A stretch of 46,517 nt of DNA, taken from Mesonia sp. (GTDB lineage: Bacteria; Bacteroidota; Bacteroidia; Flavobacteriales; Flavobacteriaceae). This document shows positions 1 to 46,517 of the stretch, piece by piece; within the stretch, counting starts at the first letter, position 1, and each line of letters starts with the position of its first letter. A program made the translations under genes and the position numbers. The stretch covers positions 1 to 46,517 of the forward strand of contig DTTX01000037.1 of NCBI GenBank assembly GCA_012964435.1, given 5' to 3'. The notes beneath the pieces were generated by a model. The model was not told the origin of the DNA, searched no databases, and saw only the letters and a program-made list of their open reading frames with translations.

Positions 1-67
1 TTTTAGAAAGATTAAATGTTGACTTACTAAGGAGTTGGTCTAAGGTTTCTTCTATAAAGCTTTTCAT
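1..67 (-). CDS. N-terminus of probable AddB-like PD-(D/E)XK nuclease (partial, cut by window edge)
   Basis: An ATG at 65-67 on the minus strand opens a frame that stays open for 22 codons to the window edge; it begins MKSFIEETLDQLL. It lies just past the ompA terminator, so it looks like a new transcription unit. In Flavobacteriaceae an AddB-like nuclease-helicase subunit commonly starts with a similar short amphipathic helix before a LPSKRAG-type motif, and it often sits close to the AddA-like helicase found here at 2857-6000. The diagnostic motifs fall outside the window. The reading frame is seen directly; the identity is an inference from the start and the neighbourhood. Confidence 0.5.
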   Translation of the reverse strand, partial: MKSFIEETLDQLLSKSTFNLSK

Positions 68-80
68 ACTTTAAAAATAA

Positions 81-110
81 AAAAACGCCTCAGATAACTG
101 AGGCGTTTTT
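81..110 (-). terminator. Rho-independent terminator after ompA
   Basis: A perfect 13-bp stem (81-93 with 98-110) closes a four-base ATAA loop. The stem core is AACGCCTCAG / CTGAGGCGTT, flanked by A and T runs, so it can act in both directions. It lies 22 bases after the ompA stop and 13 bases before the next minus-strand gene, so its likely role is to end ompA transcription. Confidence 0.9.
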
Positions 111-132
111 ATTATTTATAAGAATTAATTTC

Positions 133-1509
133 TTATTTGTCTCTGTTCTTTTCTAAAGAAACTTCAACACGTCTGTTTTGTTGTCTTCCTGCAGCAGTTT
201 TGTTAGTTGCAATTGGACGACTTTCACCGTATCCTTCAGAAGTAATTCTACTAGCATCGATGCCATCTTCTTCTACTAAGTAGTTTCTTACAGAAGCAGC
301 TCTTTCTTTAGATAACTTTAAGTTATAAGCATCACTACCTTGACTATCTGTATGACCTTCAATATGGAAAACAGTTTGTGGATATTCATTCATAATTTCA
401 GAGATAGAATCTAAAGCATCGTAAGATTCTTTTCTGATTGTAGCTTTGTTAAGATCGAATAAAATTGTCTTAGAATATTCGTTTAACTCGTTGATTACTT
501 CAACAGTAACTTCAGGACAACCGTTGTTTGCTTTAGTACCTGCAACATCTGGACATTGATCATCTTTATCTAAAACACCATCGTTATCACGGTCTTCGTA
601 AGGACAACCATTGTTAGCTTTTGGTCCAGCTTCATTAGGACAATCATCTTCGCTATCTTTAATTCCATCACCATCTGCATCTGGACAACCGTTTAAAGAT
701 TTTAATCCAGCTACATTAGGACACTCATCTTCAGGATCTGCAACACCATCACCGTCAGAGTCTGGACAACCATTAAATTCTGCTGGGCCAGCTAATTCTG
801 GACAAGCATCATCTTTATCTGGAATCCCGTCACCGTCAGTATCAGGACAACCGTTAAATTCTTCTAAACCTGGAGTTTCAGGACACTCATCTTCATCATC
901 GTAGATTCCGTCACCATCAGTATCAGTTCCTCCGAAAGCGATTTTAATACCAGCAGAATGTTGGAAATGCTTGTATCCGTAATCTTCAAATGCGTGTTTG
1001 TAACTTGATTGTACATTAAAAGATATTTGATCTGTTAAAGAGAAATCGATACCAAAAGTACCATTTAAAGTACCTGCACCAATTTCATCAACCCAAGTAT
1101 AACCACCGCCTACTCCTAGGTAAGGATTAAACCAACCATCTTCATTTATTAGTTCTCCTATATTGTAGTTTACTCCACCATCTAACGCATAATAAGTTAA
1201 GTCGTCTACAGAAGCGTCACCAAATTTATCGATTCTGTTAAGAGATCCAGCAACTTCAGCTGAAAATCCTGCTCCTATATATCTTCCTACAGTCAATCTT
1301 GATACTGAAGGTAATATATTCCAATGATCGTCAACATTGAAGTATTCACTAAAATAATCTCCTTGTGGCATATCTTCGCCAACAGGATAAAGGTCAACAG
1401 CATTGATACCAATACCTAGCGCCCAAGGGTTGTCTTCTGTTTGAGCATTTACCGAAGTAAATCCTAAAACAACCATAGTAACTAATAAAAATCTGCTAAG
1501 ATGTTTCAT
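133..1509 (-). CDS. OmpA family outer-membrane protein with TSP type-3 repeats
   Basis: A 458-residue cell-envelope protein that should link the outer membrane to peptidoglycan. Residues 1-22 are a signal peptide ending in VNAQ. Residues about 25-190 look like an eight-strand beta-barrel. Residues about 194-332 hold five thrombospondin type-3 (calcium-binding) repeats of about 27 residues, each with DxDGDGIxD and ending NGCP. Residues about 345-455 are an OmpA-C peptidoglycan-binding domain with [15 protein letters not shown] and the closing NRRVEV. The gene has its own strong-looking promoter (1546-1575) and terminator (81-110), so it is probably a single-gene, highly expressed unit. Flavobacterial relatives are abundant major porin-like proteins. 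The ligand and exact role of this one cannot be told from sequence. Confidence 0.95.
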
Positions 1510-1545
1510 ATTAAAAAGTGTTTAATTTTAAATGTTAATTAAGAG

Positions 1546-1575
1546 CAAATGTAAGTGCTTGTAGGGTATTCCCAA
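1546..1575 (-). promoter_or_regulatory. Bacteroidota-type promoter of ompA
   Basis: Read on the minus strand, a TTG (1575-1573) is followed after 19 bases by TACATTTG (1553-1546). This matches the Bacteroidota consensus TTG-N19-TAnnTTTG exactly. It lies 37 bases before the ATG, leaving a short leader. Confidence 0.7.
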
Positions 1576-1593
1576 AAATAATAGTAATAAAAT

Positions 1594-1614
1594 TTTCTTA
1601 ACATAATTAAGAAA
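1594..1614 (-). terminator. AT-rich hairpin after kbl, possible weak terminator
   Basis: Perfect 8-bp arms TTTCTTAA / TTAAGAAA enclose a 5-base loop. On the minus strand the hairpin is followed by ATTTTATT, 14 bases past the kbl stop. The stem has only one G-C pair, so it may be leaky. Confidence 0.45.
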
Positions 1615-1627
1615 TAACTTTGTTTTA

Positions 1628-2827
1628 CTATCCAATTACATTTAATTCTTTACCGATTTTAGTAAAAGCTTTAATAGCTTTATCTAAATGTTCTTGATCG
1701 TGTGCCGCAGAAAGTTGTACTCGAATTCTCGCCTTTTCTTTAGGAACGACCGGATAGAAAAAGCCGATCACATAAATACCTTCTTCTAAAAGTTTATCGG
1801 CCATTTCTTGCGATAATTTAGCATCGTAAAGCATCACGGGAACAATCGCAGAATCTCCATCAACGATATCGAAACCAGCTTCTTTCATCGCCTTTTTAAA
1901 GTAGTTGGTATTCCATTCTAATTTATCTCTTAGTTTGGTGTCGTTCTCAAGCATATCAAACACTTTGATAGATGCACCAACAATTGCAGGTGCCAAAGAA
2001 TTTGAAAATAAATAAGGTCGAGAACGCTGTCTTAATATCTCGATAATTTCTTTTTTAGCCGTGGTATAACCACCCATTGCACCACCAAGCGCTTTTCCTA
2101 AAGTTCCTGTAATAATATCGATTCGGTCTAAAACTCCTTTTTCTTCTAAGGTTCCTCTTCCAGTTTCACCAATAAATCCGGCAGCGTGACATTCATCGAT
2201 CATAACCATTGCGTCATATTTATCGGCCAAATCACAGATTTGATCTAAGGGTGCCAATAAACCATCCATCGAGAAAACTCCGTCGGTGACGATAATCTTG
2301 AAACGCGCTCCATTTTCATTGGCTGCAATTAGTTGCTTTTCTAGATCTTCCATATTGTTATTCTCATAACGATATCTTGCAGCTTTACAGAGACGAACAC
2401 CGTCGATAATCGAAGCGTGATTTAACGAGTCTGAAATAATTGCATCTTCCTTCGTTAATAAAGGTTCAAAAACTCCACCGTTTGCATCAAAAGCTGCGGC
2501 GTATAAAATGGTATCTTCAGTCCCGTAGAAAGAAGCGATTTTTTGCTCTAATTCTTTATGAATGTCTTGCGTACCACAAATAAATCGAACGCTAGACATC
2601 CCAAAACCGTGAGAATCTAAGGTGTCTTTTGCCGCTTTTACGACTTTAGGATGATTAGAAAGTCCTAGGTAATTGTTGGCACAAAAGTTAATAACTTCTT
2701 GCCCGGTACTAATTTTTATTACTGCATCTTGTGGAGTGGTAATAATTCTTTCTTTTTTGAAAAGTCCGCTGTCTTGAATTTCGGAAATCTCATTTTGCAG
2801 GTATTTTTTTAAATCTGGACTATACAT
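1628..2827 (-). CDS. kbl: Glycine C-acetyltransferase (2-amino-3-ketobutyrate CoA ligase)
   Basis: A 399-residue PLP enzyme that cleaves 2-amino-3-oxobutyrate with CoA into glycine and acetyl-CoA, the second step of threonine breakdown. It belongs to the alpha-oxoamine synthase family. The PLP lysine is K245 in [10 protein letters not shown], the cofactor-stacking histidine is H138 in [10 protein letters not shown], and the aspartate lies in [10 protein letters not shown] at 209-218; that last motif is typical of KBL rather than of the BioF or SPT relatives. Length matches the family (about 398). No threonine dehydrogenase gene lies beside it, so its partner tdh must be elsewhere. It follows the helicase gene by 29 bases, and a TAATTTTG -7-like element at 2859-2852 could give it a separate promoter. 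Confidence 0.95.
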
Positions 2828-2856
2828 ATCTTAGTTTTTTTCAATTTTTAGCAAAA

Positions 2857-5800
2857 TTATAGAATCTTAACCGTAACTGAAGGATACAGGTAAACTATTA
2901 TTTTTTGTTTTACTTGATATCCTATTTCAGCAATATAGTTGGCGTATTCGTTTAATTGGTTGGTGTAAATCGCTTTTTCATCTCCGGTTTTATAATCGAT
3001 GATGACGGCTTCATTATTTTTTAAGCAAAGGCGGTCAATACGTTTAAAACCATTTTCGGTAATTAATTCTTTTTCATTATAGATTTGATATTCATTGGTA
3101 AAGTATGCTTGTAAATCTGGATGTTGAATTATTTCTTCTACCTTCATATTATATTCTTCGGTATCTTCAGCATTCATTTCTCCGGCTTTGATCGATTTTT
3201 TTAAGGCTGAAGCAATATCTTTTTCAGTATAAATATTCATTAATAAATTATGAATAAGATTTCCCTTATCGATGGCTTCTTGTTGTTCAGAATCCCATAA
3301 CAAACCTGATTTGGTGACTAAAGTAATATCGTGATTCGAAGGTGGTGAAGAAATAAACGGCATTGGTTGTAAAGAAATCTCTTCTGTTTTGGTTGAATTT
3401 TCCGTTAGATCGCCAAAACTATATTCCAATTGATTTTCGTTCCAAAGCTGTAAAGATTGTAAATAACCTTTTAATAATCCCGGGTAATCATTTTTTACTT
3501 CTTCCGGTTTTTTAGGGTCAACCTCAGAAATAATATAGAGTTGCTGTTCTGGTCGGGTTAAAGCGACGTAGAGAATATTGAGGGCGTCAAACTCATTTTC
3601 GATGAGCAGTTTTTGGTAAAGCGCAGAAGGCACTTCGCCAAAATCATCCATTTTTTTGTTTGCGCTTAAATACGCGTATGGGATTTCATTTGGCGCTTCT
3701 AACAGCGGAACCCAAATATCATCAAACCTAGTGTCTTCTAAAGATTCGTTAGCGTAAGGGTAAATCACGATAGGAAACTCTAATCCTTTCGAAGTATGAA
3801 TCGTCATAATTTGCACGGCATCTTCACCTTCAGGAGCAATCACGCTTAACTTGTCTTTATTAAGTTCCCAATGGTCAATAAAACCGGCGATGTTGCCAAT
3901 GTTTTTTTGAGCAAATTCGTACACAAAATCTAAGAAAAACTGCAAATACGCATCTGCTTTTTGCTCTAAATGAAAACTTCGAATTATATATTCAACACTT
4001 TCATATAAAGTAGATCGCTGTAAAACGTTGAGATTAAAAAAATAGTCAAACTCAGCTAACGACTCAAAAAATTCTTGATGATCTTTTTGAAGGCGATCGT
4101 AAATTGAATGAAAGTAATGATCGCTTTCTTTTTGAGATTGAAATAAATAATCTAAAATTTCAAACTTTAAGTTCTTATCACTAGGGTTCAACGAAAATTG
4201 TAAAATCGCTACCAGAAATCGTACTTCTTCAGAATTTTTAACCAATAAAGTTTCGGTAGAAATAATCGGGATGCCGTTTTCATTTAGAAAATTGGCGACT
4301 TGATACCCGTGATTTTTCTTCCGAACCAAAATACAAATGTCTCTTTTTGCATAGCCTTTTTGGGTCAGCTCGTTAATGGTTGCAAGCACTTTTTGCGGGT
4401 AAGCCTCATTTTTTTCTTCAGCATTCGTAGCTTCTAAAAAACTGATGTTTACATAACCGCCATTTTGATGATGCGGTTCTTGATGGGCATTTTCAAACAA
4501 ATTTCTGTATTGCTCCCAACTTAGTCGCTCAGCACAAAACTTAAAAAAATTATTGTTGAAGTTGACGATTTCTGGTTGACTACGGAAGTTTTTAGGCAAA
4601 GTGATGGTTTGTTTTTCTGCACTAAACGGATTCGCATTTTCACTCAAGTTAATAAACTGTTCGGCCTCGCCACCGCGCCAACGATAAATCGATTGTTTGG
4701 CGTCGCCCACTAAAAACAAATTTCCTTTTTGTTTGCCGGCAGCATCTTGCGTAGAAAGATTGTTTTCGATGAGCGGAATTAAATTATTCCATTGCAACGA
4801 AGAAGTGTCTTGAAATTCGTCGATAAAAAATTCTTGATAGCGTTCGCCCAAACGTTCATAAATAAATGGCGCCGGCTGCTCTTTTATACTTTCGCTAATC
4901 TTTCTGTTGAATTCAGAAATGAGTAATAGGTTTTTTTCGGTCTTGATCACTTCAACCTCTTTATAAATAAGATTAAGCAATGAAAGGGAAGTGAGTTTTT
5001 TGAGAATACTCTTGTAAAACTCTATTTTGTTGATCTGCTCTTCGGAAGAAAAATAAAGCTCGGCCACTTGTGGCTGAATGGCATCCATCACCGATTTCTT
5101 CTCGTCGGTTTGTTTTTTAGCATAATGTGGCGCAGAATCGATTTCTTGCTCCCATTTCGTTTTTTTATCTGAAGTTTTTACCGCATACGATAAATCTTGA
5201 ATTTTCTTAAAATGTGAAGGTATAGAACCTCTATTATAATCTTTATCATCTAAACCATTTTGCTGAAGTAAATTAAAAAACGATGCAGCATTTTGCTTGA
5301 GCTTATCTTCAGAAATTTTAAGGTAAGCGCGTAATTCTTCATCAAACTTCTGAAAATCTTCCAGCTCTTTCTGTTCTAATTCTTTTAAAGGTAGAATATG
5401 ATTCTCATTTACCAATAACAGTGCAATTTCATAAAGATCTTTTGCGATATCCCAACTTTTATCGTCATCGGCTTTCGAGATTGCAAAATCGATTAATACT
5501 TGGGTAAGTTTTTTATCGCTTCCGGCTTTTGAGATTAGTTTGTCAACGGCTTCAGTAAGAATATCGACCGTATTTAATTCGACTTCAAAATTGATGGGTA
5601 AACCTAGATCTTTGGCAAAAGTCCTTAGTACGCGATGTGTAAAACCATCGATGGTCGATACATCAAAAGCCGCATAATTGTGCAAAATACTTCGTAGTAT
5701 AAGGTGAGATTTCTTTTTGATTTCTTCTGCAGAAAGTCCGGTTTCTTTTTTTACTTCAGCAAAAAGTGCTAAAGATTTTGTGGGTGTTTCTTCTCCTGCA

Positions 5801-6000
5801 AAATCTCTTAGACTGTTTACGATCCTGCTTTTCATTTCGCCCACCGCTTTGTTCGTAAACGTAATAGCTAAAATGTTTTTATAGTAATCTAATCGGTTCG
5901 ATTTTAAAAGTATCGACAAATATTGCTTAACGATGGTAAAGGTTTTTCCAGATCCTGCGGAAGCGTTAAAAACCTGAAAAGGCGAAGAAGTCGTATTCAA
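2857..6000 (-). CDS. UvrD/RecB-type helicase-nuclease (AddA-like)
   Basis: A 1047-residue superfamily 1A helicase with a C-terminal nuclease, expected to process double-strand breaks for recombination. The Walker A motif NASAGSGKT is at residues 12-20 (K19). The Walker B / motif II DEFQDTS starts at D394-E395, followed by motif III GDAKQSIYRWRGGE. The SF1 motif TIHTSKGLEFP and a late motif with NILYVALTRPEQQLY are both present. The C-terminal PD-(D/E)XK nuclease shows RIDRL (D989) and IIDYKTGD (D1002, K1004). The frame is open and full length. In this phylum the enzyme works with an AddB-like partner; the probable start of that gene is at 1-67, two genes downstream. Short names such as AddA or RecB would be approximate for Bacteroidota, so no symbol is given. 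Confidence 0.93.
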   Translation of the reverse strand: MNTTSSPFQVFNASAGSGKTFTIVKQYLSILLKSNRLDYYKNILAITFTNKAVGEMKSRIVNSLRDFAGEETPTKSLALFAEVKKETGLSAEEIKKKSHLILRSILHNYAAFDVSTIDGFTHRVLRTFAKDLGLPINFEVELNTVDILTEAVDKLISKAGSDKKLTQVLIDFAISKADDDKSWDIAKDLYEIALLLVNENHILPLKELEQKELEDFQKFDEELRAYLKISEDKLKQNAASFFNLLQQNGLDDKDYNRGSIPSHFKKIQDLSYAVKTSDKKTKWEQEIDSAPHYAKKQTDEKKSVMDAIQPQVAELYFSSEEQINKIEFYKSILKKLTSLSLLNLIYKEVEVIKTEKNLLLISEFNRKISESIKEQPAPFIYERLGERYQEFFIDEFQDTSSLQWNNLIPLIENNLSTQDAAGKQKGNLFLVGDAKQSIYRWRGGEAEQFINLSENANPFSAEKQTITLPKNFRSQPEIVNFNNNFFKFCAERLSWEQYRNLFENAHQEPHHQNGGYVNISFLEATNAEEKNEAYPQKVLATINELTQKGYAKRDICILVRKKNHGYQVANFLNENGIPIISTETLLVKNSEEVRFLVAILQFSLNPSDKNLKFEILDYLFQSQKESDHYFHSIYDRLQKDHQEFFESLAEFDYFFNLNVLQRSTLYESVEYIIRSFHLEQKADAYLQFFLDFVYEFAQKNIGNIAGFIDHWELNKDKLSVIAPEGEDAVQIMTIHTSKGLEFPIVIYPYANESLEDTRFDDIWVPLLEAPNEIPYAYLSANKKMDDFGEVPSALYQKLLIENEFDALNILYVALTRPEQQLYIISEVDPKKPEEVKNDYPGLLKGYLQSLQLWNENQLEYSFGDLTENSTKTEEISLQPMPFISSPPSNHDITLVTKSGLLWDSEQQEAIDKGNLIHNLLMNIYTEKDIASALKKSIKAGEMNAEDTEEYNMKVEEIIQHPDLQAYFTNEYQIYNEKELITENGFKRIDRLCLKNNEAVIIDYKTGDEKAIYTNQLNEYANYIAEIGYQVKQKIIVYLYPSVTVKIL

Positions 6001-6172
6001 AATATGCAGTTATTTTAAAAGAAGAAATATAAGCAAAAATGATAAGGTATAATCTGTTTCTATGAAAAACAAAAGCTTTAAGTATTTTATAACATATTTT
6101 TATTTCTATTGAATACTTTAATAATTAATTTTGATAGCGAATTTGATTATTAACAACTAAAAAATAACAATT

Positions 6173-6781
6173 ATGGCTTTTGAACAACCAAAATTAAAAT
6201 ATGCATTTGATGCTTTAGAACCTAGTATAGATAAAGAAACGATGGAAATTCACTATGGTAAGCATCACGCAGGATATACCAAAAAATTAAATGCTGCGGT
6301 AGAAGGTACAGATTTAGAAGGTAAGAACATTGAAAACATTTTAATGAACCTAGACAAGTCTAATTCAGCAGTAAGAAATAACGGAGGTGGTTTTTTTAAT
6401 CACAACTTATTTTGGGAAGTAATGTCACCAGACGGTGGAGGAAAACCAAGCGGAGATCTTGAAAAAGCGATCGAAGACAAATTTGGATCTTTTGAAGCTT
6501 TTAAGGAAGAATTCTCTAAAGCTGCAGCAGGGCAATTTGGTTCTGGATGGGCTTGGCTTTGTGTGCACGAAGGTGGTAAAGTAGAAGTTTGCTCTACTCC
6601 TAACCAAGATAACCCACTAATGCCGGGAATCGGATGTGGCGGAACTCCAATATTAGGATTAGACGTTTGGGAACACGCTTACTACTTAAAGTATCAAAAT
6701 AAGCGTCCGGAATATATCGATGCATTTTTCGACGTAGTAGATTGGGAAGAAGTTGCTTCTAAATATGCGAAGAATAAATAA
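6173..6781 (+). CDS. sodA: Superoxide dismutase, Mn-type or cambialistic
   Basis: A 202-residue cytoplasmic Fe/Mn superoxide dismutase that turns superoxide into oxygen and hydrogen peroxide. Metal ligands are H27 (IHYGKHH), H77 (FFNHNLFW), D164 and H168 (DVWEHAYY). The outer-sphere glutamine is Q145 in NQDNPLM, the same place as Gln146 in E. coli MnSOD, while FeSODs use a glutamine near residue 69. That points to manganese or cambialistic use, but metal specificity cannot be settled from sequence. There is no signal peptide. It stands alone between two minus-strand genes, with a TAATTTTG -7-like element at 6126-6133 and a strong terminator after it. Confidence 0.95.
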
Positions 6782-6800
6782 TATCAAGTTTTATACAAAT

Positions 6801-6830
6801 AAAAAAGGTGGTTGAAAAACCACCTTTTTT
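6801..6830 (+). terminator. Rho-independent terminator after sodA
   Basis: A 13-bp stem (AAAAAAGGTGGTT with AACCACCTTTTTT, loop GAAA) is followed by further T residues, 19 bases after the sodA stop. The A/T flanks make it usable in both directions, so it may also catch read-through from purF. Confidence 0.92.
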
Positions 6831-6954
6831 TTGCCCCAAATTTTACCATAAACTTAACCTACTTTGTTATGGAATTATAAATATATTATATTTTCATGTA
6901 TTTATGAAAATAAATGTAGTTTTTTTATGGTATTTGTAAATTATTTACGATTAA

Positions 6955-8856
6955 TTACAAATATGCTCGCTCTTTGTTGCCTTCAAAGAAATTGATAAAT
7001 GCACGGTTGACCACTCGATTTCCTCCCGGAGTTGGGTAATCTCCGGTAAAATACCAATCACCTAAATTTTTAGGACAAGCTTCGTGAAGCTTATCTACTT
7101 TTTGGTAGATCACTTCAACATCTGCCTCGATCGTTTCATCACAAAGTAATTCTGCAATTTTATTAGAAACTTGCTCGTAGGTAAATGGTTCGTAAACTTC
7201 TTTCACAAAATTTTGAACTTCTTGATCTTCTAGATCTACTTGTTGCTTACATTTTTCGTAAACCTTCTCGATTAAATCGTATTGGTTGGTTTCTTTTAAT
7301 AGCGCTAAAGCCGCTTTAAAAGCTACAAAATCTTCTAAACGAGCCATATCGATACCATAGCAATCCGGATAACGAATTTGCGGAGCCGAAGAAACAACAA
7401 TAATCTTTTTGGGACCTAAACGATCCATCATTTTAATAATACTTTTCTTTAGCGTTGTACCACGAACAATACTATCGTCGATGATCACTAAATTATCTTG
7501 TGGCTTAACCACGCCATAAGTTACGTCGTAAACGTGCGCAACTAAATCGTCACGGCTACTATCTTCTGTAATAAAGGTTCTAAGCTTAGCGTCTTTAATA
7601 GCAATTTTTTCAGTACGTAAACGATGAGATAAAATCTCTTTTAAACGCTCATCGGTAAGCGAATCTTTTTCATTTAAGATCGCTTCATTTTTCTGCCTGT
7701 TCAATTCATCTTGAGCAGCTTCAACCATTCCGTAGAAAGAAGTTTCAGCAGTGTTTGGTATAAATGAAAAAACAGAGTTGATCGTATCGTAATCAATGGC
7801 TTTTAAAACATCAGGCATAATAAAACGCCCTAAGTTTTTACGCTCTTGGTAAATTTCAGCATCACTTCCTCTAGAAAAATAAATACGCTCAAAAGAACAA
7901 GCTTTACGAGGCAATGGCTCAATGATTTTTTTGATGGAAGTTTCACCGCTTTTCTTGGTAATTAAAGCGTGTCCCGGTTCTAATTCTTTTACATCATCAA
8001 AATCTACGTTAAATGCAGTTTGAATTACCGGTCTTTCTGAAGCCGTAACCACAACTTCATCGTCCATATAGTAATATACCGGTCTAATTCCTGCAGGATC
8101 TCTTAATACAAAAGAATCTCCGTGACCCATTAAACCTGCCATAGCGTAACCACCATCCCAATCTTTAGAAGATTTCTTTAGGATCTTGGCAACATTAATT
8201 TTATTGGCAATATGTGGTGAAGCGTCTTTTTTGCTGTAACCCTCTTTCTTTAATTTTTTATATACTTTTTGCACTTCAGAATCTAAGAAATGTCCGATCT
8301 TTTCCATTACGGTTACGGTATCGGCTTTTTCTTTTGGGTGCTGACCTAATTCAACTAAATTATTGAAAAGTTTAAAAACATTGGTCATGTTAAAGTTTCC
8401 GGCAACAATTAGATTACGGTGCATCCAGTTGTTTTGACGTAAAAAAGGGTGAACGCTCTCGATACTATTTTTACCGAAAGTACCGTAGCGAACGTGACCT
8501 AAAAATAATTCACCTATATAAGGAAGGTTTTTCTTTTGCGCCGCAACATCTTCAGCATATTCAGGATGTTTTTGCAGCTCGTCGTTAATACGATCGTTAA
8601 TCTGTGCAAAAATATCCTGTATAGGTTGCGGTTGGTTAGAACGTACACGACTAATGTAGCGCTCGCCGGGAGAAATATCTAATTTGATGCTGGCTAAACC
8701 GGCGCCATCTTGCCCACGGTTGTGTTGCTTTTCCATCATTAAATACATCTTGTTAAGACCGTAAAAAGATGTACCGTACTTTTCTTTATAAAATTCTAAA
8801 GGTTTTAATAACCTAACTAGTGCAATACCGCACTCGTGTTTAATAGCATCACTCAT
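6955..8856 (-). CDS. purF: Amidophosphoribosyltransferase, long Bacteroidota form
   Basis: A 633-residue enzyme that makes 5-phosphoribosylamine from PRPP and glutamine, the first committed step of purine synthesis. The Ntn-glutaminase nucleophile is C9 in KHECGIALV, so an eight-residue leader must be removed. The phosphoribosyltransferase PRPP loop is LVIIDDSIVRGTTLKKS, near residue 460. The glutaminase domain has the expected HVRYGTFG motif. At about 630 residues it is longer than E. coli PurF (505), which is usual for this phylum; the extra length is in inserts and the C-terminus. It follows the PfkB kinase gene by 48 bases and ends the purN-rnhA-pfkB-purF run. It is followed by AT-rich sequence with only a weak hairpin. 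Confidence 0.95.
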   Translation of the reverse strand: MSDAIKHECGIALVRLLKPLEFYKEKYGTSFYGLNKMYLMMEKQHNRGQDGAGLASIKLDISPGERYISRVRSNQPQPIQDIFAQINDRINDELQKHPEYAEDVAAQKKNLPYIGELFLGHVRYGTFGKNSIESVHPFLRQNNWMHRNLIVAGNFNMTNVFKLFNNLVELGQHPKEKADTVTVMEKIGHFLDSEVQKVYKKLKKEGYSKKDASPHIANKINVAKILKKSSKDWDGGYAMAGLMGHGDSFVLRDPAGIRPVYYYMDDEVVVTASERPVIQTAFNVDFDDVKELEPGHALITKKSGETSIKKIIEPLPRKACSFERIYFSRGSDAEIYQERKNLGRFIMPDVLKAIDYDTINSVFSFIPNTAETSFYGMVEAAQDELNRQKNEAILNEKDSLTDERLKEILSHRLRTEKIAIKDAKLRTFITEDSSRDDLVAHVYDVTYGVVKPQDNLVIIDDSIVRGTTLKKSIIKMMDRLGPKKIIVVSSAPQIRYPDCYGIDMARLEDFVAFKAALALLKETNQYDLIEKVYEKCKQQVDLEDQEVQNFVKEVYEPFTYEQVSNKIAELLCDETIEADVEVIYQKVDKLHEACPKNLGDWYFTGDYPTPGGNRVVNRAFINFFEGNKERAYL

Positions 8857-8904
8857 ATTGTGTTGTCGAGAGATTTAGGGTTGTGTTGTTGCTTTATCTT
8901 GGGC

Positions 8905-9828
8905 TTAGTCTAAGCTAATTTTAAATTGCGTTAGTGCTTTAAATGTTTTTAAGCGTTCGTCAATTTCTTTGTCGGTTAAATTCAGCATCCTTTCAGTTCC
9001 AAATTTTTCGACACAGAAAGAAGCTAAGTTAGAGCCATAAATAATGGCGTTTTTCATATTCTTAAATGAAGTATCTCCGGTTTTTGCAATATAACCTACA
9101 AAACCACCGGCAAAAGTATCTCCGGCTCCGGTTGGATCAAAAACTTCTTCTAAAGGTAAGGCCGGCGCAAAGAACATTTCGTTTTGATGAAATAATAAAG
9201 CTCCGTGTTCTCCTTTTTTGATCACTACATATTTAGGTCCCATTTTTTCGATCTCGCGAGCAGCTTTTACTAACGAATATTCTCCTGAAAGCTGTCTGGC
9301 TTCTTCATCATTGATTGTAATTACATCTACTTTAGCGATCACTTTTTTAAGATCTTCTAATGCATTATCCATCCAGAAATTCATCGTGTCTAAAACCACA
9401 AGCTCCGGATTTTCCATTTGCTCAATCACACTTAATTGAACTAATGGATGCAAATTACCTAGCATTACAATTTTAGCATCTTTGTAAGAAGCGGGTACGA
9501 CCGGCTGAAAATCTGCCAATACATTTAATTGTGTATCTAAAGTATCACGAGAATTCATATCGTTATGGTAGCGGCCACTCCAAAAGAAAGTTTTACCGTC
9601 TTCAACCATTTTTAATCCTTCGATATTAATGTCTCTTTCTTTAAAGATATTGATGTATTCTTCCGGGAAATCACCACCAATTACCGAAACAATTGCGGTA
9701 TCTATACCGAATTTTTTAGCGGCAAGACCAATATAAGTTCCTGCTCCACCTAAAATTTTATCGGTTTTACCAAAAGGAGTTTCAATTTTATCGAAGGCAA
9801 CTGTACCTACTACAACTAATTTGCTCAT
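8905..9828 (-). CDS. PfkB (ribokinase) family sugar or nucleoside kinase
   Basis: A 307-residue kinase of the PfkB / ribokinase fold. The second PfkB signature DPTGAGDTFAGGF is at 231-243, with catalytic base D237 and the GAGD anion hole. The N-terminal substrate part shows GGAGTYIG at 27-34. Genes like this commonly sit beside purF in Flavobacteriia, which suggests a nucleoside or ribose-type substrate such as adenosine or ribose, but the sequence does not decide this. A -7-like element TATATTTG (9858-9851, minus strand) lies 22 bases upstream, so pfkB and purF may share a promoter separate from rnhA. Confidence 0.9.
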   Translation of the reverse strand: MSKLVVVGTVAFDKIETPFGKTDKILGGAGTYIGLAAKKFGIDTAIVSVIGGDFPEEYINIFKERDINIEGLKMVEDGKTFFWSGRYHNDMNSRDTLDTQLNVLADFQPVVPASYKDAKIVMLGNLHPLVQLSVIEQMENPELVVLDTMNFWMDNALEDLKKVIAKVDVITINDEEARQLSGEYSLVKAAREIEKMGPKYVVIKKGEHGALLFHQNEMFFAPALPLEEVFDPTGAGDTFAGGFVGYIAKTGDTSFKNMKNAIIYGSNLASFCVEKFGTERMLNLTDKEIDERLKTFKALTQFKISLD

Positions 9829-9850
9829 GTGTTTTGCTTAGAATTTAGTG

Positions 9851-9858
9851 CAAATATA
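9851..9858 (-). promoter_or_regulatory. Possible -7 element upstream of pfkB-purF
   Basis: On the minus strand this reads TATATTTG, an exact match to TAnnTTTG, inside the 115-base gap between rnhA and pfkB. I could not find a good TTG at the expected -33 distance, so the call is tentative. Confidence 0.35.
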
Positions 9859-9943
9859 AGGCGTTTCTCAAGAAATTTTAAAACTATGCGGTTTTATTAA
9901 AAATTTCTGAAAATGAATAGGTTTTCATTTGAAAGTCAATTGC

Positions 9944-10573
9944 TTACTTCCTTCCAAAATCTGCAGGAATTTCTCCCCACTCTTTGGTGTTCCATTTTAA
10001 AATGGGGTTGGAGTAGCTGTTGTTATGCAACCAAGCTTCTGCTCTTTTAATAAGTTGAAATAAATCTGTATTTTTTGCATTGGGTTGTAGTTTGGTGTTG
10101 CAACGTTTCTTTTTTACCCAACCAATGGCAATTTTAGAGTCTGAATAAATAGGTAAGTTGCTTTTTTTCTGCTGAAGAAAAGCCAGACCGTGTACGAGTG
10201 CTAAAAATTCACCTATATTATTGGTACCTTCTTGAAAAGGCCCTTGTTTAAATATTTCTTTACCGGTTTTGGTATAAACGCCACGGTATTCCATCTTACC
10301 GGGATTTCCGCTAGAAGCTGCATCGACGTTGATGGAGTCGAAATTAACTTCTTTTGCTCTTTTTTCAAGCTGAAATAAAGGAACACCATTTTGATTATTC
10401 TCTTTGTATTCAAAAAATGAAACTTTAAAAGCTTCTTCTGCTTCAGCTAAACTTTTAAACGATTTGTATTGCGCTCCTTTAAAACCGGCGACCGCTTTTT
10501 TACAAGCATCCCAAGAAGTGAAAATTCCGGTTTTGTTACCTTTCCAGACAACGTAGTACTTTTTTTTCGCCAT
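9944..10573 (-). CDS. rnhA: Ribonuclease H with N-terminal viroplasmin-type RNA-binding domain
   Basis: A 209-residue enzyme that cuts RNA in RNA-DNA hybrids. Residues 1-50 are a caulimovirus-viroplasmin-like domain (YYVVWKGNKTGIFTSWDAC ... YKSF), the same fold that binds hybrids in eukaryotic RNase H1. Residues about 75-209 are the RNase H domain: NVDAASSGNPG holds the first aspartate, NNIGEFLALVHGL the glutamate, IYSDSKIAIGWV the second aspartate, and PADFGRK the last. All four catalytic acids therefore appear present. Its start overlaps the purN stop by one base (TAATG), so the two are translated together. The link with purine synthesis is probably positional only. Confidence 0.93.
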   Translation of the reverse strand: MAKKKYYVVWKGNKTGIFTSWDACKKAVAGFKGAQYKSFKSLAEAEEAFKVSFFEYKENNQNGVPLFQLEKRAKEVNFDSINVDAASSGNPGKMEYRGVYTKTGKEIFKQGPFQEGTNNIGEFLALVHGLAFLQQKKSNLPIYSDSKIAIGWVKKKRCNTKLQPNAKNTDLFQLIKRAEAWLHNNSYSNPILKWNTKEWGEIPADFGRK

Positions 10574-11163
10574 TAAGCTTTTTTCGATAGAAGTTGATCA
10601 ATCACTTTAGGAAAATGCTCGTGCTCTAATTGCTGAATTTTTTTCTTCAGCGTCTCCATAGAATCACCTGGAGTTAGTTGGGTTTCAAATTGAGCGATCA
10701 CTTCACCTTCATCATATTTTTCATTTACATAATGTATGGTTATTCCAGATTCAGTCTCTTTATTTTCTAAAACCGCTTGGTGTACGTGATTGCCATACAT
10801 TCCTTTTCCACCATATTTAGGAAGTAGAGCAGGGTGAATATTGATGATCTTATTTTCGAATTCGTTAATAATTTCTGTTGGTATCATCCATAAAAAGCCG
10901 GCTAAAACAATTAGATCGGGTTCTGCATCTTTTAACACATGTAAAACTTCATTGGTATCATAAAACGCAGTTCTATCAAAATGCAATGCGCTAATTTCAT
11001 TTTCATGAGCGGTTTTTAAAACGTTTGCTCGAATATTATTAGAGAGTATGTGCGCGATTTTTACATCGTTTCTATCTTGAAAATATTCGATAATCTTCTT
11101 AGCATTAGAGCCTTGCCCTGAAGCGAATATGATAATTTTCTTAGTGTAATTTGCAGAGTTCAT
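10573..11163 (-). CDS. purN: Phosphoribosylglycinamide formyltransferase
   Basis: A 196-residue cytoplasmic enzyme that transfers a formyl group from 10-formyl-THF to GAR, the third step of purine synthesis. Catalytic residues are N108 and H110 in INIHPALLPKYGG, and D151 in EKYDEGEVIA. The phosphate-binding loop is FASGQGSNA at 13-21. Length is normal for PurN. It is the first gene of the minus-strand run purN-rnhA-pfkB-purF and lies back to back with acpP, 157 bases apart. Confidence 0.95.
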   Translation of the reverse strand: MNSANYTKKIIIFASGQGSNAKKIIEYFQDRNDVKIAHILSNNIRANVLKTAHENEISALHFDRTAFYDTNEVLHVLKDAEPDLIVLAGFLWMIPTEIINEFENKIINIHPALLPKYGGKGMYGNHVHQAVLENKETESGITIHYVNEKYDEGEVIAQFETQLTPGDSMETLKKKIQQLEHEHFPKVIDQLLSKKA

Positions 11164-11260
11164 AGCTTAAAGCTGCATTTTTTTAGAAATTATTAAAGTA
11201 TAAAAATAGTTACTTACTTTAAAAATATGTAAATTGAGGCCACATTTTTTAAACTAAAAC

Positions 11261-11289
11261 TTGTTTTAAGGCAAAGTTTTTTATTTTTG
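11261..11289 (+). promoter_or_regulatory. Bacteroidota-type promoter of acpP-fabF-rnc
   Basis: TTG at 11261-11263 is followed after 18 bases by TATTTTTG at 11282-11289, an exact TAnnTTTG match. It lies 31 bases before the acpP ATG. A strong promoter fits an acyl carrier protein gene. Confidence 0.72.
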
Positions 11290-11320
11290 CCACTTATTAA
11301 AAATCTAAAAAGATAAAATT

Positions 11321-11557
11321 ATGTCAGACATTGCATCAAGAGTAAAAGCAATAATCGTTGATAAATTAGGAGTTGACGAGAACGAAGTTGTAAACGACGC
11401 AAGCTTCACTAACGATTTAGGTGCGGATTCTTTAGATACCGTAGAATTAATTATGGAATTCGAAAAAGAATTCGATATTCAAATTCCAGACGACCAAGCA
11501 GAGAACATTGCAACTGTAGGTCAAGCGATTTCTTACATCGAAGAAGCAAAAAAATAA
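11321..11557 (+). CDS. acpP: Acyl carrier protein
   Basis: A 78-residue acidic carrier for type II fatty-acid synthesis. S37 in [12 protein letters not shown] is the site that receives 4'-phosphopantetheine. The four-helix pattern and length are those of AcpP. fabF follows after 13 bases, the usual acpP-fabF pairing. The gene has a good Bacteroidota promoter (11261-11289). Confidence 0.97.
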
Positions 11558-11570
11558 GTAAACCATACGT

Positions 11571-12824
11571 ATGGAGTTAAAGCGAGTAGTAGTAACAGGG
11601 CTAGGTGCCTTAACACCTATAGGTAACAATATTCAAGAATATTGGGATGCTTTGGTGAGCGGGAAAAGCGGTAGTGCGCCTATTACCTATTTCGATACTG
11701 AAAAATTTAAAACCAAGTTTGCTTGCGAGATCAAAAACTTCGACTTTAATGAATATTTTGGCCGCAAAGAAATTCGTAGGCTCGATAGATTTGCACAATA
11801 CGCATTAGTAGCTTCAGATGAAGCTATTGCAGATTCTGGCATCGATCTAGAAACTGTAGATAAATATCGTGTAGGTGTGATTTGGGGAGCCGGGATTGGT
11901 GGTTTAGAAACTTTCCAAGAAGAGGTGAAAAATTTCGCTAACGGTGATGGTACACCTCGTTTTAATCCATTTTTTATCCCAAAAATGATAGCCGATATTG
12001 CTCCTGGTAATATTTCTATCAAACACGGGTTTATGGGACCAAATTATACTACTGTATCTGCTTGTGCCTCTTCTGCAAATGCTTTGATCGATGCCTTAAA
12101 TTACATTCGTTTAGGATATAGCGATGTAATTGTTACCGGCGGAAGCGAAGCAGCAGTAACACAAGCAGGTATGGGTGGTTTTAATGCAATGCACGCATTA
12201 TCTACAAGAAACGACGATCCGGAAAAAGCTTCTAGACCTTTTGATGCAAATCGAGACGGTTTTGTTTTAGGTGAAGGAGGCGGAGCGTTAATTCTTGAAG
12301 AATACGAGCACGCAAAAGCACGAGGAGCTAAAATTTATGCAGAAGTTTTAGGAGGCGGAATGTCTTCTGATGCTTACCATATGACGGCTCCGCATCCCGA
12401 TGGTACAGGAGTAGTTGCCGTAATGGAGAACTGTTTACGTAATGCAGGCTTAAAGCCGGAAGACGTAGACGCTATCAATACGCACGGTACTTCAACCCCA
12501 TTAGGAGATGTTGCAGAACTTAAAGCCATTTCTAAAGTTTTTGGAGACCACGCAAAAACCATCAATATTAATTCAACCAAATCAATGACCGGTCACCTTT
12601 TAGGAGCTGCCGGAGCTATTGAAGCTATTGCCTCTATCTTAGCGATGAAGCATAGTTTGGTACCGCCAACCATTAATCATGAGACGGCAGATGAGAATAT
12701 TGATGCTGAGTTAAATTTAACTTTAAATAAAGCGCAAGAAAGAGAAGTGAACGTAGCTATGAGTAATACTTTTGGTTTCGGAGGTCATAATGCATGTGTT
12801 TTATTCAAAAAAATAGCAGAGTAA
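11571..12824 (+). CDS. fabF: Beta-ketoacyl-ACP synthase II
   Basis: A 417-residue condensing enzyme that extends acyl-ACP with malonyl-ACP. The nucleophile is C165 in VSACASSANA. The two active-site histidines lie in NTHGTSTPLGD and STKSMTGHLLGAAG, and the phenylalanine gate in NTFGFGGHN near the C-terminus. Length is typical for FabF (about 415). It is 13 bases after acpP and 7 bases before rnc, so all three are probably one transcript. Confidence 0.97.
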   Translation: MELKRVVVTGLGALTPIGNNIQEYWDALVSGKSGSAPITYFDTEKFKTKFACEIKNFDFNEYFGRKEIRRLDRFAQYALVASDEAIADSGIDLETVDKYRVGVIWGAGIGGLETFQEEVKNFANGDGTPRFNPFFIPKMIADIAPGNISIKHGFMGPNYTTVSACASSANALIDALNYIRLGYSDVIVTGGSEAAVTQAGMGGFNAMHALSTRNDDPEKASRPFDANRDGFVLGEGGGALILEEYEHAKARGAKIYAEVLGGGMSSDAYHMTAPHPDGTGVVAVMENCLRNAGLKPEDVDAINTHGTSTPLGDVAELKAISKVFGDHAKTININSTKSMTGHLLGAAGAIEAIASILAMKHSLVPPTINHETADENIDAELNLTLNKAQEREVNVAMSNTFGFGGHNACVLFKKIAE

Positions 12825-12831
12825 GCGTTTA

Positions 12832-13569
12832 ATGAACGTTATTCGCAACATATTAAGTTCCCGTTCTGGTAAGGACGGGAATTTTTTTGATGCTATCCAA
12901 AACATCATCGGTTTTAGACCAAAGGTTATAAAACACTATAAGCGTGCTTTTATACATCGTTCTCTAAACAAAAAAGATTCTTTAGGTAACGATCTTAATT
13001 ATGAGCGTTTAGAATTTTTAGGAGATGCGATGTTAAGTTCAATAGTCGCTGCCTATCTTTATAACGAAGTTCCCGGTGGTGATGAAGGCTATTTAACCAA
13101 GATGAGGTCGAAAGTAGTAAGCCGTAAACATTTAAATGAGTTAGGTAGAGATTTAGGACTTATTAAGTTTGTTGAAACTAACGTTCCTAAAGATCATTTT
13201 GGGCAGAACATTCACGGAAACCTATTTGAAGCTTTAGTTGGGGCCATATATTTAGATAGAGGTTACAAGTATTGCGAAAAGTTTATCTACCAACGAGTAA
13301 TAGATCCTTATGTAGATATTGAACAATTAGAGGGAAAAGTAATTAGTTACAAAAGCCTTTTAATTGAATGGTGCCAAAAACAAAAACATAAGTTCAACTA
13401 CGAGGTTTATGAAGATACCGGTAAAGATGAACTTAAACACTTTGCGGTAAAACTTTGGATCGATGCTAAAGTTGTAGCAAAAGCCCGAGCAACTTCAAAA
13501 AAGAAAGCAGAAGAAAAAGCATCAAAACGTGCTTATTATGCATTTCAGAATAAAATAAGTCCAAAATAG
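12832..13569 (+). CDS. rnc: Ribonuclease III
   Basis: A 245-residue double-strand RNA endonuclease for rRNA and mRNA processing. The signature NYERLEFLGDA is at 56-66, with catalytic E61 and D65; the second acidic pair lies in GNLFEALVGAIYLDRG. A double-strand RNA-binding domain fills residues about 170-240 (SYKSLLIEWCQKQKHKFNYEV ... AKARATSKKKAEEKAS). It is translated 7 bases after fabF. The acpP-fabF-rnc order is conserved in the phylum. Confidence 0.96.
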   Translation: MNVIRNILSSRSGKDGNFFDAIQNIIGFRPKVIKHYKRAFIHRSLNKKDSLGNDLNYERLEFLGDAMLSSIVAAYLYNEVPGGDEGYLTKMRSKVVSRKHLNELGRDLGLIKFVETNVPKDHFGQNIHGNLFEALVGAIYLDRGYKYCEKFIYQRVIDPYVDIEQLEGKVISYKSLLIEWCQKQKHKFNYEVYEDTGKDELKHFAVKLWIDAKVVAKARATSKKKAEEKASKRAYYAFQNKISPK

Positions 13570-13653
13570 ATAGGGAGAAGTTTTAAACTTCAAGATTATT
13601 TAACTTTATCCCCTACTAAAAGTTGCAACTTTGTTATAATTTTATAAATTGAT

Positions 13654-14142
13654 ATGCGTATGGCTATAAATAAACTTGTGCTTGATGATTTAGTAGAAGA
13701 AGATTTTAGCTTAATTGCCATACATTGTTCTGCAGAAGTTTATCGAATAGTTTTTTATTTGAATAGGCTTTTAGGGCTCAGTTTAAAAAGAGAACCTCAA
13801 GATGTAGACTATAACTATCCTGAAGGTTTAGCTTTTTATGAATTATATAAATACTATAACCAATTAGAAGGTTGTAATTACTATGTAGTTTCAAATAAAT
13901 ATAAAATAAAAGCAAATCATCTACAGAGTAATGGTTTTCTTTTTGAAGAAGAAACAAAAAGAGTAGCTAACTTATTACCGGAATATAAAAATGTAGATTG
14001 TTTTTTAAAAATAGAAAATAACAGCGATTTTGTAAATATAAGAAAGCTGTTATCACAAATTAACCAAATAAACCAAATAGTAACCGCATATCAAATTGAG
14101 GTTACCCAAATCAAATCAATAGAAAATTTAATTTTTAGCTAA
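13654..14142 (+). CDS. IPExxxVDY family protein (variant motif)
   Basis: A 162-residue protein of the uncharacterised family named after a C-terminal IPExxxVDY motif, known mainly from Bacteroidota and typically placed next to pyk. Here the motif is altered: residues 108-116 read LPEYKNVDC, followed by FLKI. No signal peptide or membrane helix is visible. The protein is rich in Tyr, Asn and Leu. A second ATG lies two codons in (13660), so the start is uncertain by two residues. Its stop overlaps the pyk ATG by one base (TAATG), showing tight coupling to pyruvate kinase. The family has no known function that I can state. Confidence 0.85.
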   Translation: MRMAINKLVLDDLVEEDFSLIAIHCSAEVYRIVFYLNRLLGLSLKREPQDVDYNYPEGLAFYELYKYYNQLEGCNYYVVSNKYKIKANHLQSNGFLFEEETKRVANLLPEYKNVDCFLKIENNSDFVNIRKLLSQINQINQIVTAYQIEVTQIKSIENLIFS

Positions 14143-15572
14143 TGCATAAATCAAAGAACACCAAGATTGTAGCAACTTTAGGCCCTGCTACGAGCTCTAA
14201 GAAAGTTTTAAAAGCGATGTTAGAGAGTGGGGTAAACATTTTTAGAATCAATTTTTCCCACGCCAATTATAAAGATGTAGAAGAGCGCATACAAATGATT
14301 AGGGAGCTTAATGAAAAATACGGTTACAATGCCGGTATTTTAGCAGATTTACAAGGTCCTAAACTTCGAGTTGGTGTGATGAAGGAAGAAGTAATCGTAT
14401 CGAAAGGAGATATCATCACTTTTGCTACCGGAAAAGAATTTCAAGGTACTGCCGAGCGTGTTTATATGAACTACGAGAGCTTCCCTAGAGATGTTAAAGC
14501 TAAAGAACGAATCTTATTAGACGATGGTAAACTTATTTTTGAAGTAGTAAAAACCAACGGAAAGAATGAAGTAGAAGCCAAAGTAATCCAGGGTGGACCT
14601 TTACGTTCTAGAAAAGGAGTTAACCTGCCAAATACCGACATTTCTTTACCGGCATTAACCGAGAAAGATGTGAAAGATGCAGAGTTTGCAGTAAAGAAAC
14701 AAGTAGACTGGATGGCTCTTTCATTTGTGCGTCACGCGCAAGACATTAAAAAGCTTCAAGACTTGATCAACAAGCACGGTGATTATAAGATCCCGATCGT
14801 TGCAAAGATCGAAAAGCCGGAAGGTGTTAAAAATATCGATGAGATCGTGCAAGCTTGTGATGGTTTAATGGTAGCACGTGGAGATTTAGGTGTAGAGATT
14901 CCTGCAAACGAAGTACCATTAATTCAGAAAGAATTAGTACTTAAAGCGAAGAAAGCACGTATTCCGGTAATTATCGCTACACAAATGATGGAAACGATGA
15001 TCTCTAGCCTTACACCAACCAGAGCAGAAGTAAACGACGTTGCTAACTCTGTGATGGATGGTGCCGATGCGGTAATGCTAAGTGGTGAAACTTCTGTAGG
15101 TAAATATCCGGTAGAGGTAATCCAGAAAATGTCTGAAATTATTAGAAGCGTAGAGCACTCAAAACTAATTACCGTACCTCACGACCCACCACATATTAAA
15201 ACCAAAAGATACATTACCAAATCGGTATGTTATCACGCGGCTTTAATGGCAAATGAGATCGACGCAAAAGCAATTTGTACGTTAACCAATAGTGGTTACA
15301 CAGCGTTCCAAATTTCAGCTTGGCGACCAGATGCGAAAATTTTAGCTTTCACTTCTAACAAAAGAATTTTAACACAGTTAAGCTTGCTTTGGGGAGTTAA
15401 CGCTTACTATTACGATAAATTTGTGAGTACAGACGATACGGTAGAAGATGTCAACCAAATCGCAAAAGATAAAAAAGTAGTGAAAAAAGGAGATTTCGTG
15501 GTGAACCTTGCTGCGATGCCAATTGGTAATAAAGGTATGGTGAACACTTTACGTGTTTCAGAAATCGAATAA
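14142..15572 (+). CDS. pyk: Pyruvate kinase
   Basis: A 476-residue glycolytic enzyme that makes ATP and pyruvate from phosphoenolpyruvate and ADP. It begins HKSKNTKIVATLGPATSS, followed by INIFRINFSHANY-like sequence (residues about 29-41), IVAKIEKPEGV with the active-site lysine, and MVARGDLGVEIP with the metal-binding acid. The C-terminal regulatory domain is complete, so the length is full. It is coupled by a one-base overlap to the IPExxxVDY gene, which may make that protein a partner or regulator; this is inference from position. A hairpin-rich gap follows. Confidence 0.97.
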   Translation: MHKSKNTKIVATLGPATSSKKVLKAMLESGVNIFRINFSHANYKDVEERIQMIRELNEKYGYNAGILADLQGPKLRVGVMKEEVIVSKGDIITFATGKEFQGTAERVYMNYESFPRDVKAKERILLDDGKLIFEVVKTNGKNEVEAKVIQGGPLRSRKGVNLPNTDISLPALTEKDVKDAEFAVKKQVDWMALSFVRHAQDIKKLQDLINKHGDYKIPIVAKIEKPEGVKNIDEIVQACDGLMVARGDLGVEIPANEVPLIQKELVLKAKKARIPVIIATQMMETMISSLTPTRAEVNDVANSVMDGADAVMLSGETSVGKYPVEVIQKMSEIIRSVEHSKLITVPHDPPHIKTKRYITKSVCYHAALMANEIDAKAICTLTNSGYTAFQISAWRPDAKILAFTSNKRILTQLSLLWGVNAYYYDKFVSTDDTVEDVNQIAKDKKVVKKGDFVVNLAAMPIGNKGMVNTLRVSEIE

Positions 15573-15599
15573 TACAAGAGCACATATAATTTTGGCGTT

Positions 15600-15625
15600 G
15601 CGGGTTGCTTGAAAAAGCAACCCGC
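15600..15625 (+). terminator. GC-rich hairpin after pyk (attenuator, terminator or repeat)
   Basis: A perfect 11-bp stem GCGGGTTGCTT / AAGCAACCCGC closes a GAAA tetraloop, a very stable combination in RNA. It lies 27 bases after the pyk stop but has no T run behind it, so it is not a textbook terminator. It could protect the pyk mRNA 3' end or be a dispersed repeat. Confidence 0.5.
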
Positions 15626-15644
15626 CGTGCTTTCAAGACTCGCT

Positions 15645-15678
15645 TTTCTAAATTTTTGTTAGCACAAAATTTAGAAAG
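15645..15678. terminator. Second hairpin after pyk, AT-rich
   Basis: TTTCTAAATTTTTGT pairs with ACAAAATTTAGAAA across a TAGC loop, with one bulged T in a 14-bp stem. There is no T tail on the plus strand. It may end pyk transcription together with the hairpin before it. Confidence 0.4.
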
Positions 15679-15878
15679 AGCTCAAACAAATCCTTTAATC
15701 ACTAACGCATTCATGAACTCCCATGAATTAAAATGATTTGAGTAATCTCTACTATATGTATTCAATTCAAAAGGATTATTTGAAACTTGGTAAATTCATT
15801 ACTTTATTTAAATAATAAAATTCATTTATTTTTCAAAAATTATATACTTTAAGCACTTAATAGAATAGATTTCTAATA

Positions 15879-16364
15879 ATGCAAAAGAGAATTATATCAA
15901 CTTATCTATTACAGGTTTTAATTTGGATGCTCATTTATATTCCAGTTTTCTATTTCCTGTCTGATAATAGTTTTATAAAATCGGTAATACAATCATTAAT
16001 TGTTGCTGTTTTATTTTTTGCAGGATTGCCATTGGTTTATAAACTCATATTACGATTTAAAAAACCGAATGTTTATCAGCTTCAAGAAGATGAGACGGTT
16101 TATGTAGATGAAGAAGTTCATATGTTCGTGAATACCTATTTAGAAAAGATTCAATTACAAGTCACTAACCAAAACCTAATTTGGACGTACAGCAATCAGA
16201 GTAAAGTGAAAGCTTTAGATGATCTAAACAATGTGCGCGTTAAAAAAGACTTTATCACGTTTCATTTTAAACATCAAAAACTAGGCTTCTTTACAGAAAA
16301 CGCACAAGCTATTTTAGATACTTTAGAAACAGAGCGTCAAAACTCAAACTTAAGCTGTACGTAA
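15879..16364 (+). CDS. Hypothetical two-helix membrane protein
   Basis: A 161-residue protein that I do not recognise. Residues about 5-27 (YLLQVLIWMLIYIPVFYFL) and about 32-54 (SVIQSLIVAVLFFAGLPLVYKLIL) are membrane helices. Residues 60-161 are a soluble part with alternating strands and a final helix (ENAQAILDTLE); this pattern is reminiscent of small PH-like membrane-associated domains but is not proof of one. Its last 28 bases overlap the end of dinB on the other strand. The start is the first ATG after a long non-coding gap. Confidence 0.75.
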   Translation: MQKRIISTYLLQVLIWMLIYIPVFYFLSDNSFIKSVIQSLIVAVLFFAGLPLVYKLILRFKKPNVYQLQEDETVYVDEEVHMFVNTYLEKIQLQVTNQNLIWTYSNQSKVKALDDLNNVRVKKDFITFHFKHQKLGFFTENAQAILDTLETERQNSNLSCT

Positions 16365-17431
16365 ACTTCTTTTTCATCTATATTGGGTTTCTCTTTTTTA
16401 TCGGTGTTGAGGTTCGATAGAGAAATTCCTAATAAACGTACCGAGTCTTTCATTCGTTCTTGGTATAACAGCTCTTTAGCAACCTCGAGAATCAATTCTT
16501 TGGTAGAGATGTAATACGAGATCGTTTTACTTCGAGTTTGTAGCGTAAAATCGCTATATTTTATTTTTAAGGTCACGGTTTTTCCGGCAACTTTACTTTT
16601 TGCCAAACGTCGTTCGATCTCTTCAGCAATATGTTCTAAACGTTCGAGCATAAAAATTTCAGAAGTAATATTTTCAGAAAAGGTACGCTCGGCACCCAAA
16701 GATTTTCGAATGCGATTTGGTTTTACTTCACTTAAATGAATCCCACGAACTACGTTGTAGTAATACGGTCCGCTTTTTCCGAATTTCTCTGCTAAAAACT
16801 CTTCCGATTTTGCTTTTAGATCTTTTCCGGTAAAGATTCCTAGCTGATACATTTTTTCAGCAGTTACCTTTCCCACACCATGAAATTTTCTAATTTCAAG
16901 ATTCTCTAAAAATTCTTCCACCTCGTCGGGCATCACCGTTTTTTGTCCGTTCGGTTTGTTGTAATCGCTTGCAATTTTAGCCACGAATTTATTGATCGAA
17001 ATTCCTGCGGAAGCATTTAAACCGGTCTTTTCTTTGATCTTAGCTCGAATTTCTTTTGCGATCAAGGTTGCGCTGGGATTTCCTTTTTTATTCTCGGTGA
17101 CATCTAAATAAGCTTCATCTAACGAAAGGGGTTCGACCAAGTCGGTATATTCAAAAAATATACGTCGAATACGTTGCGAAAGTTCCCTGTAGCGATCAAA
17201 ATTAGATTTTACAAAAATTAGATGCGGACAAATTTTCTTGGCTATCGAACCACTCATCGCACTTCTTACGCCAAATTTTCTGGCTTCATAACTTGCCGCA
17301 CTTACCACACCACGCTTCGAGCCGCCACCAACAGCAATCGCTTTTCCGCGCAAATCGGGATTGTCCAATTGCTCAACAGACGCATAAAAAGCATCCATAT
17401 CGATATGTATAATTTTGCGTTGCGGCTTCAC
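16337..17431 (-). CDS. dinB: DNA polymerase IV (Y-family translesion polymerase)
   Basis: A 364-residue error-prone polymerase that bypasses DNA damage. D11 in HIDMDAFYASVE and D105-E106 in SLDEAYLDV are the catalytic metal ligands, and Y16 is the likely steric gate. The little-finger domain is complete. The last residues QLKFEF resemble a beta-clamp-binding motif. The start is a GTG: the first in-frame ATG would remove strand 1 and catalytic D11, so GTG at 17429-17431 is the sound choice. It converges with, and overlaps by 28 bases, the membrane-protein gene at 15879, and diverges from the gene at 17485. I see no obvious LexA box. Confidence 0.94.
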   Translation of the reverse strand: MKPQRKIIHIDMDAFYASVEQLDNPDLRGKAIAVGGGSKRGVVSAASYEARKFGVRSAMSGSIAKKICPHLIFVKSNFDRYRELSQRIRRIFFEYTDLVEPLSLDEAYLDVTENKKGNPSATLIAKEIRAKIKEKTGLNASAGISINKFVAKIASDYNKPNGQKTVMPDEVEEFLENLEIRKFHGVGKVTAEKMYQLGIFTGKDLKAKSEEFLAEKFGKSGPYYYNVVRGIHLSEVKPNRIRKSLGAERTFSENITSEIFMLERLEHIAEEIERRLAKSKVAGKTVTLKIKYSDFTLQTRSKTISYYISTKELILEVAKELLYQERMKDSVRLLGISLSNLNTDKKEKPNIDEKEVYVQLKFEF

Positions 17432-17484
17432 AATACAAAGTTAACGATTCTTCTTATTCGCGCTGTATTTTATAATTTCCTGTT

Positions 17485-18153
17485 ATGAAAACGAAAACTG
17501 CAATTTTACTTGGCGCTACCGGATTAACAGGTAATTTATTGCTTCAGCAATTACTAAAAGATGATGATTTTCAAAAGATCATTCTCTTTTCCAGAAGTAG
17601 CGTGAAACTTCAACATCCAAAATTAGAAGAACATCATATCGATTTATTTCAACTTGAAAACTATAAAGATCAATTTCATGCCGATGTAGTTTTTTGTAGT
17701 ATTGGTTCAACTCAAAAGAAAACTCCAGATAACGAAGCTTACAGAAAAGTAGATTTTGGTATCCCGGTGACTGCCGCAAAACTAGCCAAGCAAAACAACA
17801 TCCCGAAAATGATCGTTGTCTCTACAATTGGAGCCGATAAGAACAGCCGATTTTTCTACAACAAGACCAAAGGTGAAATGGAAGAAGCGGTTTTAGCAGA
17901 AGAAATTGCGGAAACTTATATTTTACGTCCGTCGTTAATTGATGGTAATCGAGAAGAAAGTCGCCCTTTCGAATTAGCGTGGAAAAAAGTAATGCGATTC
18001 ACCAATTTTTTAATGATCGGTCCGTTGAAAAAATACCGATCCATCCAAGCAGAAACTATTGCAAAAGCAATGCAGTTTTTGAGTAAAAAGAATTATCCTA
18101 AAAGTATTATTGAGTCTGAAGAAATTAAAGAAATTGTTAGAGGTGTAAATTAA
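17485..18153 (+). CDS. NAD(P)-binding atypical SDR (TIP30/HTATIP2-like)
   Basis: A 222-residue Rossmann-fold protein. The N-terminal dinucleotide loop GATGLTGNLLLQQL at 9-22 and the CSIGSTQKK ... STIGAD patterns match the atypical SDR group that includes TIP30 and related NmrA-like proteins. The classical YxxxK dyad is only partly kept (FFYNKTKGEME near 125-135). The substrate is unknown; a reductase or a redox sensor role would both fit. It lies 53 bases from the divergent dinB start. Confidence 0.85.
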   Translation: MKTKTAILLGATGLTGNLLLQQLLKDDDFQKIILFSRSSVKLQHPKLEEHHIDLFQLENYKDQFHADVVFCSIGSTQKKTPDNEAYRKVDFGIPVTAAKLAKQNNIPKMIVVSTIGADKNSRFFYNKTKGEMEEAVLAEEIAETYILRPSLIDGNREESRPFELAWKKVMRFTNFLMIGPLKKYRSIQAETIAKAMQFLSKKNYPKSIIESEEIKEIVRGVN

Positions 18154-18193
18154 ATTTTAGATCTAGTTTAACATATTCATTTTATAAATCAGG

Positions 18194-18214
18194 TACATTT
18201 GTATCGTTAACGAT
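18194..18214 (+). promoter_or_regulatory. ohr promoter -7 element with adjoining palindromic operator
   Basis: TACATTTG (18194-18201) matches the Bacteroidota -7 element. Two bases after it ATCGTTAACGAT (18203-18214), a perfect 12-base palindrome, covers the expected transcription start, 31 bases before the ohr ATG. A dimeric MarR-type repressor bound there would block initiation. The neighbouring OhrR is the obvious candidate. The -33 region is weak (TTAAC in place of TTG). Confidence 0.6.
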
Positions 18215-18245
18215 TTAATCGTAAAAGATTTTAAAATAATAAATT

Positions 18246-18662
18246 ATGAAAACACAATATCAAACAACAGTTTCTGCCACAGGAGGAAGAAACGGACACG
18301 TAAAAAGTGAAGACGGATTTGTAGATTTTGACGTTTTAATGCCGAAAGAATTAAGCGGAAAAGGCGGAGCAACCAATCCTGAGCAATTATTTGCAGCAGG
18401 TTATGCTGCTTGCTTTGATAGCGCATTGAATCTGGTAATCGGGAAAGCTAAAGTTAAAACAGAAGGCGAAACTACCGTAAAAGCAACCGTAGGAATTGGA
18501 CCTAACGATGCCGGAGGTTTTCAGTTAGCCGTAAAACTTTCGGTAGAAATTCCCGGATTAGAGAAGGAGAAAGCGCAAAGATTGGTAGAGCAGGCGCATC
18601 AGGTTTGCCCTTATTCTAACGCAACTAGTGGAAATATAGATGTAGAATTAGAAGTGATTTAA
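18246..18662 (+). CDS. ohr: Organic hydroperoxide resistance protein (Ohr peroxidase)
   Basis: A 138-residue thiol peroxidase of the Ohr/OsmC family that reduces lipid and other organic hydroperoxides in the cytoplasm, usually with lipoylated proteins as electron donor. The peroxidatic cysteine is C56 in AAGYAACFDSAL and the resolving cysteine C121 in HQVCPYSNAT. R15 and E47 are in the positions of the catalytic Arg and Glu of known Ohr enzymes. The gene is followed by a REP-like palindrome, a terminator and then ohrR. The palindrome on its promoter suggests peroxide-relieved repression. Confidence 0.96.
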   Translation: MKTQYQTTVSATGGRNGHVKSEDGFVDFDVLMPKELSGKGGATNPEQLFAAGYAACFDSALNLVIGKAKVKTEGETTVKATVGIGPNDAGGFQLAVKLSVEIPGLEKEKAQRLVEQAHQVCPYSNATSGNIDVELEVI

Positions 18663-18670
18663 TTATTTTT

Positions 18671-18693
18671 TTCACCCTGAACTTGATTCAGGG
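18671..18693 (+). repeat. REP-like palindrome, diverged copy of the family at 30922 and 31284
   Basis: CCCTGAA (18675-18681) and TTCAGGG (18687-18693) form a 7-bp hairpin with loop CTTGA. The left part TTCA-CC-CTGAACTTG aligns with GTCA-NN-CTGAGCTTG of the two copies near 31000. It follows the ohr stop by 8 bases. Confidence 0.6.
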
Positions 18694-18762
18694 TCTCATC
18701 CTGAAATAGTATTATTCAAACTTCTTTGACTTAAGTGTGAAGATGAACTAAAACTCATATTT

Positions 18763-18799
18763 AAAAATCCCTTTTGGCTTGCGGCGAAAAGGGATTTTT
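18763..18799 (+). terminator. Rho-independent terminator between ohr and ohrR
   Basis: A 13-bp stem, AAAAATCCCTTTT with AAAAGGGATTTTT, encloses an 11-base loop and runs into eight T residues. It lies about 100 bases after ohr, so ohrR probably has a separate promoter. Confidence 0.88.
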
Positions 18800-18854
18800 T
18801 TTATTACTTTAAAGATTGAAAATTACTACTGAAAACCTCGAAAATCGCTGAAAA

Positions 18855-19295
18855 ATGAGTGAAAAATATGAAGCTTTAAAACTGGATCATCAACTTTGTT
18901 TTCCGTTGTATACCGCTTCACGATTGGTTATTCAGCGTTACCAGCCAATGCTAAAGGAGTTGGATATTACCTATCCGCAATATTTGGTTTTAATGGTGCT
19001 TTGGGAAAAAGATGAGGTGAACTTAAGTACGATTGCTGAAAAACTTCAGCTACAATCTAACACGCTTACACCGCTTTTAAAACGGCTGCAACAACGCGAT
19101 CTTTTGGAGCGTAAACGTTCTGAAACCGACGAGCGAAATATCGTAATCACGCTTACAGAAAAAGGAAAGGCTTTAAAAGACCAGGCTTGCGATGTGCCGG
19201 CATTGTTAGCCGAGCAACTTCCGTTGGAAGAAGAGGAAGCCAAAGAATTGTACCGATTATTATATAAAATGATCGGGAAAATGAGCGAAAAGTAA
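18855..19295 (+). CDS. ohrR: MarR-family peroxide-sensing repressor OhrR
   Basis: A 146-residue winged-helix regulator. C15 in DHQLCFPLYTASR is the reactive cysteine, and Y19, Y29 and Y40 fall at the same numbers as the tyrosines around Cys15 in Bacillus subtilis OhrR. The DNA-binding helix is about residues 55-80 (LSTIAEKLQLQSNTLTPLLKRLQQRD) and the wing about 84-96. A second cysteine, C112, lies in the C-terminal half, so a two-cysteine mechanism as in Xanthomonas is possible. Its neighbour ohr is the standard target, and the palindrome at 18203-18214 is the likely binding site. No copy of that palindrome is evident before ohrR itself. Confidence 0.93.
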   Translation: MSEKYEALKLDHQLCFPLYTASRLVIQRYQPMLKELDITYPQYLVLMVLWEKDEVNLSTIAEKLQLQSNTLTPLLKRLQQRDLLERKRSETDERNIVITLTEKGKALKDQACDVPALLAEQLPLEEEEAKELYRLLYKMIGKMSEK

Positions 19296-19361
19296 TTTCA
19301 ATAGAAATTATTAATTCTACGTCAAAATGAAATTTAATTTTTTCTTCCGCAGAAAGCTCAT

Positions 19362-21023
19362 CTAATCTTCAGATTTTCGAGTTTTAATATTGAAACTCGG
19401 CGCTTCGTAATCTTTCGGTAAATAATCTTTAGGGATGGTCGTCATATTACCATCACGTTGAGCACGATAATGTGGCGACAAAATTTCGATATCCATCTCG
19501 TTACAACAATCCTGAATATTTTGATGCAAATCTGAATAGATCAATGCCTGCTTATTAGCGTGTTTGGTGTATGCGTTTAGTTGATACGACACATAAAAAT
19601 CGTCTAAACTGGTTTGCAATACAAAAGGTTTAGGTTGTTTTTCGATAAGATTAGTGCGCAAAGCCGCTTCGATCAAAGCAGCATAAACGGTTTTATAAGG
19701 AATATCGTAACCTAAAGTCACCGTGGTATTAATAATTAAACCTTCGCCTTTATCTTTAGTGAAGGTCGAATAATTAACGGTATTTCCACTTAAAACTGCC
19801 GAATTTGGAATGGTAATTTCTTCGTTTTTGATGGTTTTAAGACGAGTAACTAGAAGTGTTTTTTCAATCACATTTCCGGTGGTGTTTCCAATATTAATCC
19901 GGTCTCCAATTTTAAAAGGTCGCATATAGGTGATGACCAATCCGGCAACCATATTAGCGATCGCAGAAGAAGATCCCAACGAAAGTAGTACGCCAAGAAA
20001 TACAGAAACTCCTTTAAAAATCGTAGAATCTGAACCCGGTAAAAGTGGGAAAATGAGCACGAACATAAATGCGTACAGCAAAAACCGCACAATGGTAAAT
20101 GTTGGCATTGCCCAATCGGGATGAAAACCTGAAATCTGAAGTTTTTCTGCTTCAATCTCTGCAAAAAAATATTTTACGGCCCCTACAAAATAACGCATTA
20201 CAATAATAATAGCTGCGATCTTAATAAGATTAGGGAAATAATGCCAAATAGCTGTAAAAATTTGTCCGAAAGAAGAGAAAATTAAGTCGAATAAATAGTT
20301 AGACCAGCCTTGTGTAAATTCAAAAACGCTAAAAATAAGCGGGAAGAAAATGTAAACTACCAGTAAAATTAAAAACCATTTTAAGATTTTTACCAAAAAC
20401 AAAATCACGTTTAATTCTTGTTCTGGAGTAATAAATGTGTAATTGTTATAAGTAAGACTTTTTAACCATTTGTCTTTTTTACTTTCAATAAACCGGATGC
20501 TTTTTTTGTTTAAAAAAGCAATTAATTTTAGAGCGAGCCAAAGTCCTAAGAGGATGAGCGCAACAAAACCAATTTTTAAAAAGATATTTTTCGGGATGTA
20601 TTTACTTTCAGCAATATCGAGATTTGCCGAGATCGTCTCTTTATAAAGCTGGGCTAATTCTTGTTTCGTTTTTTTAGTGCCAATCGTATCAAGATTAGTG
20701 ATGTTGAGCAGAATTTGATTGCCGTAGATTAACTCTAATCGTTCTTGATCTTTTAAAACTTGAAGAGAATCTTTAGAAAAAGAGTTGGCGTCGATGCCTT
20801 TAATTCTTTCTGAAATAATAGCGGCGCGTTCTGCAGCACTAAGATCTCCCGATTTTTGGTAGATTACAAATAACTCTTCATTAGCTTTACCCATAACAGG
20901 AAAACCAGTTGTTTTTTCTAGAATATTTTCAGTTTTCTGTATAGAGTCTTGGAAGCTAAAAACACTAGAAAAAGAAAAAAAACTCAAACAGGTAAAAATT
21001 AAAGTTAACCGTCTTATAAGCAT
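19362..21023 (-). CDS. MscS-family mechanosensitive ion channel
   Basis: A 553-residue inner-membrane channel that should open on osmotic downshock. A signal peptide (LTLIFTCLSFFSFSSVFSF) starts the protein, then a periplasmic part to about residue 145. Membrane helices follow at about 147-167, 205-230, 250-280 and 305-330, with the glycine/alanine-rich pore helix near 340-360 (LGVLLSLGSSSAIANMVAG). The MscS beta domain follows (PFKIGDRINIG ... TIPNSAVLSG), then a cytoplasmic alpha/beta domain. The ATG at 21021-21023 is preferred over an upstream TTG. It converges with ohrR, 66 bases apart. Confidence 0.93.
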   Translation of the reverse strand: MLIRRLTLIFTCLSFFSFSSVFSFQDSIQKTENILEKTTGFPVMGKANEELFVIYQKSGDLSAAERAAIISERIKGIDANSFSKDSLQVLKDQERLELIYGNQILLNITNLDTIGTKKTKQELAQLYKETISANLDIAESKYIPKNIFLKIGFVALILLGLWLALKLIAFLNKKSIRFIESKKDKWLKSLTYNNYTFITPEQELNVILFLVKILKWFLILLVVYIFFPLIFSVFEFTQGWSNYLFDLIFSSFGQIFTAIWHYFPNLIKIAAIIIVMRYFVGAVKYFFAEIEAEKLQISGFHPDWAMPTFTIVRFLLYAFMFVLIFPLLPGSDSTIFKGVSVFLGVLLSLGSSSAIANMVAGLVITYMRPFKIGDRINIGNTTGNVIEKTLLVTRLKTIKNEEITIPNSAVLSGNTVNYSTFTKDKGEGLIINTTVTLGYDIPYKTVYAALIEAALRTNLIEKQPKPFVLQTSLDDFYVSYQLNAYTKHANKQALIYSDLHQNIQDCCNEMDIEILSPHYRAQRDGNMTTIPKDYLPKDYEAPSFNIKTRKSED

Positions 21024-21138
21024 CAAGAAATATATTTAAACTAAGTGATAATGAGTTATTCTTAGCTAAAATAAAGAAATTATTGAATTAGGGAGGAGAA
21101 ATATTTAAAACAAAAAATTACTTTTGAAAGAAAACATT

Positions 21139-21612
21139 ATGCTCGAAATAGAACGTAAATTCTTGGTAAAAAATAATTCTTATAAAGAGGAAGCTTATCA
21201 TTCATATACTATTCAGCAAGGCTATTTAAACTCTCATCCAGAGAGAACTATACGTATTCGTATTAAAGAAAATGAAGCTTTTATTACTATAAAAGGAAAA
21301 TCTTCTAAAAGTGGTTTATCACGTTTTGAGTGGGAAAAAAAAATAGATATTGCTGAAGCTGAACAATTACTTAAACTCTGTGAACCCGGTAAAATCGAAA
21401 AAAGAAGATATTTAGTAAAATCGGGAGATCACACTTTTGAAGTAGATGAATTTTTTACTGAAAACGAGGGTTTAATCGTTGCTGAAGTAGAAATGAAAAC
21501 AGAAGAAGAAACGGTTAAACTGCCTAATTGGCTAGCAGAAGAAGTAACCGGTGATCAGAAATATTATAATTCAGCACTAACAAAACAACCTTATAAAACT
21601 TGGAACTTATGA
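21139..21612 (+). CDS. CYTH domain protein (triphosphate tunnel metalloenzyme)
   Basis: A 157-residue protein of the CYTH / TTM family. The hallmark ExExK is E3-E5-K7 in LEIERKFLV. The tunnel is lined by the alternating basic and acidic strands that follow, including TIRIRIKENEAFITIKGK. Members hydrolyse tripolyphosphate or other triphosphates; the substrate here is unknown. The ATG at 21139 is chosen because ExExK must lie at the very N-terminus; an in-frame TTG five codons earlier is less likely. The stop overlaps the ATG of the next gene (ATGA), so the two are co-translated. Confidence 0.92.
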   Translation: MLEIERKFLVKNNSYKEEAYHSYTIQQGYLNSHPERTIRIRIKENEAFITIKGKSSKSGLSRFEWEKKIDIAEAEQLLKLCEPGKIEKRRYLVKSGDHTFEVDEFFTENEGLIVAEVEMKTEEETVKLPNWLAEEVTGDQKYYNSALTKQPYKTWNL

Positions 21613-22124
21613 AAAATATCATATTCATATTAGGTGCAATTACTATTTTCTCTAGTTGCGAAATGGCGTTAAAAGATCACGACGACCATAAACTTCAACA
21701 AAAAGAAGTAACCGATTCTCTTGCTAAAAAATCTAAAGCTATTAGTATTGAAGAGCGATCTGAACAATTAAAAGCAGAAGGTTATGAGACATTTCATTAC
21801 CAAGAAGGAGACACGACATATTTAATGCAAAAGTATTTTATGGTTTTTCTAAAGTCGGGTAAGAATCGAAGTCAAGATTCTACCGAGGCGGCAAATTTGC
21901 AGATAAAACATTTAGCACACTTAGAGCGAATGGCTCAAGAAGGCTATACAAGTTTAACCGGTCCGTTTGGGGACGATGGTGAGATTAGAGGAATCGTGGT
22001 TTATAATACGCCCACCCTAAAAATGGCCGATAGTTTAGCTCATTTAGATCCTATGGTTAAAGCCGGTAGATTAGAAGTAGAAGTACACCCTTGGTGGACA
22101 TCTAAGGGAGGTAAATTAAAATAA
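21609..22124 (+). CDS. YciI-like domain lipoprotein
   Basis: A 171-residue predicted lipoprotein: the signal IIFILGAITIFSSC places the lipidated cysteine at C16. Residues about 72-165 look like a YCII-type fold (YFMVFLKSG ... HLAHLERMAQEG ... GPFGDDGEIRGIVVYN ... EVEVHPWW), with the histidine and aspartate typical of that family. YCII proteins are usually small cytoplasmic enzymes or subunits of unknown activity, so export on a lipid anchor is unusual. The gene starts inside the end of the CYTH gene (ATGA). It converges with the efflux operon; the hairpin at 22132-22162 lies between. Confidence 0.8.
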   Translation: MKNIIFILGAITIFSSCEMALKDHDDHKLQQKEVTDSLAKKSKAISIEERSEQLKAEGYETFHYQEGDTTYLMQKYFMVFLKSGKNRSQDSTEAANLQIKHLAHLERMAQEGYTSLTGPFGDDGEIRGIVVYNTPTLKMADSLAHLDPMVKAGRLEVEVHPWWTSKGGKLK

Positions 22125-22131
22125 AAAAGAA

Positions 22132-22162
22132 ATCGCCCTGCAAAAAATTCTTGCAAGGCGAT
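22132..22162 (-). terminator. Terminator of the RND efflux operon
   Basis: A 12-bp stem, ATCGCCCTGCAA with TTGCAAGGCGAT. The single mismatch becomes a G-U pair in the minus-strand transcript, and that transcript then runs into TTCTTTTTTA. It therefore best serves the minus-strand operon, 33 bases after its last stop. Confidence 0.8.
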
Positions 22163-22195
22163 CACTACTAACCAAAAATTACAAACTATAAATGC

Positions 22196-23605
22196 TTATT
22201 GCCATCCGCCGCCTAAAGCTTCATATAAATTCACCATCGAATTTAATTGTGAATACTTAGCGTTGATCAAGTCTAATCTAGAGTTTAACGCATTTTCTCT
22301 TGCGGTTAAAACTTCTAAATAATTGGCTAAACCATTATCTAACAATTCCTGCGAATAATTAGTTGCGGTTTCGTAAGCACTATATTCTTTTTCTTTTATT
22401 TCAATTTTATCGGTTGCTGCTTCATAGTTATATAAAGCATCGGCAACTTCTTTAGTCGCGGTTAAGAAAGCTTGTCTAAATTGAAGTCTAGCTTGTTCTT
22501 GTTGAACTTCTGCAGCTTCAAATTGTGTTCTTATTTGTCTACGCTGAAAAATTGGCTGCGTAATACCTCCTACAATGGTTGCAAATAAAGAATTCGTATC
22601 TATAAGTTCTCCCAAATCTAAGGATTGAAAACCTCCTGTTGCTGTTAACGTTAATGAAGGATAGAAATTAGCTCTAGCAACATTGGTCATTTCAAAAGCA
22701 TTTACCAAGCCATATTCTGCCTGAATTACATCGGGTCTGTTTCTTAATAATTGCGCAGGAACCCCGGTTTTTAATTCGGTTTCAATAGTTTGATCGGCTA
22801 AAACACTTCGGTTAACATCTTGCGGTTCTTTACCTAATAAAATAGACATGGTGTTTTCTAATAATCTTATTTGATTATTAATGTCTACCAACAAAGCTTG
22901 TGCTGTATAAAGCTGCGCTTCAGTTTGTTTTACACCAACTTCAGTTATGTTGCCGGCTTCTTTTAAAGCCTTATTGGTTTCTAAACTTTTTTCACGGTTT
23001 TCAATTGTTCTCTCAGTAACTTCACGTTGCTCATCTAAAGAAAGTAATTGATAATAAGTAGAGGCAATGTTAGAAATAAGTGTAGTTTTTACCGCTTGAT
23101 GTGCGGCCACACTTTGTAAATAAGAAGCTTCGTAAGCTCTTTTTTGACTTCTAATTTTTCCCCAAATATCGGCTTCCCAAGAAAGATCTGCACTAATTTC
23201 ATATTGATCTAACGAAGAGAATAAACCTCCAAACTGGCTATTTGAAGAAAGCTCTGAGTGCGTCCAGCTTGCATTTCCTGTAAGTGAAGGAAAATAACCT
23301 GCTTTTCCTTGCTTCAAGTAAGCTTCAGCATATAATATTTGCTGAAGCGCTACTCGAATATCAATATTATTCTGAAGACCTTCTTCAATATGATCTTGCA
23401 AAATAGGATCGGTAAACATTTCTTTCCAAGAAACATTTGCCATGGTTAAACTATCCTGCGGAATATTATCGGTTCTAAAATTCTCTTCATTCACAATTTC
23501 AGGCTGTTCATAATCTTTTGCTACGAAACAAGATTGCAGAGAAGTTAATGTTAGCATAAGCAAAACAGCTTTTTGCCAACTTATATGTTTTAAAATAGGT
23601 TTCAT
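22196..23605 (-). CDS. TolC-like outer-membrane efflux lipoprotein (NodT/OprM family)
   Basis: A 469-residue outer-membrane channel of a tripartite pump. The ATG at 23603-23605 is chosen: it gives a clean lipoprotein signal (LLMLTLTSLQSC, lipidated C26) and lies one base after the stop of the pump gene, while the upstream extension starts with GTG inside that gene. Two long repeated coiled-coil regions (about 60-255 and 265-460) are typical of OEP domains, with SADLSWEADIWGKIRSQK and the second-half TATGGFQS typical of the NodT group. It is the last gene of the operon and is followed by the terminator at 22132-22162. Confidence 0.94.
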   Translation of the reverse strand: MKPILKHISWQKAVLLMLTLTSLQSCFVAKDYEQPEIVNEENFRTDNIPQDSLTMANVSWKEMFTDPILQDHIEEGLQNNIDIRVALQQILYAEAYLKQGKAGYFPSLTGNASWTHSELSSNSQFGGLFSSLDQYEISADLSWEADIWGKIRSQKRAYEASYLQSVAAHQAVKTTLISNIASTYYQLLSLDEQREVTERTIENREKSLETNKALKEAGNITEVGVKQTEAQLYTAQALLVDINNQIRLLENTMSILLGKEPQDVNRSVLADQTIETELKTGVPAQLLRNRPDVIQAEYGLVNAFEMTNVARANFYPSLTLTATGGFQSLDLGELIDTNSLFATIVGGITQPIFQRRQIRTQFEAAEVQQEQARLQFRQAFLTATKEVADALYNYEAATDKIEIKEKEYSAYETATNYSQELLDNGLANYLEVLTARENALNSRLDLINAKYSQLNSMVNLYEALGGGWQ

Positions 23606-23606
23606 A

Positions 23607-26600
23607 TTAGTTTTTTTCTTCGGTCGATTCAACAATAAACTTAGGTTCACCAGAAATTTTCTCCTGTAAATATTGAAACATTATAAATAAAATCGGGATT
23701 AAGAATACTCCTAATAATGTTCCTATTAACAAGCCTCCAACAGCTCCTGTACCGATCGACCTGTTTCCTATCGCTCCAACTCCATTAGCTAATACCAGTG
23801 GCATTAACCCTAAAATAAAAGCAAAAGAGGTCATTAAAATTGGTCGTAAACGTGCTTTTGCACCGTCGATCGCAGCATCTACAATAGATTCTCCACGTTT
23901 TCTTCGTTGTATAGCGAACTCTACAATTAAGATGGCATTCTTAGCTAATAAACCAATAAGCATAATTAAGGCGATCTGGAAATAGATATTATTTTGAAGC
24001 CCTAACAATTTTATTGAAAAATATGCTCCGAAAACTCCTAATGGCAACGAAAGAATTACAGATAATGGTAATAAATAACTCTCGTATTGTGCCGATAATA
24101 AGAAGTACACAAATACTAAACATAATATAAAGATCATCGTGGTTTGGTTACCTGCATTTACTTCTTCACGCGTTAATCCGGAATATGCTGTGTTGTAATT
24201 ATTGGGTAAATTTTCAACTTCTTCTTCAATAATATTAATAGCATCACCGGTACTGTAACCCGGGTTCATCGCAACAGTAAGTTTAGTCGAGTTAAATAAA
24301 TTAAATCGAGTTACGGCTTGTGGTCCATAAACGCGTTTTAGTGTTATGAACTGAGTAATTGGAGCCATCTCACCGCTACCTGTTCTTACAAAAAGTTTGC
24401 TTAAGTCACTTTCTGTAGCTCTATCTTCCGGTAAAGATTGAATGTATACACGATATTGTTTACCAAATCTGGCAAAGTCTGCAGCATAAACCCCACCAAT
24501 ATATCCTTGCAATGTTGAAAATATACTGCTAATAGATACTCCTTTATCTTTAGCAACAGGCACATTTATGTCCATTTCGTATTGCGGATATCTAGTGTTG
24601 AAAGATGACTGCGCATATTGCACTTCCGGATGCTTCATTAACGATTGAATAAACTCTTGATTGGTTTGATCGAGTTCTGTAAAAGCACCACCAGACTGAT
24701 CTAAAAGGTTAACTTCTGCTCCGGCCGAAGCACTAAAGCCCGGTACACTCGGAGGCGCAAAGAAAATAATATTTGCATCCGGGATGGTGGCAGCGATCCC
24801 AAAAAGTCGCTTGGTAATAGCATCTACCGATAGTGAATCTTCTTCACGCTCAGACCAATTTTTCAACTTAATAAATCCTAAAGCATAATTGCTCCCTTGC
24901 CCACTCAATAAGCTCACTCCGTCAATCATAGAAACGGCATCTACACCCGGTAGTTCTTTTACTTTATTATAAAGAACTTCATTTACTTGGTGAGTTCTAT
25001 CTAAAGTTGCTCCGGCAGGTAATTCGATATTAGCGAAAACAATACCTCTATCTTCATTAGGGATAAAACCGGTTGGAGTCGTAGTGGAAGTCCACCAAAT
25101 ACCTGCAATAGATAATGCTAATATTAAAAAGGTGATCCACTTATTTTTGTATAAAAAGGCTAATGATTTTCCGTAGCGATTAATGGTTGCATTAAACCCA
25201 CGATTAAAGCCGTCGTAAAAACGTTGTAAAAATGTTTTTTTCTTTTCTTCATCGCTATGAGGTTTTAAGAAAAGTGCACATAAAGCAGGGCTCAATGTTA
25301 ATGCATTTACCGCAGAAATTACGATCGAAACAATTAATGTAATACCAAATTGTTTATAGAAAACTCCGGTTGGACCTTGTACAAAGGTTACCGGTACAAA
25401 AACCGCCGCCATTACTAATGTAATAGAAATAATAGCACCAGAAATTTCATGCATCGCACCTAAAGTCGCTTTTTTAGAACTTTTAGCACCTTCATCAATT
25501 TTGGCGTGAACCGCTTCAACCACTACAATCGCATCATCTACTACAATACCAATAGCTAATACTAAAGCAAAAAGTGTTAGGAGGTTAATCGAAAACCCAA
25601 ATAAATTCAAGAAAAAGAAAGTACCAACGATCGACACGGGAACCGCAATTGCGGGTATTAATGTAGATCTAAAGTCTTGTAAGAAAATAAATACTACGAT
25701 AAATACCAAGATAAACGCTTCGATTAAGGTATGAACTACTTTTTCTATAGAAGCATTTAAGAACTCATTCGTGTCGTATGGAATTAAAGTTTTTACTCCA
25801 TCAGGAAAATCTTTTTCAAGAACCTCTAATCTAGACTTGATCTCTTCGATAATCTCTTGTGCATTTGATCCTTTGGTTTGGTAGATAGCCATGTTAATAC
25901 TTGGGTAGCCATCTGTGATCGATTTTTTATTATAGGTTTGTGCATCAAGCTCGATTTCTGCGACATCTTCAAGTCTTAAATATTGACCGTCTCCTAATGC
26001 TTTGATGATTATATCTGAATATTGCTTTTCAGTTTTAAAACGACCACTATACTTAATCACATAAGAGAATGCTTCTCCATTATTTTCACCTAAAGACCCT
26101 GCGGCTGCTTCTAAACTTTGTTCGTTTAGTGCAGCAGTTACATCTGAAGGAACAAGGTTATAAGCCGCAAGTTTTTCCGGTTTTAACCAGATACGCATTG
26201 CGTAATCTTGTTGAGAGAACACGTTTACATCTCCAACCCCGCTAACCCTTTGCAATTCTGGGATAACATTAATTTTTAAATAATTCTGTAAATAGGTAGA
26301 ACTATAATTTTCATTTGTTGTATAGAAAGACAAGAACATTAAAGAACTCGTCTGCTGCTTTTGAGTCAATACTCCCGTTTGTTTAACCTCTGCCGGTAAT
26401 AATGGGTTGGCTCTTGCTACACGGTTCTGTACGTTTACCGCAGCAATATCAGGATCTACATCTTGATCGAAATAAACTGTGATATCTGCCGTACCGTTAT
26501 TGGTTGCTGTTGAGGTTAGATAGGTCATCCCTTCAACACCATTAATTTGTTCTTCTAAAGGTATAATAACACTTTCCAGAATCGTTTCAGCATTCGCTCC

Positions 26601-26750
26601 AGGGTAAGTGGTAGTTACCTTTACCGTTGGTGGAGCAATATCTGGATATTGTTCAATAGGTAGTGTGGTTAAACCTAACACCCCTAATATAACTATGATG
26701 ATTGAGATCACGGTAGATAAAACCGGACGCTCTATAAATGTTTTTAGCAT
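23607..26750 (-). CDS. RND multidrug efflux pump, HAE1 (AcrB/MexB) type
   Basis: A 1047-residue proton-driven inner-membrane exporter. Twelve membrane helices lie in two halves, each with a large periplasmic loop. The proton-relay aspartates are the DD pair in IGIVVDDAIVVVEA (helix 4), and the helix-10 lysine is in LAKNAILIVEFA. The start MLKTFIERPVLSTVISI is typical. Length equals AcrB (1049). Substrates cannot be predicted, but HAE1 pumps export hydrophobic and amphiphilic drugs, bile salts and dyes. It lies between the adaptor gene (21 bases upstream) and the channel gene (one base downstream). Confidence 0.96.
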   Translation of the reverse strand: MLKTFIERPVLSTVISIIIVILGVLGLTTLPIEQYPDIAPPTVKVTTTYPGANAETILESVIIPLEEQINGVEGMTYLTSTATNNGTADITVYFDQDVDPDIAAVNVQNRVARANPLLPAEVKQTGVLTQKQQTSSLMFLSFYTTNENYSSTYLQNYLKINVIPELQRVSGVGDVNVFSQQDYAMRIWLKPEKLAAYNLVPSDVTAALNEQSLEAAAGSLGENNGEAFSYVIKYSGRFKTEKQYSDIIIKALGDGQYLRLEDVAEIELDAQTYNKKSITDGYPSINMAIYQTKGSNAQEIIEEIKSRLEVLEKDFPDGVKTLIPYDTNEFLNASIEKVVHTLIEAFILVFIVVFIFLQDFRSTLIPAIAVPVSIVGTFFFLNLFGFSINLLTLFALVLAIGIVVDDAIVVVEAVHAKIDEGAKSSKKATLGAMHEISGAIISITLVMAAVFVPVTFVQGPTGVFYKQFGITLIVSIVISAVNALTLSPALCALFLKPHSDEEKKKTFLQRFYDGFNRGFNATINRYGKSLAFLYKNKWITFLILALSIAGIWWTSTTTPTGFIPNEDRGIVFANIELPAGATLDRTHQVNEVLYNKVKELPGVDAVSMIDGVSLLSGQGSNYALGFIKLKNWSEREEDSLSVDAITKRLFGIAATIPDANIIFFAPPSVPGFSASAGAEVNLLDQSGGAFTELDQTNQEFIQSLMKHPEVQYAQSSFNTRYPQYEMDINVPVAKDKGVSISSIFSTLQGYIGGVYAADFARFGKQYRVYIQSLPEDRATESDLSKLFVRTGSGEMAPITQFITLKRVYGPQAVTRFNLFNSTKLTVAMNPGYSTGDAINIIEEEVENLPNNYNTAYSGLTREEVNAGNQTTMIFILCLVFVYFLLSAQYESYLLPLSVILSLPLGVFGAYFSIKLLGLQNNIYFQIALIMLIGLLAKNAILIVEFAIQRRKRGESIVDAAIDGAKARLRPILMTSFAFILGLMPLVLANGVGAIGNRSIGTGAVGGLLIGTLLGVFLIPILFIMFQYLQEKISGEPKFIVESTEEKN

Positions 26751-26771
26751 GATTTATTGCTCAGATTTTTA

Positions 26772-27902
26772 TTACTTAAATACTTTTTCAATAGGTTTTG
26801 CAATACTGTCGAAGGGCACTTCTTGCGGAGTGATTTCTGCTCCGTCTCTTAATTTTCCTGCACCTTTAGCAACGATTTTATCACCTTCTTTTATACCACC
26901 ATTTACCACATAGTAATTGCCAACTTCATCTTTAACATCAAGAACAGAAGCTGAAACTTTATTGTCATTCTGTAAGGTGTAAATTAAAATTTGACCTTGT
27001 TGTTCGTAGGTTGATGGTTGCGGAACTACAACTGCATTTTCATAGTTTACCGGAATTTTAATTGTCCCGCTGTTACCGTTGGTAAGTAATTGATTGGGGT
27101 TTTCAAAAATCGCTCTAAAACTTGCCGTTCCCGTATTGGCATTGATCTGCCCGGTTACCGTTTGTATTTTTCCTTTTTCACTATAAGTTTCTCCGTTTGC
27201 CAATTGCAATAATACCGGAGGAAAGTTTTTTGCTTTTTCTTGAAGGGTTTTTCCTTCCGTATTTTGAATGAAATCTAAATAATCACTTTCATTCATCGTA
27301 AAAAATGCATAAACCTCTTCAATATCTGAAACAGTGGTTAATGGCGTAGCATCTGTAGGACTAATTAAAGTACCTTGTCTATAATTTATAGCCCCAACAT
27401 AACCGTCTACGGGACTTTTTACAGTAGCATAACCAATATTTGCCGCAATACTTTGGTAATTACTTTTTGCTTGTTGAAGCTGCGCCTTTGCCGTTTCTAA
27501 TTGAACGTCGCTAATTATATCTTTATCAACAAGTGGTTTTAATTTATCTACTTCAACTTGGGCGGCATTTACATTTGCTTTTGCAGCTGCAGCATCTTGC
27601 GATAAAGATTGAGTTTCTAATTTGAATAAAGCTTGACCTTTAGCGACTTTCTCGCCTTCATCTACTAAAACCTCTTGAATATAACCCTGTACTTTAGCTC
27701 TTACTTCACTATTCACAACACCTTCAATACTAGTAGGATAAGACTTATAGCCGGTTACGTTTTTAGTTGTCACTGTGGTTACCGGGTAAGGTAATGCTTG
27801 TTGCTGTGCTTGAGCGCTTTGTTGCGCCTGCTTATCATCTCCGCAGGAAATCAGTAAAAATACACCTGCAATAACTCCAATATGTTTAAAAATTTTATTC
27901 AT
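26772..27902 (-). CDS. RND efflux periplasmic adaptor lipoprotein (membrane fusion protein)
   Basis: A 376-residue adaptor that joins the RND pump to the outer-membrane channel. Lipid anchor: IAGVFLLISC with C20. The lipoyl half-motifs VRAKVQGYIQEVLVDEGEKVAKGQ and VKSPVDGYVGAINYRQGTLI flank a short coiled-coil hairpin (about 105-150, AAAAKANVNAAQVEVDKLK). The beta-barrel and membrane-proximal domains follow. It is 21 bases after the regulator gene and 21 bases before the pump gene, in one operon under the operator at 28434-28457. Confidence 0.95.
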   Translation of the reverse strand: MNKIFKHIGVIAGVFLLISCGDDKQAQQSAQAQQQALPYPVTTVTTKNVTGYKSYPTSIEGVVNSEVRAKVQGYIQEVLVDEGEKVAKGQALFKLETQSLSQDAAAAKANVNAAQVEVDKLKPLVDKDIISDVQLETAKAQLQQAKSNYQSIAANIGYATVKSPVDGYVGAINYRQGTLISPTDATPLTTVSDIEEVYAFFTMNESDYLDFIQNTEGKTLQEKAKNFPPVLLQLANGETYSEKGKIQTVTGQINANTGTASFRAIFENPNQLLTNGNSGTIKIPVNYENAVVVPQPSTYEQQGQILIYTLQNDNKVSASVLDVKDEVGNYYVVNGGIKEGDKIVAKGAGKLRDGAEITPQEVPFDSIAKPIEKVFK

Positions 27903-27923
27903 TTTATTTCTGTGTAGGTTAAT

Positions 27924-28403
27924 TTATTTCTCAGTTAATTTTGACATTTTTTCGATCGTTTCAAGCATATTCTTTTTTTGGTTGGTGAGGTATTCTTTAA
28001 ACAAAATTGAGAACTGCCCGTGCTCTTTATATTTTTCTTTGTTGAATTCTGCATTGAATTCTGCGATCTTATCGATCATCTTTATTTCTTGATTGATGGT
28101 CTGTACATGTTCTTCTAAGGTGTTTATCAGATATTTTTTACTTGCTCTAAAATATCTTTTACGATCACCGGGCTTTGTAAAATACTCTACTTTCTTAAGC
28201 TGAACTAAGAGATTAAGCTGTGTAGAAACAGAACTTTTACTGGCGCAAGTGATCTCTAGAATCTCATCAAAAGTATGACCATCATACGGAGATAAAATCA
28301 TAATAGCATAGATTCTAGCTGCTAAAGGAGATACTTGATGTGTTTGCTCAAAGTGCAATCCTATTTCCTCGATCAGCTTTTTCTTATATTCTGAACAACT
28401 CAT
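27924..28403 (-). CDS. GbsR/MarR-type transcriptional regulator of the efflux operon
   Basis: A 159-residue winged-helix regulator. The start MSCSEYKKKL (ATG at 28401-28403) is chosen because it lies after a promoter -7 element, whereas the upstream extension begins with TTG inside the operator. A GbsR-like helix-turn-helix lies at about residues 25-85 (LAARIYAIMILSPYDGHTFDEILE ... SSVSTQLNLLVQL), followed by GDRKRYFRASKKY, the wing, and a coiled C-terminal dimer part. It is the first gene of the operon and probably represses it. Bacteroidota efflux operons are often led by this kind of regulator. The signal it senses is unknown. Confidence 0.9.
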   Translation of the reverse strand: MSCSEYKKKLIEEIGLHFEQTHQVSPLAARIYAIMILSPYDGHTFDEILEITCASKSSVSTQLNLLVQLKKVEYFTKPGDRKRYFRASKKYLINTLEEHVQTINQEIKMIDKIAEFNAEFNKEKYKEHGQFSILFKEYLTNQKKNMLETIEKMSKLTEK

Positions 28404-28422
28404 ATTTATTAAATTAAGTTTG

Positions 28423-28457
28423 CAAATATAAGCTTGGTTCGGAACTAACCGAACCAA
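28423..28457 (-). promoter_or_regulatory. Promoter and operator of the RND efflux operon
   Basis: A perfect inverted repeat TTGGTTCGG-N6-CCGAACCAA (28434-28457) lies directly before the -7 element, which reads TATATTTG on the minus strand (28430-28423). The repeat covers the -33 region, so a bound repressor would exclude RNA polymerase. A TTG at 28458-28456 lies about 24 bases from the -7, slightly longer than usual. The start codon of the regulator is 20 bases further on. The regulator it precedes is the natural ligand. Confidence 0.75.
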
Positions 28458-28532
28458 ATGAACTTAAAAATTTGTTAAAAAATTATTAGTTACGGACTAT
28501 CGTTTGACTATGAAGCAATAAAAAGGTTTAAT

Positions 28533-30881
28533 CTATTTTAAATCTTTTTCGATTTTAATTTTTCTGGAGATCGAATTTCCTTCTTGATCGGTAACCGTAA
28601 GTAGGTGTTCGCCGGGTTCTGGTTCGTAAGTAAGCTCATGAAAAGTTTCGGTCATCTCAATAAATTGCTTATCGATGTACCAATAAACCTTTGTATCAGA
28701 ATTGCGATGTGCTAATTTAAAAACCACGGGATTGATTTGTTCTTTAAAATTCTTCGGAAGTAAGATTGCTTCATTTTTCTTCGGAAAGATAAACTGCATT
28801 AATTTTTCTCCTTCTTTTAGACAGTCTGATTTAAACGGAGGGAGACTTTTATATTCCGGATGTTTGGGCGCATAATAATATTCCATCACCGGCGGAAGCG
28901 AAAACCAGTTGTTTACCTTCATTTCTGCTAGTTCGTAACAAGAAGAATTCACCTGAAATTGTTCCGATTCATCTAAAAATACTTGCTTGTGATAAGGGCA
29001 AGAAGTGGTTCGACTTCCATTTTTCGGAATTAACTCTTGTGCTGTTTCTTGACAATAAATTCCTGCTAAATGACCACTTTTCGAGCAAATTTCAGCTTCA
29101 ACCAATTCATCATAAGGAATTTGAAAAGCATCAGATTTTGGTAGTTTATCAAAACTTTCAAATAAAATAGGAGCGGCGGCTTGCAAACCTGTTAACCCCG
29201 GTCGGCCTTCGCCATCGGCATTCCCGACCCAAACGCCAACGGCAAAACGAGCATTTACACCTATGGCCCAAGCGTCTTTAAAACCGTAACTCGTCCCGGT
29301 TTTCCAAGAAATGGCTTGTGAATGCGAAAAAAAATTCCAGTTTTCTTCTCCGCTTGGGCGATTGACTTCTTCTAAGGTTTTCAGCGTATGATAAATAGCT
29401 CCGGCATGAAATACTTCAGGCTGAAATTGATTTGTTCCGAAATCAGCTTTTTTATTCAACTTATAAATCGGTTCTAAAAATTCGTTCGGTTTATATTCGC
29501 TAGAAGAAGAATTGAAGTGGTTCAAAGTTGAAGCTATTCCGGCATAAGCATTGGTAATATCCCAAAGAGAACTTTCTGCGCCGCCTAGAATTAGTGAAAG
29601 TCCATAATAATCGGCAGACTTATTAATATTTTTCTGCTGAAGTTTTTCAAGCTGATGATAAAATTTTTGCAAGCCATAATCCTGAAGCATACGAACCGCC
29701 GGCACGTTTAGCGATTTTGCCAAAGCAACACTTGCGGGAACAGCGCCATGAAATTCTTTATCAAAATTTTGCGGACTATAACCGTTCACCGAAGTAGGAA
29801 CATCGGCAACGAGCGTATGCGGAAGCAAACTTCCTTCGTTAAGCATCGCAGCATATAAAAAGGGTTTTAAAATACTGCCTGTACTTCGCGGCCGCTGAAT
29901 AATATCTACAAAATGATCGTGTTCAGAACTGGTAGGCGAATTTCCCACATAGGCTAAAACTTCTCGCGTATTCACATCAAGAATTAAAATCGCAAGGTTA
30001 TGAATTTCATTTAGTCGTAAAGCTTCGTAATTTTTACGAGCGATCTCATTAATTTGTCGCTGAAGCGAATAGTTGATCGTTGAGGTTAACTGCGTACCTT
30101 TATGGTCATTTCTTAACTTTTCTGTGAGGTGCGGAGTAATTTCCGGAAGCGGAAAAGGTTTTCCTGGAAGTTGTTCTGCTAAGGCTAATTCGTAAGTAGT
30201 TTGGTCGATCACTTCATTTTCAAAAAGCTTTCGTAACAATCGGTCGCGCTTTTGTTGGAAAATTTTCTCATTCTTCCCGGGGAATATTAATGCCGGCGCA
30301 TTAGGCAAAACTGCCAAAGCAGCGGCTTGCCCCCAACTTAAATCTTGGGAAGAGAGGCCAAAATAGCGCCAAGAAGCAGTTTCTAAACCAACCACATTTC
30401 CACCGAAAGGAGCATAAGTTGCATAAAGTCTGAGGATTTCTTTTTTATTGAAACGAACTTCTAATCGTGTAGCTTCAAAAATCTCAATCACTTTTTCCCA
30501 GTAAGTCCGCTCTTGATTTTTACGTGATAGTCGAATCACTTGCTGCGTAAGCGTGCTTCCGCCACGACGATCTTCTGTGGTAAGGTTTTCCCAAAGCGCC
30601 TTGGTGATCGCTACCGGATTAAAACCGGGATGATAGTAGAAATATTCATCTTCAAAATTCAGAATGCATTGCTCAAACCGATACGGAATACTGTCTTGCT
30701 CAGGAAATCGCCATTGCCCGTCATCGGCAATGCGCGCTCCCAACATCAAACCTTTCCGACTTTTTATAACCGTAGAAGTAGGTTCGTTAAAAAGCTGTTT
30801 CGGCAAACAAAAAAGCCACACCATTCCTACAATAAATAGTAAACCTATTTTGATAGGATGTTTTTTAAGAAAGTGAAGCAT
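28533..30881 (-). CDS. pbpC: Penicillin-binding protein 1C
   Basis: A 782-residue bifunctional peptidoglycan synthase on the inner membrane. One N-terminal membrane helix (IGLLFIVGMVWLFCLP, about 12-27). The glycosyltransferase domain (about 60-230) shows FEDEYFYYHPG with its catalytic glutamate and GGSTLTQQVIRL. The transpeptidase has S336 in STGSILKPF and K527 in SWKTGTSYG. A C-terminal BiPBP_C domain (about 690-780) is diagnostic of PBP1C. It lies downstream of the alpha-2-macroglobulin gene on the same strand, the well-known bacterial pairing in which A2M traps attacking proteases and PbpC repairs the wall. A repeat-flanked GIY-YIG cassette now separates the two. Confidence 0.96.
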   Translation of the reverse strand: MLHFLKKHPIKIGLLFIVGMVWLFCLPKQLFNEPTSTVIKSRKGLMLGARIADDGQWRFPEQDSIPYRFEQCILNFEDEYFYYHPGFNPVAITKALWENLTTEDRRGGSTLTQQVIRLSRKNQERTYWEKVIEIFEATRLEVRFNKKEILRLYATYAPFGGNVVGLETASWRYFGLSSQDLSWGQAAALAVLPNAPALIFPGKNEKIFQQKRDRLLRKLFENEVIDQTTYELALAEQLPGKPFPLPEITPHLTEKLRNDHKGTQLTSTINYSLQRQINEIARKNYEALRLNEIHNLAILILDVNTREVLAYVGNSPTSSEHDHFVDIIQRPRSTGSILKPFLYAAMLNEGSLLPHTLVADVPTSVNGYSPQNFDKEFHGAVPASVALAKSLNVPAVRMLQDYGLQKFYHQLEKLQQKNINKSADYYGLSLILGGAESSLWDITNAYAGIASTLNHFNSSSSEYKPNEFLEPIYKLNKKADFGTNQFQPEVFHAGAIYHTLKTLEEVNRPSGEENWNFFSHSQAISWKTGTSYGFKDAWAIGVNARFAVGVWVGNADGEGRPGLTGLQAAAPILFESFDKLPKSDAFQIPYDELVEAEICSKSGHLAGIYCQETAQELIPKNGSRTTSCPYHKQVFLDESEQFQVNSSCYELAEMKVNNWFSLPPVMEYYYAPKHPEYKSLPPFKSDCLKEGEKLMQFIFPKKNEAILLPKNFKEQINPVVFKLAHRNSDTKVYWYIDKQFIEMTETFHELTYEPEPGEHLLTVTDQEGNSISRKIKIEKDLK

Positions 30882-30921
30882 TTTTATTTTATTCTGAATT
30901 TAATATATGAATTAGAATTGT

Positions 30922-30944
30922 GTCACACTGAGCTTGTCGAAGTG
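30922..30944 (+). repeat. REP-like element, left copy
   Basis: GTCA, two variable bases, then CTGAGCTTGTCGAAG. The inner CTT-GTCG-AAG can fold as a small hairpin. The right copy at 31284-31307 is its inverted counterpart, with the same 15-base core. The frameshifted GIY-YIG frame ends 18 bases away. Confidence 0.75.
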
Positions 30945-30961
30945 TTTGTCAATCCGATAAT

Positions 30962-31279
30962 TACTCAGGCTTTCCAAATTGGGTATGATTTCTTGAAAAA
31001 CGAAAAAGGTCTTGCCAATTTTCTTTAATAAGAGCTTCTTTCTTTTTTCTAGACCAACCTTTAAGTTGTTTTTCAATTTTTAATTGCCTCTTCTGGGTTA
31101 GTAAACTGAATATTCCATTTTAAAGTTACTGGTCTTCTCTTAAAAGTATAACTCCTTCTATTTATTCCTTCATTATGCTGCTCAATTCTTTTCTCTAAAT
31201 TATTTGTAATCCCGATATAGTAAGAATTATCTGCACATAACATAATATAGGTATAATAAAACTTCATCACTTTATTCAT
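30962..31279 (-). pseudogene. GIY-YIG endonuclease, frameshifted
   Basis: The first 68 codons (31279-31073) encode an N-terminal GIY-YIG domain: YYTYIMLCADNSYYIGITNN has the paired tyrosines and glycine, and RIEQHNEG and RRPVTLKW fit the family. The frame stops after NPEEAIKN. Deleting one A from the A5 run at about 31078-31082 restores the usual family ending (EEAIKIEKQLKGWSRKKKEAL and on) to a stop at 30962-30964, for a total near 105 residues. It is therefore a single-base frameshift: a real pseudogene, slippage, or a sequencing error. The inner ATG at 31265-31267 is an equally good start. Intact members are small stand-alone nucleases of the UPF0213 type, of unclear cell role. The REP-like copies abut both ends. 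Confidence 0.75.
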
Positions 31280-31283
31280 AAAA

Positions 31284-31307
31284 CTGCTTCGACAAGCTCA
31301 GCATGAC
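31284..31307 (-). repeat. REP-like element, right copy (inverted)
   Basis: Read on the minus strand: GTCA-TG-CTGAGCTTGTCGAAG-CAG. It lies 4 bases before the first ATG of the GIY-YIG gene, so it forms a hairpin (GCTT-GTCG-AAGC) in the leader of that mRNA. Of the 21 positions GTCA through core, 19 are identical to the left copy. Confidence 0.75.
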
Positions 31308-31334
31308 AAACTTACTTTTCAATAAAAATCAAAA

Positions 31335-34300
31335 TCACTGCACCACTTTAATCCATTGGCCTTTGGTTCTTGCAAAATAAGTGTTATCGTACATTGCTTC
31401 GGCTTGTGTGCCCGGCAAATAATACGTACCTAAATAAGAAGCGTTCAATTTCACCGAGAAGGTTTTGGTTTTCTTGCTGTCCAATTCAAAATAGAAATTT
31501 ACCCGGTCGTCTCGAATATCTTTATAATCGGCTTCACCATCGGCGCCACCATTTAAACAGGTAAAACTAGTATTTACCACTTCCCAACCACTCGGGAAAA
31601 TTTGTGAAAGCGCAATATTATCTACATTATCCATCGAAATATTGGTGACGCTCACTTTTGCAGTGACTTCTGTGCCTTGTCTTAATTCAGAAACATCGAT
31701 GCTGTTGCCGGCGCCATCTACAAATCTAGTTTTTACAGCAAGTTTGCTTTGGCTGATTAACTCTTTACCTAACGGAAGTTTTCCGCTTTGCGAAACTGTT
31801 ACATACAAAATATTGTCTTTCTGGTTTTTTAAACTCAATTGGTTACTACCCATTTTTATCTTCAAATCTCGTTTAGCTAATGCCTTTGTGGTTTGAATGT
31901 TTTCGCTAATTCCATTGAGTTCATAGTTTACTTCAACAGACTTTCCGCCATTTTTATTGGCCATTTTTGCTAAAGCTAACAAGGCACAAGAAGTTTCTTG
32001 CGTGCTGTGCCAACGAGAAGAAGATAAATTTTTCGCTAATGAAATTGCCAGTTCTCTTTGTTGATTATCTTCTAAAACTACCATCGTTTCTAAGGCCATC
32101 GCTTTGTTTCTAAACGGCGATCCATAGGTGTAATAATTGTAATCATTACTTTCAAAATTAATATTGGCGGTCGCGGCAATTTCTTTTGCTACACGATCTT
32201 TTCCTGCTAGCGCATAAGCAGCAGCCAATCGCCATTTAGCATCATTACTCATTTCTCCAGATTCGAGTAAACGGTTCATCGCAGCTAATTCTGGTTGTCC
32301 TGCTAAAGCTAAGGTGTAAAGACGGTAAGCCTGAATTAAACTTGAATTGTAGCGAGTTCTCGAATTTCGCCATTGTCGGGCTTCATTTCTTTGGTAACGC
32401 ATCCAATTGCTTAAAAAAGTAATCGGTAAGGCATAACCTTTTTTCTTAGCTTCTAACATAAAATGCCCGGCATAATTGGTTCCCCATTCGTTGGCATTGC
32501 CACTTTCCGGCCAGTAACTTAAACCGCCGCTTGTCGTTTGAAAATTGTTTAAGCGGTTAATGGCGTGTTTAATATTCTCTTCTATTTCTTGTTTTTTGTT
32601 GAAGGAAAGATCAAAAATATCTCCCATAAATAACTGCGGGAATGCTCCGGAAGTCGTTTGTTCTACACAACCGTGCGGATATCGAATTAAGTACTCGATT
32701 CGTTTGCTGAAATCCATCGGAGGAAGCGTTGAAAATTCTACGGAAGCAGCATTACTTCCTTCAACCCCAAAAGTAGTCAAGTCAATTTCTTGGCTTTGCT
32801 TATTTTCTAAAGTATAGGTTGTCGATTTTTGAGTAATCGGATTCGGATTCTCCACATCAATCTCGACCAATGTTTTCGCTTTTTCTCCGTTTCCGGAAGC
32901 GTAGATCTGAAAGGTTTGTGGTTGATCGGTCGCGTTCACTTCAAATTCAAAATTCACGATTTGTTCGCCTATTTCGTTAAAAGAAATATTTTTGGAAGTT
33001 TCTCCAACAGCTGTGAAAGCTTCATCGGCTTTTATTTCAACTTTTACATTTTTCACTTGCTTTTCCATCGCAAAAACTGTCACGGGTAAAGTTACTTTTT
33101 CTCCCGGAGAAAGTTTTCTTGGTAACGAAGCCAAGACCATTAAAGGTTTTCTTACCGGAGTTACTTTTTCAGCATTTCCGTAGGCAGAAGTTGAATGATT
33201 TCCGGCAACGACCATGGTTTTTACCGAACCGACATAATTCGGCATAAATAATTGGTGTGTTTTCGATTCACCGGCTTTTAAATGAAACGGACCTAAATAC
33301 GTGACTACAGGTTTAAAACGATCGGCTTTTCTGTTTTTAGCTCCGGCCGCGGCATCGCCACCACCGATTTCATAAATATTCTCCACGCTACCGGAATAAG
33401 CTCCGATCACATCATCAAAAATATCGTAGGTTTTAACGCCCAAAGCTTCGCGAGCATAGAAAGCACCGTGAATATTTGGCGTGGAAAATCTTGTTAAATC
33501 GAGTAAACCTTCATCGACCACAGCAAGGGTGTACGTCATTTCTCGATCTTGAGTTTCAGAAATTTTTACGGTATAATTTTCTTCCGGTTTGAGCAATTTC
33601 GGCATTTCAATTTTAGGTTGAAGTTTTGTTTTTGGGTTTTCAACCATCAGCGGAATTACTCCGTATAACCGAATAGGTAAATCATTTTTAGTTTGGGCGT
33701 GTGGTTGCATCAAAGAAATATTCACGTAAACATTCGGCGCCATTTCTTTGGTAAGCGGAATTTTAACCTGCGTTTCTCCTTTTTGTGTGGCTACCCATTG
33801 TTTAGAAAGTACTTCGGTCCCGTTTTCAATACTAATAAAAGCGCTTCCTTTACTTCCGGAAGGGAAGGTGATCACAGCTTCTTCACCAACTTGATAGTTT
33901 TCTTTATCGGCAGAAAAAACAAGCATTTTAGAACTTTCTGCATTGGCTCCGGAAGGTCGTTTCCACCAATTTCTATAAAAATAAACGGTTTTACCGGTTG
34001 CGTGACCAGAGGCTTTATCGATCACTCGAATTAAATAACGACCACCATTTCGTTCAGGGATATTCAATGTAAATTGACCTCTACCATTAGAGCCTGTAGA
34101 AACGGTAAAATCTTTAACAGGTCGGTATGTATTGGTATTCTCATAACGAGAAAGGTTATCGCGACCGCGGCTCCACCACCAACGCCATTCAATCTCAAAT
34201 ACTTTTACTTCTAATTCGCGATTGCCAGAAACTTCACCTTGTGCGTCAACGCTTACTACATCGAAAACAGTATTTTCATCGGTATAATAAGAACCGTAAC

Positions 34301-36890
34301 GATGAGGTTCTGGTGCGAGTAAACCAACAAAATAATCATAAGGCGCCAAGTTTTTAGAAAATACATCGATCGAGAAATCGCCGCCACCTTCAAAAACTTT
34401 AGTTAAAAAGGTTGCTTTCAGCATTCCCGGAGATTTTTCATTCAGCTCAATTTTTTTACTGAAATAAGCTTCGCCTTCAGAAGAAAGTTGTGTTTCTAAC
34501 ATGGGTTGCTCGATTTTCTCAAAACTACGAACAGGATCGATAAAATCGTAGTTCGGAAATTTGTCGAAAGCACTTGAAGTTGAAGTGAGTGTTACTTCCA
34601 TTTCAGCTTTTAAATTTCTTGCCGGCGCGCCGTGTAACCAAGTAGAACTTAAATTTCCCGAAATAGGTTGAGTGGCATCGAGAATTTCATCGTCAAAATC
34701 GATCTTAATTTTTAATCGGTTTGGTTTTACGGTAGCTACTTTTAGGTTTTTAGAAAAGCTTGCGCCGCCTACGTGAACCGTCGCATTCCAATTTCCGGTA
34801 GGATCGGTATCTTGGGTATCAATAGGAAAGTAGTAAAAACCATTTTTAGCTTGTTGCGGATTCACATTTTCACTTAAGATCTCTTGTTTTACCAATTTTC
34901 CGCGAGCATCGGTCACTTCTAACTTGATCGGATGATTTTTAGGCAACGGGTTGGCTTGGTCATTCAAGGCGAAAGTTAAATGAATCGTATCTCCCGGCCG
35001 ATGAACACCACGTTCAGTATATAAAAATCCTTTTAAGCCTTTTTCTAAAATTTTACCGGAAACATCGAACTTACTTAAAGAAAGTGCATTCCCGTCATCT
35101 AGTTTTGCATAGGCATAATTTTTTCCTTTGTGAGCAATGGCAAAAGCGGCACGTTTATCACTATCGATAATTGCAAAACCTTCTTCATCTGTGGTCATTG
35201 AAGCGATAAGTTGTTGCTGGTAATTATAAATTTCTACCGTAACACCGGGTTCTGCTGTTGCATTTAATAAGTTGGTCGTAGCAAAATGATAAGAACGATT
35301 ATTACTTTCTTTAACGATAAAACCAAGATCAGAACCTAACACATTGGTGACGGCAAAACGATTTTCTCGATAATAAGAGGTGTGACAAGGGTTGTCGCGT
35401 TCTTGCCAGTTGTAAGGGGAGTTTCGCCAATCGTAAATTTCGTTGTCCCAATATTGCTCTTCACGTTCTTCTTCATCGCTAATGCTGGCGTTTTGGTAAC
35501 GCTCATTTTGCTCTGTTTGGGTTTCTTCGGTTTCACTTCCGCAATCAAAAGTGCTATAAGCTTTTTTAAAACTTATTTCTACCTGATACATGGCTCCCGG
35601 ATCGGCTTTAATGAAATCTGAAATATTAAGCGCGTGCGCCTTCCAAGAACTCAGTTCAAATTCGTTATTGGTTTTTAATGAAATTGTTTTTTTCGCAACG
35701 CGTCTTCCTACACGACGAAGGTTGTAAGAATTTTCTTCGTGCAATTCAGCATTTTGTAAAAACTGAAGCATATTATCTTCATAAATTTTAATCACACGCA
35801 CATCGACTGCAGAAAGATTAACGCTTTCAAAATAAATTGGGGTTTGCTCAGAATTGGGTAAAATAACTCCTTGTGAAAGCAAACGTATGGCTGGTTTGAG
35901 TTGCTGAAAAGAAAGCGTCTCAGAAAAATCTTTTTTAAGGTGATAACCGTAGCTGTTTTTAATTCCTTTAAAAATATCAATTTTTATTGCGCCCGTAATT
36001 CGGTTAGAAGGGTAAACGTGCAGCACATTTCCGTCGACTTCAAAGCGGAGTTTATTTTGATTTTGAATATTTACTAAACCGTCAAAATTTTGATCTTCCT
36101 GCAATGGGTCTGAAAAATTGATCGAAACCGAACTTTGTTCACCACGAGATGAACGTAAATCGATCACGGTGAAATTGTTTTTCCCCGGGATTGGGAAAGT
36201 ATTTTTACCTTCATTTTCTGCTTTGATAGGTTTACCGTCCCAAGAAATTTCTACTTGAGAATCATCAATTTTCCGCTGAATGCTATCGATGGTAAACGTG
36301 AAATAATTAGCATCGGCAGCTTCTTCCGGCCAAGTGATCTTTAGATTTTTCCCTTCTTGATCTGCTTCAATAATTTTTTTAGCATTTTTTAGCTGAATCA
36401 CATCCGAAGCTTCTAAGGTTCCGGTCACATATTGCCATTCTTTATCATAAGACTGTAAATTGTCGAGGTTAATTTTGAAGTTGGGCTGAATGGTCTTAAA
36501 ACTGAAGGTGAAACTCTCGAAGCCATCTTTTACGTCTTCGTATAATTCATCTAGATCTAGCCGAACCGAATATTCGGTATCGGGTTCTAAATAGTTTTCT
36601 GCTTTAAACAATAAGGTAGTACTGTTTTCTATAAGTAACTTTCCTTTGGTAGGAGGCGTAACTTTTATGTATTCTGAAGGGATTTCTTGCGTCATTTCAA
36701 ACTGCTCCAGCGCTTGCGCCAAGTCTATACGAATAGGCTCTGCAATAGAAGACCTGCCTTGCGTATGAAAAGAAATATATTCTTTAAACCTAAACAGGTT
36801 GTCGGTATTTTCTGTGGTGGCATCTTTGTCTTTACAAGCGGAAATAAGGCATAAGCAGAGCAGGGCAAATGCTCGATAAATGTTTTTCAT
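31335..36890 (-). CDS. Alpha-2-macroglobulin family lipoprotein with thioester
   Basis: A 1851-residue periplasmic lipoprotein that should trap proteases that breach the envelope. Lipid signal: LLCLCLISAC with C19. A chain of macroglobulin (MG) beta-domains fills residues about 40-1000, with the MG1/bait region between. The thioester motif CVEQ is present (C1408, PHGCVEQTTSG), so it can bind a protease covalently. The alpha-alpha helical thioester domain follows to about 1680, then a receptor-binding-like C-terminal domain. It is upstream of pbpC on the same strand, the known A2M-PBP1C pair. A 16-base palindrome lies 18 bases before its start. Confidence 0.94.
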   Translation of the reverse strand: MKNIYRAFALLCLCLISACKDKDATTENTDNLFRFKEYISFHTQGRSSIAEPIRIDLAQALEQFEMTQEIPSEYIKVTPPTKGKLLIENSTTLLFKAENYLEPDTEYSVRLDLDELYEDVKDGFESFTFSFKTIQPNFKINLDNLQSYDKEWQYVTGTLEASDVIQLKNAKKIIEADQEGKNLKITWPEEAADANYFTFTIDSIQRKIDDSQVEISWDGKPIKAENEGKNTFPIPGKNNFTVIDLRSSRGEQSSVSINFSDPLQEDQNFDGLVNIQNQNKLRFEVDGNVLHVYPSNRITGAIKIDIFKGIKNSYGYHLKKDFSETLSFQQLKPAIRLLSQGVILPNSEQTPIYFESVNLSAVDVRVIKIYEDNMLQFLQNAELHEENSYNLRRVGRRVAKKTISLKTNNEFELSSWKAHALNISDFIKADPGAMYQVEISFKKAYSTFDCGSETEETQTEQNERYQNASISDEEEREEQYWDNEIYDWRNSPYNWQERDNPCHTSYYRENRFAVTNVLGSDLGFIVKESNNRSYHFATTNLLNATAEPGVTVEIYNYQQQLIASMTTDEEGFAIIDSDKRAAFAIAHKGKNYAYAKLDDGNALSLSKFDVSGKILEKGLKGFLYTERGVHRPGDTIHLTFALNDQANPLPKNHPIKLEVTDARGKLVKQEILSENVNPQQAKNGFYYFPIDTQDTDPTGNWNATVHVGGASFSKNLKVATVKPNRLKIKIDFDDEILDATQPISGNLSSTWLHGAPARNLKAEMEVTLTSTSSAFDKFPNYDFIDPVRSFEKIEQPMLETQLSSEGEAYFSKKIELNEKSPGMLKATFLTKVFEGGGDFSIDVFSKNLAPYDYFVGLLAPEPHRYGSYYTDENTVFDVVSVDAQGEVSGNRELEVKVFEIEWRWWWSRGRDNLSRYENTNTYRPVKDFTVSTGSNGRGQFTLNIPERNGGRYLIRVIDKASGHATGKTVYFYRNWWKRPSGANAESSKMLVFSADKENYQVGEEAVITFPSGSKGSAFISIENGTEVLSKQWVATQKGETQVKIPLTKEMAPNVYVNISLMQPHAQTKNDLPIRLYGVIPLMVENPKTKLQPKIEMPKLLKPEENYTVKISETQDREMTYTLAVVDEGLLDLTRFSTPNIHGAFYAREALGVKTYDIFDDVIGAYSGSVENIYEIGGGDAAAGAKNRKADRFKPVVTYLGPFHLKAGESKTHQLFMPNYVGSVKTMVVAGNHSTSAYGNAEKVTPVRKPLMVLASLPRKLSPGEKVTLPVTVFAMEKQVKNVKVEIKADEAFTAVGETSKNISFNEIGEQIVNFEFEVNATDQPQTFQIYASGNGEKAKTLVEIDVENPNPITQKSTTYTLENKQSQEIDLTTFGVEGSNAASVEFSTLPPMDFSKRIEYLIRYPHGCVEQTTSGAFPQLFMGDIFDLSFNKKQEIEENIKHAINRLNNFQTTSGGLSYWPESGNANEWGTNYAGHFMLEAKKKGYALPITFLSNWMRYQRNEARQWRNSRTRYNSSLIQAYRLYTLALAGQPELAAMNRLLESGEMSNDAKWRLAAAYALAGKDRVAKEIAATANINFESNDYNYYTYGSPFRNKAMALETMVVLEDNQQRELAISLAKNLSSSRWHSTQETSCALLALAKMANKNGGKSVEVNYELNGISENIQTTKALAKRDLKIKMGSNQLSLKNQKDNILYVTVSQSGKLPLGKELISQSKLAVKTRFVDGAGNSIDVSELRQGTEVTAKVSVTNISMDNVDNIALSQIFPSGWEVVNTSFTCLNGGADGEADYKDIRDDRVNFYFELDSKKTKTFSVKLNASYLGTYYLPGTQAEAMYDNTYFARTKGQWIKVVQ

Positions 36891-36908
36891 GAAGCAGAAG
36901 TTTGTATG

Positions 36909-36924
36909 TCTCTAAAGTTAGAGA
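36909..36924. promoter_or_regulatory. Palindrome upstream of alpha-2-macroglobulin gene
   Basis: TCTCTAA-AG-TTAGAGA has perfect 7-base arms and lies 18 bases before the a2m ATG, overlapping a possible -7 region (TAACTTTA on the minus strand). It could be an operator. No regulator gene is nearby and no second copy was noticed. Confidence 0.4.
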
Positions 36925-36933
36925 ATTGCTTAG

Positions 36934-36956
36934 AAAAAAACACGCTGATGATCAGC
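36934..36956 (-). terminator. Possible terminator after isoaspartyl peptidase gene
   Basis: On the minus strand GCTGA-TCA-TCAGC (36956-36944) is followed by GTG and seven T residues. The 5-bp stem is short, but the T run is good. It lies 55 bases after the stop of the gene at 37011. Confidence 0.5.
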
Positions 36957-37010
36957 TAATTTTAGAAAAATTTTGGAATATAATTTTTAAGTCACTTGAA
37001 GTTGAAAAGC

Positions 37011-38072
37011 TTATTCTTTCGCATACATTTTAATGGTCATTTCATCATTTAAATAACTCGCTCTAAACATTCCGGGGGTGTTGAATTCCATCGCAATATT
37101 TCCAAGATGATCGATTGCGATGATGCCGCCATTACCGCCTAAATCGGGTTGTTTTTCGTAAATCACTTTTTTAACGGCTTCAGCTAAGCTTAAACCTTTA
37201 TATTCCATCAATGCAGAAATATCGTAAGCCACAACGCCACGAATATAATATTCGCCCCAACCTGTTCCCGAAACGGCGCAGGTTTTGTTGTTGGCATAAG
37301 TTCCCGCGCCGATGATGGGAGAATCACCAATGCGTCCCCATTTTTTGTTGGCCATTCCGCCGGTAGAGGTTCCTGCAGCAAGATTTCCGTTTTTATCTAA
37401 AGCTACACAACCTACCGTTCCAAATTTAGTTCCGTTAATATCGGGATTATAAAATGCCGCTTGCTTATTTTCATTTTCTCTTTTTATACGCTCAATATTT
37501 TGAAGTTGTTTATCGGTAATAAAATATTCGGGATCGACGATCTCTAAATTTCTGGTTTTCGCAAAAGCTTCAGCACCTTCGCGAGCGAGCAACACGTGGT
37601 CTGAATTTTCCATTACTTCGTAGGCCAAATTTATGGGATTTTTTACGGTTGAAATTCCGGCAACTCCACCAGCATTAAGGGTTTTGCCATCCATAATCGA
37701 AGCATCCAATTCGGGCAACTCTTCGTTGGTAAGCACGGCGCCTTTCCCTGAGTTGAATAAAGGTGAATCTTCCATCACATTAATTGTGCGCTGTACGGCT
37801 TCGACAGCCGAACCTCCTTTTTTTAAAATTTCATTTCCGGTGGTGATGGCTTCTTGCAATTTATCGTGGTAAGCTTGCTCTAACGAATCTGATAAATTTC
37901 CTTTTTTAATATATCCTGCGCCACCGTGAATGACGATCCCAAACGGAGCTTTTTGCTTTGCGATTGTATCTGCGGAAGTATTTCTGGTTGTATTAGTATC
38001 GTTGCTTTTTATAGGAGTTTCACAACTTAAAGTAAGTACCAAAAAACTTAAAAGGAAGAAGTATTTTTTCAT
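37011..38072 (-). CDS. Isoaspartyl peptidase / plant-type asparaginase lipoprotein
   Basis: A 353-residue Ntn-hydrolase that cleaves isoaspartyl dipeptides and, more slowly, L-asparagine. The nucleophile is T219 in KFGTVGCVALD, freed by self-cleavage after G218. GTSTGGMANKKWGRIGDSPIIGAG carries the substrate-binding Arg, Asp and Gly. An N-terminal lipoprotein signal (FLLSFLVLTLSC, C17) precedes the enzyme, so it should be anchored in the envelope, whereas E. coli IaaA is cytoplasmic. Length (about 335 without signal) is normal. The possible terminator at 36934-36956 lies between it and the a2m gene. Confidence 0.93.
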   Translation of the reverse strand: MKKYFFLLSFLVLTLSCETPIKSNDTNTTRNTSADTIAKQKAPFGIVIHGGAGYIKKGNLSDSLEQAYHDKLQEAITTGNEILKKGGSAVEAVQRTINVMEDSPLFNSGKGAVLTNEELPELDASIMDGKTLNAGGVAGISTVKNPINLAYEVMENSDHVLLAREGAEAFAKTRNLEIVDPEYFITDKQLQNIERIKRENENKQAAFYNPDINGTKFGTVGCVALDKNGNLAAGTSTGGMANKKWGRIGDSPIIGAGTYANNKTCAVSGTGWGEYYIRGVVAYDISALMEYKGLSLAEAVKKVIYEKQPDLGGNGGIIAIDHLGNIAMEFNTPGMFRASYLNDEMTIKMYAKE

Positions 38073-38289
38073 GAGAACTAGAATTTTTAACTAAGATATA
38101 AATTTTGAAGTTTTTCTTGCGTGAGGGATGGAGGCTTTGTTGGAGCTCTTTTGAGATTCCTGCCTGCGCAGGAATTGAAAAAAGCGACTGCCGAGAGCCC
38201 GACCCAAAGGGTCACGCCCAAAAAAGAATTAGAATGCTGAAGAGATAGCTTTAAAATATGTAACTTTAAGTGTTTAAAAAATTAAAATT
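38073..38289. repeat. Divergent gap with two short palindromes
   Basis: ATTCCTGC-CTGC-GCAGGAAT (about 38155-38174) is a perfect 8-bp hairpin, and GACCC-AAA-GGGTC follows at about 38200-38212. Both look like dispersed intergenic repeats rather than terminators, since neither has a T run. They separate the divergent asparaginase and nbaC genes. No promoter is clear. Confidence 0.5.
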
Positions 38290-38832
38290 ATGGCTATCCA
38301 GAAACCATTTAATCTTCACCAATGGGTTGAAGAAAATAGAGATACGTTAAAGCCGCCTGTAGGCAATAAAAATTTGTACAAAGATGCCGGTGATTATATT
38401 GTGATGATCGTTGCCGGACCCAATGCCAGAAAGGATTATCATTACAATGAAACGGAAGAATTGTTTTATCAGTTAGAAGGTAATATTGAAGTGCACATTC
38501 AGGAAGATGGGGAGAAGAAAACGATGAAATTAGGTCCGGGAGATATGTATTTGCATCCGGCAAGCGTCCCACATTCTCCGGCAAGACAAGAAGGATCGAT
38601 CGGTTTGGTGGTCGAGCGCAAACGTGCGCATCTTGAAGGTAATGATGGTTTGCTATGGTTTTGCGACAATTGCAACCATAAATTGTATGAAGTTTACTTC
38701 CCGTTACACGACATTGAAAAAGACTTTTTAAAGCATTTTAAACACTTTTATGCAAGCGAAGACTTGCGAACTTGTGATCATTGCGGAGAAGTAATGCCGG
38801 TAGATGAACGTTTTGTTGCTGAAGAGGAATAA
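38290..38832 (+). CDS. nbaC: 3-hydroxyanthranilate 3,4-dioxygenase
   Basis: A 180-residue cupin enzyme that opens the ring of 3-hydroxyanthranilate in the kynurenine pathway, towards NAD or tryptophan breakdown. Iron ligands H51, E57 and H95 and substrate residues R47 and R99 lie at the same numbers as in the Cupriavidus metallidurans enzyme. The C-terminal rubredoxin-like site has C125-x-x-C128 and C162-x-x-C165. No other kynurenine gene adjoins it unless the aldehyde dehydrogenase downstream, 133 bases away, acts on its product. Its expression is probably separate from the divergent asparaginase. Confidence 0.95.
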   Translation: MAIQKPFNLHQWVEENRDTLKPPVGNKNLYKDAGDYIVMIVAGPNARKDYHYNETEELFYQLEGNIEVHIQEDGEKKTMKLGPGDMYLHPASVPHSPARQEGSIGLVVERKRAHLEGNDGLLWFCDNCNHKLYEVYFPLHDIEKDFLKHFKHFYASEDLRTCDHCGEVMPVDERFVAEEE

Positions 38833-38965
38833 AATCTTTATTTTGAAAACATCTTCAAAGATTAATTACACTTAGTTTTAGTTAATAAATTCTAATATGG
38901 ATTTGCGACAAATTTTGTTATTTTCGTAAAAACTGAAACTATAAATTTATAAAACTGCAAAATTA

Positions 38966-40519
38966 ATGAGTCAAATCGCAAAAGATTTTGGAATTGATAA
39001 AGCCTTAGAAGAATTAGGGCTTCAAGATATAAACAACGGAACTTCGACCGGGAAAGATTTCTTTTCTAACGGAGAAATTATCGAATCCTATTCTCCCGTT
39101 GATGGAGCTTTGATAGGAAAAGTAAAAGCCACCACGCCTGAAGATTACGAAAAAGTGATCACTACGGCAGAAAAAGGCTTTAAGGAATGGCGAACAATGC
39201 CGGCTCCGCAACGAGGTGAAATTGTTAGAAAATTTAATGACGAATTACGCCGACTTAAAGAACCACTGGGAAAACTGGTTTCTTACGAAATGGGAAAATC
39301 ATATCAGGAAGGTTTAGGTGAGGTACAGGAGATGATCGATATCTGTGATTTTGCGGTAGGATTATCAAGACAATTACACGGTTTAACGATGCATTCTGAA
39401 CGTCCCGGACACAGAATGTACGAGCAATACCATCCGCTTGGCGTGGTTGGAATTATTTCAGCCTTTAACTTTCCGGTCGCAGTTTGGTCTTGGAATACGG
39501 CTTTAGCCTGGGTTTGTGGTGATGCTTGTATCTGGAAAGGTTCAGAGAAAACTCCGCTTACCTCGGTAGCTTGCCAGAATATCGCTGCTCGTGTTTTTTC
39601 TGAAAACGGAGTGCCAGAAGGTATTTCCTGCTTGATCACCGGCGATTATAAAGTAGGTGAGTTGATGACCAAAGACGAGCGAATTCCGCTAATATCTGCA
39701 ACGGGTTCTACCCGAATGGGAAAAACCGTAGCGAAAGAAGTGGCCGGGCGTTTAGGGAAATCTCTTTTAGAATTGGGCGGAAATAATGCGATTATCGTTA
39801 CTCCAGATGCGAATATTAAAAATACGGTAATCGGTGCGGTTTTTGGCGCTGTAGGAACTTGCGGGCAACGTTGTACGTCTACACGAAGATTAATTGTTCA
39901 CGAAGAGGTGTATGATAAAGTGAAAAATGCGATCGTAGATGCTTACCAGCAAATTAAGATAGGGAATCCGTTAGATGAGAATAATCACGTTGGGCCGCTA
40001 ATCGATAAAGATGCGGTTAAAAATTATCAGGCTGCTTTAGAAAAAGTGGTAGAAGAAGGTGGAAAAGTATTAGTTGAAGGTGGCGTTTTAGAAGGTGAAG
40101 GTTACGAAAGCGGTTGCTATGTAAAACCCGCGATTGCTGAAGCTGAAAATCATTTTGAGATCGTCCAGCACGAAACTTTTGCACCCGTACTTTATATTAT
40201 GAAGTATAAAGGTGATGTTGGGAATGCGCTTGAGTTACAGAACGGTGTTCGCCAGGGACTTTCTTCAGCGATTATGACCAATAATTTACGAGAAGCCGAA
40301 CGTTTCTTATCGGTAGAAGGTTCAGATTGTGGAATTGCCAATGTAAATATTGGAACTTCCGGAGCTGAAATTGGTGGTGCTTTTGGTGGCGAGAAAGAAA
40401 CCGGTGGCGGTCGTGAATCTGGTTCTGATGCCTGGAAAGTATATATGCGCAGACAAACCAATACGATCAATTACACGACAGAATTACCATTAGCACAGGG
40501 AATCAAATTCGATTTATAA
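38966..40519 (+). CDS. Aldehyde dehydrogenase, antiquitin (ALDH7)-like
   Basis: A 517-residue NAD(P)-dependent aldehyde dehydrogenase. The catalytic cysteine is C303 in GQRCTSTRR and the general base E269 in LLELGGNNA. The motif NFPVAVWSWN and overall length match ALDH7 / antiquitin, which oxidises alpha-aminoadipate semialdehyde in lysine breakdown. Because it follows 3-hydroxyanthranilate dioxygenase, a role on 2-aminomuconate semialdehyde is an alternative, but that enzyme is usually of another ALDH group. A terminator follows at 40553-40583. Confidence 0.9.
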   Translation: MSQIAKDFGIDKALEELGLQDINNGTSTGKDFFSNGEIIESYSPVDGALIGKVKATTPEDYEKVITTAEKGFKEWRTMPAPQRGEIVRKFNDELRRLKEPLGKLVSYEMGKSYQEGLGEVQEMIDICDFAVGLSRQLHGLTMHSERPGHRMYEQYHPLGVVGIISAFNFPVAVWSWNTALAWVCGDACIWKGSEKTPLTSVACQNIAARVFSENGVPEGISCLITGDYKVGELMTKDERIPLISATGSTRMGKTVAKEVAGRLGKSLLELGGNNAIIVTPDANIKNTVIGAVFGAVGTCGQRCTSTRRLIVHEEVYDKVKNAIVDAYQQIKIGNPLDENNHVGPLIDKDAVKNYQAALEKVVEEGGKVLVEGGVLEGEGYESGCYVKPAIAEAENHFEIVQHETFAPVLYIMKYKGDVGNALELQNGVRQGLSSAIMTNNLREAERFLSVEGSDCGIANVNIGTSGAEIGGAFGGEKETGGGRESGSDAWKVYMRRQTNTINYTTELPLAQGIKFDL

Positions 40520-40552
40520 ACTTTAAAATTAGTGCTGAAGTTATAGAAGGTC

Positions 40553-40583
40553 AACCTCGTAGTTTTTCTAAAATTACGAGGTT
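40553..40583 (+). terminator. Rho-independent terminator after the aldehyde dehydrogenase gene
   Basis: A 14-bp stem (AACCTCGTAGTTTT with AAAATTACGAGGTT, one G-U) has a three-base TCT loop and is followed by TTTT. It lies 33 bases past the stop and is a clear intrinsic terminator. Confidence 0.88.
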
Positions 40584-40657
40584 TTTTATGTTTCCATCTA
40601 AGATTGTAACATTCAAAAATTGCTCTCGTACTTATGATACAAACAAAACAACAGTAT

Positions 40658-41524
40658 ATGAATAAACTTTACATCTCTTTAAGTCTAATATTTGTTACTT
40701 GTACTTGTTTAGCTCAAACCAATCCGGAGTTACAAAGAATGGCTGATGCTGATCAATCAGAAAGAATGTCGGGAAATATTAATTGGGCAGAACTCAATAA
40801 AAATGATGGTATTCGTCTTACGAAAGCCACAAAGCTTTTTAATAATGGGGCATTAAAAACGGCCAAAGATTATTATAATGCCGGGATTATTTTTCAGCAC
40901 GGTAACGATACTATCGCCTCGAAAATGGCAGTAGAAAGTTTTAAAAAAGCTATTGAAATGGATTCTACTCTTAACCGATGGTGGTATGCTGCAGCGGTAG
41001 ATCGTGATTTGATGAGACGAGACGAACCGCAAATTTATGGTACGCAATATATTGGGGATGATTCTGGAAAACAAAAACAGTATAAGATGGATACTACCCA
41101 AGTCTCCGATCAAGAAAGAATTTATTACCGTGTACCCACTTTAACTCAACAAAAAGAGAATGAAAGAATAATAAACTTGAAAAAAGTTTTTTTCTACTAT
41201 ACAGGAACAAACTCGATTGACAAAACAATTGATTTAGTTAAAACTGAATTTAAAAAAGGAAAAGAAAGCGAATATTATATTGCAGAGAGCGATTTAAATA
41301 ATTTTGGATATCATTTAATGTCGCAAAATAGATTAGAGGATTCTTTAAAAGTTTTGAAACTGAATACGGAATTATATCCTAAAGCAGCAAACACGTGGGA
41401 TAGTTATGGGGAGATTTTACTGAAGTTGGGCAAAGAAAAGGAAGCTGTAAATGCTTACAAAAAATCTCTAAAGCTTGATCCTAATAACGAAAATGCAAGA
41501 AATATAATTGAAGAACATAAGTAG
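40658..41524 (+). CDS. Secreted tetratricopeptide repeat protein
   Basis: A 288-residue exported protein. The ATG at 40658 is chosen because it gives a compact signal peptide (LYISLSLIFVTCTCLAQ); an upstream in-frame ATG at 40634 only adds eight polar residues. The N-terminal half (about 60-110) contains a Sel1/TPR-like helical part. Two clear TPRs lie at about 205-285 (GYHLMSQNRLEDSLKVLKLN ... SYGEILLKLGKEKEAVNAYK). TPRs bind other proteins; the partner is unknown. The cysteines before the cleavage site are not a strong lipobox. It converges with the PhnA gene, 8 bases apart. Confidence 0.85.
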   Translation: MNKLYISLSLIFVTCTCLAQTNPELQRMADADQSERMSGNINWAELNKNDGIRLTKATKLFNNGALKTAKDYYNAGIIFQHGNDTIASKMAVESFKKAIEMDSTLNRWWYAAAVDRDLMRRDEPQIYGTQYIGDDSGKQKQYKMDTTQVSDQERIYYRVPTLTQQKENERIINLKKVFFYYTGTNSIDKTIDLVKTEFKKGKESEYYIAESDLNNFGYHLMSQNRLEDSLKVLKLNTELYPKAANTWDSYGEILLKLGKEKEAVNAYKKSLKLDPNNENARNIIEEHK

Positions 41525-41538
41525 CCAAAAAACTACTT
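41519..41538. terminator. Possible bidirectional terminator hairpin
   Basis: AAGTAG and CTACTT form a 6-bp stem over an 8-base loop, covering both stop codons of the convergent pair. On the plus strand it is followed by GGTTTTCTTT. The stem is short, so confidence is modest. Confidence 0.35.
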
Positions 41539-42117
41539 GGTTTTCTTTACGTATTGCGTAAGGATCACAATCTGCTGTCCTTCCACACGACCTTCAATTT
41601 GTTCAGCATTATCCCAAACCAGTGAAATACGATGAACGGCAGTACCACGTTTTGCCGTAAAATTTGCGCCTTTTACACCCAGATCTTTGATAAGTACAAC
41701 CGAGTCGCCATCTGCCAGGATGTTTCCGTTGCTGTCTTTATGAATAATTTTTTCAGCTTCATCTTCGGTTTCTTCTGTAGATTTTGCCCAGGCTAAAGCT
41801 TCGTCATCCAGATACATCATATCTAATAAATCCTGCGGCCAGCCTTCGCTGCGTAAGCGATTCAGCATTCGCCAGGCAACGATTTGCACCGGTAAATGTT
41901 CGCTCCACATACTTTCGTTTAAACAGCGCCAGTGATTAGGATCTACTTTTTCTGGATCTTCGATTTGGTCAACACAATTCTTACAAGCATAGATCGAATC
42001 GTCTAAAGTACCTTCAGAAGTTGGCGGTACCTGATAGATCTGTAAGTCGTGTTCGTAACCACATAATTCACATTTGTTACCACTACGGTCTGTTAATCGT
42101 TTTTCAAGTACGCTCAT
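41533..42117 (-). CDS. PhnA domain protein
   Basis: A 194-residue protein with a C-terminal PhnA/YjdM domain (about 125-190: DSNGNILADGDSVVLIKDLGVKG). The N-terminal part carries a zinc-ribbon-like set of cysteines (C16-x-x-C19 in NKCELCGYE, then C45-x-x-C48 in YACKNC). Despite the name, PhnA-domain proteins are not required for phosphonate breakdown, and their role is unsettled. It is longer than E. coli YjdM (111 residues) because of an insert between zinc ribbon and PhnA domain, common in this phylum. Confidence 0.92.
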   Translation of the reverse strand: MSVLEKRLTDRSGNKCELCGYEHDLQIYQVPPTSEGTLDDSIYACKNCVDQIEDPEKVDPNHWRCLNESMWSEHLPVQIVAWRMLNRLRSEGWPQDLLDMMYLDDEALAWAKSTEETEDEAEKIIHKDSNGNILADGDSVVLIKDLGVKGANFTAKRGTAVHRISLVWDNAEQIEGRVEGQQIVILTQYVKKTK

Positions 42118-42176
42118 TTTCTAAAAATTTCAGCAAAAATAATTCTTTACTTGAGAAACAGAAGCAAATTCAGTGA

Positions 42177-42728
42177 TTAAAAACGATAACCTACATTAAA
42201 ACCCGCATTAAATTCGATTGCAGAAAAACGTTCTTTTACTTCTTCGCTAAAATTACGTGCAATATTTACAAATGGTCCTAGCACAAATTTGTTACCGAAG
42301 TTCCATTTATAACCGGCTCCGAGACCAACCATAAATGTATTCATATCGGTTTCGATAGTAACGGTTTGCCCTTCGATTGTTCGGTCTTGAGTGAAATCAC
42401 CAAAGCGGTATTTTACAAAAGGATTAGCGTAAATTCCAGCACCTGCTTTCTCTTGGTCAAAATAGTAGTTGTAACCGAGTTTGATGCTATTGGTGTTGAA
42501 ATCTCTAGAGCCGCTTTCACTATGGTAATTAATGCGGTCGTTAATAAGTCCTTTTACTTCTACCGATTGGTTAAAACCGATAAAACGTTCGTAACCAAAT
42601 TCTACGGAAGCTATCGCAATCGTGTTGGCGATATTTAGTTTTACTTCGTTTTTAGGATATTCTTCAGTTTGAGCTTTTGCAAATGTTGTAGCTAAAATAA
42701 GGCTGAATAATAGGTATACTTTTTTCAT
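42177..42728 (-). CDS. Small outer-membrane beta-barrel protein
   Basis: A 183-residue protein with signal peptide KKVYLLFSLILATTFAKAQ and then alternating amphipathic strands ending in an aromatic residue (NVGYRF), the usual outer-membrane assembly signal. Strands at about 27-38, 40-52, 70-85, 95-110, 120-140 and 150-183 suggest an eight-strand barrel. Function is unknown. It is 6 bases downstream of the phosphatase gene and ends the SDR / ATP-binding / phosphatase run. Confidence 0.88.
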   Translation of the reverse strand: MKKVYLLFSLILATTFAKAQTEEYPKNEVKLNIANTIAIASVEFGYERFIGFNQSVEVKGLINDRINYHSESGSRDFNTNSIKLGYNYYFDQEKAGAGIYANPFVKYRFGDFTQDRTIEGQTVTIETDMNTFMVGLGAGYKWNFGNKFVLGPFVNIARNFSEEVKERFSAIEFNAGFNVGYRF

Positions 42729-42734
42729 GATAAT

Positions 42735-43460
42735 TTAATTTCTTCCAGATTCGTTAGGGTAAAGTTCGTTAACGGGATCACTTTGTATAATTTCTTTGGT
42801 GTCGACATTCAACATCGTTAGCGGACCTTTAAAAGCGGCGCCGGTATCTACATTCCAAATATTGGCGGCGTTTACCGGTTTGGTTTTGTTAATTCTGGTA
42901 ACCGGAGTGTGACCGATAAAAATTTCATTAAATAATTTTAAACGCTTCGGGTAAAAAAGATCGTCAGGTTTTAGGTTTTTGTCTAAAGAAAGCGCCATTT
43001 CCCAAAGGGTTCGATCCCAATAAACCATATAAGATTCATATTCATTTTGAGGTCCGTGAATATTGGCAAAACCTGCGTGCACAAAAAGATTGTTGTTTTG
43101 GTCGATGTAATAATTTTCAAGATTACTGAAGAAGTTTTTATGTTCTTCGATGTCAGTTTTACTTAATCGAGAATACGCATCTTTACTTGATTGGCCGCCG
43201 TGCTTAAGCCAATTTTCATTTTGTTCGTCGGTTTTTAACCAATGATGAACCAAATCGTCGTGGTTCCCGCGCATAAAAATGCAATTGTGCGTCTTAGAAA
43301 TTTCAATTAAAAATGAAATGACGTTGGCAGAATCACTCCATCCATCCACATAATCGCCCAAGAAAATGAGTTGATCTTGCGGGGTGATTTTTGCTCGTTC
43401 TAATACTTGTTGCAGCGCTTTGAGTCCGCCGTGAATATCTCCTATTGCAAATCTTTTCAT
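42735..43460 (-). CDS. PPP-type metallophosphoesterase
   Basis: A 241-residue calcineurin-like phosphatase. The metal-binding motifs are GDIHG at 7-11, GDYVDG at 35-40 and GNHD near 69, with GHTP near the C-terminal third. This set is that of bacterial Ser/Thr phosphoprotein phosphatases and of symmetric Ap4A hydrolases; sequence alone does not decide which. There is no signal peptide. It lies between the ATP-binding protein (69 bases upstream) and the barrel gene. Confidence 0.9.
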   Translation of the reverse strand: MKRFAIGDIHGGLKALQQVLERAKITPQDQLIFLGDYVDGWSDSANVISFLIEISKTHNCIFMRGNHDDLVHHWLKTDEQNENWLKHGGQSSKDAYSRLSKTDIEEHKNFFSNLENYYIDQNNNLFVHAGFANIHGPQNEYESYMVYWDRTLWEMALSLDKNLKPDDLFYPKRLKLFNEIFIGHTPVTRINKTKPVNAANIWNVDTGAAFKGPLTMLNVDTKEIIQSDPVNELYPNESGRN

Positions 43461-43529
43461 TGGAGTAAAATTACAACATACAAATTAAGTTTGCTTGTAA
43501 GGTATTCAGATTAACATAGATTTAAATAC

Positions 43530-44663
43530 TTAATTATATCTCACTTTCCGTAAGATGCGTAAGTTATCTTTTAAACGTTGATAGGTTTGCGGATATTTTT
43601 TTAAATATACTTTAGCGCCTTCAAGTTTGTCGTGAGCTTTTTCAATACCGTTAAGGTAACATAAAAGTAAGGTGTCTGGTAAACGCTTGATGTCTTTTTC
43701 TTCGGAAGGTTTTAAGGTAAGATTTTTTGAAAGTTTATTTATTAAAGCTGAGTTGCTATTGTAAATATGGTATAAAGTTTTCTTCGGAAACTGTGGCGCT
43801 TCAAATAAAATCTTACTTTCAATCTCGTAACTCATATTATTTTTGAAGCGTATTTTAACTTCTTCTAGCGGATAATAATGGTAGTTTTCATACAAACCGA
43901 GATACACATATTCAATAATTTTAAATTCATCGGGAGCAAAAAAGATACTTATTTCATCTAGATCTGAATAAAACAATTTTACCTGTTCGTTGATCAATTC
44001 AATATTAACACGACTGTAATATTTTTGATCTTTGACTACTTTTTCTTTGCCGGCCCAACAGACCACAAAATACTCTTGAAATACTTTGTAGGTAGGATGG
44101 TAATCTCTGTTTTTCTGCATAAAATCGAAAACACCATCAAGCGTATACTCAATGGTGTTTTGTGAATGACTTTCAATGGAAGCTACGATTTTAGAATTTC
44201 TATCGGTTAGATCGATGCCGAAATCTTTAGGCATGCTAATACTGCCGTCTCTAAAAAATACCGCGCCGCCGTAGTATTTCCAGATGTTTTTCCGAAGACT
44301 GCAAACGCGTCCGTGATTTGCTCTTATAATTACTAAACCTACTACTTGATCGTTCGGTAAATGCGGAAAAAGAATGTTTTCGTAAGTAATATTAGGCGGA
44401 TTTTTAAGATAAGCATTCACTAAATTCTGAATTTTACTATCATCAAAAAAATCGACACCAACAATACTATTGTCACGATCTTCAACACCCACCACAATGT
44501 AGCTATTGTTAAACGGATTACTGTTGGCAAGTGCACAAACGTGTTTTAGAAACTTGGCTTTTCCTTCTTTTTCGCCAAGATTTAGCCTGCGCTTTTTGTC
44601 ATAAAAACTATTCTCATCATTGTGAGCTAAAAGATTTTTAATGAGCAAGCGCTTGTTAATCAT
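43530..44663 (-). CDS. AlbA/Schlafen-type ATP-binding domain protein
   Basis: A 377-residue protein of the AlbA_2 / Schlafen AAA_4 family. The hallmark is at about 30-75: EKEGKAKFLKHVCALANSNP then YIVVGVEDRDNSIVGVD, followed near residue 120-145 by RVCSLRKNIWKYYGGAVFFRDGS. Members bind nucleotide and often nucleic acid; some act as tRNA nucleases or transcription regulators. The C-terminal 230 residues have no motif that I recognise. The start lies one base after the SDR stop (TGATATG), so it is translationally coupled to that gene. Confidence 0.8.
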   Translation of the reverse strand: MINKRLLIKNLLAHNDENSFYDKKRRLNLGEKEGKAKFLKHVCALANSNPFNNSYIVVGVEDRDNSIVGVDFFDDSKIQNLVNAYLKNPPNITYENILFPHLPNDQVVGLVIIRANHGRVCSLRKNIWKYYGGAVFFRDGSISMPKDFGIDLTDRNSKIVASIESHSQNTIEYTLDGVFDFMQKNRDYHPTYKVFQEYFVVCWAGKEKVVKDQKYYSRVNIELINEQVKLFYSDLDEISIFFAPDEFKIIEYVYLGLYENYHYYPLEEVKIRFKNNMSYEIESKILFEAPQFPKKTLYHIYNSNSALINKLSKNLTLKPSEEKDIKRLPDTLLLCYLNGIEKAHDKLEGAKVYLKKYPQTYQRLKDNLRILRKVRYN

Positions 44664-44664
44664 A

Positions 44665-45417
44665 TCATTTTTTATCTACGATGGTTGAAGAAGCTTGCGC
44701 AGTACACATCACGATGAGGTCGGCAATATTTACGTGGTAAGGTCTGGTCACCACAAATTTGATAATGTCTGCAATATCTTCCGGTTTTAGCGGTTCAAAA
44801 CCTTGATAAACTTTTGCAGCTTTTTCAGAGTCGCCTTTAAAACGCACTTCGCTAAATTCGGTTTCTACCAATCCCGGATTAATGCCGCCAACTTTCACGC
44901 CGGTTCCATTAAGGTCTATTCGCATTCCTTGTGTAATCGCATCGACGGCGTGTTTGCTGGCGCAATACACGTTACCTTTAGGGTAAACTTCCTTGCCGGC
45001 GGTAGAGCCAATGTTAATTATATGTCCGTTTCCGCGCTCGATCATCTGTGGTATAATTTGCTTGCTCACGTACAATAAGCCTTTTACATTAATATCGAGC
45101 ATCGCGTCCCAATCTTCCGTACTTCCTTCTTGTATGGGGTCTAAACCGTGAGCGTTACCTGCATTATTGATCAAAATATCGATTTGCTGAAATGCTTCCG
45201 GAAGCGATTCTAAAGCTGTTTTTACTTCATCTTTATGGCGAACATCAAAACTTAAGGTATGAACTTTTGTAATTTTAGAAAGTTCTGTTTTTAAATCGTC
45301 TAAACGTTGTTGTCTTCTTCCACAGAGAATTAGATTGAAATTTTCTTTAGCAAGTTCCATAGCCGTAGCTTTTCCTATTCCGCTGGTAGCTCCGGTAATC
45401 AAGGCAGTTTTATTCAT
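44665..45417 (-). CDS. SDR family oxidoreductase (YdfG-like)
   Basis: A 250-residue classical short-chain dehydrogenase. Cofactor loop TGATSGIGKA at 8-17, NNAG at about 84-87 and the catalytic serine, tyrosine and lysine in IGSTAGKEV and YCASKHAVDA. RR near position 34 suggests NADP preference. The group includes YdfG (3-hydroxy acid and serine dehydrogenase); the substrate here is unknown. It is first in a minus-strand run with the ATP-binding protein, phosphatase and barrel. Confidence 0.93.
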   Translation of the reverse strand: MNKTALITGATSGIGKATAMELAKENFNLILCGRRQQRLDDLKTELSKITKVHTLSFDVRHKDEVKTALESLPEAFQQIDILINNAGNAHGLDPIQEGSTEDWDAMLDINVKGLLYVSKQIIPQMIERGNGHIINIGSTAGKEVYPKGNVYCASKHAVDAITQGMRIDLNGTGVKVGGINPGLVETEFSEVRFKGDSEKAAKVYQGFEPLKPEDIADIIKFVVTRPYHVNIADLIVMCTAQASSTIVDKK

Positions 45418-45582
45418 TACAATATACTTTTTGCTTAAAAGTAATTCAATTTAGAAATTATAAAAAGCGAATCACTTATTTATCTGAAATTCTTTAAGTA
45501 ATTGTTAACCTAGTCGTTAAAGAGCGTTAATTTTCGTTGATAAAGACCGATCACCTTTTAAAATAGCTGAAAATTTAAAAAG

Positions 45583-46389
45583 ATGAAAAAAATGAATTTA
45601 AAGTCGGTTTTAGCCTTATTTATGGGGATTGCATTGTTCGCTTCTTGTAGTGATGACGATAATAACAGCGATAATTCTGCAGAAGGAACATCTAGAATGT
45701 CGGTAAAGTTAGTCGATGCTCCGGGAGATTATGATGCGGTAAATATAGATGTGCAAGATGTTGTAATTAAATATGAAGGTGATGAAGCAGAATATTCTGT
45801 AGGTGAAGTAGATGCCGGAATTTACGATCTATTAGAATTAACCGGTGGGCAAAGTGCAGATTTAGCTATTAATGAAGAAATTCCTGCGGGAGAAGTTTCT
45901 CAAATTCGATTAATTTTAGGAACCGAGAATACGGTGGTAGTTGATGGAGAAACAATCGATTTACAAACCCCAAGCGCACAACAATCTGGGTTAAAAATCA
46001 ATTTAAATGAAACTTTAGAAGATGGTATTCTTTATGAATATGTATTAGATTTTGATGTAGAAGAGTCTATCGTTGAGCAAGGTAACGGCGGTTATTTATT
46101 AAAACCAGTAATTAGAGCAAGTAAATTAGCAGTCACCGGAATTATTACCGGTTCTGTAGCGCCGATCACGATGCAAACTTTAGTAACCGCTACAAGTGCA
46201 GACGGTAATGTTGTCGTTTCAGCATATACCGATGCAAATGGTAATTATACTTTGTACGGTTTACCTGAAGGTTCGTATACTTTAACTTTTACTCCGGAAA
46301 TAGGTCTTGATTTAGATATTCAAATTCTTGAAAATATTGAAGTAGATGTTGAACAGACCACCACTGTTGAAGTGGTAACTTTTCAGTAA
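45583..46389 (+). CDS. DUF4382 lipoprotein with C-terminal carboxypeptidase-regulatory-like domain
   Basis: A 268-residue secreted lipoprotein. Lipid signal: LFMGIALFASC, followed by the acidic run SDDDNNSDN common in Bacteroidota surface lipoproteins. Residues about 38-180 are a DUF4382 domain (MSVKLVDAPGDYDAVNIDVQ at its start). Residues about 185-268 are a carboxypeptidase-regulatory-like beta-sandwich (YTDANGNYTLYGLPEGSYTLTF). The acid-rich tail after the lipid cysteine suggests export to the cell surface. Function is unknown. It has its own upstream region and a terminator after it. Confidence 0.9.
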   Translation: MKKMNLKSVLALFMGIALFASCSDDDNNSDNSAEGTSRMSVKLVDAPGDYDAVNIDVQDVVIKYEGDEAEYSVGEVDAGIYDLLELTGGQSADLAINEEIPAGEVSQIRLILGTENTVVVDGETIDLQTPSAQQSGLKINLNETLEDGILYEYVLDFDVEESIVEQGNGGYLLKPVIRASKLAVTGIITGSVAPITMQTLVTATSADGNVVVSAYTDANGNYTLYGLPEGSYTLTFTPEIGLDLDIQILENIEVDVEQTTTVEVVTFQ

Positions 46390-46419
46390 CACACAATAAA
46401 GCTATAAAAGCTTAGTTAT

Positions 46420-46451
46420 AAAGAGTGAGAAAATTGTTTTTCTCGCTCTTT
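46420..46451 (+). terminator. Rho-independent terminator after the DUF4382 gene
   Basis: AAAGAGTGAGAAA pairs with TTTCTCGCTCTTT, with one G-U, across a short loop, and is followed by seven more T residues. It lies 30 bases after the stop. Beyond it, 46452-46517 holds nothing that I can identify with confidence. Confidence 0.88.
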
Positions 46452-46517
46452 TTTTATTTTCTTCATCACCGAAATTGCTGCAACTTTGGCTTTTTCAGCA
46501 ACACAGAACAACGATAA

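Follow-up and report, generated by a model that had tools for sequence, protein, structure and literature searches.

A small GIY-YIG nuclease gene bracketed by inverted GTCA-tagged hairpin repeats in Mesonia and its relatives

The repeat-gene-repeat unit and its hairpin

The window, the whole 46,517-nucleotide stretch of Mesonia sp. DNA that was analysed, contains a compact unit (30921–31307) composed of a small GIY-YIG nuclease gene flanked by two tagged palindromic repeats in inverted orientation. The gene occupies the gap between the ORFs at 28533–30881 and 31335–36890 (both minus strand), which we take from their recognisable sequences to encode penicillin-binding protein 1C (PBP1C) and alpha-2-macroglobulin, respectively. 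The 15-base core of the repeat, CTGAGCTTGTCGAAG, is found exactly twice in the window, at 30928–30942 on the plus strand and at 31287–31301 on the minus strand, and each copy has GTCA two bases outward. This confirms the two identical, inverted cores described in a sequence-only reading of the same DNA. With up to three mismatches, GTCACNCTGAGCTTGTCGAAG matches this bracketing pair and nothing else in the window, and has no match in 100 shuffles of it. Tagged and loose patterns likewise give the bracketing pair alone within the window, so that a third, diverged copy proposed after ohr was not recovered; a further window match with three mismatches (24839–24853) is at chance level (0.76 expected).

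The upstream repeat (GTCATGCTGAGCTTGTCGAAG, 31287–31307, minus strand) carries its GTCA tag outward and lies 7 bases ahead of the first ATG of the gene, and the downstream repeat (GTCACACTGAGCTTGTCGAAG, 30922–30942, plus strand) is inverted and starts 18 bases past the stop codon (30961–30963). The downstream spacing is that given earlier, whereas the upstream spacing had been put at 4 bases. Between the repeats, the gene extends over 30961–31279 on the minus strand and belongs to the GIY-YIG family, as had been claimed (PF01541, 54.5 bits against a cut-off of 22.6), but it is broken by a frameshift rather than intact. Its open part, a 68-aa ORF (31073–31279, minus strand), contains the PF01541 match with both the GIY and the YIG tyrosines, and the conserved C-terminal part continues to the stop codon in another frame. 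The subfamily HMM accordingly matches in two pieces of 100.5 and 44.3 bits in different frames, and an A-run (31077–31081, minus strand) lies near the frame break. The frameshift may reflect decay or an assembly error, the latter because the host genome is a 90.5% complete draft. Since the gene is broken, the window copy is probably a relic whose repeats persist. The region 30700–31500 matches no known RNA family in Rfam at E values up to 1, and three proteins match no known NCBIfam model at E values up to 0.001.

In the host draft genome (3.05 Mb), the 15-mer occurs 11 times and its backwards control does not occur. The strict pattern GTCANNNYGAGCN{2,4}GTCGAR, generalised from the repeats of relatives, finds 41 copies there, 11 with a 2-base and 30 with a 3-base loop spacer, and its control finds none. 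The stem was analysed in 379 distinct copies from the loci, collected with a pattern that fixes neither Y nor R. The four outer stem pairs are Watson-Crick in 96.6, 96.3, 93.7 and 87.9% of these copies, against 67, 65, 26 and 34% for shuffled partners and 6–27% for partners slid by one base; the copies and genomes are related, and neither these percentages nor the p values below represent independent points. The two outermost pairs use all four pair types. In addition, a T precedes GTCA in 332 of the 379 copies, and GTCA is the conserved tetranucleotide, as had been suggested. Read from this covariation, the putative hairpin is composed of TGTCA, a variable 4-bp stem, GA, a loop of 5 or 6 bases, TC, a bulged GA and the returning strand of the stem. 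Four single hairpins folded with DNA energy parameters are no better than shuffles. The hairpin is revealed by covariation, and stability alone would miss it.

Repeats beside and beyond the gene

Related loci were collected with A1, an alignment of 11 relatives, several of which were first met through the repeat. The GIY and YIG tyrosines, one R and one E, presumably the catalytic residues, are invariant across the 11 proteins. Among the best 80 of 550 confirmed A1 matches in named genomes, 59 loci have a strict repeat within 250 bp on either side in any orientation, and 71 have one by the loose pattern. When the expected orientation is required at the same distance, the strict repeat is present upstream at 46, downstream at 42 and on both sides at 32 of these best 80 loci, and the loose one at 52, 58 and 43, respectively. 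The repeats are concentrated next to the gene: counted in 200-bp bins, the first bins of both sides hold 157 strict hairpins and the whole range of 800–4000 bp holds 19, with the flanks being shorter at some loci. The commonest order in the first bins is GTCA>gene<TGAC (54 + 52 hairpins, against 27 + 24 in the other orientation). The loci bear names including Flavobacterium, Winogradskyella, Chryseobacterium, Pedobacter and Niabella, and a strict repeat adjoins the gene also in single drafts labelled Ignavibacteriae and Nitrospirae (L107 and L138).

None of 18 stretches with GIY-YIG genes of other subfamilies contains a tagged hairpin within 300 bp; their A1 scores stay below 90 bits, and fragments of broken genes of the present subfamily are excluded. 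One stretch (L060), collected on account of the motif, does show two cores without the tag. The expectation that genes of this subfamily would be flanked elsewhere is borne out by these counts. The bracketed arrangement is real, holds generally among close relatives, and is specific to a single GIY-YIG subfamily.

The repeat and the gene also go together across genomes. The family sample is composed of 199 genomes from 198 genera, in which the gene was called by an A1 match at E ≤ 1e-22 among up to 24 scored candidates in each genome listed. The strict repeat occurs in 110 of these genomes (1480 copies, up to 87 per genome) and the gene in 70. The median number of repeats is 11 in the 70 genomes with the gene and 0 in the 129 without it (Mann-Whitney p 5e-17). 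Among carriers, 8 have no repeat and 47 have at least five, and the corresponding numbers for non-carriers are 81 and 20. Repeats equally common with and without the gene, which would have spoken against the earlier proposal, are therefore not what is observed, and the difference is seen again outside the family.

The phylum sample contains 395 genomes, 354 of them outside the family, with up to 12 candidates scored in each genome listed. Outside the family, 20 genomes reach a match of 125 bits or more; repeats are present in 19 of them and number at least five in 17, against 30 of the other 334 (p 4e-15). With a weaker cut-off there are 56 carriers, of which 24 have at least five repeats and 27 have none, and 23 of the 298 non-carriers have at least five (p 5e-7); gene absences outside the family are under-called in these comparisons, because few candidates were scored per genome. 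Beyond the family, gene and repeat remain linked in close relatives of the subfamily, and the link weakens in distant ones. Several repeat-rich genomes have no gene match: G200, G267, G275 and G231 of the phylum sample with 238, 97, 64 and 63 copies, and G195 and G177 of the family sample with 39 and 35. The gene may have been lost or, having diverged, escaped detection, or something else may move the repeats. In five repeat-bearing stretches of G267, G245 and G356, no such gene lies near the hairpins.

The type of hairpin follows the type of enzyme. A pattern-matched flanking repeat in the expected orientation accompanies 99 of the 127 distinct proteins that score 120 bits or more, and 62 have one on both sides. 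The loop length is equal on the two flanks in all 62 of these genes, to which local duplication could contribute. On the tree of the 99 proteins, loop length changes 5 times, against a mean of 30.7 for shuffled assignments, and none of 500 shuffles is as low; the tree was built by a quick method, includes near-copies and leaves 43 of its 96 inner branches open. Enzyme clade and hairpin loop type are shown to change together. The association of gene and repeat suggests that the two form one system.

Moreover, the repeats form doublets. Of the pairs of strict neighbours no more than 140 bp apart, 134 face in opposite directions (69 −+ and 65 +−) and 55 in the same direction (27 ++ and 28 −−). 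The outer length is 58–81 bp in 51 of the 65 +− pairs, which are not commoner than the −+ pairs, and the units at Flavobacterium loci measure about 66 bp.

Six host repeats, at loci fetched for their repeats, sit in the apical loop of Flavo-1 RNA hairpins (RF01705). Flavo-1-like hairpins were sought by a simple pattern in 757,544 host bases, namely the window and five contigs chosen for bearing earlier hits, and nine were found. Four of these have a short loop (C26:99237, C41:73256, C41:74495 and C57:9700). Three loops are filled by the repeat (C26:3266, C57:50722 and C57:62209), two of them by a strict copy, one per loop type, and the third by a copy with one mismatch. The remaining two contain another palindrome, like ATTCCTGC..GCAGGAAT (C26:43021 and C34:42325). 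Because the loops are short in some copies and differently filled in others, we read them as probable sites of past insertion or replacement. REP-like palindromes of two kinds or more thus recur in the apical loops of Flavo-1-like hairpins, and Flavo-1 itself may be a palindromic element. In the same sample, a crude ORF mask takes up about 91% of the sequence, and 11 of the 14 strict repeats fall outside it.

A REP-type reading and its rivals

We read gene and repeats as a REP-type enzyme-repeat pair, in which a small GIY-YIG endonuclease of about 100 aa stands in the place of the Y1 transposase RAYT, and give this reading a probability of roughly 0.55. In our judgement, the enzyme probably recognises the hairpin, whereas the chance that it also moves the hairpin is slightly below even. 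The enzyme would recognise its own hairpin, most likely as folded single-stranded DNA, and would nick it at or beside the TGTCA tag. The nicked ends could then let a hairpin or doublet be copied to new sites via repair or replication, and the loops of other hairpins would be the preferred sites. The reading is directly testable, because the matching of enzyme and repeat lets the flanks of a gene predict its cognate hairpin. Enzymes of the GIY-YIG type are not known to carry out transposition by themselves in bacteria. If a second and unrelated enzyme shared the REP arrangement, the REP life style would have arisen more than once, repeats in RAYT-free genomes would find an explanation, and the common and usually unexplained 'GIY-YIG nuclease family protein' would acquire a function.

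REPs are common bacterial repeats, and RAYT is the sole enzyme tied to them in the consulted parts of three papers on RAYT/REP systems, REPtrons and REPINs (PMC2817692, PMC3116915, PMC8266576). As described in these parts, RAYT/REP systems share with the present unit a gene for a DNA-cutting enzyme between two inverted tagged hairpins, inheritance mostly in place, many solo repeats, inverted doublets (the layout named REPIN, PMC3116915), a conserved 5' tetranucleotide, an interrupted stem and the joint change of enzyme and repeat. TnpAREP cuts single-stranded REP, and tag and bulge contribute (excerpted text of PMC8266576). Several of the features by which RAYT/REPtrons are recognised are found here: inverted flanks at the window pair and at 32 (strict) or 43 (loose) of the best 80 of 550 related loci; a palindrome with compensatory changes in the 379 copies, with four folded singles no better than shuffles; and abundant repeats with doublets, that is 41 host copies, up to 87 per genome in the family sample, and doublets in relatives.

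The differences lie in the enzyme and in details of the repeat. The present enzyme is a GIY-YIG protein (PF01541), unrelated to the Y1/HUH transposases (PF01797), and the tag is (T)GTCA instead of the GTAG/GTGG described for RAYT systems in the parts consulted. Unlike a REP, the hairpin has a covarying 4-bp outer stem, read with a 2-base GA bulge. The present repeats number 1–238 strict copies per sampled genome that holds any, compared with about six hundred REPs in E. coli and thousands in some Pseudomonas (PMC8266576, in the part consulted). The unit is not a RAYT, because the arrangement is shared but enzyme and tag differ; in its genomics, it works like one.

Other tagged palindromes have been described. 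The GTAG- and CGTC-tagged palindromes of PMC3733652 are likewise tagged and short, and CGTC is found in Bacteroidetes too according to the portion consulted; the text of that paper contains no word starting with GTCA and no GIY-YIG. Both GIY-YIG and word-initial GTCA are absent from the consulted portion of PMC12306157 (RepRanger). The core string, in five spellings, occurs in no paper of the searched literature, outside which most subscription journals and preprints lie, and the terms GIY-YIG and 'repetitive extragenic palindrom-' appear together in a single paper, each a single time. For the present family, neither the bracketed unit nor the tag, the doublets or the co-diversification was found in print in that same literature, with the matches of one query inspected in part.

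A known GIY-YIG system offers the closest rival explanation. The Ssn enzymes of Neisseria are reportedly single-strand-specific GIY-YIG nucleases whose target is repeated in many copies, and that repeat is also said to begin with GTCA. The Ssn work reportedly counts homologues in the thousands, each with a target of its own, and the pairing of enzyme and repeat may therefore already be in print in general form. The present enzyme could similarly cut its cognate repeats in single-stranded DNA, for example transforming DNA, and thereby limit or shape recombination nearby, with the repeats being targets multiplied by some other process. Both systems combine a small GIY-YIG enzyme with a dispersed, palindromic, sequence-specific repeat, which in the present case would be the cognate of the enzyme. 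A GIY-YIG enzyme with a repeated, tagged and foldable cognate sequence is consistent with such a role, as are the Neisseria precedent and the other flanking palindromes, several with GTCA, at some small GIY-YIG genes of other subfamilies. The present subfamily differs from Ssn in its EK[QK]IK[GK]W[ST] signature, in its core YGAGC-nn(n)-GTCGAR and in the bracketing of the gene. Target cutting alone leaves the inverted bracket, the inverted doublets and the seats in Flavo-1 loops unexplained, and we consider it unlikely as the whole account; it is compatible with the REP-type pair and does not exclude it.

How the unit is inherited bears on a second rival, a homing-type element that spreads by cutting alleles without it, with the repeats marking the recognition site. 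The 70 carriers in the family sample have 1–4 gene matches per genome, and within groups of related species the gene lies at one fixed locus. The window unit and that of Cochleicola gelatinilyticus (L066) lie at the same PBP1C/alpha-2-macroglobulin junction and align as a single block from repeat to repeat (69.7% identity over 389 columns). One related locus (L097) is a decayed form of another (L070) at the same place. In the same-genus genome G053, the junction has no unit; because Cochleicola has the unit at the same junction, this is best read as a loss of the unit together with its repeats, with an identity of 65–69% making the boundary unreadable. In orthologous pairs outside Algibacter, the gene diverges at about the pace of its neighbours, which argues against homing. 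The favourable case comes from three Algibacter loci (L125, L126 and L163), in which the gene is 99.2–99.6% identical and the repeats are almost identical too, whereas a divergence of about 9% or more separates the genes around that of L126 from those at the other two loci, a sign of recent replacement at one site. Against homing, too, such a gene needs no dozens of solo repeats, and homing as the general explanation appears improbable.

Insertion sequences were considered as well and set aside, given the 1–4 gene matches per genome, the synteny in related species and no clean empty site in seven alignments. The search for empty sites compared 115 combinations of hairpin cluster and partner at orthologous loci and gave 16 candidates; none of the seven whose alignments were inspected has exact boundaries, and the comparison proposed with the sequence-only reading has not yielded the empty sites it looked for. 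Plasmid and phage records searched with one query protein gave distant GIY-YIG matches alone, all below 60% identity (21 plasmid and 23 phage records). The idea of a RAYT-like element with a different enzyme is partly supported, by the bracket and by the link with copy number. The mobilising or maintaining part assigned to the enzyme is not carried by the gene's inheritance in place or by the seven alignments, and it meets exceptions in the 20 of 129 family non-carriers with at least five repeats and in the 27 of 56 weaker-cut-off carriers with none.

Repeat number changes by tandem duplication, too. In Eudoraea and a Flavobacteriaceae draft (L117, L140 and L141), 3, 2 and 1 tandem 48-base units, respectively, lie upstream of the orthologous gene.

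The sampled genomes also contain the enzyme usually tied to REPs. Y1 transposases (PF01797) occur in 72 of the 199 family genomes, and the gene has its effect on repeat number both with Y1 (p 5e-6) and without it (p 5e-12). The host genome has no PF01797 match, compared with matches in 5 of 14 control genomes; as the host genome is 90.5% complete, the search could have overlooked a Y1 or a second gene in it. A RAYT is unlikely as the mover in the host, given this result and the value for Y1 among carriers (p 0.94). The remaining rival, in which the hairpins are ordinary Y1-moved REPs or terminator-like and the GIY-YIG gene lies in repeat-rich intergenic DNA by chance, draws on the occurrence of Y1, on its weak overall link with repeat number (p 0.018; 0.08 among non-carriers) and on the 20 repeat-rich non-carriers of the family, but is very improbable in view of the lack of a Y1 effect among carriers, the missing Y1 match in the host, the genome G053 with one Y1 yet no strict repeat and no A1 match at the cut-off, the 18 other-subfamily stretches without a tagged copy, and a loop type that tracks the GIY-YIG protein tree.

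Palindromes at other small GIY-YIG genes

The REP-type reading may extend beyond one subfamily. Palindromes picked by eye flank several of 15 genes of other subfamilies, and several of them carry a GTCA tag. A second such gene in the host (C74:78207–78428, L010) is flanked by GTCATGCTGAACTTGATTCAGCATC, and the flanking palindromes are TGAACTTGATTCA in L031, ATTCCTGCGAAAGCAGGAATC in L030, ATCCTGAACTTGTTTCAGGA in L016 and L021, and GTCATTCCGCACTTGATGCGGAATCC in L041. A scripted comparison of the two flanks of 17 genes found exact inverted repeats of 12 to 15 bases in L021, L027, L030 and L031, and inverted repeats of 10 bases or fewer, or none, in the other 13; control cross-pairs reach at least 12 bases in 7 of 272 cases. 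These observations suggest a possible general rule, by which each GIY-YIG subfamily would have its own flanking palindrome.

We tentatively propose, at somewhat less than even odds, that small GIY-YIG nucleases as a class disperse several superfamilies of tagged hairpins. Each enzyme would copy its own cognate via single-strand cutting at the GTCA tag, followed by insertion into the loops of other hairpins; the proposed cognates would be YGAGC..GTCGAR for the present subfamily, and TGAAC..TTCA and CCTGC..GCAGG for others. If this is true, evolution would have arrived independently at a second way of doing the job of RAYT.

The GIY-YIG proteins of UPF0213 (PDB 1zg2 and 1ywl) have the same domain over about 80 aligned residues; the entries are listed as hypothetical proteins, without a link to repeats. 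Among six genes from a sister subfamily (95–115 bits), the tagged repeat is present at one (L028) and cores are present at three (L028, L046 and L047), the last two having been fetched for the motif. At L046 and L047 (95–110 bits), the YGAGC..GTCGAR core is kept with another tag and a longer stem (GGTGGCTGAGCTTGTCGAAGCCACC).
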